Source: Flavobacterium sp. UBA5153 | GTDB taxonomy: Bacteria; Bacteroidota; Bacteroidia; Flavobacteriales; Flavobacteriaceae | Direction of reading: 5' to 3' | DNA: 64,000 bases | Assembly (NCBI GenBank): GCA_002413745.1 | Contig: DHXP01000018.1 | Coordinates: 81,231 to 145,230 of the forward strand | Shown here: positions 1 to 64,000 of the stretch, piece by piece | How the letters are laid out: every line of letters starts with the position of its first letter | Numbering within the stretch: position 1 is the stretch's first letter | Notes under the pieces: model-generated | The model's database searches: none | What the model was told of the DNA's origin: nothing | Seen by the model: only the letters and a program-made list of their open reading frames with translations | Made by a program: the position numbers and the translations under genes

Positions 1-20
1 GAGAATAGAAAAAAGAGAAT

Positions 21-97
21 AGACTTTTAGATAAAAGACAAAAAATAGACGAACCAACTTTTCAGTCTATTCGTCAATTATCTAAAAGTCTTTTTTA
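21..97. terminator. Nested inverted repeat, probable bidirectional terminator
   Basis: The outer arms AGACTTTTAGATAA (21-34) and TTATCTAAAAGTCT (78-91) are perfectly complementary and are followed by a T-run. The left flank read on the minus strand is also T-rich. An inner AATAGAC/GTCTATT motif is shared with the hairpin at 214-248, so this is probably also a member of a dispersed intergenic repeat family. Confidence 0.55.
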
Positions 98-138
98 TTG
101 GAATAATCCTTTATTTGTTTTTTTAATCCAGTTTCGGC

Positions 139-198
139 TCCCTCTCCTTTGCTTCGCCAGTTCGCTGTCGCTCGTGTGGAGAGGGTTGGGGTGAGGAT
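139..198. repeat. G/C-rich imperfect palindrome (CCCTCTCC...GGAGAGGGTTGGGGTGAGG)
   Basis: This G/C-rich island lies in A/T-rich intergenic DNA. CCCTCTCC on the left pairs with GGAGAGGG on the right, and the element ends in TTGGGGTGAGG. It has the same vocabulary as the two repeats that bound the DUF559 cassette inside addA (9004-9047 and 9463-9496), so it looks like a solo copy of the same family. Confidence 0.6.
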
Positions 199-203
199 AA
201 ATT

Positions 204-248
204 ATAACAAAAAAATAGACGAATTAACCCGAAAGTCATCCGTCTATT
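204..248 (-). terminator. Terminator of the superoxide dismutase gene
   Basis: The stem AATAGACG (214-221) / CGTCTATT (241-248) has a 19-nt loop. It lies just past the stop codon of the minus-strand sod gene and is followed on that strand by a run of seven T. Confidence 0.55.
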
Positions 249-281
249 CTCTATGTTCTGTATTCTATTTTCTAAAAAAAT

Positions 282-887
282 CTATTTTTCTAAAGCATAT
301 CTTCTGGCAACTTCAGCCCAATTAATTACATTAAAGAAAGCTTCAATATAATCAGGTCTTCTGTTTTGATAATTCAAATAATAAGCGTGTTCCCAAACGT
401 CCATTCCAAGGATTGGTCTTCCGCCACAACCTACGCCAGGCATTAAAGTGTTGTCTTGATTTGGCGTTCCGCAAACTTCCAATTTTCCGTCTTTTACACA
501 AAGCCAAGCCCATCCTGAACCAAATTGTGTCGCTCCAGCTTTTGCAAAAGCAGCTTTAAATGCATCAAAAGAACCAAAAGCACTTTCAATTGCAGCTAAT
601 AATTCTCCTGTTGGAAGACCGCCACCGTTTGGAGACATCACTGTCCAAAACAAACTGTGATTGAAATGACCACCGCCGTTGTTGCGAACAGCCCTATTTT
701 TCATATCAAGATTTGTCAAAATAGCTTCAATGCTTTTTCCTTCCAACTCCGTTCCTGCAATAGCAGCGTTTACGTTAGTGATATAAGCATTATGATGTTT
801 TGTATGATGGATTTCCATCGTGCGCGCATCAATATGAGGTTCCAATGCGTCATACGCATAAGGTAATTGTGGTAATTCAAAAGCCAT
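282..887 (-). CDS. sodA: Superoxide dismutase (Fe/Mn family)
   Basis: Converts superoxide to oxygen and hydrogen peroxide in the cytoplasm. The 201 residues are the usual length for the family. All four metal ligands are visible: H27 (in [11 protein letters not shown]), H77 (in HFNHSLFW), D163 and H167 (in DVWEHAYY). Gly at the GGGHFNH position and Gln at 144 (NQDN) favour the manganese or cambialistic type over a strict iron enzyme; that is inference from family rules. It is transcribed alone, leftward, with a hairpin and T-run just past its stop. The gene symbol follows the Mn-type assignment and could equally be sodB. Confidence 0.93.
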
Positions 888-1002
888 AATATAGTTGTTT
901 AATGATTTATAAATATTTTATTCAAATTTAAACAATTAACTTTGGAAAAGGAAATTCTATTTAGTTATAGTTTTATTAAATAAATTGATAGTGGGGTTTT
1001 TC

Positions 1003-1087
1003 AGGAGCTTTTTCCAGCTATTCGTTGCAATCTTTTCTTTTTTTAAAGAAAAAAAAGAAAAGGATTTCCACTGCTATCTGGGCTAGG
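1003..1087. repeat. Dispersed intergenic repeat with internal hairpin (family A, copy 1)
   Basis: The unit starts AGGAGCTTTTTCCAGCT, has an A/T-rich hairpin in the middle (TCTTTTC...GAAAAGGA), and ends TTTCCACTGCTATCTGGGCTA. A second copy at 28422-28491 has the same conserved ends with an unrelated stem in the middle. The rest of 888-1145 shows nothing else that I can identify. Confidence 0.6.
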
Positions 1088-1145
1088 GAATTCGGGAAGA
1101 AAAAAAATTAGGTTTTTTGAAAAGATTAACGAGTTTCAAAAACTT

Positions 1146-1364
1146 CTAATCGTTAAACTTAAATAATTCGATTGTATTTATTTCCAATGCTTTTGACACT
1201 ATTTCCAAGGTAGAAAGAGTTGCATTTGCTCTGCCAGCTTCTAATCTGGACATATTACTTTTTTCAAAATTACATTTGGCAGCCAAATCCTGTTGAGATA
1301 TATTTTTCTCATTACGGATCTTCTGAATGCGTTTGCCAACTTGTATTTGTATTGATTCTTCCAA
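1146..1364 (-). CDS. Small XRE-family helix-turn-helix regulator
   Basis: A 72-residue protein that is essentially one Cro/C1-type helix-turn-helix. The segment from about residue 10 to 65 contains the family signature (IRNEKNISQQDLAAKC, then SNMSRLEAGRANATLSTLE), the Gln-x3-Ala helix and the recognition helix. It has no effector domain, as in small autoregulators of defence and toxin-antitoxin loci. It is divergent from the large helicase-nuclease gene at 1779, with about 410 bp between them, and an inverted repeat in that gap (1419-1436) is a candidate operator. A role controlling the helicase is inference from position. Confidence 0.85.
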   Translation of the reverse strand: MEESIQIQVGKRIQKIRNEKNISQQDLAAKCNFEKSNMSRLEAGRANATLSTLEIVSKALEINTIELFKFND

Positions 1365-1418
1365 ACTTTAATTATCATTTACGACAAGTCAAAATTTGTT
1401 TTATATTTGCTTAATACG

Positions 1419-1436
1419 GTTATCATAAATGATAAC
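1419..1436. promoter_or_regulatory. Candidate operator of the XRE regulator
   Basis: GTTATCAT-AA-ATGATAAC is a perfect 8+8 inverted repeat with a 2-bp spacer. A partial copy (TTATCATTTA) lies next to the XRE start codon at about 1373-1382. Such paired sites upstream of small XRE genes are usually autoregulatory operators; no binding has been shown here. Confidence 0.4.
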
Positions 1437-1665
1437 TAAAAAAATATTTTGTCCAAATGTGGAAAGCCGTAAAGTAATGAGTTTTCAACTTGATAAATTT
1501 GAGTGGAGATTAGAAATGGATTTTTAAAAAACAGTTGAGTAATTTATACTTTCAAAGTAAATGTGCTTGGTTCAATAGTTAAAACGGGTGTGTCTAGACA
1601 CAAAACTAAATTAGTGAATTACTTAATATATTTTCTGTATAAGAATTATTTTGTAAAATAATCTT

Positions 1666-1673
1666 TATATTTG
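1666..1673 (+). promoter_or_regulatory. Possible -7 element for the helicase-nuclease gene
   Basis: TATATTTG matches the Bacteroidota TAnnTTTG consensus about 105 bp before the ATG. No TTG element at the proper distance is seen, so the call is weak. Confidence 0.3.
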
Positions 1674-1778
1674 AGAAAAGTAAAAAAACAGAAGTTATAA
1701 TATAAAAAAAGTATCTTTTCCTCAAGTTTTTAAAATTAAAGCTCTGTAAAATATGTCATTGCAAATAATTAAATCTTT

Positions 1779-4700
1779 ATGAGTGTTATAAATCAATATA
1801 TTACTTTTCTAAAAGAATATAAAAAACTTCTTGAAAGAGGAGTTAAAGATGTTTTATCTAAAAGTTTATCATCAAATTTCATTTGGATAGATGAAATTCA
1901 AGAATTAGTAAAGTCAGACATTTGTAATTCAAATTTAGCAAATATATTTTTAGAAGACTTCGAAAAACAATCGATAATATTCTCACTTGCAAAACCCAAA
2001 AAACCAATTGTTAAGATTCCAAATAATTTTTTGGAAATCATAGAATTTGATGAAGCTAAAAATAAATTTTCAAGTATCAATAATGACGATGAAGAACTTA
2101 TTTATTTTCAAAATAGTGAAAAAGGAAAAATTGAAATTGATAAAATAAAAGTTTTTGAAAAAAATAAATCAATTTATTCAAAATTTTATAGAGCTTACAA
2201 TGATATTAAAAATGATTCAAATCTAGAAATTGTTTTAAGTTTAGCTTTGATGCAATTCTCAAAAAACAATAACAACAAAAATATTTCAAAAGTTAACCAA
2301 CATTTATTTCATTTTCCATTAAACTTGGATATTAATTCGAATAATGAAATAAAAATCAAGTTTTCTGAATCCGAAAATCCATATTCTGACTTCTTTTTCT
2401 TAAACAATACTCCTATTGAAAAAGATATTTTAAGTAATATCGTTGATAGTTTTGAATCTAAAGTATTAGAATTTGGCTGTGATTTTATCTACGAGGATGA
2501 TTTGAAAAAATTAATTTCAAAATCAATTCAGAAAATTTCTGATAATTCTGAATTTCAAGATTCTATATTAAAACCGCAAAGCGATTTTTATAAAGAAGAT
2601 TTCTTTAAAATTTCATTTTCGCCTGCAATAAATTTCAAAACAAAAAAGCCAAGGTTTTTCGAAAAACTAACGGATTCAATTATTGAATACAATGAAGAAA
2701 ATGAAAACGAATCAAAACTTTTAAATCTATTAATTAGGAATCCTGATAATGAACACAATAATTCATATCCAAAATCTAATTACTTCATTGATGATTTGTA
2801 TGAAAATTATAAAGAAAATGCAAATTCACTAAATGCTGAAGAAGATTTTTCTGTTTTTTTTCCATTACCATATAACAATGAACAAAAGCAAATTTATGAA
2901 AACTATTTAAAAAACAGATTAACAGTTGTTACTGGTCCACCAGGCACTGGAAAATCTCATACTATTGTAAATATTTTATGTTCACTTTTAGCACAAGGGA
3001 AAAGGGTTTTAGTAACTGCACAAACTGACAAAGCTCTTGAATCACTTTTAGATAAAATTCCTAAAACATTTGATGATTTAATTTTTACAAAAATTGAGTT
3101 AGAAACTGATAAAACTAGATTTTCATTAGAAAATAGTATCAGTAAAATTTCAAGTATTTTAACAGATAATTTCTATTTAAATATTGAATCAAAAATAAAA
3201 GAGTTAAACAATCTAAAAAGTGATTATGTAAACTTGAAATCTAAAATAATAAATGCTTTAGAGAGGGAATATAATGAAATTACTATTAATGAAACTTTTT
3301 CAAATTTACGAGCATATCAAATAGTTGATAAAATTGAAAAGAAAGATTCAAAAGAATGGAACTGGATAAAAGACAATTTATCAATAGAGCAATTAAATGA
3401 TTTTGATAAATTAAAAAAGTCAATATTCAATTACAATAAATATCGATATCTTAATACAAACTATAACCAAATTGTTGATTTTGACTTAAACGCTATATAC
3501 AAAAAATTGAAAACTTATGATTTTTCTGAATTTCTTGAAATTCAGAAAAATATTCAACGATTAAGTGATAAATTAAAAATAAAGGAAGAGTTAAAAGATA
3601 AATTTTTAAGTATTGATTTATCGAAAATAATTGAAACATTAAGTACATATTCTAATGTTGAAATTGTGTTAAAAAAACAAAATGACATAGATGTTTTGTT
3701 GAAAAAACTAAAACAAATCCCTCAAATAGAAAATATCACAACAAATGTAACATTTTCAAATATTGTTAATAATGAAACAAAATATCTTTTAGATATTGAA
3801 ACTTACTTTTCATTTATTAGTGATGAAAAAGTTGGTTTTTTTAAGCGATTAGATTCTAAATTTAAGAAAATATCGTATTTAGAAGACGTAACAATCAATG
3901 GGATAAAAACAAATTCAAAACAAAGTATTACAAAACTCAAAGAATTCATTAATACTATTTGTTTGATAAATAGAAATTTCTATTTATTAAAAAACAATGG
4001 CTATTCATTTGAGTATGATGACAAAGCTGACATCGAATCAAAATTAGAAATTTTAAAAGAAACTATTTCAAAAGTAGAACGAAATAATGAATTAGTCAAA
4101 AAAATTCAATTTGAAACTAACATAATAGAATTTTCAAAATTTGTAAATATTGATAAGTTTGAGATAGAAGAATTAACTGAAAAAGCAATTGAGTATAAGG
4201 ATGATTTTGATGAATTTAAAAAACTGGAGTTTCAATTTAAAAATATTTTTAAGTCATTGGTAGAAACAAGTTTAATTCTTGAGAATTCAAAAATCAAAAA
4301 AGACTTTGGAAATCTATTGCCGATTCAAGAAATTGTTGATAAAGATACTTTTGAAAATTTTTTTGTAAAACTTGAAGAAATTAATAATCAACTGAATTTA
4401 GAAAAGCTATTTATTGATTCAAAAGATTATTTAAAAGTAGTTTTACCCTTAACATTTGAAAAAATAAATGAAATTTCATTTGAATTTATTACTAAAGAAA
4501 ATTTTGAATTTGCTAACGCAAATTTTTATTTAGTTATAAATGAATTCATTGATATTCAAAAGACTAAAGAAGAACTTGCTTTTATTAATAAAAAAATATA
4601 TGGTATTAAATGTGATATTCTTTTTGATTTAGCAAAAGATAATTTTAGAAATAAATTTGATGAAAATGAGATTAATGATTTTATCAATTTGCTTGAACAA

Positions 4701-6905
4701 TATAAATATAACTTAAATCAAAGCAATAGAAAAATAAGGAATCAAACTCAATATCAAATTTTAGCGAGAAAAAATAGTGTTCAAATCAGCAAAAAACTTT
4801 CTTGTTGGGTTATGAAATTTAATGATGTTTTAAATTCTGTTGGTAATGAACCCGAGATATTTGATTGTATTATAGTTGATGAAGCGAGCCAATTAGATTT
4901 TAATAGTTTATTGCTTGGCTATTATACTGAAAATATGATAATTGTTGGCGATGACAAACAAACTTCTCCAAGTAGTTTGACTGGAGCTGATGGAAATGAT
5001 TTTGAAGCAATAAAAAACAAACATTTAGATTTTTTAGATTCAAATATTATTCACATAAAAAGTGACAATAGTTTATTCACTCTTTCAAAAATGATTGCTG
5101 GGAATTCAAATCTTGAATTAAAGGAACATTTTAGATGTGTTCCAGAACTAATTGAATTTTCAAAATTTAATTTTTATAATAACTCGTTAAGACCGCTAAA
5201 ACAGATTAATGGAAATAGACTTCAACCTAAAGTTCCTGTTTTTATTGATGGTGCCTTTACCGAAGAAAAAATTGTTCACAAAGAAATCGAACAAATCAAA
5301 GCCTATTTAAGAAATATTTTAACAGATGAAAAATACTCCAATAAAACAATTGGAGTCGTAAGTTTAGGCTTAACAAAACATACTGAAAAGTTAAAAGATA
5401 TAAAGGAGGATTTAGCAAATGAATTTGGTAAAGATAAAATTGATAAGCATAAATTAATCATTGAAGATTCACCTAAATTTCAAGGAGATGAAAGAGATGT
5501 AATGCTAGTTTCGTTAGGTGTAGCAACAGATTTTGAGAAATTAAAGAAAAATGAAAACGCAAAACCAAGAGCTATAATTTCTGACCAAGATGAATTTAAA
5601 AAAATTAATGTCGCATTGAGTAGAGCGAAAGAACAAATGATTTTATTTCATTCTGTCAAATCCGAACATTTAAACTCACAAGATTTTAGAAATAAAATTT
5701 TAAACTTTTTCTATGAAGAAGTAAAACCAATAGAAGAACTTAAATTGGATTACTATAATGAAATTAGAAACTTACATAACACTCCTACTCCATTTGATAG
5801 TTGGTTTGAATACGATATTGCAAGTGAATTAATCGGAAAAGGATATAGTTATATTGAGCCTCAATACAAAGTTAAAGAAGATGAAACCTACTATAACCAT
5901 AAAACTAATAAGCAATCGTATGTAAATTTCAAACTTGATTTAGTAGTTCATAATAATGGTAAAAGAGTTGCTATTGAATGCGATGGCGACCCTTTCCATT
6001 CTTTGCCTGTAGATGTTGCTTATGACATTGAAAGACAAGAATTTTTAGAAAGAGTTGGCTGGAAAGTATATAGAATTTTATATTCTGCTTACAAAAGAAA
6101 TCCAAGCAATGAAATAGAAAAAATGATTAACTTCATAACTAAAAACACAAAGAAAGATGAAGTAAAACTATTTATTCCATCAGTAAGAGAAAACATTATT
6201 GAAGAAATTGATTATGATGAATTTGAAAACGAGGAAGAAAATGGTTCAAGGATACCAATTGAAAATTCAAATAAAACATATCAACATAAATCTCTCATAG
6301 ATTTAATGCAAGATGAAATTATTGAAACTGAAAATAATCTTTTCACAATAAAAGAAAACATAGAAGATAAAATTTTAAGATATTTTAATCTTTTTGAAAA
6401 CGGAACTTATAAATTACAAGAAAATCCTGAAAATTTTTGTTTACATTCATTACCAATTAGTAAAAAATATAGGAACGGATATTTGTTGCAATGCTATGAT
6501 AATGGTCATATTAACAAAGTTTATGTTAAGACTTTGTTGGACAAAAGAATTGATTATAATTATTCAAATGGCAAAAACCCTAACGCTAAAATTCAATATT
6601 TAAAACTTATTGAAGATGATGCAATTATTGGGTTAAAATTCAATAAAGGAAAAGAAATAATTTTCAAAGCCCATAAAACTGAAAACATTTCGAATAGAGA
6701 ACAATTACACTTGCAAGGCTATAAAGTGATTTATCAAAGTTTTGAAAATATTGAATATAAAGTATTTCCAAAAAACATATCTGACGAAATTAATAGGTTG
6801 ACATACGAAAGTTTTAACGCAAACGGGAAGCAGACTAACAATAAAAATTATGAAAATGAGTGGAATATAATACAAAAATTTATGCCAAATATAACAAAAA
6901 AGTAA
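1779..6905 (+). CDS. Large superfamily 1 helicase with C-terminal Vsr/DUF559-like nuclease domain, probable defence protein
   Basis: A 1708-residue protein. Residues 1-370 show no motif I recognise. A UvrD/DNA2-like SF1 helicase follows, with Walker A GPPGTGKS at 386-393, DEAS box at D1034-E1035 and motif VI NVALSRAKE at 1277-1285. About 550 Lys/Glu/Leu-rich residues between motifs I and II probably form a coiled-coil insertion. Near the C-terminus is a PD-(D/E)xK nuclease of the Vsr/DUF559 type, with D1387, E1400 and D1402 (IECDGD) and the typical FLERVGWKVYRI tail. The last 230 residues are unassigned. Helicases fused to Vsr-like nucleases are known as single-gene phage defence candidates (Hhe-like and relatives); that this one defends is inference. 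The gene is far more A/T-rich than addA next to it, which suggests recent acquisition. The ATG at 1779 is the only sensible start. Confidence 0.8.
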   Translation: MSVINQYITFLKEYKKLLERGVKDVLSKSLSSNFIWIDEIQELVKSDICNSNLANIFLEDFEKQSIIFSLAKPKKPIVKIPNNFLEIIEFDEAKNKFSSINNDDEELIYFQNSEKGKIEIDKIKVFEKNKSIYSKFYRAYNDIKNDSNLEIVLSLALMQFSKNNNNKNISKVNQHLFHFPLNLDINSNNEIKIKFSESENPYSDFFFLNNTPIEKDILSNIVDSFESKVLEFGCDFIYEDDLKKLISKSIQKISDNSEFQDSILKPQSDFYKEDFFKISFSPAINFKTKKPRFFEKLTDSIIEYNEENENESKLLNLLIRNPDNEHNNSYPKSNYFIDDLYENYKENANSLNAEEDFSVFFPLPYNNEQKQIYENYLKNRLTVVTGPPGTGKSHTIVNILCSLLAQGKRVLVTAQTDKALESLLDKIPKTFDDLIFTKIELETDKTRFSLENSISKISSILTDNFYLNIESKIKELNNLKSDYVNLKSKIINALEREYNEITINETFSNLRAYQIVDKIEKKDSKEWNWIKDNLSIEQLNDFDKLKKSIFNYNKYRYLNTNYNQIVDFDLNAIYKKLKTYDFSEFLEIQKNIQRLSDKLKIKEELKDKFLSIDLSKIIETLSTYSNVEIVLKKQNDIDVLLKKLKQIPQIENITTNVTFSNIVNNETKYLLDIETYFSFISDEKVGFFKRLDSKFKKISYLEDVTINGIKTNSKQSITKLKEFINTICLINRNFYLLKNNGYSFEYDDKADIESKLEILKETISKVERNNELVKKIQFETNIIEFSKFVNIDKFEIEELTEKAIEYKDDFDEFKKLEFQFKNIFKSLVETSLILENSKIKKDFGNLLPIQEIVDKDTFENFFVKLEEINNQLNLEKLFIDSKDYLKVVLPLTFEKINEISFEFITKENFEFANANFYLVINEFIDIQKTKEELAFINKKIYGIKCDILFDLAKDNFRNKFDENEINDFINLLEQYKYNLNQSNRKIRNQTQYQILARKNSVQISKKLSCWVMKFNDVLNSVGNEPEIFDCIIVDEASQLDFNSLLLGYYTENMIIVGDDKQTSPSSLTGADGNDFEAIKNKHLDFLDSNIIHIKSDNSLFTLSKMIAGNSNLELKEHFRCVPELIEFSKFNFYNNSLRPLKQINGNRLQPKVPVFIDGAFTEEKIVHKEIEQIKAYLRNILTDEKYSNKTIGVVSLGLTKHTEKLKDIKEDLANEFGKDKIDKHKLIIEDSPKFQGDERDVMLVSLGVATDFEKLKKNENAKPRAIISDQDEFKKINVALSRAKEQMILFHSVKSEHLNSQDFRNKILNFFYEEVKPIEELKLDYYNEIRNLHNTPTPFDSWFEYDIASELIGKGYSYIEPQYKVKEDETYYNHKTNKQSYVNFKLDLVVHNNGKRVAIECDGDPFHSLPVDVAYDIERQEFLERVGWKVYRILYSAYKRNPSNEIEKMINFITKNTKKDEVKLFIPSVRENIIEEIDYDEFENEEENGSRIPIENSNKTYQHKSLIDLMQDEIIETENNLFTIKENIEDKILRYFNLFENGTYKLQENPENFCLHSLPISKKYRNGYLLQCYDNGHINKVYVKTLLDKRIDYNYSNGKNPNAKIQYLKLIEDDAIIGLKFNKGKEIIFKAHKTENISNREQLHLQGYKVIYQSFENIEYKVFPKNISDEINRLTYESFNANGKQTNNKNYENEWNIIQKFMPNITKK

Positions 6906-6981
6906 CGGTTGTTTTTGTATATATTAATTGATAATTATAGCATTGGGATAGAAATATCAAAAACCTAAAATCAAAAATCAA

Positions 6982-9900
6982 ATGCAAAGACCTTCATTCT
7001 CCATATACGACGCATCTGCAGGTTCCGGAAAAACCTATGCGCTCGTCAAAGAATACCTGAAAATCATTCTTGTTGCCAAAAAAAATGATGCGTATCGCAA
7101 TATTCTCGCCATCACGTTTACCAACAAAGCGGTTCACGAAATGAAAAGTAGAATTGTAGGTAGTTTATCCGAGTTTGTCAAAGACGAGCCCAGCGAAAAA
7201 GCACAGGATTTAATGGAACATTTGGCGATTGAAACCGAGCTTTCCATTATCCAGATCAAAACCAAATCGCAGCAAATCATCAAGCATATTATTCATAATT
7301 ATGCGGCTTTTGATATTTCTACCATCGACAAATTCACGCATAAAGTCATTCGGGCTTTTGCACACGATTTAGGTTTGCCAATGACTTTTGAAGTGACTTT
7401 GGATACCGAAAATTTGCTCATCGAAGCCGTCGACGCCATCATTGCGCGAGCTGGCGAAGATGAAACTTTAACCAAATTGCTCATCGATTTCACGATGGAA
7501 AAAACCGATGACGACAAATCTTGGGACATTTCCCGCGAAATTCTCGAAACCGGTCGGTTGGTTCTCAATGAAAATAACCGAAATGAAATCACCCATTTTC
7601 AAGACAAATCTATCACCGAATTTGTCGAAATAAAAAACAAACTAGCTGAAGCCTGCAAAGTTTTGGAAAAAGAAAATGCAGAATTCGCCGAAAGCGCGTT
7701 GCTGTTAATCGAGAAAAACGGAATTGACACCAAATCATTTTCCGGTGCTTATTTCCCTAAACATCTACAAAGTATTCAGGAAGGAAAATTCAACCCGAAA
7801 AACAAAACCTATCACGAATCCGACGATATAAAAATCAATAAAACCGCCAAAGACAGGGCTTTAATTGAAAATATCATTCCTGAATTATTGCAAATTCTTG
7901 ATACCATTTATAAGAACTTCGAAAAAAGGGATTTCTACAAAGCATTCCTGAAAAATATTACGCCATTATCTTTATTAAATACCGTCAGCAACGAATTGGC
8001 AAAAATTCAAAACGAACAAAACGTGCTTTCCATTTCCGAATTCAATGCCATCATTCATCGTGAAATTCAAAACCAACCGGCTCCATTTATTTACGAGCGA
8101 TTGGGAGAACGCTATCGCCATTTTTTTATCGATGAATTTCAGGACACTTCCGAAATGCAATGGCAAAATCTGATTCCGCTTATCGACAACGCAACTTCAA
8201 GCGAATTCGAGGGCGAAAAAGGGACTTTAATGATTGTGGGTGACCCGAAACAGTCCATTTACCGTTGGCGTGGCGGCAAAGCTGAACAGTTTATTGAGTT
8301 GAGCAAAGACCATAATCCGTTTAACAATCCCGATAAAGTTTTAGAACATTTAGACACGAATTATCGCAGTTATTCGCAAATAATAGATTTTAATAACAAT
8401 TTTTTTCAATTGTTGTCCAGTGAATTTGAACATTTGGATTACAAGGATTTGTATGAAAATCACAGCCATCAAAAAAGCAATCATAAAACGGGCGGTTATG
8501 TGAATATTTCCTTTATTCCAAAAGTTGAAAATAACGAAGATGAAGAAGAAGCATTGGACAAAACCGAATTGTATTTATTGGCAACTTTAAATACCATTCA
8601 AAAAGTACAAAAACAAGGTTTCGAATACGAAGATATTGTGATTCTTACCCGAAAACGCAGTCAGGGAATTGCTATTGCTAATTATTTGACAGAGCAAGGA
8701 ATTCCGCTTTTGTCTTCGGAAACCTTGATGATTCAAAATGCCACCGAAGTCCGGTTCATTATCCATTTATTAAAGTACTTAAAAAACAGCGCCGATTTAG
8801 AAGCAAAAGCTTATTTTCTGCATTATGTTGCCGAACATCTTCAGGACAAATTACCTATCCACGATTTCATTGCCAAGGGAATGGACGAAAAAAAGGAAAC
8901 GGAATTCGAAAATTGGTTAACGAGTTTCGATATTTCACTTTCCTTTCAAGACATCCGAAAAAAATCGCTGTACGAAGCAGTGGAGACCATAATAAGTAAA
9001 TTCCTCTCCCCTCCCGATAGCTATCGGGACTTCTCCAAAGGAGAGGGCGCCGAAACTAAAAAGTTGGGATATATGACTGGCGGAAACTATTCTCATTTGT
9101 TGATAGAAAAAGCTCAAGAAATGAGGAAAACCCCAACAGTTGCTGAAAAAATATTATGGTCAGAGCTAAGATCACAAGCTTTAGATCACAAATTTAGGCA
9201 ACAGCATCTGATAGATGATTTTATTGTTGATTTTGTCTGTTTGTCAAAAAAATTAGTAATCGAAGTTGATGGAGACTATCATTTTACCGAAGAACAAGTC
9301 GAGTTAGACAACGATAGGGCAATTGCTCTGAATAAATTAGGGTATAAAGTAATTCGATTTACTAATGAGCAAGTAACTAAGGATATTTTCAATGTCCTAG
9401 AAGAGATAAAAGAAGTATTAATCCAACAAAAAGAAATTCAAAACTCCAACTCTCCAGTTACGTCTCCCTCCCCTTCGGGGAGGGTTGGGGAGGGGAATGC
9501 TTATGTGCAATATTTCCTCGACATTGTTTTGGAAAGAGATGTAAGAAACCAAGCGGGAATTTCGGATTTCCTGAATTATTGGGACAAAAATGGGGAGAAA
9601 TTCAGCATTCCATCGCCCGAAGGCAAAAATGCGGTTCGGATTATGACCATTCATAAATCGAAAGGATTGGAATTTCCAGTCGTGATTATGCCATTTGCCG
9701 AAGAAGATTACAGCAGAAAACCCAAAGACAAACTGTGGCTCAATGCTGAAGAGCAGGATTTTGGTTTGCCCAAAGTTTTAATTGATAATTCTAGTGCAGT
9801 AGAAGGTTTTGGCGAAAACGCAAAATGGGTTTATGACCAGAAAAAACAGGAAGAATTATTGGACAATATTAATGTTTTATATGTGGCTTTAACCAGAGCC

Positions 9901-10605
9901 GAAGAGCAATTGTATGTAATTTCGAATATGAATTTAACGTCTAAAGGCGAAGTTAAAACCAATAATATGTCGGCTTTTTTTATCAATTATTTGATTAACA
10001 AAGGACAATTCGGCGAAGATAAATTGGAATATGAATTTGGGAATCCAGCCAAATTATCTTCTGAAAGTAATAAAAGTGATGTTGTAAAAACGATTCCGTC
10101 AGTTCGTGAAGTTCTTGATCCAAAAAACATAAAAATTGCCCAACGAGAATCCCTAATGTGGGGAACACATCAGCAGGAAGCCATAGAATACGGAAATGTG
10201 GTTCATGAAATATTGTCTTTCGTGAAAACCAAAAACGATGTTGATTTGGCAATTACAAAAGCGATTGAAAGCGGATTGATTACTTTTAATCAAAAAGTGG
10301 TTGTTTTTAAAACCATTCAGGAAATCGTCAACCACAAAGAACTTTCAACTTATTTTGCTGAAGGAAATGAAGTGTTGAACGAGCAAACCATTATTCAAAA
10401 ACAAGGAAAAACCATCAAGCCAGACCGAATGGTTTTAGCCAAAAACAAGGAAGTTTTATTGTTGGATTACAAAACAGGAATTCATAATCCTAAATACCAA
10501 TTACAATTAGAAAATTATCAAAATGCGATTGAATTGATGGGTTATAAAGTCACAAAAAAAGCATTAATATATATAGGCGCAACAATCAATGTGGTAAATT
10601 TGTAA
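6982..10605 (+). CDS. AddA/RecB-like ATP-dependent helicase-nuclease interrupted in frame by a DUF559 cassette
   Basis: 1207 residues. This is the helicase-nuclease subunit of the double-strand-break end-resection complex that prepares DNA for RecA. Walker A ASAGSGKT is at 11-18, the DEFQDT box at D384-E385, DPKQSIYRWRGG near 418-429 and motif VI VALTRAEE at 968-975. The C-terminal RecB-family nuclease has D1148 and D1162-Y-K1164. Residues about 675-839 do not belong to the family: they are a complete DUF559 endonuclease with flanking G/C-rich palindromic repeats translated as part of the protein. The reading frame is intact across both junctions. The partner AddB-like protein lies at 13466. 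Whether the interrupted enzyme is active cannot be told from sequence. Confidence 0.9.
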   Translation: MQRPSFSIYDASAGSGKTYALVKEYLKIILVAKKNDAYRNILAITFTNKAVHEMKSRIVGSLSEFVKDEPSEKAQDLMEHLAIETELSIIQIKTKSQQIIKHIIHNYAAFDISTIDKFTHKVIRAFAHDLGLPMTFEVTLDTENLLIEAVDAIIARAGEDETLTKLLIDFTMEKTDDDKSWDISREILETGRLVLNENNRNEITHFQDKSITEFVEIKNKLAEACKVLEKENAEFAESALLLIEKNGIDTKSFSGAYFPKHLQSIQEGKFNPKNKTYHESDDIKINKTAKDRALIENIIPELLQILDTIYKNFEKRDFYKAFLKNITPLSLLNTVSNELAKIQNEQNVLSISEFNAIIHREIQNQPAPFIYERLGERYRHFFIDEFQDTSEMQWQNLIPLIDNATSSEFEGEKGTLMIVGDPKQSIYRWRGGKAEQFIELSKDHNPFNNPDKVLEHLDTNYRSYSQIIDFNNNFFQLLSSEFEHLDYKDLYENHSHQKSNHKTGGYVNISFIPKVENNEDEEEALDKTELYLLATLNTIQKVQKQGFEYEDIVILTRKRSQGIAIANYLTEQGIPLLSSETLMIQNATEVRFIIHLLKYLKNSADLEAKAYFLHYVAEHLQDKLPIHDFIAKGMDEKKETEFENWLTSFDISLSFQDIRKKSLYEAVETIISKFLSPPDSYRDFSKGEGAETKKLGYMTGGNYSHLLIEKAQEMRKTPTVAEKILWSELRSQALDHKFRQQHLIDDFIVDFVCLSKKLVIEVDGDYHFTEEQVELDNDRAIALNKLGYKVIRFTNEQVTKDIFNVLEEIKEVLIQQKEIQNSNSPVTSPSPSGRVGEGNAYVQYFLDIVLERDVRNQAGISDFLNYWDKNGEKFSIPSPEGKNAVRIMTIHKSKGLEFPVVIMPFAEEDYSRKPKDKLWLNAEEQDFGLPKVLIDNSSAVEGFGENAKWVYDQKKQEELLDNINVLYVALTRAEEQLYVISNMNLTSKGEVKTNNMSAFFINYLINKGQFGEDKLEYEFGNPAKLSSESNKSDVVKTIPSVREVLDPKNIKIAQRESLMWGTHQQEAIEYGNVVHEILSFVKTKNDVDLAITKAIESGLITFNQKVVVFKTIQEIVNHKELSTYFAEGNEVLNEQTIIQKQGKTIKPDRMVLAKNKEVLLLDYKTGIHNPKYQLQLENYQNAIELMGYKVTKKALIYIGATINVVNL
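9004..9496 (+). mobile_element. DUF559 endonuclease cassette with flanking palindromic repeats, inserted in frame in addA
   Basis: The left boundary is a compound palindrome, CTCTCCCCT around the perfect TCCCGATAGCTATCGGGA, closed by GGAGAGGG (9004-9047). The right boundary is CCCTCCCC-TTC-GGGGAGGG followed by TTGGGGAGGGG (9463-9496). Between them lies a DUF559 protein that could start at its own Met (ATG 9073) and reads MRKTPTVAEKILW, KFRQQH, DFIVDFVC and KLVIEVDGDYHF, the classic DUF559 order with catalytic-type D and E-x-D. The 493 bp open frame has no stop. DUF559 genes flanked by such repeats occur as free-standing intergenic genes in Bacteroidota; here the whole unit sits inside a housekeeping gene. 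Movement mechanism is unknown. Confidence 0.75.
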
Positions 10606-10669
10606 ATCATTAATAAAATGAATTTAGAAGTTGAGCAACTTCAAACTTTAAACAAAACAAACTGAATAT

Positions 10670-11863
10670 ATGTACGGAAAAATACAACAACACTTACAAT
10701 CAGAACTTCAAGCCATCGAAGATAACGGGATTTTCAAAAAAGAAAGAATTATCACTTCGCCACAAGGAGCAGAAATCACTATTTCGACAGGGGAAAAAGT
10801 TTTGAACTTTTGTGCCAACAACTATCTTGGACTTTCATCACATCCCGAAGTGATTCAAGCAGCCAAGGATGCTATGGACACGCACGGTTTCGGAATGTCG
10901 TCGGTTCGCTTCATTTGCGGAACGCAGGATATTCACAAAACATTGGAAAAAAAGATTTCTGATTTTTACGGAACGGAAGACACGATTTTATATGCGGCAG
11001 CTTTTGATGCAAACGGCGGCGTTTTCGAACCTTTATTAGGCGAAAATGACGCGATAATTTCGGACAGTTTAAACCATGCCTCAATTATTGATGGTATTCG
11101 TTTATGTAAAGCAGCGCGTTATCGTTATGAAAATAGTAACATGGAAGATTTGGAAAAACAATTAATCAAAGCCAATGAAGCCGGAACACGTTTCAAACTT
11201 ATTGTAACAGATGGTGTTTTCTCAATGGACGGCATAGTTGCACCCCTGGATAAAATCTGTGATTTGGCCGATAAATATGACGCAATGGTTATGGTGGACG
11301 AATGTCATGCCGCAGGATTTATTGGTGCAACCGGAAAAGGAACGCTCGAGGCAAAAGGGGTAATGGGACGAGTTGATATTATTACGGGAACTTTAGGAAA
11401 AGCACTTGGCGGAGCTATGGGCGGTTATACGACTGCCAAGAAAGAAATTATTGAATTGTTGCGTCAACGTTCCAGACCTTATTTGTTTTCAAACTCATTG
11501 GCTCCGGCAATTGTTGGGGCTTCTATTAAGGTTTTTGAATTGTTGGAAAAAGATACCACTTTACGTGATAAACTAGAATGGAATACTAATTATTTTAAAG
11601 CGGGAATGAAAAAAGCAGGTTTTGACATCATTGATGGGGATTCCGCAATCGTTCCGGTAATGCTTTATGACGCAAAATTGGCTCAAACAATGGCAAATGA
11701 GCTCTTAAAAAAAGGAATTTATGTTATTGGCTTCTTTTTCCCGGTGGTGCCAAAAGATAAAGCAAGAATTAGAGTACAATTATCGGCAGCTCATTCGAAG
11801 GAGCATTTAGATAAGGCAATTGAGGCTTTTGTTGAAGTAGGAAAAATGTTAAAAGTTATATAA
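10670..11863 (+). CDS. kbl: Glycine C-acetyltransferase (2-amino-3-ketobutyrate CoA ligase)
   Basis: A PLP enzyme that cleaves 2-amino-3-oxobutyrate with CoA to glycine and acetyl-CoA, the second step of threonine degradation. Its 397 residues match the family length. The PLP lysine is K244 in [14 protein letters not shown], the same number as in the Escherichia coli enzyme. The DECHAAGF aspartate that holds the pyridine ring and the [10 protein letters not shown] segment are also present. The alternative alpha-oxoamine synthase roles (KAS, BioF, HemA) are less likely given this match. It stands between addA and ompA with its own spacers. No threonine dehydrogenase gene is in the window. Confidence 0.93.
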
Positions 11864-11899
11864 TTGCCACTTTTTTCATTTTTTTTTCAATATTTCCTT

Positions 11900-11929
11900 T
11901 TGTAGTTAAAAAATTACACGTTATCTTTG
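11900..11929 (+). promoter_or_regulatory. Promoter of the ompA-like gene
   Basis: TTG at 11900-11902, a 19-nt spacer, then TATCTTTG at 11922-11929, a full match to the Bacteroidota housekeeping promoter (TTG-N19-TAnnTTTG), 36 bp before the ATG. Confidence 0.75.
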
Positions 11930-11964
11930 TTATGCTAAAAATAGTAATTTAAAAAAAATTAAAT

Positions 11965-13398
11965 ATGAAACATCTTAAAAAACTTTTAGTTGCCGTAATG
12001 ATGGTGATGGCTGTAAGCTCTCATGCACAAGATGGCAATAATCCATGGGCACTCTCTTTTGGAGTGAATGCCATTGACACTAGAACTAGTGCTGGCGGTG
12101 GTCATAATTGGCTAGATCGTCATTTTTCTCTGCCATTTGCTGTTAAAGACAACTGGAACATTCTTCCTTCTGTGTCTTACCTTAGCGTATCTAAATACGT
12201 TGGGGATAATTTCTCTTTTGGAGTTCAGGGTTCTATAAACAAAATCACTAAATATGTAAGATTTGCTCCAACAGCAGTAGGTCATGATTCTCGTGGATAT
12301 ATAGTATACAATCCAGGGGATTTGATGTATTATGGTATTGATGCCAGTGTTAAATACAGCTTTATGAGCTTGATTAAATCCAAAGTGATTGATCCTTCTC
12401 TACACATAGGAGGGGGTTATAGTTTCTTTGGGGATAGTAGCTACGGAACTATAAATCCAGGTGCTGGCCTAACTTTTTGGTTTACTGAAGCCATTGGTTT
12501 GTCACTTGAAACTACTTATAAAAAATCATTTGGTGATAGAGAAGATGCTTCTGGAACTCCGGACGCTCCTTCTTTTTTCCAACATACTGTAGGTCTTACT
12601 TTCAAATTTGGAGGAAAAGATACTGATGGTGATGGAATTTATGACAAAGATGATGCTTGTCCAGATGTATTTGGTTTAAAACAATTCAACGGATGTCCTG
12701 ATACTGACGGTGACGGAATAATTGACTCACTGGACGCTTGTCCAACTGAGTTCGGTTTAGCTGCGTTAAACGGCTGTCCTGATAGAGATGGAGATGGTAT
12801 TGCTGATAAAGATGATGCTTGTCCAGATGTATTTGGTTTAGCTGCCTTAAAAGGTTGTCCAGATACTGATGGTGACGGAATTGCTGATAAAGATGACAAA
12901 TGTCCTACTGTAGCAGGTCCTAGAGAAAATGCAGGTTGTCCATGGCTAGATACTGATGGAGATGGAGTTTTAGACAAAGATGATAAATGTCCAGATGTAA
13001 GAGGGACTATTGCTAACTATGGTTGTCCTGAAGTAACTAACGAGGCTATTTTGAAATTAAATGAGTATGGTAAAACAGTTTTGTTTAACTCTGGAAAATC
13101 TACTTTCAAAAATGAAACTTACCCAGTTTTACAATCAATTGCTGCAATCTTAAAAGAATATCCTTATTCAAAATTCCTGATTGAAGGTCATACTGACAGC
13201 GATGGTAGCAATGCAATGAACCAAACGTTATCTGAAAACAGAGCAGCGGCGGTTAAAAACTATTTAGTTGAAAACGGAATTGCGGCAGATAGATTAAAAT
13301 CTACAGGTTTTGGTGAGACTAAACCAATCGCTACTAATAAAACAGCGAAAGGAAAAGCTATGAACAGAAGAGTTGAAATATCATTGATTAAAGAATAA
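11965..13398 (+). CDS. OmpA-family outer membrane protein with TSP3 calcium repeats
   Basis: 477 residues. A signal peptide ends around SSHA-QDG (residue 21). An eight-strand-type beta-barrel fills about 22-210. Five thrombospondin type 3 repeats follow (DTDGDGIxDxxDxCP, about 218-355), each an acidic calcium-binding loop. A C-terminal OmpA/MotB domain (about 365-477; [30 protein letters not shown]) should bind peptidoglycan. The protein anchors the outer membrane to the wall and is usually among the most abundant envelope proteins of flavobacteria. The gene has a strong promoter upstream and a strong terminator downstream, so it is a single-gene unit. Confidence 0.93.
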
Positions 13399-13421
13399 TA
13401 TTTCGGTCTTAAATATTTATG

Positions 13422-13454
13422 AAAAACGCCTCGATTTATCGGGGCGTTTTTTTT
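13422..13454 (+). terminator. Rho-independent terminator of ompA-like gene
   Basis: AAACGCCTCGA-TTTA-TCGGGGCGTTT forms an 11-bp stem (one G-T pair) followed by a T-run, 24 bp past the stop codon. Confidence 0.85.
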
Positions 13455-13465
13455 ATATTTATAAA

Positions 13466-16228
13466 ATGACAAACACTTCTTTTTTAGATAAAATTGCGCA
13501 GGTTCTAATCGAAAATTATTCAGGAAAGCTATCCAATACAATTGTGGTTTTGCCGAATAAACGCGCCAAAATATTCTTGATTGAAGCACTGAAAAAACAA
13601 GTTTCAACTAATATTCTCTCCCCTGAAATTATTAGCATTGAAGAATTTATCCAAGATATTGCGGGAATTCGTTCAGTTGATCCCATCGAATTGTTGTTTG
13701 AGTTCTATGAAGTGTATTTGTCAGTTACAGAAAAAGCAAACCAACAGTCTTTCGAATTGTTTGCCAATTGGGCCAAAACGCTTTTGCAGGATTTCAATGA
13801 AATTGATCGTTATTTACTGGAACCATCGCACGTTCTTTCCTATCTAAAAGACATTGAGGACATCAAAAAATGGGGGATTGAAGTCGAAAACAAAACACAA
13901 TTACTCGAAAACTACATTGATTTCTGGAAACTGTTGCCCCATTATTACCAATCGCTTTATTCTCATTTACTCAACAAAGGAATCGGTTATCAAGGCTTGA
14001 TTTATCGGGAAGCCGTAAACAATCTCAATCATTTTTCGGATTCCATAAAAGACAAACAATATGTTTTTGCGGGGTTTAATGCATTAAATAAATCCGAAGA
14101 AGAAATTGTTCAACACCTGTTAGCCTCTGATCAAGCCAAGATTTATTGGGATGTGGATCAAACTTTTCTAAACGATCCGTTTCACGATGCAGGTTTGTTT
14201 GTGCGACGTTTCAAGGAAAACTGGAAACATTACAAGTCAAATCCTTTTGAATGGATTGTAGATGATTTTTCGCAACCAAAAAACATCCAGATTATTGGCA
14301 CGCCAAAAACCATTGGCCAAGCCAAAATTGCCGGAAGCATTATCGAAAACATCATCAATGAAAATCCGAATACAACACTAGACAAAGTCGCCATTGTTCT
14401 CGGAGAAGAAAATTTGTTGGTGCCACTTTTATATTCATTGCCGTCAAGTGTTGGTGTCCTGAATATCACGATGGGATATTCCAGCAAGAACAATCCAGCG
14501 CAGATTTTGATTGCCAAATTGTTCAAGATGCACACGAATGCCTTGTCCAGAAATGCCAAGAGTTATGTCCTGTATTACAACGATGTTTTGGATATTTTGA
14601 CACATCCATTGGTCGAACCTTACGCAAAAACAAGCGTTTTGGTGAATGTAATCAATCAGAATAATTACACTTTTATCGCCCATCATAAATTGGTGGAATT
14701 GAATCCAAATCCAAGTGATTTGTTTCTTTTATTATTCCAAAAATGGGAAAGGGGCTCGATAGCGGTTTTAGAAACCATCTCAAGTTTGTTGCTAATGATT
14801 AAAAACAATTTAAGCAACGACAACGAGGAAGAAAAAATCACCAAAGCCTTTGTTTATGCAATTTTCAAAGTCATCAACAAACTGATTAATTATTATTCGA
14901 AACACGAACACATTGATAAAATTGAGACACTTTATGCCATTTACAAACAAGTAATCGATTTGGCCGAAGTTTCTTTCGAAGGCGAACCATTGAACGGACT
15001 ACAAATTATGGGAGTTTTGGAAAGCCGTGTTTTGGATTTTGAAACCGTGATTATCACTTCGATGAATGAGGGGAAATTACCAGCCGGAAAATCTCAAAAT
15101 TCTTTTATTCCGTATGACGTGAAAAAAGAATTAGGCTTGCCCACTTTCAAAGAAAAAGACGCCATTTACACGTATCATTTCTACCATTTATTACAACGTG
15201 CCAAGAATATTTATTTGCTTTACAATACCGAAAGTGAGGGATTGGATGCTGGAGAAAAAAGTCGTTTTATCACACAATTGGAAGTCGAAAAACAACCAAA
15301 ACATACGCTTACCCACGAAATTTACAATGCGGTTTTACCAGAAACTGCTTATCAGCCAATGGTAATTCCAAAATCGGAATTAGTGATGCTGCGATTGAAA
15401 GAAATTGCCGAAAAAGGATTTTCCCCATCGGCGTTGACGAGTTATATCAGGAATCCGATTCAGTTTTATTTCCAAAAGATTTTGCGCATCAGCGAGGTCG
15501 AAGAAGTTGAGGAAAATATTGCCCTAAACACTTTGGGAACAATCATTCACGAAACCTTGAAGGTTTTGTATGAACCATTTATAGGGAAGTTTTTGTCTGA
15601 AGCAGCTATTTTAAGCTGTTTTAAACTTTTAGATGACGAAGTATTGAAACAATTCAAGCTCGTTTATAAAGAAGGTGAAATCAAAAAAGGGCGCAATCTC
15701 CTTGCTTTTGAAGTTGCCAAACGAAATGTTTCTAATTTTCTGAAAGTGGAAATGGAAAGCATCAAAAATGGAGATGCCATAAAAATCCTGGCATTGGAAC
15801 AGCGATTCGAACGAATTTTAGAACATCCCAGTTTGCCGTTTCCTGTGAAAATTGGCGGTTCTGTTGATAGAATCGAGGAACACAACGGAAACATTAGAAT
15901 AATCGATTATAAAACCGGAAAAGTCGAAAAGGCAAATGTTACCTTAAAATCTTGGAAAGGTTTGACGGAAGGTATTAAAAACGACAAAATTATTCAGGTT
16001 TTGGCGTATGCTTTTATGTTTGAAAAAGAAGCAAATGGCAAACCGATCGAAGCGGGGATCATTTCGTTTAAAAATTTGAAATCGGGATTTTTGCCTTTTA
16101 CTTTCAAAGAAAACAAGGAAGAAACCACGGTAATTGGCGAAGGAATTTTAAACAATTATTTAGAACAAATGGTTTTGTTGTTGAATGAAATTTTGGATGT
16201 GAATATTCCTTTTGAAGAGAAAGTTTAA
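13466..16228 (+). CDS. AddB-like PD-(D/E)XK nuclease, partner of the AddA-like helicase
   Basis: 920 residues. The C-terminal RecB-family nuclease has D801 (SVDRIEE) and D814-Y-K816 (IIDYKTGK), and the preceding 280 residues show the Bacteroidota AddB pattern (SPSALTSYIRNPIQFYF, about 650-670; GTIIHETLKVLYEPF). The N-terminal half looks like an inactive helicase: it starts VVLPNKRAKIF and has no Walker A motif, as in AddB proteins where only AddA is the motor. It presumably acts with the product of 6982-10605 in end resection, although kbl and ompA separate the two. The ATG lies 11 bp past the terminator of ompA. Confidence 0.85.
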   Translation: MTNTSFLDKIAQVLIENYSGKLSNTIVVLPNKRAKIFLIEALKKQVSTNILSPEIISIEEFIQDIAGIRSVDPIELLFEFYEVYLSVTEKANQQSFELFANWAKTLLQDFNEIDRYLLEPSHVLSYLKDIEDIKKWGIEVENKTQLLENYIDFWKLLPHYYQSLYSHLLNKGIGYQGLIYREAVNNLNHFSDSIKDKQYVFAGFNALNKSEEEIVQHLLASDQAKIYWDVDQTFLNDPFHDAGLFVRRFKENWKHYKSNPFEWIVDDFSQPKNIQIIGTPKTIGQAKIAGSIIENIINENPNTTLDKVAIVLGEENLLVPLLYSLPSSVGVLNITMGYSSKNNPAQILIAKLFKMHTNALSRNAKSYVLYYNDVLDILTHPLVEPYAKTSVLVNVINQNNYTFIAHHKLVELNPNPSDLFLLLFQKWERGSIAVLETISSLLLMIKNNLSNDNEEEKITKAFVYAIFKVINKLINYYSKHEHIDKIETLYAIYKQVIDLAEVSFEGEPLNGLQIMGVLESRVLDFETVIITSMNEGKLPAGKSQNSFIPYDVKKELGLPTFKEKDAIYTYHFYHLLQRAKNIYLLYNTESEGLDAGEKSRFITQLEVEKQPKHTLTHEIYNAVLPETAYQPMVIPKSELVMLRLKEIAEKGFSPSALTSYIRNPIQFYFQKILRISEVEEVEENIALNTLGTIIHETLKVLYEPFIGKFLSEAAILSCFKLLDDEVLKQFKLVYKEGEIKKGRNLLAFEVAKRNVSNFLKVEMESIKNGDAIKILALEQRFERILEHPSLPFPVKIGGSVDRIEEHNGNIRIIDYKTGKVEKANVTLKSWKGLTEGIKNDKIIQVLAYAFMFEKEANGKPIEAGIISFKNLKSGFLPFTFKENKEETTVIGEGILNNYLEQMVLLLNEILDVNIPFEEKV

Positions 16229-16233
16229 ATCGT

Positions 16234-16533
16234 ATTGTCATAAAAAAACTAGCCAACATATTTGAATTTTATAAAAGTACTTTGACTATCAATTTTGCTG
16301 TGTGTTTGGTTGCTTCCTTGTTTGGAAAACCTCAATATTTGCCCTATTTTTTTATTAGTTTCGGATTCATTTTGAGTCTTGTTTTCAAGGAAGTTTATCG
16401 CAAAAACAACTTTTTATTTTATGAAAATAATGGAATTTCAAAAATGAGATTATATGGATATGCCTGTGTCTTCAATCTAATTCTATCGATAATCGTGTTT
16501 TCACTTTATGAACTTATAACAAATTTATTTTGA
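16234..16533 (+). CDS. Small membrane protein, likely partner of the following ABC ATPase; non-ATG start
   Basis: The open frame between addB and the ABC gene contains a hydrophobic protein with two or three membrane segments (FAVCLVASLF, YFFISFGFILSLVF, ACVFNLILSIIVFSL). A TTG at 16282 gives 83 residues, but coding-like sequence continues upstream (KKLANIFEFYKSTLT), so the true start is more likely the ATT at 16234 or ATA at 16240, which give about 98-100 residues. Its TGA overlaps the TTG start of the next gene (TTGA), which means translational coupling. The function is unknown; a transporter membrane subunit is inferred only from the neighbour. Confidence 0.6.
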   Translation: MVIKKLANIFEFYKSTLTINFAVCLVASLFGKPQYLPYFFISFGFILSLVFKEVYRKNNFLFYENNGISKMRLYGYACVFNLILSIIVFSLYELITNLF

Positions 16534-17201
16534 AAACACATATATTGGAAGTCGATAGCGTTCAAAAACAGTTTGGCAACAAATGCGTGATTTCAAGTGC
16601 CTATTTAAAATGCGAAACCAATGACATCATTGGGCTATTGGGAAGAAATGGATCAGGAAAATCAACTTTATTGAAAATCATTTTCGGAATTGTTCCTGCC
16701 GACAACAAGTTCATCAAAATAGACGGAATTGTAAAAAACAGCACCAATCAATTGCTCCAATACATTAGTTATTTGGATCAAGACAATTTTGTCCCAAGTC
16801 ATTTTTCAGTTAAAAAAGCCATTTCTTTAACCGTCCAAGAAGACAAACTTCAATTTTTTTACGAAGATGAAATGATTCAATCCATTCAAACCAAAAACAT
16901 AAATCAATTGTCCAGCGGAGAATTGCGCTATTTGGAAATTAAATTAATACTATCTAATTCTTCTAAATTTGCTTTATTAGACGAGCCTTACAATGGTTTG
17001 TCGCCTATTATGGTTGACAAAGTAAACCAATTGATTAAAGACAATTCAGCCCAAAAGGGGATTGTAATAACAGATCACAATTATGAAAATGTCATCAAAA
17101 TTTCGAATAAATTGATGCTGATGGTTGACGGTAATCTTCATTCGCTGAAAGATAAAAACGAATTGTTCGAAAAAGGATATTTGAAGGAAGGAATGATTTA
17201 A
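16530..17201 (+). CDS. ABC transporter ATP-binding protein
   Basis: 223 residues with all nucleotide-binding motifs: Walker A GRNGSGKST (38-46), signature LSSGE in NQLSSGELRYLEIK, Walker B FALLDEP and the switch histidine in VITDHNY. The TTG start overlaps the stop of the small membrane protein upstream. It is short for an importer subunit and resembles the stand-alone ATPases of small ABC-2-type systems. The substrate is not predictable. Its stop overlaps the stop of the convergent hydrolase gene by 4 bp, leaving no room for a terminator. Confidence 0.85.
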   Translation: MKTHILEVDSVQKQFGNKCVISSAYLKCETNDIIGLLGRNGSGKSTLLKIIFGIVPADNKFIKIDGIVKNSTNQLLQYISYLDQDNFVPSHFSVKKAISLTVQEDKLQFFYEDEMIQSIQTKNINQLSSGELRYLEIKLILSNSSKFALLDEPYNGLSPIMVDKVNQLIKDNSAQKGIVITDHNYENVIKISNKLMLMVDGNLHSLKDKNELFEKGYLKEGMI

Positions 17202-17980
17202 ATTCCTTTAAAAAATCCCAATAATTCTTTCTTTAATTGGTCTTGATTTTCAATATGGCTCATGTGACCGTCAGGAAAAGTGACAAGTTTTACTGAGGTA
17301 TTTTCAATTTGTTTCAAATTGTCTTCATAATTTAAAACGGGATCTTTTTTTCCTAAAATAAGCATTTTTGGATAGGGAGTAAGATGCAATAAAACCTCTC
17401 TGTCTTTGCGGATTTTCATCCCTTCGAGCGAAGCAACGACTCCCTGCAAGGGTGTTTTAAGTGCTTCTATTTTCACTTTTTCTATTTCATCCGCCAGTCT
17501 TTCTCGATTATCGGGATTGAATAAATTGGCAATCGATAGCCTAACAAACCCAACATAATCTTTCTTCACGGCTTTTATGGCGCGATCTCGATTTGCTTTG
17601 CGTTCCTCGCTGTCAGCTTTTGAAGTCGAATTCATCAAAACTAATCCTTTTACGATTGCAGGAAACATTTCGGCAAAAGCCAAAGCCACGTAACCACCCA
17701 TAGAATGTCCGACAAAAATCGCTTTCCGAATCCTCAATTCAGACAAAACCGCCCGAACCACAGCAGCGTTTTCTTCCATAGAATGCACGTAACCCAAGCA
17801 TCCCGATTCGCCGTGACCCAACAAATCAATGATTATGATACGGTATTTTTTGCTCAATTCTGGAACTAAATCCTGCCACATAGTTTGGTTTTCGAGGAAG
17901 CCGTGAAGCAACACAATGGCATTGCCCTTTCCGGTATCAGAATAGGAGATTTTCGTGTTTTTGTATAGGATTTGTTTCAT
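17198..17980 (-). CDS. Alpha/beta-fold hydrolase
   Basis: 260 residues, cytoplasmic. The nucleophile elbow is GHSMGG with S93, the oxyanion-hole segment is LLHGFLENQTMW (25-36), the acid is D213 (GKKDPVLNYED) and the catalytic histidine is H239 or H242 in DGHMSHIEN. All three triad members are present, so it should be active. The substrate is not identifiable: esterases, haloperoxidase-like proteins and MenH-like enzymes share this pattern. It has no signal peptide. Convergent with the ABC gene, with overlapping stop codons. Confidence 0.85.
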   Translation of the reverse strand: MKQILYKNTKISYSDTGKGNAIVLLHGFLENQTMWQDLVPELSKKYRIIIIDLLGHGESGCLGYVHSMEENAAVVRAVLSELRIRKAIFVGHSMGGYVALAFAEMFPAIVKGLVLMNSTSKADSEERKANRDRAIKAVKKDYVGFVRLSIANLFNPDNRERLADEIEKVKIEALKTPLQGVVASLEGMKIRKDREVLLHLTPYPKMLILGKKDPVLNYEDNLKQIENTSVKLVTFPDGHMSHIENQDQLKKELLGFFKGI

Positions 17981-18090
17981 TGCTGTAAACTTGAAGCAAA
18001 AATAAGGTTTTATTTTTTTGAACCATATAAGAAATATAAGTTCATATCAGAAAATCTTAAATGATCTTAAATGCCTTATATGGTAAAATA

Positions 18091-18126
18091 AAAAACGGCT
18101 CACATTACTGCAAACCGTTTTTTTTG
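18091..18126. terminator. Bidirectional terminator-like hairpin downstream of pepP
   Basis: The stem AAAACGG / CCGTTTT is flanked by A-run and T-run, so it can end transcription on either strand. It lies just past the stop of the minus-strand aminopeptidase gene. Confidence 0.6.
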
Positions 18127-18137
18127 GTTAAAAAGTG

Positions 18138-18168
18138 TTGAGATTCCTCCTTCGTCGGAATGACAAAA
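18138..18168. repeat. Dispersed repeat (family B, single arm)
   Basis: GAGATTCCTCC and TCGGAATGACAAA form one arm of the family that occurs as inverted pairs at 32417-32519 and 37473-37547. Only one arm is clear here. Confidence 0.6.
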
Positions 18169-18199
18169 TGAGACTGGAAACTGTGACTGAGACTGAAAA

Positions 18200-19492
18200 C
18201 TAGCTATTCATCAAACTCTCAATTTCTTCCACCTCAATCGGGATATTTCGCATCAAGTTAAAAGGTTCTCCAGTTTCCTGAACAACAACATTATCTTCTA
18301 ATCGGATTCCGAAACCTTCGGCAGGAATGTAGATTCCCGGCTCGACGGTAAAAACCATATTGGCTTGCATCGGTTCGGTTAGTTTTCCGTAATCGTGGGT
18401 GTCCAATCCCATGTGATGGGAAGTTCCGTGCATAAAGTATTTTTTATAGGCTGGCCAATCCGGGTTTTCGTTTTGTACATCGGCTTTGTCGATAAGTCCC
18501 AAACCAAGCAATTCCGATGTCATAATTTTCCCCACTTCGATTTGATATTCTTTCCAAAGTGTTCCTGGAACAAGCATTTTAGTGGCCTCATTTTTCACTC
18601 TTAAAACGGCATTATAAACGGCTTTTTGTCTTTCGGTAAATTTTCCTGAAACGGGAATCATTCGAGTCATATCGCTGGAATAATTGGCATATTCTGCGGC
18701 AACGTCAAGCAAAACCAAATCACCGGCTTTGCATTGTTGGTTGTTTTCGATGTAATGCAACACGTTCGCATTGTTGCCCGAAGCGATAATTGGTGTGTAA
18801 GCAAAACCTTTGGAACGATTTCGGATGAATTCGTGAATGAATTCGGCTTCGATTTCATATTCGGTCACATTGGGTTTCACGAATGACAATAATCTTCTGA
18901 ATCCTTTTTCGGTGATGTCGCAGGCATTTTGGATTAAATCCAATTCTTCCGTTTCTTTTACGGAACGAATGCGTTGCAAAATCGGATTGCTTTTTGCTAC
19001 GGCATGCGCCGGATATTTTTCCTTCCACCATTTTACAAAACGGGCTTCACGGGTTTCTGTTTCCACGGTGGCACGGTAATGTTCGTTGGTATTGATGTAA
19101 ATCGTGTCGCAATGGGTCATCATTTCGAACAAAACCTTCTCGAAATCCTGCAACCAATGCACGGTTTTTATTCCCGAAACTTCAAAAGCTCGGTCTTTGG
19201 TCAGTTTTTCGCCTTCCCAAATGGCAATGTGTTCGCTGGTTTCTTTCAGGAACAACATTTCGCGCTGGTTTTCATAAGGGGCGTCGGGAAAAAGCAATAA
19301 AATGCTTTCTTCTTGGTCAACGCCTGATAAATAGAAAATATCGCGATGTTGTGCAAATGGCAAAGTGCTATCGGCAGAAACCGGATAAATGTCATTGGAA
19401 TTAAAAACCGCCACGCTTTTTGGCTTCATTTGAGCCGTGAATTTGGCGCGATTTTTTATAAAAAGTTGACGGTCAATTTGGTGGTATTTCAT
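18200..19492 (-). CDS. pepP: Xaa-Pro aminopeptidase (aminopeptidase P)
   Basis: 430 residues. It removes the N-terminal residue from peptides with proline in position 2. The N-terminal creatinase-like domain (about 1-170) is followed by a pita-bread M24 domain with the full dimetal set: the Asp pair in LLDVAAEYANYSSDMTR, His in MHGTSHHMG, Glu in VEPGIYIP and Glu in RLEDNVVV. The HxxGLDTHD segment is typical of PepP. Cytoplasmic, no signal peptide. Monocistronic on the minus strand, with a terminator-like hairpin beyond its stop and a nested inverted repeat upstream (19528-19584). Confidence 0.92.
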   Translation of the reverse strand: MKYHQIDRQLFIKNRAKFTAQMKPKSVAVFNSNDIYPVSADSTLPFAQHRDIFYLSGVDQEESILLLFPDAPYENQREMLFLKETSEHIAIWEGEKLTKDRAFEVSGIKTVHWLQDFEKVLFEMMTHCDTIYINTNEHYRATVETETREARFVKWWKEKYPAHAVAKSNPILQRIRSVKETEELDLIQNACDITEKGFRRLLSFVKPNVTEYEIEAEFIHEFIRNRSKGFAYTPIIASGNNANVLHYIENNQQCKAGDLVLLDVAAEYANYSSDMTRMIPVSGKFTERQKAVYNAVLRVKNEATKMLVPGTLWKEYQIEVGKIMTSELLGLGLIDKADVQNENPDWPAYKKYFMHGTSHHMGLDTHDYGKLTEPMQANMVFTVEPGIYIPAEGFGIRLEDNVVVQETGEPFNLMRNIPIEVEEIESLMNS

Positions 19493-19903
19493 ATATGTAA
19501 AATTTATTTGTTAGCGGTCATATATGTTATCGCCTTTTTATTTATTGGTGTTTGCTTACGCAAACTCGTTTTTAGTGGCGATTTCATAACATTCTTTTTT
19601 TAAATTTTGAATATTCAAAAGTAGAAACTTTGGCGTCAAAAAGGGACATTTAATTTAATTACTTTTGATTAAGAACTATAGAAAATATTTTTTTTCACTG
19701 TAATTCTTCTGCTTCTTGAATAAATAATATCAAAAACGGCAATAAAGTTGATAATAATTGAATAAACTATGGTTTTGGTTATAAATAGATTCATAGGGTT
19801 AAAAAAAAACTTTAAATTGATTATAAATTAGCACGAAAAGGTTGTAGTATCTTTCAAATAGCCCTATTTTTGTGTCACTTTAAAATAATTTATTCCAATT
19901 CTT
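19493..19903. other. Divergent intergenic region pepP / sdhC
   Basis: No gene is seen. On the left is a nested inverted repeat: the outer arms ATCGCC/GGCGAT enclose the perfect GTTTGC-TTAC-GCAAAC hairpin at 19550-19565 (whole structure about 19529-19583). On the right is the promoter of sdhCAB (19842-19872). The middle is plain A/T-rich sequence. Confidence 0.5.
19842..19872 (+). promoter_or_regulatory. Promoter of sdhCAB
   Basis: TTG at 19842-19844, a 20-nt spacer and TATTTTTG at 19865-19872 match the Bacteroidota consensus. The sdhC ATG is 31 bp downstream. Confidence 0.75.
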
Positions 19904-20569
19904 ATGGCAAAATCTTCAATGTTGAAGTCGTCAATAGCAAAAAAAGTAGCTATGGCGCTTTCAGGTCTTTTTCTGATTATGTTTCTATCGCTACATTTTT
20001 TTATTAACATGACTTCGGTGTTCAGCGCCGATGCTTTCAATGCGATGTCTCATTTTATGGGTTATAATCCATTAATTCAGTTTGTTATGCAACCAGTTTT
20101 GGTTGCGGGTGTTGTTTTTCACTTCGTTATGGGTATTGTTTTGGAAATAAAAAACCGAAAAGCAAGACCTATTGGGTACGCTAAGTACAATGGCGCGGCA
20201 AATGCTTCTTGGGCATCTAGGAATATGATTATTTCTGGATTGGTAGTTTTAGCATTTATCGGGTTGCATTTTTATGATTTCTGGGTTCAAGAAATCACGT
20301 ATAAATACATTGATGATAATGCACTGGAACCAACAAGATATTTTGGCGACTTGGTTGGTAAATTTGAAAGTCCAGTTCGTACAGGACTGTATTGTTTGGC
20401 TTTTTTATTGTTGTCCTTGCACTTGTGGCACGGTATCGGTTCTTCTTTTCAATCGATAGGTTTTAATAATAAATATTCAAGATTCTTAAAAAAAGTAGGG
20501 TATTGTTTTGCAATAGTGGTTCCTTTCGGATTCATTTTTATTGCCTTATTTCATCATTTCAATCAATAA
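19904..20569 (+). CDS. sdhC: Succinate dehydrogenase / fumarate reductase cytochrome b subunit
   Basis: 221 residues, all helical membrane segments (about five), which anchor the flavoprotein and iron-sulfur subunits and pass electrons to menaquinone through b-type haems. Candidate haem-ligand histidines lie in LSLHFFIN, GVVFHFVMG, IGLHFYDF and LSLHLWHG, one per helix as in the single-subunit di-haem anchors of Bacillus and Wolinella type. No sdhD is present, as expected for that class. First gene of sdhCAB, 12 bp before sdhA, behind a good promoter. The ATG at 19904 gives the family's usual N-terminus. Confidence 0.92.
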   Translation: MAKSSMLKSSIAKKVAMALSGLFLIMFLSLHFFINMTSVFSADAFNAMSHFMGYNPLIQFVMQPVLVAGVVFHFVMGIVLEIKNRKARPIGYAKYNGAANASWASRNMIISGLVVLAFIGLHFYDFWVQEITYKYIDDNALEPTRYFGDLVGKFESPVRTGLYCLAFLLLSLHLWHGIGSSFQSIGFNNKYSRFLKKVGYCFAIVVPFGFIFIALFHHFNQ

Positions 20570-20581
20570 TATTATATAATA

Positions 20582-22582
20582 ATGGCGTTAGATTCAAAAA
20601 TACCAGCGGGTCCAATTTCGGACAAATGGACAGATTATAAAGATCATATTAACTTGGTAAACCCTGCCAACAAGCGTAATTTAGATATTATTGTTGTTGG
20701 AACTGGACTTGCCGGAGGTTCTGCAGCGGCAACACTTGCAGAATTAGGCTACAACGTAAAAGCTTTTTGCTTTCAAGATTCTCCACGTCGGGCACACTCG
20801 ATTGCTGCACAAGGAGGAATCAACGCCGCCAAAAATTATCAAGGGGACGGAGACTCTGTTTTCCGATTGTTTTATGACACCGTGAAAGGAGGCGATTATC
20901 GTGCCCGTGAAGCAAACGTACATCGTTTAGCCGAAGTTTCAGGAAATATCATTGACCAATGTGTGGCTCAAGGTGTTCCTTTGGCCCGTGAATACGGAGG
21001 ATTATTGGACAATCGTTCTTTTGGAGGAACTTTAGTTTCTCGTACTTTTTATGCAAAAGGACAAACCGGTCAACAATTATTATTAGGAGCTTATTCGGCA
21101 ATGAACCGTCAAATAGGCCGTGGAAAAATAAAAATGCACAATCGTCACGAAATGCTGGATATAGTAATCGTGAACGGTAAAGCAAGAGGCATTATCGCTC
21201 GTAACCTGATTACGGGAGAAATCGAAAGACATTCAGCTCATGCTGTTGTTATTGCTTCTGGAGGATATGGAAATGTATTTTTCTTGTCGACAAACGCAAT
21301 GGGAAGTAATGCAACAGCGGCATGGAAGATCCACAAAAAAGGAGCTTTCTTCGCCAATCCTTGTTATACACAAATTCACCCAACTTGTATTCCTGTATCA
21401 GGAGATCACCAATCGAAATTGACATTGATGTCTGAATCATTAAGAAATGACGGACGTATTTGGGTTCCTGCAAAATTAGAAGACGCGAAAGCTATTCGTG
21501 AAGGACTTAAAAAACCTATTGATTTATCGGAAGCAGAAAGAGATTATTATTTAGAAAGAAGATATCCTGCTTTTGGAAATCTTGTTCCTCGTGATGTGGC
21601 TTCACGTGCAGCCAAAGAAAGATGTGATGCCGGTTTTGGTGTTAACAAAACGGGAGAAGCAGTTTATTTAGATTTCGCTGCAGCAATACAGCGTTATGGC
21701 AAAGAGCAAGCTTATATTAAAGGCTTAGATGAAAAAGATGGCCAATTAATTATAAAATTAGGGGCTGCGGTCATTGAAAATAAATACGGTAACTTATTCC
21801 AAATGTATGAGAAAATCGTTGACGAAAACCCATATGTAACCCCGATGATGATTTATCCAGCGGTGCATTATACAATGGGGGGAACTTGGGTCGATTATAA
21901 TTTACAAACTACAATTCCTGGTTGTTTCTCCATTGGAGAATCAAACTTTTCAGATCACGGAGCCAATAGATTAGGTGCTTCAGCATTGATGCAAGGTTTA
22001 GCCGACGGTTATTTTGTATTGCCATACACCATTGGCGATTATTTGGCCCCGGATATTAAAGTAGGAACAATTTCTACAGATTTACCTGAATTTGCAGCTG
22101 CAGAAAAAGAGGTTAAAGATCAAATCGAGAAATTCATGAACAATAAAGGTTCACATTCTGTTGACTATTTCCACAAGAAATTAGGAAAAATTATGTGGGA
22201 CAAAGTAGGTATGGCTCGTAATGCAAAAGGCTTAAATGAAGCTATCGTTGAGATTGCAGCTTTGCGTGAAGAATTTTTTAAAGAGGTCAATGTTCCTGGT
22301 GATGCCAATGGTTTCAATCAAGAATTAGAAAAAGCAACTCGTGTTGCCGATTTCCTTGAATTGGGAGAGCTTTTCGCCAAAGACGCTTTACATAGAAATG
22401 AATCTTGTGGAGGGCACTTCCGAGAAGAGTATCAAACGGAAGAGGGCGAAGCGCAACGAGATGACGTTAACTTTGCTTATGTAGCGGCTTGGGAATACAA
22501 AGGAAAACCAAGCGATGCCGTTTTACATAAAGAAGACTTAGTGTTTGATAACGTGAAACTAGTTCAAAGAAGTTATAAATAG
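20582..22582 (+). CDS. sdhA: Succinate dehydrogenase / fumarate reductase flavoprotein subunit
   Basis: 666 residues. This is the catalytic subunit that oxidises succinate to fumarate in the TCA cycle, on the cytoplasmic face of the inner membrane. The FAD-binding motif VVGTGLAGG (38-46) and the covalent-FAD histidine H72 in [12 protein letters not shown] are present, as are HPTCIP and the C-terminal [15 protein letters not shown] substrate-site segment. The length and sequence style fit the Bacteroidota B-type enzymes, which work with menaquinone. It lies between sdhC and sdhB; a 91-bp spacer with a strong inverted repeat separates it from sdhB. Confidence 0.95.
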
Positions 22583-22601
22583 AAATTAGTCAAACGTCAA
22601 C

Positions 22602-22656
22602 GTCTTAAAGTCAAAGGGCTCAATGTCTATCGACTTTCGACCTTCGACTTTAAGAC
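22602..22656 (+). repeat. Intercistronic inverted repeat between sdhA and sdhB
   Basis: GTCTTAAAGTCAAAGG (22602-22617) pairs with CCTTCGACTTTAAGAC (22641-22656), 15 of 16 positions, with a 23-nt loop. It lacks a T-run, so it is unlikely to be a simple terminator; an RNA-processing or stability element is possible. Confidence 0.6.
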
Positions 22657-22673
22657 TTCCAAATTAAAAATAT

Positions 22674-23420
22674 ATGAAACTTACATTAAAAATATGGCGC
22701 CAGAAAAACGCCCAAGATAAAGGCCAATTGGTTGATTATAAAATTGACGGAATTGAACCAGACATGTCATTCCTTGAAATGATTGATGTGCTTAATGAGC
22801 AATTAAACAATAAAGGAGAAGATCCAGTGGCGTTTGACCACGATTGTCGTGAAGGTATTTGCGGAATGTGTTCTTTGTTTATCAATGGAGAGGCTCACGG
22901 ACCAGATAGAGGAATTCCTACTTGTCAATTGCATATGCGAATGTTCAAAGATGGTGATACCATTTTTATCGAACCGTTCAGGGCAGCTGCGTTTCCGGTA
23001 ATTAAAGATTTAGTGGTTGACAGAAGTGCTTTTGACAGAATTCAACATGCTGGTGGATTTATATCGGTAAACACTTCCGGAAATACAATCGATGCGAATA
23101 CCATTCCAATCAATAAGAAAGATGCTGACGATGCTTTTGATGCAGCGACTTGTATTGGTTGTGGTGCTTGTGTTGCCACTTGTAAAAACTCTTCCGCCAT
23201 GTTGTTTGTGGCTGCCAAGGTTAGCCAGTTTGCGCTATTGCCACAAGGTAAAATAGAAGCTACAGATCGTGTACTGAGCATGATTAATCAAATGGATCAT
23301 GAAGGTTTCGGAAATTGCACCAATACTGGAGCTTGTGAAGTGGAATGTCCTAAAGGAATTTCATTGGAGAATATTGCCCGAATGAACAGGGAATATTTAT
23401 CGGCAAGTATGAAAGGATAG
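22674..23420 (+). CDS. sdhB: Succinate dehydrogenase / fumarate reductase iron-sulfur subunit
   Basis: 248 residues. It carries electrons from FAD to the haem anchor. The [2Fe-2S] cysteines are C58, C63, C66 and C84 (CREGICGMC ... PTC). The second domain has C160, C163, C166 and C170 ([11 protein letters not shown]) plus C215, C221 and C225, enough for the [4Fe-4S] and [3Fe-4S] clusters. Third gene of sdhCAB, closed by a strong terminator 23 bp after the stop. Confidence 0.95.
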
Positions 23421-23442
23421 ATTCAAAAACAAAATATATTTT

Positions 23443-23474
23443 AAACGTCCCGAAGTATCGGGACGTTTTTTGTT
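23443..23474 (+). terminator. Terminator of sdhCAB
   Basis: AACGTCCCGA-AGTA-TCGGGACGTT gives a 10-bp perfect stem followed by TTTTTG. Confidence 0.88.
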
Positions 23475-23483
23475 ATAATCAGA

Positions 23484-23732
23484 TTATGATTGTAAGTCTT
23501 TTTCAAAATCAAATAATTCTTTAATCTTTATGTCTAGAGCTATAGCAATCAGCTTTAGATTTAATACAGAAGTGTTAACAGCTCCTCGTTCTATTCTGCT
23601 GATAACAGAAACGTCAAAATTGCAATCAATAGCTAATTGAGCTTGTGTAATAGTTTTTTGTTCTCTAATTTTCTTCAAATTAGAGCCAAATGCAATTAGA
23701 AATGATTTGTCTTTATGATTAGCCACATACAA
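23484..23732 (-). CDS. Small XRE-family helix-turn-helix regulator
   Basis: 82 residues with one Cro/C1-type helix-turn-helix at about 14-70 (REQKTITQAQLAIDC, VSVISRIERGAVNTSVLNLKLIAIAL). It is similar in size and layout to the regulator at 1146-1364 but clearly a different sequence. It is transcribed leftward toward sdhB and divergently from the SHOCT protein gene at 23871. Target unknown; the divergent neighbour is one candidate. Confidence 0.85.
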   Translation of the reverse strand: MYVANHKDKSFLIAFGSNLKKIREQKTITQAQLAIDCNFDVSVISRIERGAVNTSVLNLKLIAIALDIKIKELFDFEKDLQS

Positions 23733-23870
23733 AAGTCAATCTAACTTTAAAAATTTATATAGGAGAATAATCCTATATGTAAAAAAATAACTATTTTTAC
23801 AAAAAGTAAACACAGAAGTGTTTTGTTTTCTGTGAATCTTCGTAAACAACAAATCTTAAATATTTAAATT

Positions 23871-24464
23871 ATGAAAAAAATTATTTTGGCATCAGTTTTA
23901 GCATTTGCTTTATCAACAACGGCATTTGCTCAAACAACTTTGATTGATAATCCGATTGAATTTGGACAAGTTAAAGCAATAAAAGAAAAGAGTGAAGTAA
24001 AAGTGATAACTAAAGAAGGGATTACTCAATATACAGCGTCCAATGGTTCTATCATAAAAATTGGGGATAAATTCCGTATAAACAGACCAGAAGGAGGTGC
24101 TAAGACATTTGTTTCAATACAAAATAAACCAACCGTAATGGATATGTTAGGCAATAGTGGTTTTATCTCAACGGTTAATACATCAATGAGTAATACAGAA
24201 ATAACTATTAAATCATTATATATAGCTGGGTCAAGAAAGTTAGGTTTTAAACCAATGGCTGAATTGGCAACTTGTGGAACTTGTAACAACTTACTTGTTG
24301 ATATTGAATTAGCAATTGAATCAAAAGAAATTAGAACTAACGGAATGACTTCTGAAGATGCAATGGCATTATTAAAAACTCAAAAAGAAAAATTAGATTT
24401 AGGTATTATTACTCAAAAAGAATTTGATGATAAAAAAGCTGAATTAATTAAGTTTATCCAATAG
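23871..24464 (+). CDS. Exported protein with C-terminal SHOCT motif
   Basis: 197 residues. A clear signal peptide (MKKIILASVLAFALSTTAFA, cleavage before QTTLID) sends it to the periplasm or surface. The middle is a beta-rich segment of no recognised family with one CGTC motif (about 137-140) that could bind metal or form a disulfide. The last 30 residues (KEKLDLGIITQKEFDDKKAEL) match the SHOCT short C-terminal helical motif, often an oligomerisation tag. Single-gene unit with its own terminator. Function unknown. Confidence 0.75.
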   Translation: MKKIILASVLAFALSTTAFAQTTLIDNPIEFGQVKAIKEKSEVKVITKEGITQYTASNGSIIKIGDKFRINRPEGGAKTFVSIQNKPTVMDMLGNSGFISTVNTSMSNTEITIKSLYIAGSRKLGFKPMAELATCGTCNNLLVDIELAIESKEIRTNGMTSEDAMALLKTQKEKLDLGIITQKEFDDKKAELIKFIQ

Positions 24465-24484
24465 TATTAAATAAAAATTTTTAC

Positions 24485-24518
24485 AAAAACGCATTCATTG
24501 ATTTGGATGCGTTTTTTT
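24485..24518 (+). terminator. Terminator of the SHOCT protein gene
   Basis: AAAACGCAT ... ATGCGTTTT forms a stem followed by a T-run, about 20 bp past the stop. Confidence 0.8.
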
Positions 24519-24582
24519 GTTTTCAAACCTTTTCAAAATCTATTATTTATCAGAAATCGATTTCTAAAAGCGCAAATAAAAA

Positions 24583-24611
24583 TTGTCATTAAAAATAAAT
24601 TATTAGATTTG
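24583..24611 (+). promoter_or_regulatory. Promoter of the VapBC45-like pair
   Basis: TTG (24583-24585), an 18-nt spacer and TAGATTTG (24604-24611) match the Bacteroidota consensus. Transcription would begin around 24618, so the first ATG (24619) would be nearly leaderless; the ATG at 24628 is an alternative start. Confidence 0.6.
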
Positions 24612-24618
24612 TATAAAA

Positions 24619-25305
24619 ATGAAAAATATGGAATTTGAAAATAATATAGAAATAGGATTGGGAATTTTTACAGTTCCTGACATTGCGGCTATATTAAATT
24701 TAAAATATTCCAAAGTACATAGTCTATTAAACGAATATTGGGATAAAAGATTTGCAAGTCAATATGGCGAAAAGTATTCTTGGAAAGTTCATAATAATAA
24801 AGCAGTAAGTTTTCATACTTTAGTTGAGTTCTATATTTTTTTTCAACTAAAAGAAGTTGGGGTTCCAACTCAAAAAATTTTAGATGCACATAAGGAGTTG
24901 TCTAAACGATTTGAAACTGCATTTCCATTTGCTAGTTCCAAAATAATAAATAAAATGACTTGCGTTGGTAAAAGAATAGTATTTGAAATTAATGAGAATG
25001 AAATAATAAATTTAGATTCTACAAAACAATTAAATTTAAAATTTATAAAACTATTTGCTCAAAATTTAGATTTCGATAAAAATAATTTAGCAAATAAATT
25101 CTATCCATTAGGAAAATCTAACAGTGTTATCATAGATCCTGAACATCAGTTTGGACAACCAGTTATAAAGAATACAAATATTTACCCACAAACAATTTAC
25201 AATCTTTATAAATCAAAAGAAAGTAAAAAATTTATTGCTGAATCATACGAAATTTCTTTAAAGCAAGTTAATGATGCTATTGATTATTGTAAAAGTGTAG
25301 CATAA
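24619..25305 (+). CDS. VapB45-like antitoxin (N-terminal helix-turn-helix, C-terminal DUF433)
   Basis: 228 residues. The N-terminus looks like a MerR-type helix-turn-helix (FTVPDIAAILNLKYSKVHSLL, about 14-34). The last 60 residues are a DUF433 domain (IDPEHQFGQPVIKNTNIYP, then FIAESYEISLKQVNDAIDYC). This layout and length match VapB45 of Mycobacterium tuberculosis, and the next gene matches VapC45 in size, so the two probably form a toxin-antitoxin pair with this gene as DNA-binding antitoxin. The genes overlap by one base (TAATG). If transcription starts at 24618, translation may begin at Met4 (24628). Confidence 0.75.
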   Translation: MKNMEFENNIEIGLGIFTVPDIAAILNLKYSKVHSLLNEYWDKRFASQYGEKYSWKVHNNKAVSFHTLVEFYIFFQLKEVGVPTQKILDAHKELSKRFETAFPFASSKIINKMTCVGKRIVFEINENEIINLDSTKQLNLKFIKLFAQNLDFDKNNLANKFYPLGKSNSVIIDPEHQFGQPVIKNTNIYPQTIYNLYKSKESKKFIAESYEISLKQVNDAIDYCKSVA

Positions 25306-25712
25306 TGACAAATATTTATATAGATGAAAATTTCTCTCATTACCTTGCAAATGGTTTAGATGTTTTTCAACAACATTTAAATTCAAAAGAAAAATTACAG
25401 ATTCAAGTATTATCTATTAAAGAGGTGTTTGGAAAAGGTGTAAAAGATGAAGTATGGATTCCACTAGTTGGAAAAGAAAAAGGGATTGTTATAACGCAAG
25501 ATTTAAGAATTCAAACTACAAGACATCAAAACGAATTATATAAAAAACATGGTTTAGGAGTTTTCTTTTTTAAACCGCCTTCAACGGGTTTCAGTTTTTG
25601 GGAAATGGTTGAGCACTTAATTAAACGTTGGCCAGAAATTAAAAAAAAAGCAACTGATGATAGACCTTTTGCATTTAGAATTACACCAAATAAAATAGAG
25701 CGTCTTTCATAG
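25305..25712 (+). CDS. VapC45-like PIN-type toxin
   Basis: 135 residues. A compact PIN-like nuclease: the acidic residues that would bind metal are D7 (IYIDENF), the D-E pair in KDEVWIPLV (about 48-49) and the Asp of VITQDLRI (about 67), in the order seen in the VapC45/DUF5615 families. Proteins of this group cleave RNA and are neutralised by the DUF433 protein encoded just upstream, with which this gene overlaps by one base. All acidic positions are intact, so it may be active. A strong terminator follows. Confidence 0.75.
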   Translation: MTNIYIDENFSHYLANGLDVFQQHLNSKEKLQIQVLSIKEVFGKGVKDEVWIPLVGKEKGIVITQDLRIQTTRHQNELYKKHGLGVFFFKPPSTGFSFWEMVEHLIKRWPEIKKKATDDRPFAFRITPNKIERLS

Positions 25713-25738
25713 TTGCAAACTAAAAAAAATAAGATTCA

Positions 25739-25785
25739 AAATCCCCTCAAACGTTTTTAAAAAATAGCTGATGGGATTTTTATAG
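25739..25785 (+). terminator. Terminator of the VapBC45-like operon
   Basis: AAATCCCCTCA (25739-25749) pairs with TGATGGGATTT (25769-25779) with one mismatch, followed by TTTAT. Confidence 0.7.
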
Positions 25786-25896
25786 ATTTTAAATAGTGAT
25801 TAATTGAAGTTCAAGTTTTTTAAATTCCTAATTCGTAGAATTCGTCTTCATTTTATAAGTTTGGATTTGTATGCCAAATTTCACTAATTTTATAAA

Positions 25897-26667
25897 ATGA
25901 AAATAGCCATAATCCAATCACCATTATTCTGGGAAAACCCAATCGCTAACCGAAACTATTTCGAAGAAAAAATCAATGCTGTCACTGAAAAAGTGAATTT
26001 GATTGTGCTTCCCGAAATGTTCACGACAGGTTTCACTATGAATCCAAGCGATGTTGCCGAAACAATGCAAGGAGAAACGATTTTGCTGCTGCAATCTTTG
26101 GCAAAAGCCAAGAACAGCGCTATTATGGGAAGTCTAATCATCAAGGAAAACAATAATTTCTATAATAGATTAATTTTTGTTTTTCCGTCAGGGGCAATAC
26201 AATTTTACGATAAAAACCATTTGTTCACACCCGCTGGAGAAGATAAAGCGTATACAAAAGGAAACCAAAAACTGATTGTAGATTATTTAGGTTGGAAAAT
26301 TTGTCCGCTCGTATGTTACGATTTGCGTTTTCCGGTTTTTGCCCGCAATGTGGAAGATTATGATTTGTTGATTTATGTTGCCAATTGGCCAAAACCACGA
26401 ATCAATGCCTGGGATATTTTGCTCCAAGCGCGTTCGGTTGAAAACATGTGTTACACGATTGGCGTGAACAGGACAGGTTCGGATAAAAGTGGATACGAAT
26501 ATGTTGGGCATTCGCAAGCGGTTGATTTTCTAGGGAATTATGTTCTGGAACCACAAGAAACTGAAGGCGTATTCATTGTGGAATTCAACAAGGAAAAAAT
26601 GCTCGAAACAAGACAAAAACTTGGTTTTCTCAACGACAGGGATTCTTTCGAAATACGAAATTTATAA
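25897..26667 (+). CDS. Nitrilase-superfamily amidase (omega-amidase type)
   Basis: 256 residues, cytoplasmic. The catalytic Glu-Lys-Cys triad is E40 (LPEMFTTGF), K106 (YDKNHLFTP) and C140 (CPLVCYDLRFPV). Length and motifs fit the YafV/omega-amidase branch, which hydrolyses 2-oxoglutaramate or 2-oxosuccinamate formed by glutamine transaminases, a metabolite-repair role. NANWPKPR and CYTIGVNRTG are also typical of this branch. Its last six bases overlap the end of the convergent lipoprotein gene. No regulatory element is obvious in front. Confidence 0.88.
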   Translation: MKIAIIQSPLFWENPIANRNYFEEKINAVTEKVNLIVLPEMFTTGFTMNPSDVAETMQGETILLLQSLAKAKNSAIMGSLIIKENNNFYNRLIFVFPSGAIQFYDKNHLFTPAGEDKAYTKGNQKLIVDYLGWKICPLVCYDLRFPVFARNVEDYDLLIYVANWPKPRINAWDILLQARSVENMCYTIGVNRTGSDKSGYEYVGHSQAVDFLGNYVLEPQETEGVFIVEFNKEKMLETRQKLGFLNDRDSFEIRNL

Positions 26668-28320
26668 TTTCTTCTTCTTCTTTTTGATTGTTTTCTTTTT
26701 CGGTTCCGGACTATAGGGAAGACTCACATCAAAAACTTGTTCTACATCCCAATTAGCGCGAACATCTATTTCCTTCGAAAAATAAATCACTTCCTCGGCT
26801 TGACGTTTTTCTAAATAATTGCCCGTATCCCATTCCTTGTTTTTGTTTTCGTCATAAATTAATCTAAGCGAAAATAGGGCGGGTTCCACCAAATTAAATT
26901 CGATTTTAGTCTTGCTTTCAGAATATTCCGAAGCCAAAACATCTCCTTTTGCATTCGTCAACTCTACAATTACGGGAAAATGTTTTACGTTTTGTAGATT
27001 CACGATGAGATTTCCATAATCAGATAAACTTCGAGTATTCAAATTATAAACTAAAGTATCATTCGATTGTTCCAAATAATCAGTCAATGCTCCCGGCATA
27101 ATCGTAAAAGTATATTTTTCGGAAGGTTCTTTTTTAAAGTCGAAAAATAATCGTTGGTTAAAATCATCATATTTAGTCGTGAAATCTACCGAAACAGAAT
27201 CCTTATTGATGAGTTTTATTTTCGAATTGTCAAAATGCGTCAATGGCGTGGCACTTTCCAAGGTAAATTGCTCCCTGAAATTCAAAGCACCATTTTGTAC
27301 TGGAACGATATTTAAAGTGTCTTTTTTCTGGTCTTTAATTTTAAAACTAAAGTTTCCTTTGTACTTGTCTTTTGAAACTGCTAATGCCAGCGAATCTACT
27401 TTTAAGGGCTTAAACCAAACTTGCAGCGAATCCTTTTTTGGAAACTTGGTAATAATTGTTGGCAGAATTTCGACCTTGTTTTTTAACGTGATTTCCGATT
27501 TATTAGAATTTCCTTCATAAGGCAAAATCAATCTGTTTCCCGACGCTTGAATGGGTTTGAAAGCCTTGAACGGAAGGACTTCCTTGAATAATTTTAATTC
27601 GTAAAGCGTATCATTCGGAATGGTAATGAACTGTTTATTGAATCCAATTTTGTCTTTTTTGGGATTGAATTTATTATTCGAGTTATAATCTTTCATTGCC
27701 ACCAAAAGATATTTCCCGGCTTTTAAATTTTCGAGTTTAAAAGTTTTCAAACTGTCTAAAGTATTGGTAACATATTTCGGATTTTTATTATAAACCACCG
27801 AATCCTTGAATTTATCATTCACATCATAAAGCATCACCGAAACAAATGACTCCACTTCCTTGTTATAGGCATCTTTCACGCTTCCTCCAAGCGTCAAAGA
27901 ATCGATATAAGCGCCTGTCGAAAACACATATTTGAACTGGTTGTATGGATTTCCCTCATTATTATCAGCAATACTTTGGCCAAAATTGAAGCTATAAGTA
28001 GTATTGGGTTGTAGCGTGTCGTTGATTTTTATGGTAATATATTTGCTCGCATTGGTCGGCAATATCAAAGGTTCGTGTTTCATTGGCGGCGAAATAATCA
28101 ATTGCTTCTTCAGGTTTTTCAGCTTGATATATTCGTCAAAAGTCAATTTAATTTCGTTTCCTTTAAAATTAGTGCTGAAATTTTTAGGGAAACTCATTTT
28201 CAAAACTGGCGCAATAGTATCTTTCAATCCGCCAGTAATACTTCCCCTTTTGGCACAGCCAATCATTGCCAATACAAGCAGAAACAGAATATATTTAAAG
28301 TTGTTTTTCAACATGATCAA
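26662..28320 (-). CDS. Ig-like-domain lipoprotein
   Basis: 552 residues. A lipoprotein signal peptide ends in a lipobox with C22 (VLAMIGCAKRG). Residues about 30-130 resemble the bacterial Ig-like fold of SbsA type (DTIAPVLKMSFPKN, IKLTFDEYIKL, PNTTYSFNFG), and the middle has a second carboxypeptidase-regulatory-like beta domain (FKLENLKAGKYLLVAMKDYN). A notable C-terminal tail is almost all lysine (KKKTIKKKKKKL). Proteins of this layout are common and conserved in Flavobacteriaceae, with unknown function, probably in the cell envelope. The alternative start at the third residue (28314) is equally possible. Confidence 0.75.
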   Translation of the reverse strand: MIMLKNNFKYILFLLVLAMIGCAKRGSITGGLKDTIAPVLKMSFPKNFSTNFKGNEIKLTFDEYIKLKNLKKQLIISPPMKHEPLILPTNASKYITIKINDTLQPNTTYSFNFGQSIADNNEGNPYNQFKYVFSTGAYIDSLTLGGSVKDAYNKEVESFVSVMLYDVNDKFKDSVVYNKNPKYVTNTLDSLKTFKLENLKAGKYLLVAMKDYNSNNKFNPKKDKIGFNKQFITIPNDTLYELKLFKEVLPFKAFKPIQASGNRLILPYEGNSNKSEITLKNKVEILPTIITKFPKKDSLQVWFKPLKVDSLALAVSKDKYKGNFSFKIKDQKKDTLNIVPVQNGALNFREQFTLESATPLTHFDNSKIKLINKDSVSVDFTTKYDDFNQRLFFDFKKEPSEKYTFTIMPGALTDYLEQSNDTLVYNLNTRSLSDYGNLIVNLQNVKHFPVIVELTNAKGDVLASEYSESKTKIEFNLVEPALFSLRLIYDENKNKEWDTGNYLEKRQAEEVIYFSKEIDVRANWDVEQVFDVSLPYSPEPKKKTIKKKKKKL

Positions 28321-28421
28321 TCAGAATTTAGAAGCTACAAAATAACAATTATATTCGCTGTAAAAGAAATGTTTTAAATAGAATTATAAATTCCATTTTG
28401 TCATCCTGAGCGAAGTCGAAG

Positions 28422-28491
28422 GAGGAGCTATTTCCAGCTGTACACTGTATCCACGCAAAAAAGCGTGGGATGCCGTTTCCATCTGGGCTAA
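28422..28491. repeat. Dispersed intergenic repeat with internal hairpin (family A, copy 2)
   Basis: AGGAGCTATTTCCAGCT at the left, a perfect CCACGC/GCGTGG hairpin (28451-28468) in the middle, and TTTCCATCTGGGCTA at the right. It matches the ends of the copy at 1003-1087. A TCATCCTGAGCGAAG segment lies just before it. Confidence 0.6.
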
Positions 28492-28532
28492 AACCGTTCG
28501 TTTTTCAGAACGTCGTTTGGTTTAAAAATAAA

Positions 28533-29216
28533 TCACGAATGTGCCATCGCCATACAAACAATGCTGATTTTTGCGCCAGGAATTTTGAGCAATGCGTGCG
28601 AACAAGCCTCTAGAGTGGAGCCGGTCGTGATAACATCGTCGATCAACAGAAAATGTTTATGATGGTCTTTTTCTGTAAATGAAACATCAAAAATGGTGTC
28701 GATTCCATCGCTTCGATTCAATAGATTTTTCTTGGACTGTGTTTTTGAATACACTTTTCGAAATAATACCGAGTCATTATATTTCAAATTCAAATCTTTG
28801 GAAAGTGCTCGTCCAAAATTGGCCACCTGATTGTAGCCTCTTTCCCTAAGTTTTCTTTTATGCAAAGGCACCGGAATAATTTCATCGACCGATTGGATTA
28901 TTGTCGAGTTTTTCAAGTCTTCTGCATACCACGTGCCCAGAACTGTCCCAATTTCTTCCTGTCCTTTGTATTTCAAGTTGTGAATTAATTCCTGTACGAT
29001 TCCTTTTTTGTGAAAATACAGCAATGCCGAAGTATATTCGACAGGAATTCTTCCGTAAAATTTTTTGAAGGCTTCGTTCTCTGGATTCAAATGATGATTT
29101 GTCAATGGAATATTGTGTCGGCAAAGTGTGCAAATCACGTTTTCATTCGACAATAAAAACGAATGACAACCCGCACAAACAGGAGGAAAAAATAGATTGA
29201 TACTATTTTTAAACAT
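28533..29216 (-). CDS. ComF-family phosphoribosyltransferase-like protein
   Basis: 227 residues. The N-terminal zinc-ribbon-like cysteines are C14, C17, C29 and C32 (CAGC ... CTLC). The C-terminal half is a phosphoribosyltransferase fold with the PRPP-binding loop FLLIDDVITTGSTLEA (about 191-206) and the IIPVPLHKRKLRERGYNQ segment typical of ComF. ComF takes part in DNA uptake in naturally competent bacteria; whether this organism is competent is unknown. Divergent from glyS with 96 bp between the start codons. Confidence 0.88.
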   Translation of the reverse strand: MFKNSINLFFPPVCAGCHSFLLSNENVICTLCRHNIPLTNHHLNPENEAFKKFYGRIPVEYTSALLYFHKKGIVQELIHNLKYKGQEEIGTVLGTWYAEDLKNSTIIQSVDEIIPVPLHKRKLRERGYNQVANFGRALSKDLNLKYNDSVLFRKVYSKTQSKKNLLNRSDGIDTIFDVSFTEKDHHKHFLLIDDVITTGSTLEACSHALLKIPGAKISIVCMAMAHS

Positions 29217-29297
29217 AAAAAGCCAATTTATTTATAAAAATAGGCAAATCGATGCTTCAAACTTCAACTATTTCCTTTTTTTTAAGTTCACTTTTTA

Positions 29298-29305
29298 TAT
29301 TTTTG
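29298..29305 (+). promoter_or_regulatory. Probable -7 promoter element of glyS
   Basis: TATTTTTG lies 8 bp before the ATG and matches TAnnTTTG. No clear TTG element is seen upstream, and the leader would be almost absent. Confidence 0.4.
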
Positions 29306-29312
29306 CATCATT

Positions 29313-30854
29313 ATGGCAAAACAAGAAGATTTATTCAAAAATGTAGTTTCGCACGCAAAAGAGTACGGATTTATTTTTCCGTCAAGCGAAATATACGATG
29401 GTTTAAGTGCGGTATATGATTATGCACAAAACGGAGTCGAATTAAAAAAGAACATACGCGAATATTGGTGGAAGGCGATGGTTCAATTGAACGATAATAT
29501 CGTTGGACTTGACGCGGCGATATTGATGCATCCCACAACTTGGAAAGCATCGGGCCACGTGGACGCTTTCAATGATCCATTAATTGACAACAAAGATTCG
29601 AAAAGAAGATACAGAGCCGATGTTTTGATTGAAGATTATGCCGAAAAGCTAAATCAAAAAGCAATCAAAGAAATTGAAAAAGCACGTACTCGTTTTGGTG
29701 ACGCTTTCAATGAACAGGAATTTATAACCACAAACACCAGAGTTGTTGAATATAAAGCGAAAGAAAGAGAAATTCTCGAAAGAATGGCTCGTTCGCTTGG
29801 CAACGAAGACTTGGAAGACGTAAAAGCATTAATCGAAGAACTGGAAATTGCTTGTCCGGAAAGTGGATCCAGAAACTGGACTGAAGTGCGTCAATTTAAC
29901 TTGATGTTTGGCACAAAATTAGGTGCATCTGCCGATACGGCAATGGATTTATATTTGCGTCCAGAAACGGCACAAGGAATTTTTGTCAACTTTTTGAATG
30001 TTCAAAAATCAGGTAGAATGAAAATTCCTTTCGGGATTGCTCAAACCGGAAAAGCCTTTAGAAACGAGATTGTTGCCAGACAATTCATATTCCGTATGCG
30101 TGAATTTGAACAAATGGAAATGCAATTTTTCGTAAAACCAGGAGAAGAAATGCAATGGTACGAACATTGGAAAACTGCTCGACTAAACTGGCACTTATCT
30201 CTTGGTTTGGGAAGAGAAAATTACCGTTTTCACGACCACGAAAAACTGGCTCATTATGCCAATGCCGCTGCCGATATTGAGTTTAACTTCCCTTTCGGAT
30301 TCAAGGAATTAGAAGGAATTCATTCCCGAACTGATTTTGATTTGAAAGCACACGAGAAGTTCTCCGGTAAAAAAATGCAATATTTCGATACCGAAACCAA
30401 CTCAAATTATACGCCTTATGTGGTGGAAACTTCGGTTGGATTAGACAGAATGTTTTTGGCAGTTTTTGCCACTTCATTAAAAGAAGAAACATTGGAAGAT
30501 GGTTCTACGCGAACTGTTTTACAATTGCCATCAGTACTTGCGCCAACAAAAGCAGCCGTTTTGCCATTAATAAAAAGAGACGGATTGCCAGAAATAGCAC
30601 ATAAAATCATCGAAGATTTAAGATGGGATTTCAATGTGGCTTATGATGAAAAAGATGCTGTAGGAAGACGTTACAGAAGGCAAGATGCATTGGGGACTCC
30701 TTTCTGTATCACGGTGGATCATCAAACTATCGAAGACCAAACCGTAACGATTCGTCACAGAGATTCTATGAAACAAGACCGTGTAAAAATCGCGGATTTG
30801 AAATCAATTATTGAAAATGAAGTTTCAATGAAAAACTGGTTGATGAAAATGTAG
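29313..30854 (+). CDS. glyS: Glycyl-tRNA synthetase (homodimeric type)
   Basis: 513 residues. A class II aminoacyl-tRNA synthetase that charges tRNA-Gly. The N-terminal region (PSSEIYDGLSAVYDYAQNGVELKKNI), motif 2 FRNEIVARQFIFRMREFEQME, the motif 3 arginine in VGLDRMFLAVF and the C-terminal anticodon-binding domain (about 410-513) are all in place. It is the single-polypeptide alpha2 form, not the alpha2-beta2 form. The gene stands alone and ends in a perfect bidirectional terminator shared with the arsenic genes. Confidence 0.95.
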   Translation: MAKQEDLFKNVVSHAKEYGFIFPSSEIYDGLSAVYDYAQNGVELKKNIREYWWKAMVQLNDNIVGLDAAILMHPTTWKASGHVDAFNDPLIDNKDSKRRYRADVLIEDYAEKLNQKAIKEIEKARTRFGDAFNEQEFITTNTRVVEYKAKEREILERMARSLGNEDLEDVKALIEELEIACPESGSRNWTEVRQFNLMFGTKLGASADTAMDLYLRPETAQGIFVNFLNVQKSGRMKIPFGIAQTGKAFRNEIVARQFIFRMREFEQMEMQFFVKPGEEMQWYEHWKTARLNWHLSLGLGRENYRFHDHEKLAHYANAAADIEFNFPFGFKELEGIHSRTDFDLKAHEKFSGKKMQYFDTETNSNYTPYVVETSVGLDRMFLAVFATSLKEETLEDGSTRTVLQLPSVLAPTKAAVLPLIKRDGLPEIAHKIIEDLRWDFNVAYDEKDAVGRRYRRQDALGTPFCITVDHQTIEDQTVTIRHRDSMKQDRVKIADLKSIIENEVSMKNWLMKM

Positions 30855-30870
30855 TTACATCGCTATTTAT

Positions 30871-30907
30871 AAAAAAAATGCTTCTCGATCGAGAAGCATT
30901 TTTTTTG
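30871..30907. terminator. Bidirectional terminator between glyS and arsC
   Basis: TGCTTCTCGATCGAGAAGCA is a perfect 20-bp palindrome flanked by eight A and eight T, between convergent genes. Confidence 0.88.
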
Positions 30908-30910
30908 GGA

Positions 30911-31321
30911 TTAAATTGAAGTGACAAACTCCTTAGAAAAGATTTTTATTTGGTCACGCACTTTACGGAATTCGGCGATTAATTCCTTGGCCGTTCCCGA
31001 AGATTTGGAAGGATCTTCAAAGTTGTGGTGAATGGTTTTGGTTTTCGTTGGAAAAAACGGACAAGCTTCCTTGGCATTGTCGCAAACCGTTATAACGTAA
31101 TCGAAAGCAATATCCGAATATTCGTCCACGTGGTTTGAAGTGTGTTTGGAGATGTCGATTCCGTCTTCTGCCATAATTCCCACTGCAAACGGATTGAGTC
31201 CGTGTATTTCCACGCCGGCGCTATAAACTTTGACTTTGTCTTTTCCGAAATGGTGTAAATAACCATGAGCCATTTGGCTTCTGCACGAATTTCCGGTGCA
31301 TAAAACTAGAATTTTTTTCAT
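30911..31321 (-). CDS. arsC: Arsenate reductase (thioredoxin-coupled, LMW-phosphatase family)
   Basis: 136 residues. It reduces arsenate to arsenite, which the Acr3 pump then exports. The P-loop C8-x5-R14 (CTGNSCR) and the resolving cysteines C80 and C87 (VITVCDNAKEACPFFP) give the three-cysteine relay of the Staphylococcus aureus type, recycled by thioredoxin. Last gene of the leftward arsR / acr3 / arsC group, 14 bp after acr3. Ends at a shared bidirectional terminator. Confidence 0.92.
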   Translation of the reverse strand: MKKILVLCTGNSCRSQMAHGYLHHFGKDKVKVYSAGVEIHGLNPFAVGIMAEDGIDISKHTSNHVDEYSDIAFDYVITVCDNAKEACPFFPTKTKTIHHNFEDPSKSSGTAKELIAEFRKVRDQIKIFSKEFVTSI

Positions 31322-31335
31322 TTTTTTAGATGCTA

Positions 31336-32364
31336 TTATTTATAATATTTTTTCTTTAACCAAAAAGCTACTTTAACCAATAAAATCAAAGCAGGAACTT
31401 CGACCAATGGACCCACGACTCCAGTAAAAGCTTCGCCAGAATTGAGACCGAAAACGGATATCGCGACCGCAATTGCCAGTTCGAAATTGTTTCCCGCGGC
31501 AGTAAAAGCAACGGCAGCATTTTTGTCATAGCTCGCGCCAACTGCTTTGGTTACAAAAAAGCCAATCAAAAACATAATGGCAAAGTAGATAAGCATTGGT
31601 ATGGCAATGATGATGATGTCTTGCGGAATTTTTACGATAAGTTCGCCTTTTAAACTGAACATTACGATTATGGTCGCCAATAAAGCGATTAACGTGATGG
31701 GTGAAATGGCGGGTATAAATGTGTTGGTGTACCAATCTTCGCCTTTTAGTTTTACCAAAATTAATCGGCTGAAAAAGCCCAGCACAAACGGAATTCCTAA
31801 ATAAACAGCAACACTTTTTGCAATCGTTAGGATTGAAATAGTAACGATAGCACCTTCAAAACCAAAATAGGGAGGCAATATTGTGATAAAAATCCAAGCG
31901 TAAAAACTGTAGAAGAATACTTGGAAAATGCTATTCAACGCTACTAATCCAGCGCCATATTCTGCGTTTCCTTCGGCTAGATCATTCCATACCAAAACCA
32001 TTGCGATGCATCGAGCCAAACCGATTAATATTAAACCGATCATGTATTCTGGATAATCCCTCAAAAATGTGATGGCCAAGAAAAACATTAATAATGGTCC
32101 GATTACCCAATTCAATATCAGCGAAATTGACAGGATTTTGGTATTTTTAAAGACAGTTGGCAATAATTTATAATTGACTTTTGCCAGTGGCGGGTACATC
32201 ATTAATATCAGTCCAATGGCAATCGGAATATTGGTTGTCCCCGAACTCATTGCATTTATGTTATTTGAAACAGATGGGACGAAATATCCCAACGCCACAC
32301 CAAGCAACATCGCCATAAAGATCCAAAGGGTTAGGTAATTGTCTAGGAAAGATAGCTTTTTCAT
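31336..32364 (-). CDS. acr3: Arsenite efflux permease, Acr3 family
   Basis: 342 residues with about ten transmembrane helices. It exports arsenite from the cell. The family's essential cysteine is C119 ([14 protein letters not shown]), and [10 protein letters not shown] in the preceding helix and [13 protein letters not shown] further on are also characteristic. The gene precedes arsC by 14 bp, so the two should be co-transcribed. A 232-bp spacer with a repeat pair (32417-32519) separates it from arsR, so a separate promoter or processing is possible. Confidence 0.92.
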
Positions 32365-32416
32365 ATAGGATTATATTAATTAAGTGTTAAGATTACTAGT
32401 TTAAATTCTTGTTATT

Positions 32417-32519
32417 TTGTCATTCCGACAAAGGAGGAATCCCAACTAACGAGAGCAACAAACAGAGATTGCTTCGCCTGTTCGCTTTGCTCGAGTCCTC
32501 CTGCGTCGGAATGACAAAT
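32417..32519. repeat. Dispersed inverted repeat (family B, pair)
   Basis: TTGTCATTCCGAC ... AGGAGGAAT on the left and TCCTCCTGCGTCGGAATGACAA on the right face each other across about 50 bp. It lies between arsR and acr3. Confidence 0.65.
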
Positions 32520-32596
32520 AAGCGAGTTGTTTATTCTGATAATAACAAACTTAAAATGAGGTTAGGTTAATTTTTGGCTTTTTTTATTTCATAATT

Positions 32597-32926
32597 TTAG
32601 CAACAAGACGAATCGGTTTTGCAAGTGGTTTGCACCAAGCTTATAAAGCTTTGAATCGATTGAATGACCTTTTCATCTAAACAGTAACAAATATTGTTTC
32701 CTGTTACGGTTCCTTTAATTATACCCACTTTTTTTAATTCGGATAAATGTTTGGAAACGGTTGATTGTGCCAATGGCAAAACTTCCACGATATCACCACA
32801 AATGCAAGAGGGTGATGTCATCAAAATTTTTACTATTTCCAAGCGAGCCGGATGTCCTAATGCTTTTAGGATTTCGGCCATTTCGTTGGTTTCTGTTGAG
32901 AAACCTATTGTCTTTGTTATTCCCAT
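32597..32926 (-). CDS. arsR: ArsR-family arsenic-responsive repressor
   Basis: 109 residues. A winged helix-turn-helix repressor (LPLAQSTVSKHLSELKKVGII at about 51-71) that should release DNA on binding arsenite. The metalloid-binding cysteines C41 and C43 sit in SPSCICGDI, just before the DNA-binding helix, close to the ELCVCDL site of E. coli ArsR. The C-terminus has four more cysteines (TTCKTDSSCC), which could add a binding site. An inverted repeat that overlaps its start codon (32925-32944) is the likely operator. First gene of the leftward arsenic group. Confidence 0.92.
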   Translation of the reverse strand: MGITKTIGFSTETNEMAEILKALGHPARLEIVKILMTSPSCICGDIVEVLPLAQSTVSKHLSELKKVGIIKGTVTGNNICYCLDEKVIQSIQSFISLVQTTCKTDSSCC

Positions 32927-32944
32927 ATCGCAATATTACGATAT
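32925..32944. promoter_or_regulatory. Candidate ArsR operator overlapping the arsR start codon
   Basis: ATATCG-N8-CGATAT is an inverted repeat at the very start of arsR. ArsR/SmtB repressors bind imperfect 12-2-12 or similar inverted repeats at their own promoter, so autoregulation is likely; binding is inferred. Confidence 0.55.
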
Positions 32945-33254
32945 GTTTTTGAGTTGGCAAAAATAATCTGGTAAATTTATTTTAAAATGGTTTTAAATCG
33001 ATTTTCCTCTGCATTTTATCGGATTTTTTTGCAGTTCATTTTAATGTATTAACATTTGTTCAAAATATATTAACAACTTATATGAAAAATGCTGTAAATG
33101 TTTATTTTTAGCTTGTTAAACAGCCTTTTTTTATTAAATAATAAACGCTTTTGTTTAATTAGTTTCCCAAAACTACCTTAAATCACTTAATCATTCAAAG
33201 TAAATTTACTTTGAACATCTAATGTTATGCCTAACAAATTAGGACAAGACATTG
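32945..33254. other. Intergenic region upstream of the LytTR regulator
   Basis: No gene is seen. Near the right end are a perfect 22-bp palindrome centred on AAATTT (33194-33215) and a short hairpin CCTAA-CAAA-TTAGG (33230-33243) directly before the start codon. The remainder is A/T-rich with poly-T stretches. Confidence 0.5.
33194..33215. promoter_or_regulatory. Perfect 22-bp palindrome upstream of LytTR gene
   Basis: Half site TTCAAAGTAAA followed directly by its exact reverse complement. It lies 39 bp before the start codon, a fitting place for an operator; the binding protein is unknown. Confidence 0.5.
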
Positions 33255-34091
33255 ATGAATTTGCCATACATTATTATTGACGACGATCAAGAAAGTGTTT
33301 TGAAAACTAAAGCAATTGCTGACGGTTTTTCGGAGCTTGTCTTCGTGGCAATGGCTAATAACTATACGGACGGTTTAAATCTTATATTAGAACATACTCC
33401 AAAAATAATTTTTCTCGAAATTGACCCTGCCGATAAAAAGAGTAATTTATCATTGGCACTTATCAATGAACTTTATCGGTATTTGAAAGTAATTCCGAAA
33501 ATCATTGTCACTACCTCTAAAAAAGATTTGGCTTTTGAAGCCATACAATATGAAGTAGCTGATTATGTGTTGAAACCAGTACAACGAATTGATTTAATAA
33601 AATCGATTTTAAAATTGAATAAATCGATTGGTGAAGATGAGGTTTTTGTGACCCAAACTTCGGTTCCTGATGAGGAACCAAAAGGGTTGGTAGAGCCAAA
33701 ACTGGTACAATCAGTGCAACAAGAAATTTCAAATGTCGAGCAAACGCTTGTATTATGCATCAAATCCTACGGTGATTATAGGTACATAGATGCTAAAGAC
33801 ATTTGTTATTTTCAGGCCGACAATAATTCTACCGACATTCACTTGAATAATGGCGAAATGGTCACTGCTTTCAAAACACTCAAACATTTTGAAGGAATTT
33901 TGTCCTATCCTTTTATCAGAATTCATAACAGTTATATCGTCAATCGCAATTATATTTCCAGGATTCATACCGGGAATTCGGTTTGTTATATTAAAAACAG
34001 CACCATAAAAATTCCATTTTCTAAATCCTATAAGGTAAATGTTGACCTTATTATCTCTGAATTTGCCAATGGAAATTATCTGGAAATCTAA
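33255..34091 (+). CDS. LytTR-type response regulator with atypical receiver
   Basis: 278 residues from the ATG at 33255 (a TTG lies one codon upstream). The N-terminal receiver domain (about 1-120) keeps the acidic cluster D9-D10-D11 and the switch lysine (YVLKPV), but the phospho-acceptor position in the IIFLDI-type strand is E55 (IIFLEID). The C-terminal LytTR DNA-binding domain (about 165-270) has the usual IKSYGDYRYIDAKDICYFQADN and RIHNSYIVN motifs. The Glu may mimic the phosphorylated state or mean phosphorylation-free control. It has no kinase partner next to it, although a kinase/regulator pair lies 600 bp on. Confidence 0.85.
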   Translation: MNLPYIIIDDDQESVLKTKAIADGFSELVFVAMANNYTDGLNLILEHTPKIIFLEIDPADKKSNLSLALINELYRYLKVIPKIIVTTSKKDLAFEAIQYEVADYVLKPVQRIDLIKSILKLNKSIGEDEVFVTQTSVPDEEPKGLVEPKLVQSVQQEISNVEQTLVLCIKSYGDYRYIDAKDICYFQADNNSTDIHLNNGEMVTAFKTLKHFEGILSYPFIRIHNSYIVNRNYISRIHTGNSVCYIKNSTIKIPFSKSYKVNVDLIISEFANGNYLEI

Positions 34092-34268
34092 AAAATATCC
34101 ATCTACCCTAATTTGACGGTCATTCACTATCAGACGGCTGCATTCCACCATAAACGCCTGTTTTTGTAGGTAAATTCGAGAGATGCTATGTAGTTTTACA
34201 CTGTGGCACCGCGGTATTCGCAAGTCATATAACAATGTAAAATCATATAATAATATAAACCCCTAATT

Positions 34269-34550
34269 ATGAAAAAAGCAACTTTAACAATCGGATTATT
34301 TTCATTGGTAATGATATTAACCTCTTTTACGACACCTGAAACAAGTAAAGTAACTGTAAACAATAACACCACTGTTGAAGCTATAGGTTCTGGAGTTGCA
34401 GGAGGAAACGCTAAAGTAGATGCTGCAGGTTCAGGGATAGCAGGAGGGAACGCTAAAGTAGATGCAGCAGGTTCAGGGATAGCAGGAGGAAACGCTAAAG
34501 TAGATGCTGCAGGTTCAGGAGTTGCAGGAGGAAATGCTAAAGTAGACTAA
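34269..34550 (+). CDS. Small exported protein made of four 14-residue repeats
   Basis: 93 residues. A signal peptide (MKKATLTIGLFSLVMILTSF) is followed by a short Thr/Asn-rich linker and then four near-identical 14-residue units of the form AAGSGxAGGNAKVD (residues 38-93), where x is Val, Ile, Ile, Val. The protein ends exactly at the end of the fourth unit. Such a Gly/Ala/Ser-rich exported repeat has no family that I recognise; it could be a surface or matrix polymer or a secreted signal precursor. It sits between a LytTR regulator and a kinase/regulator pair, with its own terminator. Confidence 0.75.
   Translation: MKKATLTIGLFSLVMILTSFTTPETSKVTVNNNTTVEAIGSGVAGGNAKVDAAGSGIAGGNAKVDAAGSGIAGGNAKVDAAGSGVAGGNAKVD
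34380..34547 (+). repeat. Four tandem 42-bp repeats in the small exported protein gene
   Basis: Units at 34380-34421, 34422-34463, 34464-34505 and 34506-34547 encode the 14-residue repeats. They differ by only a few bases each, so the array is young or kept uniform, and it is in phase with the codons. Confidence 0.9.
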
Positions 34551-34591
34551 TAATTTATCTTATTTGAATAATTTATTTTTATAAATATTTT

Positions 34592-34622
34592 AGGCTATCA
34601 ATTTTTTGATAGCCTTTTTTTT
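34592..34622 (+). terminator. Terminator of the repeat-protein gene
   Basis: AGGCTATCA ... TGATAGCCT stem with a T-rich loop, followed by a T-run. Confidence 0.85.
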
Positions 34623-34670
34623 ATTCCAATAGTTTTATTTTAGTATTTTTGATGCAATTCAAAAAAACTA

Positions 34671-36695
34671 TTGAAAAACACCTACTACATATTAGTACTA
34701 TTGCTGTTCGTTTTTTTTGGCTGTACCAAAAAAAGTCAAAATAAAAATGTTGTTAATTCAACCCAAGATAGTTTGTCTACCTATCTTTCCTTGGCAAATG
34801 ATTTTAGTTCAACTTCTGATAAAAGGCAAAAATATAATCAAAAAGCACTTGCCATCATCATTAATCAACCCAATGATTCAATGAATCGAGTGTATTTATT
34901 TAGGGTGGCAAATCGCTACTATAACATTAACAATTGGAGAGATTATAAGAAAACCGTTCAATTAGTTTTAAAAAAATCAGAACAAAGTAAAGATACTTTG
35001 AGTTCAGCTAAAGCCTATACGTATTTGGGGGACTTTTATGGTTCACAATCTGTTTCTGACAGTGCTTTTATGTATTATTTCAAGGCAGAAAAAATGTATC
35101 TTAAACTCAATGACAATTTGAATCTTGCCAAAACACGATTGAGCAAGGCATTGTTGCAATACAATGAAAGCGATTTTATGGGGAGTGAAATAGCAGTATT
35201 CAAGGCTTTAAGTGTCCTGAAAGGAGAAAATGCAAACGAAACAGTTTATGAATCCTATAACCTTTTAGGATTAATTTACAACGAATTGGGGGAATATGAA
35301 AAAGCTATTGAATATCATAATAAGGCCTTATCCAGTATCGATGACAAAACTACAAACATAATATTTCAGTCGAAGGCTACCTCATTGAACAACATAGGGT
35401 TAGTCTATCAAAATTTTAATAAAAACAAAGAGGCAATACCTTATTTTCTAAAAGGCATGGAACATAAAAATGATTTACTTTTATACAAACCAATAGTTTA
35501 TGCGGCGTTGTTGGATAATTTAGGATATTCCAGATTCAAACTGAAAGAATACAACGGAATTTCTGAAATGTTCAATGAATCATTGAAATTGAGAGACAGT
35601 TTGCATTTAACAATTGGAATTATCATCAGTCAAATCCATTTGTCTGAATATTATGCGTCTCAAAATGATACTATAAAAGCGTTACAATATTCCAATGAAG
35701 CACTTGCCACAGCTCGAAATTCAAAAAATAACAGGAATTTATTGTTGCCCCTGAAACAATTGGCGGTTATAGAACCCAAGAAATCGACTATTTATAACAA
35801 GGAATATATTCACATTAATGATAGTTTGCAAAAAGCTGATCGAAAAACGGGAAATAAATTTTCCCGTATAGAATATGAAACAGATGAAATTAAACAGGAA
35901 AACTCGGCTTTAACCACCCAGAACAGGAATTTGGTGTACATTTTTGGTTCTATTTTGATAGTGGGCTTGTTTTTGTACATCATTAAAGCGCAAAAAGCCA
36001 AAAACAGGGAATTGTTGTTCAAACAAGAACAACAAAAAGTCAATGAGGAAATCTATAGTTTAATGATTTCGCAACAAAGCGATGTGGAAACCATCAGGAT
36101 AAAAGAGAAAAAAAGAGTGGCGCAAGAATTGCATGATGGTGTTCTGGGAAGAATGTTTGGTGTGCGGATGAACTTGGACAGTTTGAATAAAATTCACGAT
36201 GAAACGGCTGCCCATCAAAGAAACAGCTACTTATCAGAATTGAAAAATATTGAACAAGATATTCGTGAAATTTCACATGATTTGAACAGGGAGAAATCGG
36301 AATTAATTAATAACTTCGTAGCCATTGTAGACAACTTATTAGAAGAACAAAAAAAGACGTTCAAATCAAAATTAGTTTCCACTATTGATTCGAACATCAA
36401 ATGGGAATCGATGAGTAATTCCATTAAAATTAATTTATATCGAATTGTCCAGGAGTCACTTCAAAATATTAACAGGTATGCCAATGCCAATGCCATCAAG
36501 GTAGAATTCAAAAAAGGCGTCGACAATTTGCTTTTAGAAATAAGTGATGACGGGATTGGATTTGATGTAAACAAGACAAAAAAAGGAATTGGCTTGCAAA
36601 ATATGCTTTCCAGAATTAATGAATGCAAAGGAACATTCGACATAAAATCTAAAAAAGGAGAAGGAACAATCATTACAGTTACAGTCCCAATATAA
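34671..36695 (+). CDS. Lipoprotein-type TPR sensor histidine kinase (HisKA_3 class)
   Basis: 674 residues from a TTG start. An N-terminal lipobox (VLLLFVFFGCTKK, C18) suggests a lipid-anchored or membrane-tethered sensor. Tetratricopeptide repeats fill about 60-390 (for example YNLLGLIYNELGEYEKAIEYHNKAL), then one membrane helix (YIFGSILIVGLFLYIIK, about 424-440), a coiled coil, the HisKA_3 phosphorylation helix with H488 (VAQELHDGVLGRMFGV), and a HATPase_c domain (LYRIVQESLQNINRYAN; SDDGIGFD; GIGLQNM). The periplasmic TPR part is the likely sensor. The response regulator starts 23 bp downstream and is surely its partner. Confidence 0.88.
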   Translation: MKNTYYILVLLLFVFFGCTKKSQNKNVVNSTQDSLSTYLSLANDFSSTSDKRQKYNQKALAIIINQPNDSMNRVYLFRVANRYYNINNWRDYKKTVQLVLKKSEQSKDTLSSAKAYTYLGDFYGSQSVSDSAFMYYFKAEKMYLKLNDNLNLAKTRLSKALLQYNESDFMGSEIAVFKALSVLKGENANETVYESYNLLGLIYNELGEYEKAIEYHNKALSSIDDKTTNIIFQSKATSLNNIGLVYQNFNKNKEAIPYFLKGMEHKNDLLLYKPIVYAALLDNLGYSRFKLKEYNGISEMFNESLKLRDSLHLTIGIIISQIHLSEYYASQNDTIKALQYSNEALATARNSKNNRNLLLPLKQLAVIEPKKSTIYNKEYIHINDSLQKADRKTGNKFSRIEYETDEIKQENSALTTQNRNLVYIFGSILIVGLFLYIIKAQKAKNRELLFKQEQQKVNEEIYSLMISQQSDVETIRIKEKKRVAQELHDGVLGRMFGVRMNLDSLNKIHDETAAHQRNSYLSELKNIEQDIREISHDLNREKSELINNFVAIVDNLLEEQKKTFKSKLVSTIDSNIKWESMSNSIKINLYRIVQESLQNINRYANANAIKVEFKKGVDNLLLEISDDGIGFDVNKTKKGIGLQNMLSRINECKGTFDIKSKKGEGTIITVTVPI

Positions 36696-36718
36696 CGACA
36701 AATAATAATTACAGAGAA

Positions 36719-37414
36719 ATGACAATTGACTCAACTACCGAATCAACAATTAAAAACAACATACTAATCGTAGATGATCATCCTTTTATTATAGAAGGTT
36801 ACAAGAATGCTATTACAAGATACAATCCAAAAGAATTTGAATTTTTTATTTCGCAAGCCAATGATTGCAAATCAGCATACGATATTATTACAAACCCGGA
36901 CACTTTGGCTTTTGATATCGCTTTTTTAGATATCAGTATGCCAACGTATGAAGAAAAGGGTCTTTTTTCTGGTGAGGATTTGGCAAAATTGTTAAACGAA
37001 TTCATGCCAAAATGCAAAATTATTTTACTCACCATGTACACGGAATTGCTTAAAATAAAGAACATTATTGATACCATAAACCCTAGTGGGCTAGTTATAA
37101 AAAATGATTTAACATTTGACGAGTTGCTTTTTGGCTTTGACAAAGTGATAAAAAATGAAACATATTATAGTCAGTCGATTCAAAAGATGATGGATCAGGA
37201 TCAACATGAAGCTATGGAAATCGACCTATTTGACAAACAAATTTTGTTTCATATTTCAAAAGGGACAAAAATAACAGATATTCCACAATATATCCCCATC
37301 ACTTTAAGCGCAATCGAAAAAAGAAAACAAAATTTAAAAGAATTATTGAATCTAGTAGACGGAAGTGATATTGAATTAGTTAGGGAGGCCAAAAACAAAG
37401 GGTTGTTATTTTAG
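36719..37414 (+). CDS. Response regulator, partner of the TPR histidine kinase
   Basis: 231 residues. The receiver domain (about 13-140) has the acidic pair in LIVDDHPF, the phospho-acceptor D71 (AFLDISMP), the Thr/Ser of ILLTMYTE and the Lys of VIKNDLTF. The output part (about 165-231) is in the place of a LuxR/NarL helix-turn-helix and keeps its rough outline (LFDKQILFHISKGTKITDIPQYIPITLSAIEKRKQNLKELL, in part), but it is divergent: the usual LTxRExEVL start is absent. It probably still binds DNA. Its spacing from the kinase gene points to co-transcription. A 28-nt perfect inverted repeat lies downstream. Confidence 0.85.
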   Translation: MTIDSTTESTIKNNILIVDDHPFIIEGYKNAITRYNPKEFEFFISQANDCKSAYDIITNPDTLAFDIAFLDISMPTYEEKGLFSGEDLAKLLNEFMPKCKIILLTMYTELLKIKNIIDTINPSGLVIKNDLTFDELLFGFDKVIKNETYYSQSIQKMMDQDQHEAMEIDLFDKQILFHISKGTKITDIPQYIPITLSAIEKRKQNLKELLNLVDGSDIELVREAKNKGLLF

Positions 37415-37472
37415 GATCAACTCAAATTATTGTCATTTTGCTTAAAGTTTACGGAAATAGAGTTTTATAATT

Positions 37473-37547
37473 TTGTCATTCCGACGCAGGAGGAATCTCA
37501 GTTAGTTGCTCAGGTTTGTTGAGATTCCTCCTGCGTCGGAATGACAA
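37473..37547. repeat. Dispersed inverted repeat (family B, perfect 28-nt pair)
   Basis: The arms at 37473-37500 and 37520-37547 are perfectly complementary over 28 nt with a 19-nt loop; each ends in the TCATTCCGACG / CGTCGGAATGA motif. It lies between convergent genes, so it can form a long hairpin at the end of both transcripts. Confidence 0.85.
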
Positions 37548-37593
37548 ATAGTTGTGTTTTTGCTAGTAAATTCAAAACTAAAATGAAAAAAAT

Positions 37594-38643
37594 CTATTCT
37601 TCACTCAAAGAATTCCAGCCTCTGGCTTTCAAGGGAATTCGAGTATTGGCGCGAGTCACCAAATGGATTCCTTCGCTTTCCTGAGTCATATGACCTATAA
37701 TCGTAAAATTCGGATTCCCTTTTATCTTGTCAAAATCTTCCATCGCAATGGTAAAAAGTAATTCATAATCTTCGCCACCATTTATTGCCACTGTAGTTGA
37801 ATCCAGATTAAATTCTTCACAAGTCGAAATCAGTTGTGGATCGAGAGGCAATTTATCTTCATACAAGTTACAACCTACTTTTGATTGTTTACATATATGA
37901 ATGATTTCCGACGACAATCCATCCGAAATATCAATCATCGATGTTGGTTTTATTTCCAATGCATGCAATAAGGTGCGCACATCTTTTCGGGCTTCGGGTT
38001 TCAATTGGCGTTCAATTAAATACGTGTATGCGTCCAGATCAGGTTGCGAATTCGGGTTTACCTGAAAAACTTGTTTCTCCCGTTCCAAAACCTGCAATCC
38101 CATATAAGCGGCTCCAATATCACCGGTTACCACCAATAAATCCGTTTGGTTTGCTCCGTTTCTATACGCAATTTCATTTTCATCGGCTTCGCCAATAGCG
38201 GTAATGCTGATAATCAATCCTTTTTGCGAAGAAGTCGTGTCACCACCAATAACATCAACCTTATATTCATCGGCAGCACGAGAAATTCCGTCAAATAATT
38301 CTTCTAGAGCTTCCAGCGGAAAACGATTAGAAACCGCTATCGAAATCAGGATTTGAGTGGCTTTGGCATTCATCGCACAAATATCGGAAACGTTTACCAC
38401 GACAGCCTTGTAGCCCAAATGTCTCAAGGGCACATAAGCCAAGTCAAAATGAACGCCTTCTATCAACAAATCTGTAGAAACAACTACTTTTTTGTCTTTA
38501 AAATCAAGAATTGCGGCATCATCACCAATTCCTTTCAGGGTTGAGGGTTGTGATGGGATAAAGTTTTTTGTAAGGTGTTCTATAAGTCCAAATTCTCCAA
38601 GCTGTGCAATACTGGTGCGTTGAGGTGATTTATCTTCGATCAT
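37594..38643 (-). CDS. thiL: Thiamine-monophosphate kinase
   Basis: About 349 residues from the Met at 38643; a frame extension to 38700 adds 19 residues that are unlike the family, so I prefer the internal start. It phosphorylates thiamine monophosphate to the active diphosphate coenzyme. The AIR-synthase-like fold shows GIGDDAAILDF, the magnesium-binding aspartates of VIGGDTTSSQKG, MIDISDGLSSE and NGGEDYELLFT, all family hallmarks. Cytoplasmic. Transcribed leftward, divergent from the sugar kinase at 38738. No thiamine-pyrophosphate riboswitch is visible upstream. Confidence 0.93.
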   Translation of the reverse strand: MIEDKSPQRTSIAQLGEFGLIEHLTKNFIPSQPSTLKGIGDDAAILDFKDKKVVVSTDLLIEGVHFDLAYVPLRHLGYKAVVVNVSDICAMNAKATQILISIAVSNRFPLEALEELFDGISRAADEYKVDVIGGDTTSSQKGLIISITAIGEADENEIAYRNGANQTDLLVVTGDIGAAYMGLQVLEREKQVFQVNPNSQPDLDAYTYLIERQLKPEARKDVRTLLHALEIKPTSMIDISDGLSSEIIHICKQSKVGCNLYEDKLPLDPQLISTCEEFNLDSTTVAINGGEDYELLFTIAMEDFDKIKGNPNFTIIGHMTQESEGIHLVTRANTRIPLKARGWNSLSEE

Positions 38644-38737
38644 TATTTTTGTTTTTGAAGTTGCGAAGGTACGAAGAATTTTTTGCCGCAAATTGCACAA
38701 ATATTCATTAAATTTATTGCGACTTTAAATTTATAAA

Positions 38738-39673
38738 ATGAAAACATCCGATATCGTAACCTTGACCGTCAATCCATCTCTTGATAAAAGTGCACATTTT
38801 ACAGGCTTGGTAGCGGAACAAAAAATCCGTTGCGGAGCACCACGTTATGATGCAGGAGGTGGCGGAATCAATGTTTCTAAAGCCATTGCCCGTTTAGGAG
38901 GAGAATCATTATGTGTATTTACTTCGGGTGGATCACCGGGAATCAAGTTGGAAGAATTGGTACGGCAAGAAGGAATTGCCATAAAAACAATACCAACACA
39001 AAATTGGACTAGGGAAAATCTGGTGGCTTTGGACACCAATACCAATGCGCAATATCGTTTTTGTTTTCCTGGAGCTGTAATTTCAAATGCCGAAAAAGAG
39101 GATATCATTCAAACAATTCAAGAATTAAAACCCAAATATTTAGTGGCAAGCGGCAGTTTAAACGAAGGATTGTCGACAGATTTCTATCAGCACATTGCCG
39201 ATTTAGCCAAGGAATCCGGCACAAAAATAATAGTGGATACTTCAGGGGAAGCATTGAAAAAAGTTCTGGAAACAGGGGTGTATTTAATGAAACCAAATAT
39301 TGGGGAATTGGCTAAATTAATTGGAGTCGAAAGATTGGAAAGGGATGAAGTCGAGCAAGCAGCACGAACATTAATCCAAAAAGGAAGTGCCGAAATCGTG
39401 GTGGTTTCATTAGGTTCTCAAGGAGCAGTTTTGGTAACGGCAACTCAAACAGAGTTCGTTCCTGCGCCAAATGTGGTCAAGAAAAGCACCGTAGGAGCAG
39501 GCGACAGTATGGTTGGCGCAATGGTTTGGGCATTGTCCCAAAACAAAAGTTTAAAAGAAGTCGTGCAATGGGGAGTTGCCTGTGGTTCTGCTGCAACAAT
39601 GAATGAAGGAACGCAATTATTTAAATTGGAGGATGTCAAGCGATTGTTTGAGCAGTTAAATAAAACATCGTAG
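38738..39673 (+). CDS. PfkB-family hexose kinase (1-phosphofructokinase / tagatose-6-phosphate kinase type)
   Basis: 311 residues. A ribokinase-fold sugar-phosphate kinase. The sugar-binding N-terminal motif AGGGGINVSKAIARLGG (about 41-57) and the C-terminal catalytic GAGDSMVGAMVWAL, with the catalytic-base Asp, are intact. The LTVNPSLDKS start is that of the FruK/LacC/PfkB group that acts on phosphorylated fructose or tagatose. The exact substrate cannot be told. Monocistronic, ends near a repeat and a bidirectional terminator. Confidence 0.88.
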   Translation: MKTSDIVTLTVNPSLDKSAHFTGLVAEQKIRCGAPRYDAGGGGINVSKAIARLGGESLCVFTSGGSPGIKLEELVRQEGIAIKTIPTQNWTRENLVALDTNTNAQYRFCFPGAVISNAEKEDIIQTIQELKPKYLVASGSLNEGLSTDFYQHIADLAKESGTKIIVDTSGEALKKVLETGVYLMKPNIGELAKLIGVERLERDEVEQAARTLIQKGSAEIVVVSLGSQGAVLVTATQTEFVPAPNVVKKSTVGAGDSMVGAMVWALSQNKSLKEVVQWGVACGSAATMNEGTQLFKLEDVKRLFEQLNKTS

Positions 39674-39747
39674 AGACGCATACAATGGTAGATATGCACA
39701 AATGTAGAGACGCATAATGGTAGAGATGCACTGCAGTGCGTCTCTAC
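39671..39747. repeat. GTAGAGACGCA repeat array with terminal palindrome
   Basis: Three direct copies of GTAGAGACGCAT or near variants are followed by a 28-bp near-perfect palindrome (39720-39747; centre GCACTGCAGTGC, arms GTAGAGA/TCTCTAC, one mismatch). It abuts the stop codon of the sugar kinase gene. Confidence 0.7.
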
Positions 39748-39757
39748 GATATAACAA

Positions 39758-39789
39758 AAAAACCTGACAATTTTCATTATCAGGTTTTC
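39758..39789. terminator. Bidirectional terminator between the sugar kinase and lepA
   Basis: AAAACCTGA / TCAGGTTTT stem with a 12-nt loop and T/A runs on both sides, between convergent genes. A GTCTATTCTCT motif shared with the window's left end follows it. Confidence 0.75.
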
Positions 39790-39825
39790 TCTATTATCGA
39801 TCCGTCTATTCTCTTTTTTTTAAAA

Positions 39826-41622
39826 TTAATCATTCAACTTCAACACCGCCATAAATGCTTCTTGCGGGATTTCTACATTTCCAACTAAACGCATTCGTTT
39901 TTTACCTTTTTTCTGTTTCTCTAAAAGTTTACGTTTACGAGAAATATCGCCACCATAACATTTTGCGGTAACATCTTTTCGTAAGGCTTTTATCGTTTCA
40001 CGAGAAATTACTTTCACCCCAATAGCTGCTTGAACAGGAATATCAAATTGCTGACGCGGAATTAATTCTTTCAATTTTTCGCACATTTTTTTACCTATTT
40101 GATATGCATTATCGGCATGCATTAAGGAAGACAAAGCATCAACAATGGTAGCATTTAACAATATATCTACTTTTACCAAATTTGAAGTTCGCATCCCAAT
40201 TGGCGTATAATCAAATGAAGCGTAACCTTTAGAAACGGTCTTCAAACGGTCATAAAAGTCGAATACAATCTCTGCCAAAGGCATGTCAAAAGTCAATTCT
40301 ACGCGTTCAGTTGTCAAATAAGTTTGATTCGTAATTAAACCGCGTTTCTCAATACACAAGGACATTACATTTCCAACATAATCGGATTTAGTAATAATGG
40401 TAGCTTTTATAAAAGGCTCTTCAACATGGTCTAAACGAGAAGGCTCGGGTAAATCTGTTGGATTGTTTACAACCAATGGTTTTTCCGGATCTTTTTTGGT
40501 GTAAGCCAAATACGAAACGTTGGGAACGGTTGTGATAACGGTCATATTAAACTCTCGTTCAAGACGCTCTTGTATAATTTCCATATGCAACATTCCTAAG
40601 AATCCACAGCGGAAACCAAATCCCAATGCCGCAGAACTTTCTGGCAAAAATACCAAGGAAGCATCGTTCAACTGCAGTTTTTCCATAGAGTTTCTCAACT
40701 CCTCATAATCTTCAGTGTCCACAGGATAAATCCCCGCAAAAACCATCGGTTTCACATCTTCAAAACCTTGAATTATATTGGTTGTTGGCGTTTTTGCATC
40801 CGTCAACGTGTCGCCCACTTTTACCTCTTTTGCCTCTTTAATTCCCGAAATCAAATAACCAACATCACCTGCAGAAATAACTTGTTTCGGAACTTGATTT
40901 AATTTTAATGTGCCAATTTCATCCGCAAAATATTCATTTCCGGTTGCCATAAACTTTATTTTCTGGCCTTTTCGGATTTGTCCATTCTTCACACGAAAAA
41001 TAACTTCAATTCCACGAAACGGATTGTAATGAGAGTCGAAAATTAAAGCCTGCAACGGTTCGTCTATATTTCCTTTTGGTGGAGGAATTCTTTCGATAAT
41101 GGCTGCCAAAATATTTTCGACACCCAGGCCCGTTTTCCCCGAAGCGTGAATAATATCCTCCAATTTGCAACCTAATAGGTCAACAATATCATCACTTACT
41201 TCTTCCGGATTGGCACTTGGCAAATCTACTTTATTCAAAATCGGAATAATTTCCAAGTCATTTTCTAGCGCCAAATATAAATTTGAAATCGTTTGTGCCT
41301 GAATACTTTGTGCCGCATCCACAATCAAAAGTGCGCCTTCACAAGCCGCAATCGAGCGGGAAACTTCATACGAAAAATCAACGTGACCAGGAGTATCAAT
41401 CAAATTCAGGATGTATTCTTCCCCTTTATAAGTGTATTCCATCTGAATCGCGTGACTTTTAATCGTGATTCCACGTTCGCGCTCCAAGTCCATATTGTCA
41501 AGCAATTGCGCTTTTTCTTCACGCGCAGTTACCGTATTTGTTGCGCCAAGAAGTCGGTCAGCAAGCGTACTTTTCCCGTGATCAATGTGTGCAATAATGC
41601 AAAAATTCCGTATGTTTTTCAT
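39826..41622 (-). CDS. lepA: Elongation factor 4 (LepA), back-translocating GTPase
   Basis: 598 residues, the standard length. It binds ribosomes and remobilises stalled elongation complexes. The GTPase domain has G1 AHIDHGKST (11-19), G3 DTPGHVDF and G4 NKVDLPSA. The EF-G-like domains and the LepA-specific C-terminal domain (about 480-598; [29 protein letters not shown]) are present. Cytoplasmic and membrane-associated. Monocistronic, with a terminator past its stop. Confidence 0.96.
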
Positions 41623-41965
41623 TCTTTGTTTATGTCAATTTTTTTGGTGTGACCGCAAGGGTCGGGCTTTTCGTTACAATCTTGTCATTGCGAGCTTGTG
41701 TGGCAATCTCTCAACAACAAGGATTTCCTCTGCAAATGAAATTCACTGAACTCCTATAAAAATAAAAGTATAGTGAAGTAATCCCTCACGCAATCGCTTA
41801 TTGCGATAATTAATCTGCAAAGATAATTCAAAGTTAATCAGCGTCAAAGGAGTTTCAAGATAAAAGAATAATGATGTGTTTTTAAAATTTTAATTTAAAA
41901 TATTCATCTTTCAATTTTATAAACATTTTAAAAACAAAATAAAAAAATCACTAGTAGCCATAGTG
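41623..41965. other. Intergenic region between lepA and the flexirubin cluster
   Basis: No gene is seen in 343 bases. About 41680-41830 holds a G/C-richer repeat-like segment (TTGTCATTGCGAGC, GTGTGGCAATCTCTCAAC, then TCACGCAATCGC-TTAT-TGCGATAA) that resembles dispersed repeats of flavobacterial genomes. The rest is A/T-rich. Confidence 0.5.
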
Positions 41966-43213
41966 TTATTTGTTTTTCTTATTATCCATTTCGATGATAT
42001 AAGCCATGTTTTTAATTAAATTATCGTGTTTTTTTACAAAAGGATTGGTTTCGTCCCAAACATAACCAGCTAAAACAGCACAAATTTTACGTTTTACATC
42101 TGGGTTTTCCGGTTGATGAAAAAATAATGTCTGCAGATTTCCGGTGTACCATTCTTTTACATAAGTGGTAAAAACGGCAATTCCTCGTTTCATATATCCT
42201 GTAAATTCTTCTTCCCAATCGACTGCAATTCCCTGTGATTCTTTCAAATAAAGTTTAGCAGCAAGTATTCCGGATTCGGCAGCAAAAGCAACTCCTGAGG
42301 AGAAAACGGGATCCAAAAATTCCGAACTATTGCCGGTTAAAGCAAAACCGTCACCATACATTTTTTTTACCGAACGGGAATAATTTTCCAATTTCACCGG
42401 TTCAAACAAGAAATCAACTCCCTTAAATCGTTTGATATAATAATCAGAAAGTTGAATGGCCTTTTTTAGCGCTTCGGTATTGTCTTTGTTTTCTGAAAGC
42501 GAATTGATAAAATCGGTCGGGCCAACAATGCCTAAACTTGTATTTCCGTTAGAAAAAGGAATTACCCATAGCCACACTTGGGTTTCCAGAATATCAAAAG
42601 AAATCATAGTTCCTTCTTCGCCTTCAGGTCTGTTGAGGTCTTCCACATGTGTGAAAATAGAAGAATGCGGATCTAATTTTGAGGGTGTGTCTAAATCTAA
42701 AAGCCGAGGTAAAACTCTGCCATAACCGCTGGAATCTATGATGAATTTGGCGTGAATTTCTTTTAGATTTCCGGCTGCATCTTTAACGATAGTTTTAGAA
42801 TTCTTTCCTTCAAAAGTAACTGCCACAACTTCCGATTCAAATTCTAAATCAATTCCTTTTCTGATTATTTCTTGTGCCATTGTGTTGTCAAAATCGGCTC
42901 TTGGCACTTGCCACGTCCAATCCCAACCTTTTCCAAATTTTTTACTAAAATCAAAAATGCAAATTTCTTCGCCTCGAATGAATCGAGCTCCCAATTTTTT
43001 TTCGAAATTCATTGCATCTAAACATTCAAATAATTCCGCTTCGGCAAAATGATCCATAACGCGAGGAATTAAGCTTTCGCCAACGACCAGCCTGGGAAAT
43101 TTTGTTTTTTCGACTATTTTCACCTTGACATTGTTATTATGAAGGTATGATGCCGAAACACATCCGGAAGGGCCAGCACCAATTATTAAAACATCTACGT
43201 ATTCCTGTAACAT
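41966..43213 (-). CDS. Flavin-dependent halogenase-like oxidoreductase of the flexirubin cluster
   Basis: 415 residues. The N-terminal FAD-binding motif is GAGPSG (12-17). The halogenase hallmark WxWxIP is present as WLWVIP (W214-P219). VGESLIP (44-50) and K73 in EKKLGARF align with the conserved Lys that forms the chloramine intermediate in phenolic halogenases. Flexirubins are commonly chlorinated on the aryl head, so this is probably the chlorinating enzyme. A plain FAD-dependent hydroxylase or oxidoreductase is the alternative. It lies 14 bp after the methyltransferase gene on the same strand, divergent from the main operon. Confidence 0.8.
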   Translation of the reverse strand: MLQEYVDVLIIGAGPSGCVSASYLHNNNVKVKIVEKTKFPRLVVGESLIPRVMDHFAEAELFECLDAMNFEKKLGARFIRGEEICIFDFSKKFGKGWDWTWQVPRADFDNTMAQEIIRKGIDLEFESEVVAVTFEGKNSKTIVKDAAGNLKEIHAKFIIDSSGYGRVLPRLLDLDTPSKLDPHSSIFTHVEDLNRPEGEEGTMISFDILETQVWLWVIPFSNGNTSLGIVGPTDFINSLSENKDNTEALKKAIQLSDYYIKRFKGVDFLFEPVKLENYSRSVKKMYGDGFALTGNSSEFLDPVFSSGVAFAAESGILAAKLYLKESQGIAVDWEEEFTGYMKRGIAVFTTYVKEWYTGNLQTLFFHQPENPDVKRKICAVLAGYVWDETNPFVKKHDNLIKNMAYIIEMDNKKNK

Positions 43214-43227
43214 AATTTAAATTTAAA

Positions 43228-44289
43228 TTATTTTTTCTTGCATTTAATCAAAGTATGGCTCATTCCTATGATTTCATGAAGTTCATCAACCACAAAACCA
43301 GTTTTTTCAATTAAATTCAAAACATCTTGTGAATGATACATTTGACTGTTTCCATTGGCAACAGCTGTAAAATATAAGGATGTTGCGTGTAAACTGTAAG
43401 TTGAGGCTTGAAATTTTTGTAAATCCCAAAAGGTTTCCAAAATATAAAAACTAGCATCTGCTGTCATTGATTCATGAGCTCTTTTAAAAAGACCTGAAAT
43501 TTCCTCTAATGAAAAGCAGTCAATAAACTGACTCATCCAGATAACATCAAAACCTTTTGGAAAAGGAATCGAATTGTCTAATAAATTAATGTCTGTTGCT
43601 GAAATTCTGTCTTCAAATCCGGCCTTGGCAATGTTTTTTCGGGCAACATTAGCTTGTCCTGGCAAATCTAAAATAGTGATTTTTACGTTTGGGTCATATT
43701 TTGCACACTGCAATGAAAACTTACCTGTGTTTCCGCCTACATCCAAGAAAGATTTTGGATCATCCTTAAATAAAATGGGCATTACATCCGGGAAAGTGTA
43801 GTCAGAATAGAAATGATCAAAGTCAAACCAGCTTTTTTTAATTTTTTCTGGCAATTTAGACAAGCCTTGATAAACGGTATCCCAATCGCCGAGTTCTTTT
43901 AATCCTTCAGGCTTTCCGTTTGTTATTGATTCTTCAAGATGATTAATGGCTAGATAATTCACGTCTTGGGTAAAATCCATATTGATATTGGTCATTTTGT
44001 CTCTCAAAATAAAATAACCTGTTTTTGTCAAAATAAATTCATTGTCTTTCAAATAAACCATTTCTAAACTTAAACCAGCTTCCAGTAATACTTTTACCCC
44101 GTAAACAGATAAATTTAATTCGGTAGCTATTGTTTCAATGCTGGCTTTGTCTTTTTTAAACAGATAATCTAATATTCCTATATTTCTAAGTGTTTTTGCA
44201 GCTTGAAACATAATTGGTGCAAAAGCAATTTTTTGTGCGTCTAAATTCGCCTGAATAACACTCTTTTTGTCAGAACCGAAATCTTTCAT
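43228..44289 (-). CDS. SAM-dependent O-methyltransferase-like protein of the flexirubin cluster
   Basis: 353 residues. An N-terminal winged-helix dimerisation domain (about 15-110; IETIATELNLSVYGVKVLLEAG) is followed by a class I methyltransferase domain with the SAM-binding loop FLDVGGNTGKF (about 185-195) and the acidic residue after strand 2 (ITILDLPGQ). The layout is that of plant- and antibiotic-type O- or C-methyltransferases. In the cluster it could methylate the aryl head or ring, and flexirubins often carry a ring methyl; the position is inference. Co-transcribed with the halogenase-like gene. Confidence 0.82.
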   Translation of the reverse strand: MKDFGSDKKSVIQANLDAQKIAFAPIMFQAAKTLRNIGILDYLFKKDKASIETIATELNLSVYGVKVLLEAGLSLEMVYLKDNEFILTKTGYFILRDKMTNINMDFTQDVNYLAINHLEESITNGKPEGLKELGDWDTVYQGLSKLPEKIKKSWFDFDHFYSDYTFPDVMPILFKDDPKSFLDVGGNTGKFSLQCAKYDPNVKITILDLPGQANVARKNIAKAGFEDRISATDINLLDNSIPFPKGFDVIWMSQFIDCFSLEEISGLFKRAHESMTADASFYILETFWDLQKFQASTYSLHATSLYFTAVANGNSQMYHSQDVLNLIEKTGFVVDELHEIIGMSHTLIKCKKK

Positions 44290-44504
44290 TCTTAAGTTTT
44301 TGGCATTAGTTTAATGCATAAGTAGCAGTTCGCGTGGTTGTGGTGTGAATTGTTGCGAGCGTGCGAGTAGTTGAACAAAAAGGCGTTTTGATTTTCTATT
44401 CTAAACAATATTATGCTATATTTACATCTATCAAATTAACCACATTAAATTCTAAATAAAAATTAATTTTTAATTTATTTAATAACAAATCATAAACAAG
44501 TTGA

Positions 44505-46025
44505 ATGAACACTATAAATGAATATTTAAGTTTAAAAGAATTTGAATCTATAATCTTTGAAAATAATAAAATAGCTATAAGTGAGGTTGTTTTAAACAGG
44601 GTAAATGAAAGCTTTGTTTTTTTAAAGGATTTTTCTAAAAACAAAGTGATTTATGGTGTAAATACCGGTTTCGGACCAATGGCTCAATATCGAATTAAAG
44701 ATGAAGACCGAATCCAACTGCAATATAATTTAATAAGAAGCCATTCTTCCGGAACCGGAAAACCGTTAGATGCCATTTGTGTGAAAGCGGCAATTTTAGC
44801 GAGGTTAAATACACTTTTATTAGGGAATTCTGGCGTTCATTCGTCGGTAATTCATTTGATGAAGGAATTGATCAATAGAGATATTATTCCATTAATTTTC
44901 GAACACGGCGGTGTTGGTGCCAGTGGTGATTTGGTTCAATTGGCACATTTGGCTTTAGTCCTAATTGGTGAAGGCGAAGTTTTTTACAAAGGAGAAAGAA
45001 AATCGACTCAAGAAGTTTTCGAATTAGAAAATCTAAAGCCTATTCAGGTTGAAATCAGAGAAGGTTTAGCTTTGATTAACGGAACGTCGGTAATGACCGG
45101 AATTGGAGTTGTGAATGTTCATAATGCCAATAAATTATTAGATTGGTCGCTAAAATGCTCTTGTGCCATTAATGAAATAGTTCAAGCTTACGACGACCAC
45201 TTTTCGGAGGAATTAAACAATACCAAACGTCATAAAGGACAGCGTGAAGTGGCTGCGAGAATGAGAGAAAATCTTGTTGACAGTACTTTAATCCGAAAAA
45301 GAGAAGATCATTTATATACCGGCGAAAATAAGGAAGATATATTCAAGGAAAAAGTGCAGGAATACTATTCGTTGCGTTGTGTTCCTCAAATTTTGGGACC
45401 AGTTTTAGAAACCATAAATAATGTGGCATCTATTCTAGAAGACGAATTTAACTCGGCAAATGACAATCCGATTGTTGATGTAAAAAACCAACATGTGTAT
45501 CATGGAGGAAATTTCCATGGGGATTATATTTCTTTGGAAATGGACAAACTCAAGATTGTGATTACTAAATTGACGATGCTTGCCGAACGCCAGTTGAATT
45601 ATTTGCTGAATTCAAAAATCAACGAAATTCTTCCTCCATTTGTAAATCTGGGAACTTTAGGATTTAATTTCGGAATGCAAGGCGTTCAGTTTACGGCGAC
45701 TTCAACGACAGCCGAAAATCAAATGTTGTCCAATCCGATGTATATCCACAGTATTCCTAACAACAATGACAATCAGGATATTGTGAGCATGGGAACGAAT
45801 GCTGCGGTAATTACCGCAAAAGTAATAGAGAATGCTTTCGAAGTATTGAGTATTGAAATGATAACTATCGTTCAAGCCATAGATGCATTGGGACAAAAAG
45901 ATAAAATTTCGTCAGTTACCAGAAAAATGTATGACGATGTAAGAGCCATTGTCCCTGAATTTAAAGAAGATCAAGTAATGTATCCTTTTGTCCAAAAAGT
46001 TAAGGATTATCTGATGTCAAAATAA
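44505..46025 (+). CDS. Tyrosine ammonia-lyase
   Basis: 506 residues, the length of the characterised Flavobacterium johnsoniae enzyme as I recall it, with extensive similarity. It removes ammonia from tyrosine to give p-coumarate, the starter of the aryl polyene. The self-made MIO cofactor comes from A139-S140-G141 (GGVGASGDLVQLAHLAL), the catalytic Tyr is Y50 (YGVNTGFG), and S79-H80 takes the substrate-selectivity place, where His favours tyrosine or histidine over phenylalanine. Histidase is the main alternative, but its position at the head of a flexirubin operon argues for TAL. Starts the rightward operon. Confidence 0.9.
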   Translation: MNTINEYLSLKEFESIIFENNKIAISEVVLNRVNESFVFLKDFSKNKVIYGVNTGFGPMAQYRIKDEDRIQLQYNLIRSHSSGTGKPLDAICVKAAILARLNTLLLGNSGVHSSVIHLMKELINRDIIPLIFEHGGVGASGDLVQLAHLALVLIGEGEVFYKGERKSTQEVFELENLKPIQVEIREGLALINGTSVMTGIGVVNVHNANKLLDWSLKCSCAINEIVQAYDDHFSEELNNTKRHKGQREVAARMRENLVDSTLIRKREDHLYTGENKEDIFKEKVQEYYSLRCVPQILGPVLETINNVASILEDEFNSANDNPIVDVKNQHVYHGGNFHGDYISLEMDKLKIVITKLTMLAERQLNYLLNSKINEILPPFVNLGTLGFNFGMQGVQFTATSTTAENQMLSNPMYIHSIPNNNDNQDIVSMGTNAAVITAKVIENAFEVLSIEMITIVQAIDALGQKDKISSVTRKMYDDVRAIVPEFKEDQVMYPFVQKVKDYLMSK

Positions 46026-46038
46026 AAACACGAAGTCT

Positions 46039-46770
46039 ATGAAATGTGCATTGGTAACAGGTGGTTCAAGAGGAATTGGCAGTGCTATTTGTAAAAAATT
46101 AGCGGCGGATACGGATTATCATATTTTAATCAATTATCAGTCCAATAAAACTGCTGCGGAACAAACACTTGAAGAAGTAAAGAAATTAGGTGCCACGGGC
46201 GAGATTATCCCTTTTAACGTTGCGGACTTTGAAGAAGTAAAAACAGCATTAACACAATGGCAGGAAGCAAATCCGGAAGCGATTGTTGAGGTGATTGTGA
46301 ATAATGCCGGAATTACTAAAGACGGTTTGTTTATGTGGATGAGTCCAGAGGATTGGACAAGCGTGGTGAATACCAGTTTGAATGGGTTTTTTAATGTGAC
46401 CAATTTTTTTATTCAAAAAATGTTGCGCAATAAATATGGTCGTATTGTGAATATAGTTTCCCTTTCTGGTGTAAAAGGAACTCCGGGACAAACCAATTAT
46501 TCGGCTGCCAAAGGCGCTGTTGTTGCCGCCACAAAAGCATTAGCGCAAGAAGTAGCAAAACGAAAGATAACCGTAAATGCTGTTGCTCCGGGTTTTATCA
46601 GAACCGATATGACAAGCCAGTTAGACGAGAAAGAATTAATAAAATTGGTTCCCGTTAATCGTTTTGGAGAAGCCGAAGAAGTCGCTGATTTAGTGAGTTT
46701 TCTGGTTTCTAAAAAGGCCAGTTATATTACAGGTGAAATTATTAATATAAACGGGGGGATTTATTCTTAA
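46039..46770 (+). CDS. 3-oxoacyl-ACP reductase (FabG type)
   Basis: 243 residues. A short-chain dehydrogenase with the NADPH motif TGGSRGIGSAI (7-17), NNAG (about 89-92) and the catalytic Ser, Tyr and Lys in IVSLSGVKG and NYSAAKGAV. It should reduce the 3-oxo groups during polyene assembly, the ApeQ role of aryl-polyene clusters. It lies 13 bp after the tyrosine ammonia-lyase gene, so the two are probably co-transcribed. A 250-bp non-coding gap, A/T-rich with nothing recognisable, follows before darA. Confidence 0.9.
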   Translation: MKCALVTGGSRGIGSAICKKLAADTDYHILINYQSNKTAAEQTLEEVKKLGATGEIIPFNVADFEEVKTALTQWQEANPEAIVEVIVNNAGITKDGLFMWMSPEDWTSVVNTSLNGFFNVTNFFIQKMLRNKYGRIVNIVSLSGVKGTPGQTNYSAAKGAVVAATKALAQEVAKRKITVNAVAPGFIRTDMTSQLDEKELIKLVPVNRFGEAEEVADLVSFLVSKKASYITGEIININGGIYS

Positions 46771-47020
46771 AAGAGAATGAATAGAAGAGTTATAGTTACG
46801 TCAGAATTTTCATAAAAATTCATCAACAAACAAAAAATATCAGTAGCTTTATCAAAATTAATTATAAGAGGGATAGTTGTTTAAATATTTGAAATTCAAT
46901 AATTTAAATATACAACGATTTCTTTTTTTATGCGATTTTTTTACTTAAAATATTAATAAAAATTAGTTGTTAGGATAAATTATATTTTTTAATTATATTC
47001 GTATTTATAAATCACAAAAA

Positions 47021-47929
47021 ATGAAAAACGTCCTTGTTGTCTATTATTCTCAGTCGGGACAACTGGAATCTATTGCAAGAAACATTGCGAAGCCACTTTT
47101 GGATTCAGATGAGATTAATGTTACATTTCATGAAATTCAGTTAGAAAAACCGTTTCCTTTTCCTTGGAATAATGATGCTTTTTTTGATGCTTTTCCAGAA
47201 TCTTTTTTGCAAATCCCAACAGCTTTAAAACCAATTTCTCCTGAAATTTTAAATACAAAATTTGATTTAATTCTATTGAATTATCAAGTTTGGTATTTGT
47301 CTCCTTCCATCCCCATAAATTCATTTTTAAAAAGTCCGGAAGCCAAAATACTTTTAAATAATACTCCGGTAATAACTATCAGTGGGTCCAGAAATATGTG
47401 GATAATGGCTCAGGAAAAAATAAAAAAATTATTAAAACAAAACAATGCTCAACTCAAAGGAAATATTGCTTTGGTTGACCGAGCTGGAAATTTAATTAGC
47501 GTTTTTACTATATTTGACTGGATGTTTTCAGGAATTAAAAGAAAATATTTAGGCATTTTTCCAATGCCAGGAGTTTCGGATAAAGACATTAAAGAATCAT
47601 CAATATTTGGAAAAGTTATTCTTTCGGGTTTAAATGATAATAATTTAGAGAATTTACAATCGAAATTAGTAGAACTTGATGCCGTGAGAGTTAAACCATT
47701 TCTGATTACAGTAGATAGAACAGGGAATAAAATTTTTAAAATGTGGTCCAATTTTATCGTTAAAAAAGGAGAATTAAGAAAAACATGGCTCAAAGTTTTT
47801 AAAGTCTATTTGTTGGTTGCAATATGGGTAATCTCACCAATAGTGTTTGTATTTTACCTTATTTTTTATCCATTGATGCTAAATAAAATAAAAAAAGAAA
47901 AATCGTATTATAAAGGAATAGTAATTTAA
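47021..47929 (+). CDS. darA: Dialkylresorcinol condensing enzyme DarA
   Basis: 302 residues. A flavodoxin-like N-terminus (VVYYSQSGQLESIARNIA, 5-22) and a membrane helix near the C-terminus (VYLLVAIWVISPIVFVFYLIF, in part, about 263-283). The family acts with DarB to close and aromatise the dialkylresorcinol ring that is esterified to the aryl polyene in flexirubins. Start of the long rightward operon that runs to 58.2 kb, with darB 11 bp behind. A TATATTCG element at 46994 is a weak promoter candidate. Confidence 0.88.
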   Translation: MKNVLVVYYSQSGQLESIARNIAKPLLDSDEINVTFHEIQLEKPFPFPWNNDAFFDAFPESFLQIPTALKPISPEILNTKFDLILLNYQVWYLSPSIPINSFLKSPEAKILLNNTPVITISGSRNMWIMAQEKIKKLLKQNNAQLKGNIALVDRAGNLISVFTIFDWMFSGIKRKYLGIFPMPGVSDKDIKESSIFGKVILSGLNDNNLENLQSKLVELDAVRVKPFLITVDRTGNKIFKMWSNFIVKKGELRKTWLKVFKVYLLVAIWVISPIVFVFYLIFYPLMLNKIKKEKSYYKGIVI

Positions 47930-47940
47930 ATTTAAAAAAT

Positions 47941-49074
47941 ATGTTTGATGTTTACATAACAAAGACAAGTAAATTTTTGCCCAATAAAGTAATTTCTAAT
48001 GATGAAATGGAATCTTATTTGGGCTTAATCAACAATACAGTATCAAAAGTAAAAACCTTGATTCTAAGAAATAATAAGATTACTTCTCGCTATTATGCCT
48101 TGGATAAAAATGGAAAAGCCACACACACCAATGCTGAATTGACATTCAAAGCAATTGAGGCTTTGTTTGACGATGATTTTACAAAAGACGATATGGAAGT
48201 TTTGTCTTGCGGAACTTCATCACCAGATTACTTGTTGCCTTCTCATGCTGCAATGGTTCACGGATTCTTTAAAAATAAATCCGTAGAATTAAATTCATCG
48301 GCAGGTGTTTGTAATGCCGGTATGAATGCTCTAAAATTTGGTTTTTTGTCAGTACGATCCGGAAATTCTAAAACTGCAATTTGTACAGGTTCAGAGCGAT
48401 TTTCGTCCATGTTGATTGCAGACAGATTCGAATATGAGGTTGTCAATTTAAAAGCACTCGAAGAGCAACCCATACTTGCTTTCAAAAAGGATTTTTTACG
48501 TTTTATGTTGTCTGATGGAGCATCTGCTTTTTTATTGGAAAATGAACCAAAAGGAGAAACCCCATTAAAAATAGAGTGGATGGAAGCTTATTCTTTTGCA
48601 CACGAATTGGAAACTTGTATGTATGCCGGTGGAGATAAATTAGAAAACGGAGATATTAAACCTTGGTGTGATTATAAGTCGGATGAGTGGTTAGAACAAT
48701 CTGTTTTTTCAATAAAACAAGATGTTAAACTTTTAGATGTAAATATAATTGTAAAGGGAGCTGATTGTATAAAAATGGCATTAGAAAAAAATAATGTTAA
48801 ACCAGAAGATGTTACTTATTTTATGCCTCATATTTCTTCCTATTATTTTGAAGACAGATTGTTAAATCGGCTAACAGAAATAGGGATTGATATGCCAAAA
48901 GAAAAATGGTTTATAAACTTGAAAGATGTTGGTAATGTTGGTGCTGCTTCCGCTTTTTTAATGCTGGAAGAATTAATGAATTCAGGCCGTTTGAAAAAAG
49001 GAGATACAATGTTACTTGCTATTCCAGAAAGCGGACGTTTTTCTTATGCATTGGCCTATTTAACAGTTTGCTAA
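47941..49074 (+). CDS. darB: Dialkylresorcinol ketosynthase DarB (KAS III-like)
   Basis: 377 residues. A FabH-type condensing enzyme whose triad is C124 (SAGVCNAGMNA), H297 (FMPHISSYYF) and N332 (DVGNVGAASA). DarB joins a 3-oxoacyl chain to a second acyl chain to give the precursor that DarA cyclises to a 2,5-dialkylresorcinol. Paired with darA, as in all known dar loci. The next gene starts 6 bp after its stop with GTG. Confidence 0.9.
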   Translation: MFDVYITKTSKFLPNKVISNDEMESYLGLINNTVSKVKTLILRNNKITSRYYALDKNGKATHTNAELTFKAIEALFDDDFTKDDMEVLSCGTSSPDYLLPSHAAMVHGFFKNKSVELNSSAGVCNAGMNALKFGFLSVRSGNSKTAICTGSERFSSMLIADRFEYEVVNLKALEEQPILAFKKDFLRFMLSDGASAFLLENEPKGETPLKIEWMEAYSFAHELETCMYAGGDKLENGDIKPWCDYKSDEWLEQSVFSIKQDVKLLDVNIIVKGADCIKMALEKNNVKPEDVTYFMPHISSYYFEDRLLNRLTEIGIDMPKEKWFINLKDVGNVGAASAFLMLEELMNSGRLKKGDTMLLAIPESGRFSYALAYLTVC

Positions 49075-49080
49075 AAGACT

Positions 49081-49515
49081 GTGGGTGTGTCTAATACAGT
49101 ATTCGATAAAGATTTTGTAGAAAATTTGTTGCCGCAAAAATTTCCTTTTGTAATGGTCGATAAAATGTATTCTTATACCGAAAACTCTTTAGTTTCCGGT
49201 TTGAGAATTCAAAACGATAATATTTTTTTTCACAACGGAAACTTTGTTGAATCGGGATTAATAGAACACATGGCACAATCCGTGGCTTTACACACCGGAT
49301 ATCAGTTTTTTTTGAAACAGGAACCAGCGCCAACAGGTTACATAGGTTCTATTAAAGATGTTGAGATACGAAAACTGCCAAAACTCAATGACGAAATTCA
49401 AACAACGGTTACCATACTTCAGGAATTTGGAGGCATAACTTTAGTTGATGTGGCTACAAAACTAAATGGTGTTGAAATTGCCAAAGGTCAGATGAAAACA
49501 GTTTTAGCAAAATGA
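49081..49515 (+). CDS. Hot-dog-fold ApeP-like 3-hydroxyacyl-ACP dehydratase
   Basis: 144 residues from a GTG start. A single hot-dog domain with LLPQKFPFVMVDKM at the N-terminus and GLIEHMAQSVALHTGY in the central helix. It lacks the GHFPGxPxMPG loop of FabZ, but that loop is also absent in ApeP-type dehydratases of aryl-polyene clusters, which it resembles (EHMAQ, and TGYIGSIKDVEI). The family's early His is Gln here (LPQ), unlike the paralogue next to it. Overlaps the next gene by 4 bp (ATGA), so the two may form a heterodimer. Confidence 0.75.
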   Translation: MGVSNTVFDKDFVENLLPQKFPFVMVDKMYSYTENSLVSGLRIQNDNIFFHNGNFVESGLIEHMAQSVALHTGYQFFLKQEPAPTGYIGSIKDVEIRKLPKLNDEIQTTVTILQEFGGITLVDVATKLNGVEIAKGQMKTVLAK

Positions 49516-49991
49516 TTTTGAAAGGAATGGATACTTCAATAGACATAAAAAATTATTTACCACATCGAGCACCAATGCTTATGGTTGATAAGTGTATTGC
49601 TATTAATAATGAAAAAGTAGAAACCGTTTTTGAAATAAAAGAAGATAATATTTTCATTCAGAATAACACTTTTTTAGAAGCTGGATTAATCGAAAACGCA
49701 GCACAAACCTGTTCGTCAATTGTTGCAAAAGACTATTTTGTGCATGAAAACAATGAGGATAAAGGAGGCGTTGATGTTATTGGATTTATTAGTGCTATAA
49801 AAACATTAAAAATTTTTGCACTTCCAAAGGTGAAGAGTACAATAAATACCAAAGCGACATTGATTTCTAAATTTGTAACAGATGATTACAGTTTGTGTAC
49901 CATGAGTTGCCAAACCTTTCACAAAAAGGAATTGCTTTTAGAAGGAGAAATTAATCTTTTTATTCGCCCCGCCCCAGCACTCCCAAAATGA
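49512..49991 (+). CDS. Hot-dog-fold ApeP-like 3-hydroxyacyl-ACP dehydratase, second copy
   Basis: 159 residues (or 153 if translation starts at the Met at 49530). A hot-dog domain with LPHRAPMLMVDKC, where the His of the family is present, and GLIENAAQTCSS. It is a diverged tandem paralogue of the preceding gene, with a 4-bp overlap. Expected role: dehydration of 3-hydroxyacyl-ACP in polyene chain growth. The His difference between the two copies suggests that this one carries the active site and the first is structural; that is inference. Confidence 0.75.
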   Translation: MILKGMDTSIDIKNYLPHRAPMLMVDKCIAINNEKVETVFEIKEDNIFIQNNTFLEAGLIENAAQTCSSIVAKDYFVHENNEDKGGVDVIGFISAIKTLKIFALPKVKSTINTKATLISKFVTDDYSLCTMSCQTFHKKELLLEGEINLFIRPAPALPK

Positions 49992-50031
49992 GAGTGATCC
50001 GAAAGGATTTTGATTTATTAATAATTGACAG

Positions 50032-50436
50032 ATGAAAAAAGAAGAAGTACCACAGGACATAGGCAATCTTTCTGAAAAGAACATGAAGGAATTGGTTTAT
50101 GCCACTGATGAAAAAGGAAATTATACCACGGCTCTAAGTACGGGTTGGGAACCAAAAACCATTGCACTTTCTAATTCCATCGAAGTGATTAATGAACGCA
50201 TTGCCATTGCAAAAAAACAAGTAAAAAATAATGAAGTAAGTCCGATTTGCTATTTTATGGAATTGCATAAAATGGACATTTCCATTTTATCCAGCTATGT
50301 TGGAATGTGGCAATGGCGTGTAAAAAGACATTTTAAACCCAAAGTGTTCACAGGATTAAGTGACAAAATTTTACAGAAGTATGCTGAAACTTTCGCTATT
50401 TCTATTGCCGAATTAAGAAATTTTAAAACAGATTAA
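50032..50436 (+). CDS. Conserved flexirubin-cluster protein of unknown function
   Basis: 134 residues, not related to any family that I recognise. It is soluble and mostly helical with no signal peptide or membrane segment. A conserved-looking central part reads YFMELHKMDISILSSYVGMWQWRVKRHF, and the C-terminal half (FTGLSDKILQKYAETFAISIAELRNF) resembles a small helical or helix-turn-helix unit. It ends one base into the start of the BtrH-like gene (stop and ATG overlap), so the two are translationally coupled and may act together. Confidence 0.6.
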   Translation: MKKEEVPQDIGNLSEKNMKELVYATDEKGNYTTALSTGWEPKTIALSNSIEVINERIAIAKKQVKNNEVSPICYFMELHKMDISILSSYVGMWQWRVKRHFKPKVFTGLSDKILQKYAETFAISIAELRNFKTD

Positions 50437-51434
50437 TGGAAACCAATTTTACACATCATCAATCTGCGCACTGTGAAAACGGAGTTGCCTCCAATTTATT
50501 AAAGCACAATGGTTTGAATATTAGCGAACCGATGGTTTTTGGTATTGGTTCAGGTCTTTTCTTTGTTTATTTGCCATTTATCAAAATCAATTATGCGCCA
50601 GGAATCAGTTATAGACCAATGCCAGGTCAAATTTTCAATAAACTCGCTAAACGATTAGGATTAAAAATAAAAAGACAAAAGTTTTCTAGCATTGCGAATG
50701 CTAATAAAGCTTTAGACGAAAATTTAAAAAACAATATTCCAACAGGATTGCAGGTTGGTGTTTACAACTTGACTTATTTCCCGGATGAATACCGGTTTCA
50801 TTTCAACGCACACAACTTGGTTGTATATGGGAAAACGGAAACTGATTATTTAATCAGTGATCCGGTTATGGAAACCGTAACGACATTGACACATGAAGAA
50901 CTAAACAAAGTGCGTTTTGCCAAAGGAGCTTTTGCGCCAAGAGGACAAATGTATTATCCGATTCAAATTCCTGCAACTGTCGATTTAAAAAGCGCTATAA
51001 TCAAAGGAATAAAGAATACCTGTCGCGATATGTTGGCTCCAATACCAATTATTGGTGTTAGAGGAATAAAATTAGTAGCCAGACAAATTAGAAAATGGCC
51101 GATTAAACACGGAACCAAAAAAGCGAATCATTATCTGGCTCAAATGGTCAGAATGCAGGAAGAAATAGGAACTGGAGGTGGCGGTTTTAGATTTATTTAT
51201 GCCGCATTTTTGCAGGAAGCTTCTGTTGTTTTAGAAAACGAAAAACTAAAAGAATTGTCACGAGAAATGACCGCAATTGGTGATTTATGGAGAGATTTTG
51301 CGGTAGAAGCTTCAAGAATTTACAAAAACAGAAGTACACAGGTTGATGTTTACAACACCATTGCCGACCAACTTTTGGACATTGCCAATAAAGAAGAAGA
51401 GTTCTTTAAAAAATTAAAAAAAGCAATTAGCTAA
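50436..51434 (+). CDS. BtrH-like (peptidase C39-fold) putative acyltransferase
   Basis: 332 residues. The N-terminal half matches the BtrH N-terminal domain of butirosin biosynthesis, which moves an acyl group from an acyl carrier protein to an acceptor. A Cys-His-Asp set is visible: C13 (HCENGVASNLL), H126 (FNAHNLVVYG) and D142 (LISDPV), the order of papain/C39-like folds. The C-terminal half (about 170-332) is helical with a predicted coiled coil and fits the DUF4872 type. In this cluster it might ester-link the aryl-polyene acyl chain to the dialkylresorcinol, the step that makes flexirubin; this is inference. Confidence 0.75.
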   Translation: METNFTHHQSAHCENGVASNLLKHNGLNISEPMVFGIGSGLFFVYLPFIKINYAPGISYRPMPGQIFNKLAKRLGLKIKRQKFSSIANANKALDENLKNNIPTGLQVGVYNLTYFPDEYRFHFNAHNLVVYGKTETDYLISDPVMETVTTLTHEELNKVRFAKGAFAPRGQMYYPIQIPATVDLKSAIIKGIKNTCRDMLAPIPIIGVRGIKLVARQIRKWPIKHGTKKANHYLAQMVRMQEEIGTGGGGFRFIYAAFLQEASVVLENEKLKELSREMTAIGDLWRDFAVEASRIYKNRSTQVDVYNTIADQLLDIANKEEEFFKKLKKAIS

Positions 51435-51435
51435 A

Positions 51436-52197
51436 ATGCCTATTTTGAAAACCATTATCCAAATAACAGCACTTTCAAAAAAATACAAAGATGCCGAAAT
51501 GTATTCTTTGGACGACTTTACGCTGACTATTAAGGAAGGCCAAATTTTCGGATTATTAGGTCCAAATGGTGCCGGAAAAACCACATTAATTTCGATGCTT
51601 TGCGGATTGGTAAAACCTACTTCAGGAAGTTTTACTATCGATAATATGACATATTCGAAAAATTCAGACGAAATAAAGAAAATTATTGGCGTTGTGCCAC
51701 AAGAATATGCATTGTATCCAACATTAACCGCAAGGGAAAATTTGCTTTATTTTGGAAGTATGTATGGTTTAAAAGGCAGTAATCTAAAAGAGAAAGTAAT
51801 CGAAAGTTTAGATTTTCTTGGATTATTAAAATTTGCCGACAAACGAATTGAAACCTTTTCTGGCGGAATGAAACGCCGAGTCAACCTGATTGCCGGAATT
51901 TTGCACAACCCAAAAGTGCTTTTTCTGGACGAACCAACAGTCGGTGTTGACGTGCAGTCTAAAAATGCCATTATTGATTATCTAAAACAACTAAACAAAA
52001 ACGGTACGACTATAATTTACACTTCGCATCATTTATTGGAAGCACAGGATTTTTGTACCGATATTGCAATTTTAGACCGAGGAAAAATTCATGCACAAGG
52101 CACGCCGACTGATTTAATTGCTGCAACGGCAAATGCCAGAAACCTTGAAGACGTTTTTATTTCATTAACAGGAAAAGAAATGAGAGATGATATATAA
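51436..52197 (+). CDS. ABC-2-type exporter ATP-binding protein
   Basis: 253 residues with Walker A GPNGAGKTT (42-50), signature FSGGMKRRV, Walker B VLFLDEP and the switch His in YTSHHLLEAQ. It is of the drug/polysaccharide exporter type that pairs with the ABC-2 permease in the next gene (11-bp overlap). In the flexirubin operon it probably moves the pigment or its precursor toward the outer membrane, where flexirubins accumulate. Confidence 0.9.
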   Translation: MPILKTIIQITALSKKYKDAEMYSLDDFTLTIKEGQIFGLLGPNGAGKTTLISMLCGLVKPTSGSFTIDNMTYSKNSDEIKKIIGVVPQEYALYPTLTARENLLYFGSMYGLKGSNLKEKVIESLDFLGLLKFADKRIETFSGGMKRRVNLIAGILHNPKVLFLDEPTVGVDVQSKNAIIDYLKQLNKNGTTIIYTSHHLLEAQDFCTDIAILDRGKIHAQGTPTDLIAATANARNLEDVFISLTGKEMRDDI

Positions 52198-53470
52198 ACT
52201 ATGGATGTCCATTTATAAAGAATTTCTGTTGCTGAAAAGAGATTTAGGGGGCGTGGTTACTCTATTTGTAATGCCTCTGGTATTGATAATTGCTGTAACA
52301 TTAATTCAAGACAGTACTTTCAAAACAGTTACCAATGCAAAAATTCATATTCTTTTTGTTGATAATGACAAAGGAAAAGTATCAAAAACAGTTTATGATA
52401 ATTTAGAAAAAAGCGATATTTTTAGTGTTGTTACTAAAATTGACAACGAACCGCTGTCTGAAGCACTAGCGAAAGAGGCGGTTTTTAAGGGAAAATATCA
52501 ATTAGCGATCATTATTCCGAAAAATTTAAGTTCTGATTTGCAGACCAAAATTGACCAGAATGTCCAAAAAATGGTAAGCAGTTTAGGATTGACGGATACT
52601 TTGACAAAAAAGGGAAATTCAAAGATAATCAATCAAAAGGAAGTAAAACTTTATTTTGATCCAGCGGTGCAAATGAATTTCAAAAATGCAGTAATGAGTT
52701 CTATTGACAAAATGATTTCACAAATAGAAACGCATTCTATTTATGCTACTTTTCAAGAACAGTTGGGCGAAGGCAGTACTAGTTTTGAGCAAAAAAGTTT
52801 TATTACTTTCAAAGAAATAGTTCCGAAAGTAAACGACAAAGAAATAATCCCGAATTCGGTTCAGCATAACGTTCCGGCATGGACACTTTTTGCTATATTT
52901 TTTATTGTTATTCCATTATCCATCAATGTTGTAAAAGAAAAAACACAGGGAACTTTTGTTCGTTTACGTACGAATCCGGTTTCTAACGGGATTGTTTTAG
53001 CAGGAAAAACGGTGATGTATTTAATCATTTGTATGATTCAGTTTTATATGATGGTCGCGGTTGCAATATTCCTGTTTCCACATTTAGGTTTGCCGGCACT
53101 TAATGTTGAAGGAAATTTATTTCTGATGAGTATCGTCGCTTTATTTTCAGGATTTGCCGCCATTGGTTTCGGAATTTTATTAGGAACTATTGCCAAAACC
53201 CAAGAACAATCTGCCCCTTTTGGAGCAACAGCCACGATTATTTTAGCCGCCATCGGAGGTGTTTGGGTTCCTGTTTTTGCAATGCCCAAAGTGATGCAAA
53301 TCATTGCCCAATCCTCGCCAATGAATTGGGGATTGAATGCTTTTTATGATGTTTTATTACGTAATGCCACAATTTTGGATATCTTGCCGGAAATAAGTTT
53401 GTTATTTTTGTTTTTCCTAATTACCATAACCTTCGCCTTGTTGTATGATAAAAAGAAAAGAGCAGTTTAA
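52187..53470 (+). CDS. ABC-2-type exporter permease
   Basis: 427 residues. One N-terminal membrane helix (LGGVVTLFVMPLVLIIAVTL), a large extracytoplasmic domain (about 45-220), then five C-terminal helices from about 225 (WTLFAIFFIVIPLSINVV) to 422 (LLFLFFLITITFALLYD). This is the YhgE/Pip-like or ABC2_membrane_3 layout. It overlaps the ATPase gene by 11 bp and the thioesterase gene by 26 bp. Together with the ATPase it forms a complete exporter. Confidence 0.88.
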   Translation: MIYKLWMSIYKEFLLLKRDLGGVVTLFVMPLVLIIAVTLIQDSTFKTVTNAKIHILFVDNDKGKVSKTVYDNLEKSDIFSVVTKIDNEPLSEALAKEAVFKGKYQLAIIIPKNLSSDLQTKIDQNVQKMVSSLGLTDTLTKKGNSKIINQKEVKLYFDPAVQMNFKNAVMSSIDKMISQIETHSIYATFQEQLGEGSTSFEQKSFITFKEIVPKVNDKEIIPNSVQHNVPAWTLFAIFFIVIPLSINVVKEKTQGTFVRLRTNPVSNGIVLAGKTVMYLIICMIQFYMMVAVAIFLFPHLGLPALNVEGNLFLMSIVALFSGFAAIGFGILLGTIAKTQEQSAPFGATATIILAAIGGVWVPVFAMPKVMQIIAQSSPMNWGLNAFYDVLLRNATILDILPEISLLFLFFLITITFALLYDKKKRAV

Positions 53471-53894
53471 CGAAGCCACAGCTTTGACCGTTACCCAAGA
53501 AATTAGGGTACGATTCAACGAAACCGATCCGCTCGGGATCGTTTGGCACGGTCATTATATCACGTATTTTGAAGATGGTCGGGAAGCATTCGGACGATAT
53601 CACGGGATTTCCTATCTTGATGTTTTCGACAGCGGATTTACAACGCCAATTGTCAAATCAATCTGCGAGCATAAATTATCGTTGCGTTATGGCGATGTGG
53701 TTCGAATTGAAACTACTATTATTGATACGCCAGCGGCCAAAATGATTTTCAGATATAAAATTTTTGACACCAATAATGAAATTGCCTGTACCGGTGAAAC
53801 CATTCAAGTTTTTTTGGATAGCAAAGGCGAATTAATGCTGACCAATCCGCCATTTTACGAAGAATGGAAGAGAAAAGTAGGATTGTTATTATAA
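53445..53894 (+). CDS. Acyl-CoA / acyl-ACP thioesterase (4-hydroxybenzoyl-CoA thioesterase family)
   Basis: 149 residues. A hot-dog thioesterase with the YbgC/FadM-like motif RFNETDPLGIVWHGHYITYFEDGRE, in part (catalytic Asp in TDPLGIVWH). It should release acyl chains or edit misloaded carrier proteins, as does the ApeK-like gene of aryl-polyene clusters. Its ATG lies inside the 3' end of the permease gene; initiation at a later codon is possible but none looks better. Confidence 0.82.
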   Translation: MIKRKEQFNEATALTVTQEIRVRFNETDPLGIVWHGHYITYFEDGREAFGRYHGISYLDVFDSGFTTPIVKSICEHKLSLRYGDVVRIETTIIDTPAAKMIFRYKIFDTNNEIACTGETIQVFLDSKGELMLTNPPFYEEWKRKVGLLL

Positions 53895-53908
53895 TGAAAA
53901 TTGAATTG

Positions 53909-53928
53909 CCGTTGGTTTTAACCAACGG
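53909..53928 (+). repeat. Intra-operon hairpin
   Basis: CCGTTGGTT-TT-AACCAACGG forms a strong hairpin between the thioesterase and ketosynthase genes. There is no T-run, so it is more likely a repeat or processing site than a terminator. Confidence 0.5.
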
Positions 53929-53939
53929 ATAAAAAATAT

Positions 53940-55082
53940 ATGATAAAAGAAGTTTTCATATCTGAAACCAATTGCATCACGCCCATCGGGTTTGATGTAG
54001 CCACCAATGTCAAAAATATTGTCAATGAGGTTTCCGGCATTCAATTGCATCAAAATCAATCGTTGATAAAAACGCCTTTTTACGCTTCTATTATTGATTC
54101 AGCCCAATTAAATAAGGCTTTCGCCAAAGTTGCTCCAGCTGAAAAATATTCCAAACTGGAAAAAATGATGATTTTGGCACTGCAACCCATTGTTGAAAAT
54201 TCAAAATTGGATTTGGACGGGAAAACGGGTTTTATTCTTTCCACCACAAAAGGAAATATAACTGCTTTAGAAAATTCATCAGAAGAAAATATCCAGAAAG
54301 CACAGTTGCATCAATTAGCAAAAACCATTGCCCATTTCTTCGGATTTGAAACCGAACCTATCGTGGTTTCCAATGCTTGTGTTTCAGGAATTTTGGCCGT
54401 TTCGGTGGCCAAAAGATTAGTGCAAAGCGGAATGTATGACAACATTTTTGTAGTTGCCGGTGATGTAATTTCTGAGTTTGTTTTGTCAGGATTCAATTCC
54501 TTTCAGGCCATGAGCGATTTGCCTTGTAAGCCGTATTCAAAAAACAGAAACGGAGTTACTTTAGGCGAAGCATCAGCTGCGGTTTTGGTAACATCCAATA
54601 AAGAAAATGCCAAAATAAAAATCATCGGTGATGGTTCCATTAACGATGCCAATCATATTTCCGGACCTTCAAGAACTGGAGAAGGACTTTTTAGAAGCAT
54701 CGAAAGTGCTTTGGCGGAAGCCAAAATAAATCCCAATCAAATTGATTATATCTCGGCACACGGGACGGCAACCTCCTTTAATGATGAAATGGAAGCGATT
54801 GCTTTCAACAGATCAGGATTGGGAAATGTACCATTAAATAGTTTAAAAGGATTTTACGGACATACATTAGGCGCTTCCGGATTGCTGGAAACCGTCATCG
54901 GAATACAATCTGTTCTCGAAAGTAAATTATTTGCTTCTTTGGGTTTTGATGAATTGGGCGTGAGTCAACCCATTAATATCATTGAAAAAAGTGAAGATAA
55001 AACCATCAATTATTTCCTGAAAACGGCTTCTGGTTTTGGGGGCTGTAACACGGCAGTTTTATTCGAAAAAATGAAAAAATGA
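53940..55082 (+). CDS. Beta-ketoacyl-ACP synthase (FabF type), active-site complete
   Basis: 380 residues. An elongating ketosynthase with C147 (SNACVSGIL) and the two histidines in SAHGTATSFND and GHTLGASG. It belongs with the half-size partner encoded 4 bp upstream of its stop (55079), the layout of ApeO/ApeC-type ketosynthase plus chain-length factor in aryl-polyene systems. It probably extends the polyene from the p-coumaroyl starter. The substrate is inferred from context. Confidence 0.85.
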   Translation: MIKEVFISETNCITPIGFDVATNVKNIVNEVSGIQLHQNQSLIKTPFYASIIDSAQLNKAFAKVAPAEKYSKLEKMMILALQPIVENSKLDLDGKTGFILSTTKGNITALENSSEENIQKAQLHQLAKTIAHFFGFETEPIVVSNACVSGILAVSVAKRLVQSGMYDNIFVVAGDVISEFVLSGFNSFQAMSDLPCKPYSKNRNGVTLGEASAAVLVTSNKENAKIKIIGDGSINDANHISGPSRTGEGLFRSIESALAEAKINPNQIDYISAHGTATSFNDEMEAIAFNRSGLGNVPLNSLKGFYGHTLGASGLLETVIGIQSVLESKLFASLGFDELGVSQPINIIEKSEDKTINYFLKTASGFGGCNTAVLFEKMKK

Positions 55083-55696
55083 TAGAAAACAAAACCTACA
55101 TAAAATCCTTTTGTACGATTCAAAATAACGAAATTATTCTGAACGGGGAAACGATTTTTAAAACAGAACCAACCGTATTCTCTGATTTTTCAAAGAAAGC
55201 CTTTCGAAATTTCGAAATAGATTATCCCAAATTTTTCAAAATGGATAATTTGAGCAAGCTTGCTTTTTTAGGAGCCGAACTACTTTTGAAAAATGAAATC
55301 GACAACACAAAAGAAAATAACATAGCCTTGGTTTTTGCCAATAAATCATCGAGTTTAGATACCGATGTGAAATACCAAAAGTCTATTTCCGATGCAGCAA
55401 ATTATTTTCCGAGTCCCGCCGTTTTTGTTTATACATTACCCAATATTTGTCTTGGAGAAATTAGTATCCGGCACCAATTGAAAAGTGAGAATTCTTTCTT
55501 TATATTTGAGGCATTCAATCCGGTATTTATGGAGAATTATGCAAACGTTCTTATAAATATAAAAAAAGCAGATAAAGTACTTTGTGGCTGGGTCGAATAT
55601 TTTGACGAAGAATATAAAGCTTTCCTTTATTTAGTCGCATCAGAAGGGAATACGAAACATCAAAAAGAATCATTAGAAACATTATATAACAAGTAA
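55079..55696 (+). CDS. Half-size ketosynthase-like protein (ApeC-like chain-length factor)
   Basis: 205 residues. It covers only the N-terminal half of a ketosynthase (the Ketoacyl-synt_2 type): SPAVFVYTLPNICLGEISIRHQL (in part, about 118-140) aligns with the loop before the active site of true synthases, but no catalytic Cys-His-His set is present. Such proteins pair with a full synthase and set chain length. It overlaps the synthase gene by 4 bp (ATGA). Recognition of the family is from motif shape, so confidence is moderate. Confidence 0.65.
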   Translation: MIENKTYIKSFCTIQNNEIILNGETIFKTEPTVFSDFSKKAFRNFEIDYPKFFKMDNLSKLAFLGAELLLKNEIDNTKENNIALVFANKSSSLDTDVKYQKSISDAANYFPSPAVFVYTLPNICLGEISIRHQLKSENSFFIFEAFNPVFMENYANVLINIKKADKVLCGWVEYFDEEYKAFLYLVASEGNTKHQKESLETLYNK

Positions 55697-55698
55697 TT

Positions 55699-55956
55699 AT
55701 GGAAGCATTAAAACAGGAATTAAAAGAAAAAATAATAGCAGTTTTGAACTTGGAAGATATCAATTTGGAAGACATCAACGACAATGACCCATTATTTGGA
55801 GACGGTTTAGGATTGGATTCTATCGATGCTTTAGAGCTTATCGTAATGTTAGATAAAGATTATGGAATTAAATTGGTTGACCCAAAAGAAGGGAAAACGA
55901 TCTTCCAATCTATCGAAACAATGGCTGCTTATATTTCAGCTAACAGAACAAAATAA
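55699..55956 (+). CDS. Acyl carrier protein
   Basis: 85 residues. The phosphopantetheine attachment serine is S41 in GLGLDSIDALE. This is a dedicated carrier for the cluster, in the middle of the ketosynthase genes, two bases after the previous gene. No second ACP was found in the window; the dar step may use the housekeeping ACP. Confidence 0.93.
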   Translation: MEALKQELKEKIIAVLNLEDINLEDINDNDPLFGDGLGLDSIDALELIVMLDKDYGIKLVDPKEGKTIFQSIETMAAYISANRTK

Positions 55957-55968
55957 TCTAAAATTAAA

Positions 55969-57168
55969 ATGAAAGGAGTTGCCATAACTGGAATGGGAAT
56001 TATCTCTGCTATTGGAAATTCAGTAGAAGAGAATTTTATTTCGTTAGTAAATAATAAAGTTGCGATTACGACCATCGAAAACATTTCGACGGTTCATGCA
56101 GCAGTAATTAAAGTTGGTGAAATCAAGAAAACCAATCAGCAATTAGTGGATGAACTCCAACTTTCTTCAGATAATAATTTCTCAAGAACTGCCTTGCTTG
56201 GAGTAATTGCAGCAAAACAAGCGGTTCGTAATTCAGGAATTACTTCGATTAATGAATACAAAACGGGATTGATTTCTGCAACAAGTGTTGGCGGAATGGA
56301 TATGACCGAAAGGTATTATTACGACTATTTTGAAAATGAAGCATTACTAAAATACATCAGCTGTCATGAAGGTGGCGATGTGGCTCAAAAAATTGCGGAT
56401 GAATTGGGTTTAGAAGGAATGGTTACAACAATAAGTACGGCTTGTTCTTCGGCTGCCAATGCGATTATGCTTGGCGCACGGTTGATTAAAGCTGGAAAAT
56501 TAGACCGAGTAATTGTTGGTGGAACTGATGCTTTAACAAAATTTACGATTAACGGTTTTAAGACCTTAATGATTTTATCGGACACCAATAATATGCCTTT
56601 TGACAATAACAGGAAAGGGTTAAATTTAGGAGAAGCAGCCGCTTTTTTAGTGTTGGAATCCGAAGCTATTGTAAAAAAAGAAAATAAAAAAGTATTGGCG
56701 CGGGTTTCCGGATATGGAAATGCAAACGATGCTTTTCATCAAACTGCCTCTTCAGAAAATGGTGACGGCGCTTTTTTGGCGATGGAAAAAGCATTCCAGG
56801 TTGCTCATTTAAAACCAGAACAAATAGATTATATCAATGTTCACGGAACGGCAACTCCCAATAATGATTTATCAGAAGGAAGAGCTATTGTTAGGATTTT
56901 TGGAGACGAAAACGTGCCGGATTTCAGTTCTACAAAACCTTTTACGGGACATACTTTAGCAGCAGCTGCGGCTATTGAAGCTGTTTATAGTGTTTTGGCG
57001 ATTCAGAATGATGTGGTTTTTCCCAATCTGAATTTCAAAACACCAATGGAGGAATTCAATTTGATTCCGCAAACAACTTTAAAACATAAAAATATTGAAC
57101 ACGTATTGTCCAATTCTTTTGGATTTGGCGGAAATTGTTCCTCTCTTATATTTTCAAAAAGCGAATGA
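55969..57168 (+). CDS. Beta-ketoacyl-ACP synthase (FabF type), second copy, active-site complete
   Basis: 399 residues with C159 (ISTACSSAANAIM) and the histidines in NVHGTATPNND and FTGHTLAAAA. Its partner gene 57165-58244 overlaps it by 4 bp and encodes a synthase-like protein with no catalytic residues, so the two probably form the second KS/chain-length-factor pair. It could make the alkyl chains of the resorcinol or share in polyene extension; sequence alone does not decide. Confidence 0.88.
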   Translation: MKGVAITGMGIISAIGNSVEENFISLVNNKVAITTIENISTVHAAVIKVGEIKKTNQQLVDELQLSSDNNFSRTALLGVIAAKQAVRNSGITSINEYKTGLISATSVGGMDMTERYYYDYFENEALLKYISCHEGGDVAQKIADELGLEGMVTTISTACSSAANAIMLGARLIKAGKLDRVIVGGTDALTKFTINGFKTLMILSDTNNMPFDNNRKGLNLGEAAAFLVLESEAIVKKENKKVLARVSGYGNANDAFHQTASSENGDGAFLAMEKAFQVAHLKPEQIDYINVHGTATPNNDLSEGRAIVRIFGDENVPDFSSTKPFTGHTLAAAAAIEAVYSVLAIQNDVVFPNLNFKTPMEEFNLIPQTTLKHKNIEHVLSNSFGFGGNCSSLIFSKSE

Positions 57169-58244
57169 GAAAGACTTATATCAATGGCGTAGGCTGTATT
57201 TCGGCACAAAAAACATTTGATGCTATTTTTTTGGAAGAAGCCGAAATAAATGAAAACGATACGATACTTGCGTTAAAAGTTCCAGTTTATAAAGATTTTA
57301 TTTCACCGGTCGCCATCAGAAGAATGGCAAAAGGCGTGAAAAACGGAATTGTAGCTTCGGCACTTGCTATGAAAGAAGCGCAGGTAGAAACCGTTGATGC
57401 CATTATTACCGGAACCGGTATGGGTTGCATCGAAGATTCGGAGAAATTTTTAAAAGCAATTCTTGATGATAAGGAAGAATTTCTGACTCCAACTTCTTTT
57501 ATTCAATCGACACACAATACCGTTGGAGCCCAAATTGCTTTGGGACTGCAATGCAAAGCCTATAATTTAACGTATGTAAATGGTTCCGTTTCATTTGAAT
57601 CGGCTCTTTTGGATGCGAAAATGAAAATTGAGGAACACGAAGCTTCAACAATTTTAATTGGAGGGATTGATGAAACTGCCGATTTTACAATGTCGGTTTT
57701 CAAATTGGCGGGATTTATAAAAAAAGAAAACGAAAGTCCCTATAAAGTTTTAAACTCGACTACAAAAGGTGCCGTTTACGGTGAAGGCGCTACTTTTTTT
57801 GTTGTAGAAGATAAAAAACAAGATTTTACGTATGCTGAAGTTTTGGATGTTGAAATCCTAAATAAACTGAAAGCTGATGAGGTGGAAGCGAAAATTACCG
57901 CTTTTTTAAAATCGAATTCATTGCAAATTTCAGATATTGATGCCGTAGTTTTAGGTTACAATGGAGATGTAGAATTTGATTCTTATTATAAAACACTTTC
58001 TGAAAACGCTTTTGCGAATACTCCGCAGGTATATTACAAACATTTAAGCGGTGAGTACAATACAGCGTCTGCATTTGGATTATGGGTTGGCGCAAAAATT
58101 ATCAAAACACAGCAGATTCCCAAAATTTTAAAAGTAAATCCGTTAGAAAATTCGGAATATAAAAAAATACTGTTATACAATCAATACAAAGGAATTGATC
58201 ATAGTTTTACCTTAATTTCAAAATGTTTGAATCTGAAATCATAG
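57165..58244 (+). CDS. Ketosynthase-like chain-length factor lacking all catalytic residues
   Basis: 359 residues from the ATG at 57165 (a TTG at 57135 lies in the preceding gene). The ketosynthase fold is retained (SFIQSTHNTVGAQIA; FESALLDAK), but the catalytic Cys is N139 (TYVNGSVSFE), the first His site reads LGYNGDVEFD, and the second reads LSGEYNTASA where active synthases have GH. Known chain-length factors of type II polyketide synthases also lack this triad, so a structural partner role fits. Overlaps the active synthase gene by ATGA. Confidence 0.8.
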   Translation: MRKTYINGVGCISAQKTFDAIFLEEAEINENDTILALKVPVYKDFISPVAIRRMAKGVKNGIVASALAMKEAQVETVDAIITGTGMGCIEDSEKFLKAILDDKEEFLTPTSFIQSTHNTVGAQIALGLQCKAYNLTYVNGSVSFESALLDAKMKIEEHEASTILIGGIDETADFTMSVFKLAGFIKKENESPYKVLNSTTKGAVYGEGATFFVVEDKKQDFTYAEVLDVEILNKLKADEVEAKITAFLKSNSLQISDIDAVVLGYNGDVEFDSYYKTLSENAFANTPQVYYKHLSGEYNTASAFGLWVGAKIIKTQQIPKILKVNPLENSEYKKILLYNQYKGIDHSFTLISKCLNLKS

Positions 58245-58563
58245 CTTTCAAACAACACTTAAAACAGATCTAAAATTGCTTTTTAGAAACCATTATTTGA
58301 TAAAAGAGCAATTTGAAGATGCTACAAATAAAGTTTATAAATCTTAAGAAGGTAACAAGGTATAACTATCTTTTTATATCAAAAGGCGACGAAAAACTTT
58401 TTAAAATAGTGCATTTCTCTAAAAGAAAAGAAAAAATAAACATCGGTTTTACTTCAAAAAACAATATTTTTGCTGAAAGAATTGAATTTTTCAAAATTAC
58501 AAAACACTAATCTTGTTTATCAAATAGGAGCTACCTATGCTTTTGGCCTAAAATAAAACAAAC
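58245..58563. pseudogene. Gap with possible remnants of decayed genes
   Basis: No intact gene is evident. One frame (about 58450-58556) reads continuously into ELNFSKLQNTNLVYQIGATYAFGLK and a stop, which looks like the last strands of an outer-membrane beta-barrel protein, but the frame opens only some 35 codons earlier. Another frame (58313-58510) gives a 65-residue Lys-rich ORF with no family resemblance. I take the region as eroded coding sequence, with low confidence. Confidence 0.3.
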
Positions 58564-58935
58564 ATGCTTCTAAAAGATTTTTATAAAATACTTTCATTAG
58601 AAAAAACCGATACTCAAAAGTATTTGGCTATCATTTTGATTAATGAAAAGCACGATGTTTTCAAAGGACATTTTCCGGGAAATCCAATTATGCCCGGAGT
58701 TTGCATGATGCAAATTATTAAAGAGCTGACCGAACAAATCACACAATTTCCATTGATACTGCAAACACTTTCGAACGTTAAGTTTATGGCATTAATTAAT
58801 CCTGATAAAACTCCCGAATTGCGTTTAGAATTAGATGTCACAATAACGGATGAGGATTTGGTTAAAGTAAAAAACGCCACCTTTTTTAATGAAACAGTAG
58901 CTTTAAAATTAAGCGGTGTTTATAAAAGAATATAA
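58564..58935 (+). CDS. FabA/FabZ-like 3-hydroxyacyl-ACP dehydratase (ApeI-like)
   Basis: 123 residues. A hot-dog dehydratase with the complete loop GHFPGNPIMPG and H36. The acidic residue that follows in FabZ is not obvious (VCMMQIIKE, where FabZ has a Glu), as in ApeI-type enzymes. Together with the two ApeP-like proteins it gives the cluster three dehydratase-like subunits. It precedes the 161-residue exported protein by 2 bp. Confidence 0.85.
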   Translation: MLLKDFYKILSLEKTDTQKYLAIILINEKHDVFKGHFPGNPIMPGVCMMQIIKELTEQITQFPLILQTLSNVKFMALINPDKTPELRLELDVTITDEDLVKVKNATFFNETVALKLSGVYKRI

Positions 58936-58937
58936 TT

Positions 58938-59423
58938 ATGAAATTGATATTTTCCTTATTCGTATTCCTTAATTTTTTCAATAATCCGGATATTTCCGAG
59001 ATTAGAAAAAGCTATTTCAATGCGGCAAATTCTGAAAGTCTTTCAAAAAATTTTTCTTCAAAACTTTCTGGAGTTACCAATGAAAGCGATAAAACATTAG
59101 TAGCCTACAAGGGCGCATCGATAGCATTGATGTCAAAATTTGCAAAGAAGATAGCAGACAAGATTGATGATTTTAAAGAAGGGGCAAAGCTTGTGGAATT
59201 TGCTGTGGTAAGTGAACCAAATAACATAGAAATACGGTTAATCAGGTTAAGTATTCAGGGGAACGTTCCCAAAATTGTAAAATACAACAGCAATAAGAAA
59301 GAAGACAAAGACTTTATATTAGCTCATTACAAAGAACAATCTGGCGCTTTAAAAGAGTATGTGAAAAATTTTATGCTGCAATCCAAAAGTTTTTCAGCAG
59401 CAGAAAAGCAAACTATTAAATAG
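58938..59423 (+). CDS. Exported protein of unknown function in the flexirubin cluster
   Basis: 161 residues. A short signal peptide-like start (MKLIFSLFVFLNFFNN) and a helical body rich in Lys, Ser and Glu (SEIRKSYFNAANS; VAYKGASIALMSKFAKKIADKIDDF). It resembles conserved hypothetical proteins that accompany flexirubin genes but I cannot assign a family. It is directly behind the dehydratase gene and in front of a glycosyltransferase pseudogene, so its function may be tied to the later, lipid-like steps or to localisation. Confidence 0.6.
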   Translation: MKLIFSLFVFLNFFNNPDISEIRKSYFNAANSESLSKNFSSKLSGVTNESDKTLVAYKGASIALMSKFAKKIADKIDDFKEGAKLVEFAVVSEPNNIEIRLIRLSIQGNVPKIVKYNSNKKEDKDFILAHYKEQSGALKEYVKNFMLQSKSFSAAEKQTIK

Positions 59424-59438
59424 TTAAAGCAGCAATAA

Positions 59439-59755
59439 CTGATATGGAGGCTATTTTTATCTGAAACGGAGTACATCAATCAACTGAAAGGTTGTATTAT
59501 TGTACCAACGTATTATAACTGCAAAACGTTGAAACGGATTCTGGATTCCATTTTGAAATACATTTCAAATATAATTGTTGTTAACGACGGATCAACTGAT
59601 GACACAGCCAAAATCCTTGAAAATTATCCGCAATCAGTTAAATCCATCTTTCAGAAAATTTCAAAAAAGGAATGGCTTTGAGAGCTGGATTTGAAAAAGC
59701 ATTAACCAAAGAAATCACGAACCTTCCGGAAAAGCGGGTCATTGAAAAGTATTAA
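59439..59755 (+). pseudogene. Glycosyltransferase family 2 pseudogene, frameshifted and internally deleted
   Basis: Open from 59439, the first part reads LKGCIIVPTYYNCKTLKRIL and NIIVVNDGSTDDTAKILENYP, the nucleotide-sugar-binding start of a family 2 (dolichol-phosphate-mannose-synthase-like) transferase. A stop is reached at 59680. One frame over, GMALRAGFEKAL continues the family pattern, then KEITNLPEKRVIEKY and a stop at 59755. The frame jump, plus loss of the catalytic middle and C-terminal regions, means the product cannot function. Such a transferase gene is often present in complete flexirubin clusters. Confidence 0.75.
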
Positions 59756-59778
59756 AAAAAAATCAAAATAAAATTACA

Positions 59779-61077
59779 ATGATTCCAAAAATTGAAATCG
59801 CTACTGCAGCCGAAATTAAACTTTTTCAGGAGCAAAAACTTTTGGAACTTTTAGAATACGTCAATCAAAAGTCGCCATTTTACAAAAGACTTTTTGCCAA
59901 TGAAAATATTGTAATTGGCAGCATCAAAACGATTGAAGATTTACAGCTTTTGCCGGTCACTACAAAAGAAGATTTGCAAAAATACAATGACGATTTTCGG
60001 TGTGTTCCTATTAATAAAATCATTGATTATACCACAACATCTGGAACATTGGGAGAACCGGTAACTTTTGGTTTAACAGATAAAGATTTGGATAGATTGG
60101 CCTATAATGAAGCTATTTCTTTTGATTGTGCCGGAATAAAAGAAGGTGACATCGTGCAGTTGATGACTACAATTGACAGAAGATTCATGGCGGGTTTGGC
60201 CTATTTTTTAGGTTTGCGAAAAATGAAAGTTGGCATAATCCGTGTTGGTGCCGGGATTCCGGAATTGCAATGGGATTCCATTCTGAAATATAAACCAACC
60301 TATTTGGTGACTGTTCCGTCATTTTTATTGAAACTTATCGAATTTGCCGAAGCCCATGATATCGACTACAATAATTCAGGAATAAAAGGAGCTGTTTGCA
60401 TTGGAGAATCGCTTCGAAACCAGGATTTTTCGATGAATGTTTTGTCAAAAAAAATCACTGATAAATGGAATATTAAGCTATTTTCGACTTATGCTTCTAC
60501 CGAAATGAGCACCGCTTTTACCGAATGCCAACAATCTATTGGTGGTCACCATCATCCGGAATTAATTATTGTTGAGGTTTTAGATGAAAATAATAAGCCG
60601 GTCAAGAATGGCGAATCGGGTGAGTTAACATTTACCACATTAGGAATAGAAGCCATGCCGTTAGTGCGTTTCAAAACAGGGGATATTGTGCAATTGCATA
60701 CAGAAGCCTGCGATTGTGGAAGAAATACGTTGCGGGTTGGGCCCGTTATTGGCAGAAAACAGCAAATGATTAAATACAAGGGTACAACTTTATATCCACC
60801 AGCAATGAATGATGTTTTGAATATTTTTGAAAATATTGAAAGCCACATTATTGAAATTTCCACTAATGAGTTGGGAACTGACGAAATTTTAATAAAAATC
60901 GCCGTCAAACAACAATCAGAAATTTTTTTACAACAAATAAAAGATCATTTCAGAGCTAAGTTAAGGGTAACTCCAAAAATTGAATTTACTACCAAAGAAT
61001 ACCTAAATTCCTTGATTTTTAATCCAATGAGCAGAAAGCCAATTCGTTTTTTTGACTATAGAAAGAATACGCTTTAA
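59779..61077 (+). CDS. PaaK-like AMP-forming acyl-CoA ligase
   Basis: 432 residues. A phenylacetate-CoA-ligase-like adenylating enzyme: the phosphate-binding loop is TTSGTLGEP (86-94), the aromatic/acyl site strand STYASTEMSTAFTE follows, the AMP-binding aspartate lies in VRFKTGDIVQ, and the C-terminal lid covers about 330-432. In the cluster it should activate p-coumarate made by the lyase at 44505, loading the polyene starter on CoA or ACP. Its starting ATG follows the pseudogene by 24 bp. Last gene of the cluster in this window. Confidence 0.85.
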   Translation: MIPKIEIATAAEIKLFQEQKLLELLEYVNQKSPFYKRLFANENIVIGSIKTIEDLQLLPVTTKEDLQKYNDDFRCVPINKIIDYTTTSGTLGEPVTFGLTDKDLDRLAYNEAISFDCAGIKEGDIVQLMTTIDRRFMAGLAYFLGLRKMKVGIIRVGAGIPELQWDSILKYKPTYLVTVPSFLLKLIEFAEAHDIDYNNSGIKGAVCIGESLRNQDFSMNVLSKKITDKWNIKLFSTYASTEMSTAFTECQQSIGGHHHPELIIVEVLDENNKPVKNGESGELTFTTLGIEAMPLVRFKTGDIVQLHTEACDCGRNTLRVGPVIGRKQQMIKYKGTTLYPPAMNDVLNIFENIESHIIEISTNELGTDEILIKIAVKQQSEIFLQQIKDHFRAKLRVTPKIEFTTKEYLNSLIFNPMSRKPIRFFDYRKNTL

Positions 61078-61132
61078 AGTTATAAAACTGAGTCCGTTAT
61101 TATTCATCTGGTATCTATTCATCTAAAAGTTG

Positions 61133-61140
61133 TAATTTTG
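61133..61140 (+). promoter_or_regulatory. Possible -7 element of dusB
   Basis: TAATTTTG matches TAnnTTTG and lies 16 bp before the dusB ATG. No clear TTG element at the right distance. Confidence 0.35.
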
Positions 61141-61156
61141 CCACAAATTCAAGAAA

Positions 61157-62149
61157 ATGGTCAAGATTGGCAACATAGAATTACCTGATTTCCCTTTACT
61201 TCTCGCGCCTATGGAAGACGTGAGCGATCCGCCATTCCGCAGATTGTGCAAAACCTACGGCGCTGATTTGATGTATTCGGAATTTATTTCCTCCGAAGGG
61301 TTAATTCGGGATGCCATCAAAAGCCGAATGAAATTGGATATTTTCGATTATGAAAGGCCAGTTGGTATCCAGATTTTTGGTGGAGACGAAGAGGCAATGG
61401 CACTTTCTTCCAAGATTGTTACAACCGTAAAACCGGACTTAATAGATATTAATTTTGGTTGTCCCGTTAAGAAAGTGGTTTGCAAAGGCGCTGGAGCGGG
61501 AGTTTTAAAAGATGTCGATTTGATGATTCGTTTGACTAAAGCCGTTATTGATAGTACCGGCTTGCCCGTTACCGTAAAAACCCGTTTGGGTTGGGACGAT
61601 AATTCCATCAATATTGATGAGGTAGCCGAGCGTTTGCAAGATATTGGTGTCGCTGCTTTGAGCATTCACGCCCGAACTCGTGCCCAAATGTACAAAGGCC
61701 ATTCCGATTGGTCGCATATTGCACGCGTGAAAAATAACCCTAGAATCACGATGCCAATTTTTGGAAACGGCGATATTGATTCTCCCGAAAAAGCTTTACA
61801 CTATAAAAATGAGTATGGTATCGACGGAATTATGATTGGTCGTGCCGCCATTGGTTATCCTTGGATTTTCGATGAAATTAAACATTATTTCAAAACAGGT
61901 GAACATTTGGCAAAACCAACCGTAGCTAATCGTGTTGAAGCCGTTCGTAACCACCTCACTTGGGCAATGGAATGGAAAGGTGAAAGGCTTGGAATTGTAG
62001 AAACGCGTCCTCATTATTCTAATTATTTCAAAGGAATTCACTCTTTTAAAGAATACAGACAAAAACTGGTTACTCTAAGCACTCCTGTAGAATTATTTGC
62101 TGTTTTGAATGAAATTGAAGAAGCTTATTCGGATTATCAGGTTGTTTAG
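61157..62149 (+). CDS. dusB: tRNA-dihydrouridine synthase B
   Basis: 330 residues. A FMN-dependent enzyme that reduces uridine in tRNA D-loops. The catalytic cysteine is C102 (NFGCPVKKV), the substrate and FMN contacts lie in LAPMEDVSDPPFRR (16-29) and VKTRLGWDD, and SIHARTRAQMYKG and IFGNGDIDSPE are typical of the DusB branch. Cytoplasmic housekeeping gene outside the flexirubin cluster, with its own promoter-like sequence. Confidence 0.94.
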   Translation: MVKIGNIELPDFPLLLAPMEDVSDPPFRRLCKTYGADLMYSEFISSEGLIRDAIKSRMKLDIFDYERPVGIQIFGGDEEAMALSSKIVTTVKPDLIDINFGCPVKKVVCKGAGAGVLKDVDLMIRLTKAVIDSTGLPVTVKTRLGWDDNSINIDEVAERLQDIGVAALSIHARTRAQMYKGHSDWSHIARVKNNPRITMPIFGNGDIDSPEKALHYKNEYGIDGIMIGRAAIGYPWIFDEIKHYFKTGEHLAKPTVANRVEAVRNHLTWAMEWKGERLGIVETRPHYSNYFKGIHSFKEYRQKLVTLSTPVELFAVLNEIEEAYSDYQVV

Positions 62150-62196
62150 ATTTTTACAAGAAAGTTAAAGTCAATTATTTTTTCGCTAAATTTTAT

Positions 62197-62204
62197 TATA
62201 TTTG
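62197..62204 (+). promoter_or_regulatory. Possible -7 element of the RelBE-like pair
   Basis: TATATTTG matches TAnnTTTG and lies 19 bp before the likely ATG at 62223. No clear TTG element is seen. Confidence 0.35.
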
Positions 62205-62222
62205 TTATAAATAATTTTGATT

Positions 62223-62456
62223 ATGAGTGTTCAAACCGAAAAATCTTTTTTAATTGATTTACTTCAAAACATCAATGACGTTTCTATCATTCAGAAAGTG
62301 AAGAATTTTGTATTGCACGAAATCGAACCCGTTTCTTTATCAGAAAATCAAAAAAAAGAACTAGATAAAAGGTTATTGGAACATCAAGAAAATCCTAAAT
62401 CTGGAGTAGACGCACTTGAGTTTTTAGATTCTTTAAAATCTAAATATGAGTTATAA
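62223..62456 (+). CDS. RelB-like antitoxin, addiction-module component type
   Basis: 77 residues from the ATG at 62223 (a TTG two codons upstream is less likely). The composition is that of short addiction-module antitoxins: an N-terminal helical part (FLIDLLQNINDVSIIQKVKNF), then a charged segment (LSENQKKELDKRLLEHQENPKSG) that in RelB/addiction components wraps the toxin. The toxin reading frame starts inside this gene (ATG 62446), an 11-bp overlap typical of such pairs. With the toxin broken, the antitoxin is probably orphaned. Confidence 0.65.
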   Translation: MSVQTEKSFLIDLLQNINDVSIIQKVKNFVLHEIEPVSLSENQKKELDKRLLEHQENPKSGVDALEFLDSLKSKYEL

Positions 62457-62748
62457 CAAACTCATTTTAAAGACAAATGCAGCGGTCGAAATCGAAAACA
62501 TAATTCCTTTTTATGCTTCGAAAAACAGTATTCTAGCCAAACGAATAGAGAAAGAAATATGATTAGGTTTCAAAACTATTGCCAAAAATCCTGAAAGTTT
62601 CCAGTGCCGTTATTCTAAAATCAGAATATTTTGGTTGAATAAATTCCCTTATGGGTTGTATTATATTTGGGAAAATAACGAAGTGTTTATTTTAGCATTT
62701 TGGCATTCAAAAGAAGATATTCCTAATAAGCTTCCGCAGATTTTATAA
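62446..62748 (+). pseudogene. RelE/ParE-like toxin with in-frame TGA at codon 39
   Basis: The frame reads MSYNKLILKTNAAVEIENII, YASKNSILAKRIEKEI, then TGA at 62560-62562, then LGFKTIAKNPESFQCRYS, IRIFWLNKFPYGLYYIWENN and VFILAFWHSKEDIP to a stop at 62748. This is a 100-codon RelE/ParE-type toxin (ending KFPYGLYYIW ... VFILAFWHSKED) broken by one stop codon. A CGA to TGA change of an arginine would explain it. It overlaps the antitoxin gene by 11 bp. A toxin inactivated by point mutation while its antitoxin survives is a common pattern. Confidence 0.75.
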
Positions 62749-62930
62749 TTTTTCAAGTATTTAATACAAAGCAACAATCTCTTTTTTGTGTGTATTAAAT
62801 GCTGATAGTTGCACTTTTGCCTAGTTTGCTTTTGTACACAAACAAAAAAACTACAATTTTTTTGGGTTGTAGTTTTTTCTAGTCATGTGGTTCTTTATAA
62901 CGTTTAGCTGTTTCCTAAAAACATCAACAT
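62457..62930. other. Region between the RelB-like gene and the HsdR-N protein gene
   Basis: Besides the toxin pseudogene, this stretch holds A/T-rich DNA and one terminator-like hairpin (62847-62880). No other gene is seen. Confidence 0.6.
62847..62880. terminator. Bidirectional terminator
   Basis: AAAACTACAA / TTGTAGTTTT stem with a 10-nt loop, A-run on the left and T-run on the right, between the toxin pseudogene and the convergent nuclease gene. Confidence 0.75.
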
Positions 62931-63740
62931 TTATTTAATTAGTTTCTCATAAAATTTTGACAAACTATCTTTACTTGCCAACTTATATAGCTCTAGAAAT
63001 TTATCTTTCAATTCTTCACGATAACAGTTAAAGATTACGTCCATTCCGGTGTTTAAGTGAGAAACACCAATAACTTGGATTATTTTACTGTCTGTTAAAA
63101 ACCCAAAAGAACAGCTCGCCCAAAACGCATAACTTTTAACCTGATTCTGTGAATTTTCTAATTCAGTTATCTTTTGAAGTCTTCCTTCTTTTTTTGCTTC
63201 AACTATCAAAAGGGATTGATTAACCAACGTAATATTTTTAGAATTGAATAAGGCGAAATCTATTTCTAATACTGTCTTTTTTGAGCCAATACTTGCTTTT
63301 ACAGGCATGCCATCATATCTATCGTCATCGTCAAAACCCAGTCGTTTTAATAGTGGTATTATGAATTTATTTTCTACTTCTTTTTCTGTTAAAAATTGTT
63401 TCGTTTGGATTTCCTCAAACCAAGAGTCCGATTGATAATCATAAACTTCAAATTCTTCATTTTTGTTTTTTACTTCAATAATTTCTTTGGCTCTTTCCAA
63501 TAGATATACTCTGTCATCAAGTTTAAGATTCCAAGTGTCTCCAAATTTCATAATACTTGGGCTTAACAAAACATTACGTTCCGCTAAAAGCTCTGTGATT
63601 TTTATAGCACTGTTTTCGGTTCGCTTCTTATAGCTAAAATGACCTAGTAAAGTTTTGACTTTAAGTTGTTTTGATTTTCCATTGCTTATGACTTCATTGG
63701 CTAGTTTATCGGCAATTTCTTTAATTGAAATTTTTGTCAT
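62931..63740 (-). CDS. Stand-alone nuclease with type I restriction HsdR-N-like domain
   Basis: 269 residues. The second half (about 115-230) matches the HSDR_N-type PD-(D/E)xK nuclease: E121 (EKEVENKFIIPLLKRLGF), D161 (LEIDFALFN), E181-A-K183 (LIVEAKKEG) and the motif-QxxxY pair Q200/Y204 (NQVKSYAFW). All catalytic positions are there. The first 100 residues look like a small winged-helix or DNA-binding part and are not assigned. It has no helicase or methylase subunit beside it in the window, so it is not a plain type I restriction gene; a solitary defence or repair nuclease is possible. Confidence 0.75.
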   Translation of the reverse strand: MTKISIKEIADKLANEVISNGKSKQLKVKTLLGHFSYKKRTENSAIKITELLAERNVLLSPSIMKFGDTWNLKLDDRVYLLERAKEIIEVKNKNEEFEVYDYQSDSWFEEIQTKQFLTEKEVENKFIIPLLKRLGFDDDDRYDGMPVKASIGSKKTVLEIDFALFNSKNITLVNQSLLIVEAKKEGRLQKITELENSQNQVKSYAFWASCSFGFLTDSKIIQVIGVSHLNTGMDVIFNCYREELKDKFLELYKLASKDSLSKFYEKLIK

Positions 63741-63758
63741 AATAACGCTGTGTTTATT

Positions 63759-63800
63759 AGCTGTTTGAATTTTATTTATAGCTGTTTGAATTTTATTTAT
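63759..63800. repeat. Tandem 22-bp duplication in a leader region
   Basis: The unit AGCTGTTTGAATTTTATTTAT occurs twice in a row (63759-63779 and 63780-63800), just upstream of the nuclease gene on the minus strand. It looks like a recent slippage duplication. Confidence 0.8.
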
Positions 63801-63810
63801 GGCTTTTTTT

Positions 63811-63993
63811 CTATTTTAAGTTAGCTAGAGAACTTTGAAGATTTTCAATTTCTTTCTTTTTGTATTCAATTTCTTTTTTATAGAAACCTAATTCTTTGGT
63901 GAATTTGGTTAATTCTGTCTTCTTTTGTTTTCTGAATTTTTCCTTACTAGAAATGGAAATTGCGTTTTTAATTTCTAAAGACAGTTCTTCCAT
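63811..63993 (-). CDS. Short coiled-coil protein, possibly incomplete
   Basis: 60 residues from an ATG at 63993, seven bases from the window edge. It is highly charged and heptad-like (FRKQKKTELTKFTKELGFYKKEIEYKKKEIENLQSSLANL, in part), so a coiled coil. It could be a small partner of the nuclease that follows 70 bp downstream on the same strand. Short low-complexity ORFs of this kind are sometimes not real genes, and the frame might extend beyond the window. Confidence 0.4.
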   Translation of the reverse strand: MEELSLEIKNAISISSKEKFRKQKKTELTKFTKELGFYKKEIEYKKKEIENLQSSLANLK

Positions 63994-64000
63994 TTTTCTT

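Follow-up and report, generated by a model that had tools for sequence, protein, structure and literature searches.

The persistence of homing elements in conserved genes is generally put down to splicing, which shields them from selection, and homing genes pass through a cycle of gain and loss. Palindromic DNA can also lie within coding sequence, as in the Rickettsia palindromic elements, where it is translated in frame within proteins. In the DUF559/Vsr-like nuclease family, Caulobacter VsrA is described, in an excerpt of its report (PMC12907096), as a lone gene with a proposed role in mismatch repair.

The locus analysed here carries a DUF559 module in frame inside addA of a Flavobacterium genome, between inverted palindromic ends. 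Its best reading, to which we give a probability of roughly two in three, is a non-splicing, in-frame cassette of homing type whose palindromic ends match its nuclease lineage, and for which we infer cutting and copying from sequence comparison.

The addA cassette and its nuclease

The window, by which we mean the whole 64-kb stretch of DNA that was analysed, has a G+C content of 34% and contains an AddA/UvrD-like helicase ORF (6982–10605, + strand, 1207 aa including the insert) whose frame is open throughout. A Pfam profile search locates a DUF559 domain (PF04480) at residues 709–813 of this protein, with E 1.8e-32 for the insert alone; the initial annotation of an intact DUF559 endonuclease, in frame inside addA, is thus borne out within a single ORF. 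The module is bracketed by G/C-rich palindromes (9013–9028 and 9466–9484), which, among the five perfect hairpins with G/C-rich arms in the window, are the only ones in a long frame. The features of the locus, with the evidence for each in brackets, are:

6982..10605, + strand: host gene, AddA/UvrD-like helicase-nuclease, 1207 aa with insert (ORF, Pfam, genus AddA comparison)
9005..9495, + strand: cassette in the host frame, from one hairpin end to the other, about 491 bp (same-site empty, palindrome-only and filled alleles)
9005..9047, + strand: palindromic unit at the left end, in inverted orientation to the one at the right, translated (match to right end)
9013..9028, no strand assigned: CCCGATAGCTATCGGG, a dispersed palindrome distinct from the end unit and lying within it (29 exact copies genome-wide)
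9073..9075, + strand: possible internal start codon (ATG), kept in only some sister cassettes (sister cassette comparison)
9106..9420, + strand: DUF559 Vsr-like nuclease domain (PF04480), D/E/H intact (Pfam, fold, catalytic-residue count)
9464..9495, + strand: right palindromic end unit, consisting of the hairpin 9466–9484 and a GGGGAGGGG tail, translated (inverted-end comparison, hairpin scan)

The cassette lies where it was first annotated (9004–9496), with its bounds now refined to about 9005–9495; these are uncertain by about one codon because the terminal C/G runs merge with host codons. Linkers also vary among the empty alleles, and no target-site duplication was mapped. The right end reads CCCTCCCC-TTC-GGGGAGGG-TT-GGGGAGGGG, and the left end repeats it in inverted orientation, with a second palindrome, CCCGATAGCTATCGGG, nested within it and disrupting it. 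This is the palindrome that the initial annotation quoted for the left boundary; it is present at 9013–9028, but is a dispersed repeat (29 exact places in the window genome including the cassette copy, 45 allowing at most one mismatch) and not the element's own end, which spans 9005–9047. Both end units (9005–9047 and 9464–9495) are translated in the host frame, as had been proposed. The possibility of a separate start codon fared less well: an ATG is present at 9073, but sister cassettes, among them those in RecG, do not conserve it, so that the DUF559 module is probably produced within the host protein.

Just upstream of addA, a large helicase-like ORF (1779–6905) shows a weak PF04480 match (24.2 bits, 5901–6134) near its C-terminal part, apparently a normal domain of that protein.

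By both profile and fold the module belongs to the Vsr-like DUF559 family (PF04480). Its fold best matches NGO0050 (3hrl, a putative endonuclease), followed by the homing endonuclease I-Bth0305I, and is that of the EDxHD homing endonuclease catalytic domain; no extra DNA-binding domain was seen in the module. Nuclease activity is putative and is suggested by the residues D, E and H, which we take to be the catalytic motif, and which are kept in 164 of 167 inserted copies. The median dN/dS of the nuclease is 0.08 (19 usable ratios from 21 pairs run, picked for closeness), indicating purifying selection. No splicing (Hint) domain is present among the Pfam matches of the window protein or, at E 1e-8, of nine other hosts, and no Rfam match to intron RNA was found in the window between 6500 and 11000, where the frame is open throughout; an intein, a group I or II intron and an IStron are rejected on these grounds, and the earlier comparison to an intein without splicing is apt.

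An assembly artefact or a decaying pseudogene is disfavoured and, in our view, scarcely credible. Fragmentation affects some of the genomes, a catalytic residue is absent from three inserted modules and the fusion protein is known from sequence alone, but the cassette is also found in single-contig genomes (for example G036 and G112) and in 80 named records, and it lies in frames of more than 1000 aa with the low dN/dS given above.

Host genes and alleles

AddA was found in 61 of 61 Flavobacterium genomes, with a match continuous through the insert in 5/61; this count covers continuous matches, and in at least one other genome (G028) contig ends fall at the site. The insertion point lies between SKFL and NAYVQYF. 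The uninterrupted allele that the initial annotation had expected was found among the Flavobacterium orthologues (SKFLNPKVSNAYV is one example), besides palindrome-only and filled alleles at the same point. One addA (L051) has a single palindromic unit, in frame and without nuclease, at the cassette site; another (L053) has two inverted units and a short spacer, again in frame and without nuclease, whilst a third (L047) retains a decayed remnant. On a tree of 33 AddA proteins (30 loci of the genus comparison plus three filled ones that were added) the filled state requires six changes, all six forced by well-supported branches, and it is hardly clustered, since shuffled labels give a mean of 7.3. 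Given this pattern and its limited occurrence, the segment is not carried by all AddA orthologues; carriage by all of them, as an ancestral domain, had been set beforehand as the outcome that would count against a mobile gene.

Across the genus, PF04480 is matched in 62 of 121 genomes. We examined 74 full modules outside the window, leaving out matches below about 78 bits, which are mostly partial; 44 lie in open frames longer than 230 aa and 30 in shorter frames. A count of DUF559 modules inside other ORFs, as first proposed, shows that in-frame insertion is common: with the window included the genus set holds 45, located in AddA (8), the CP1 loop of LeuRS (13), a second LeuRS site (1), two MetH sites (11 at site one, 3 at site two), RecG (5) and a restriction–modification ORF (4). 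The window genome itself has modules in AddA, LeuRS and a restriction–modification ORF, together with one free copy and two weak matches; the single LeuRS detected there carries a cassette, as the search finds one LeuRS gene, split by the insert.

Outside the genus, LeuRS, MetH and RecG of other Bacteroidota are occupied at the same sites, and further hosts are a third LeuRS site, HsdR just before its ATPase motif, HsdM, an IcmF-like mutase and AddA at another site; N-terminal DUF559 fusions to HemF, HisF and RNase H are also present. Nine non-window host proteins were checked by Pfam, and L268, which has a masked stretch, was left out as a host example. The Bacteroidota-wide sample comprises the 30 best modules and 40 picked mainly for long frames, and so gives no phylum-wide fraction.

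Several individual loci deserve mention. A single LeuRS of G016 (L076) holds two cassettes, at two sites and with different end types. A record titled Rhizobium MAG (L321) contains a Flavobacterium-like AddA with the cassette, and is probably a contaminant contig. Carriage of the cassette by plasmids or phages was considered and rejected, the matches in 37 plasmid and 3 phage records all being below 60% identity. Free DUF559 genes with inverted ends occur within operon-like rows of genes, among hpa genes on plasmids of two Deinococcus (L387, L392) and between sufB and sufC on a Sphingomonas plasmid (L390).

The main rival to homing is true transposition, in which the DUF559 nuclease would recognise its own hairpin ends, excise or copy the unit in a REPIN-like or TnsA-like manner and insert it broadly; the survivors would be in-frame insertions in tolerant loops, hence an apparent site specificity. 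The tolerance of the LeuRS and MetH loops is real: in other Flavobacterium genomes the same loops also hold unrelated short repeats, e.g. GTCATTGCGAGC...AAGCAATC, both in LeuRS CP1 (L124, L127, L165, L166, L168, L180–L183) and at the second MetH site (L005, L010). These two loops are therefore insertion-tolerant hotspots, and such tolerance may account for some of the site fidelity. A broad inserter is nevertheless a poor fit to the window lineage in named genomes, where the best 80 of 246 relatives are at two sites only (24 AddA insertions and 56 in one LeuRS loop, with one additional free module adjoining one of the 80). It fits equally poorly with the free copies, several of which keep the same neighbours across genomes, as site fidelity would have it, and no target duplication was mapped. 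On balance we consider transposition unlikely. By phylogeny, AddA-site modules form one clade and LeuRS-loop modules form two.

Palindromic ends and dispersed units

Inverted palindromic ends are also present on DUF559 genes outside this locus; their absence elsewhere was the second outcome set beforehand as counting against the initial proposal. Comparison of left flanks with the reverse complement of right flanks gave the 142 modules a median score of 21, against 11 in 398 control pairs taken 400–900 bp from modules; a score of at least 16 was reached by 67/85 inserted modules, 41/57 free modules and 23/398 controls. For 109 of the 142 modules, all from Bacteroidota, the score was higher than in any of 20 shuffles of the same flanks. 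Ten of the 37 plasmid records, with loci from cyanobacteria, Deinococcus and proteobacteria, were used as well, and eight of the ten gave inverted ends at 0/200 shuffles, the Photobacterium and Methylobacterium loci having no such ends in this test. A simple hairpin scan was positive on either side of 22/44 inserted modules, 14/30 free modules and 31/1480 control windows; it misses imperfect units, for which reason the inverted-repeat score was used instead.

The end sequence follows the nuclease lineage, even across different host sites. Between such sites, mean end similarity is 0.20 at 25–35% protein identity and 0.47 above 65% (74 pairs), and the correlation between end and protein similarity is modest (rho 0.28), with 0/500 permutations as strong.

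Gene-less units are dispersed in the same genomes. They are often intergenic, but are in frame inside long ORFs at L186, L188 and L196, which, like L051 and L053 of AddA, show palindromes translated within protein genes in the Rickettsia manner; inverted doublets of gene-less units are present in 5/20 fetched loci. In the window genome the pattern CTCCCCN{3,4}GGGGAG occurs at 9 places and its reversed control at 0. The unit pattern is found in 26/34 genomes with in-frame modules and 7/87 without, a comparison made without phylogenetic correction, in which the ends of the cassettes themselves are counted; such an end is the sole match in G016 and G038. A function of the hairpins as terminators was rejected, as it does not fit the copies translated in frame. 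The ORF at L196 (G110) is tRNA-synthetase-like, presumably IleRS (named by eye), and has two palindromic units close together, in frame, with no nuclease.

A REP/RAYT system, with a Y1 transposase moving the palindromes and DUF559 as a passenger, would be in keeping with the inverted doublets, which resemble those of REPINs (as described in an excerpt of PMC3116915), and with the Y1 genes present in 11 of 12 genomes searched. For this unit, however, it is disfavoured and very improbable. The unit is in 0/30 Y1 loci, on which ground Y1/RAYT was rejected as its mover; four of these loci show other palindromes, of the CCAACGGTT type, and a CCCTCTCC-type hairpin lies 1.3 kb from one weak Y1 match (L225). 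Moreover, G029 has 6 units yet no Y1 match, and the ends follow the DUF559 lineage.

Small GIY-YIG genes (L395–L424, from ten Flavobacterium genomes) have inverted ends of another family, of the TCGAGCGCAGTCGAGA type in several. Such ends were reached by at most 1/100 shuffles in 16/24 genes and 0/5 UvrC-sized controls (L408 was left out as too short), and some look terminator-like; one HsdR (L257) contains both a DUF559 cassette and a GIY-YIG domain, each in frame. This strategy may be shared by two nuclease families that are unrelated to each other. At L424 a CCCCGATAGCTATCGGGG pair flanks the GIY-YIG gene, CCCGATAGCTATCGGG itself being a dispersed palindrome of the window genome.

Transfer between species and comparison with known systems

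In several pairs, the unit from hairpin to hairpin appears to have passed between species independently of the host gene. The module of two Dokdonia species is 98.5% identical hairpin to hairpin, compared with 86.0% for the LeuRS gene (p 2.4e-14), and identity shifts at the hairpin ends; cassette and host identities are 96.3% and 83.1% in Flavivirga, 99.4% and 92.5–95.1% in a RecG trio, and 91.3% and 76.0% for L008/L016. In the converse case (L068/L069), LeuRS is 88.7% identical and the cassettes at the same loop 62.0%. The module is closer than every host block in 10/406 AddA, 54/2340 LeuRS, 1/91 MetH, 4/28 RecG and 2/15 HsdR pairs, and below every host block in 57/406, 399/2340, 10/91, 5/28 and 9/15, respectively; a few genomes are present twice in the module sets used here and in the selection test. 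Spread between orthologous sites, as for EDxHD homing endonucleases, is thus seen in several pairs, a minority of all, and much of the inheritance may be vertical because the module exceeds every host block only in that minority. In an AU test the AddA module rejects the host topology (p-AU 0.0005), but all six host blocks tested also reject the rest of the host, and the test was set aside as non-discriminating.

An ancestral extra domain, that is, an old nuclease fusion serving the host in repair or defence and lost many times, would agree with the strong purifying selection, with the single clade of AddA-site modules, and with the module not being closer than every host block in most same-site pairs. 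We regard it as improbable, given that proteins with no relation to one another, LeuRS and MetH among them, contain the same domain, that LeuRS-loop modules fall in two clades, that similar LeuRS genes have very different cassettes, and that the cassettes are younger than the host genes.

We favour homing because of the site fidelity, the patchiness, the purifying selection, the homing-family fold and the transfer of the unit between species. The insert is best read as a mobile gene cassette, in which a DUF559 endonuclease of Vsr/EDxHD fold sits between inverted, hairpin-forming units. It occupies a permissive loop, fixed in position, of a conserved host gene and is translated with it as an additional domain; its unusual trait is that no splicing is involved. 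In the proposed mechanism, the nuclease, made within the host protein, would cut addA, leuS, metH or recG at the empty cognate site, which lies in a conserved stretch of the gene, and the break would be repaired from a filled allele acquired by horizontal transfer, which copies the cassette in. The palindromic units form the ends of the cassette and code for Gly/Pro/Ser-rich linkers by which the frame is kept; the nuclease may also act on them. Rare off-site moves would start new site lineages, and nuclease loss would lead to palindrome-only alleles. Homing alone does not account for the palindromic ends or the dispersed gene-less units.

The initial proposal of a mobile gene with palindromic ends, inserted in frame, is supported by its patchy presence in AddA, by the ends found elsewhere and by the other host ORFs. 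What it did not foresee is the site fidelity, the ends that follow nuclease lineage, the palindrome-only alleles, the interspecies transfer, and the left palindrome as a nested foreign repeat.

A wider generalisation, which we regard as possible but just short of probable, is that small homing-type nucleases (DUF559/Vsr-like, with a GIY-YIG parallel) with lineage-matched palindromic ends sit in frame and unspliced in fixed loops of housekeeping or essential proteins, spread across species, and leave behind in-frame and intergenic palindromes that are common in bacteria. Since the mature protein apparently keeps the insert, a selfish nuclease may be able to survive as an additional, passive domain; the proteins apparently retaining it are AddA, RecG, MetH and a LeuRS that is the sole one found in its genome. 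The cassette is also a candidate mover for palindromic repeats with no RAYT link, including those translated inside proteins, and the question of why palindromes mark such genes becomes testable. For annotation, many fusions of core enzymes to an 'endonuclease domain' may reflect parasites and not new functions.

This looks like a kind of mobile gene not described in the open-licence PMC papers searched. The EDxHD (Vsr-like) homing endonuclease I-Bth0305I is like it in fold and in spread between orthologous sites; the cassette differs in lying inside a host protein with no intron or intein, in its palindromic ends and in the absence of a visible additional DNA-binding domain, and cleavage is putative here. 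NGO0050 (3hrl) and Caulobacter VsrA share the domain family and fold of the module, whereas mobility, ends and in-frame insertion are features of the cassette, a comparison that covers an excerpt for VsrA and the PDB title alone for NGO0050. Inteins and group I introns with homing endonucleases likewise embed a homing-type nuclease in a conserved gene, but the cassette has neither splicing domain nor intron. With REP/REPIN elements and their RAYTs it shares dispersed inverted palindromic doublets, a gene flanked by its own repeat and dispersed copies without the gene; it differs in the lack of a linked Y1 transposase, in a nuclease of another fold and in copies in frame inside proteins. Rickettsia palindromic elements (the papers on them are cited in PMC5896051) and in-frame MITEs also have palindromic DNA translated in frame, whereas the palindromes of the cassette bound a nuclease gene.
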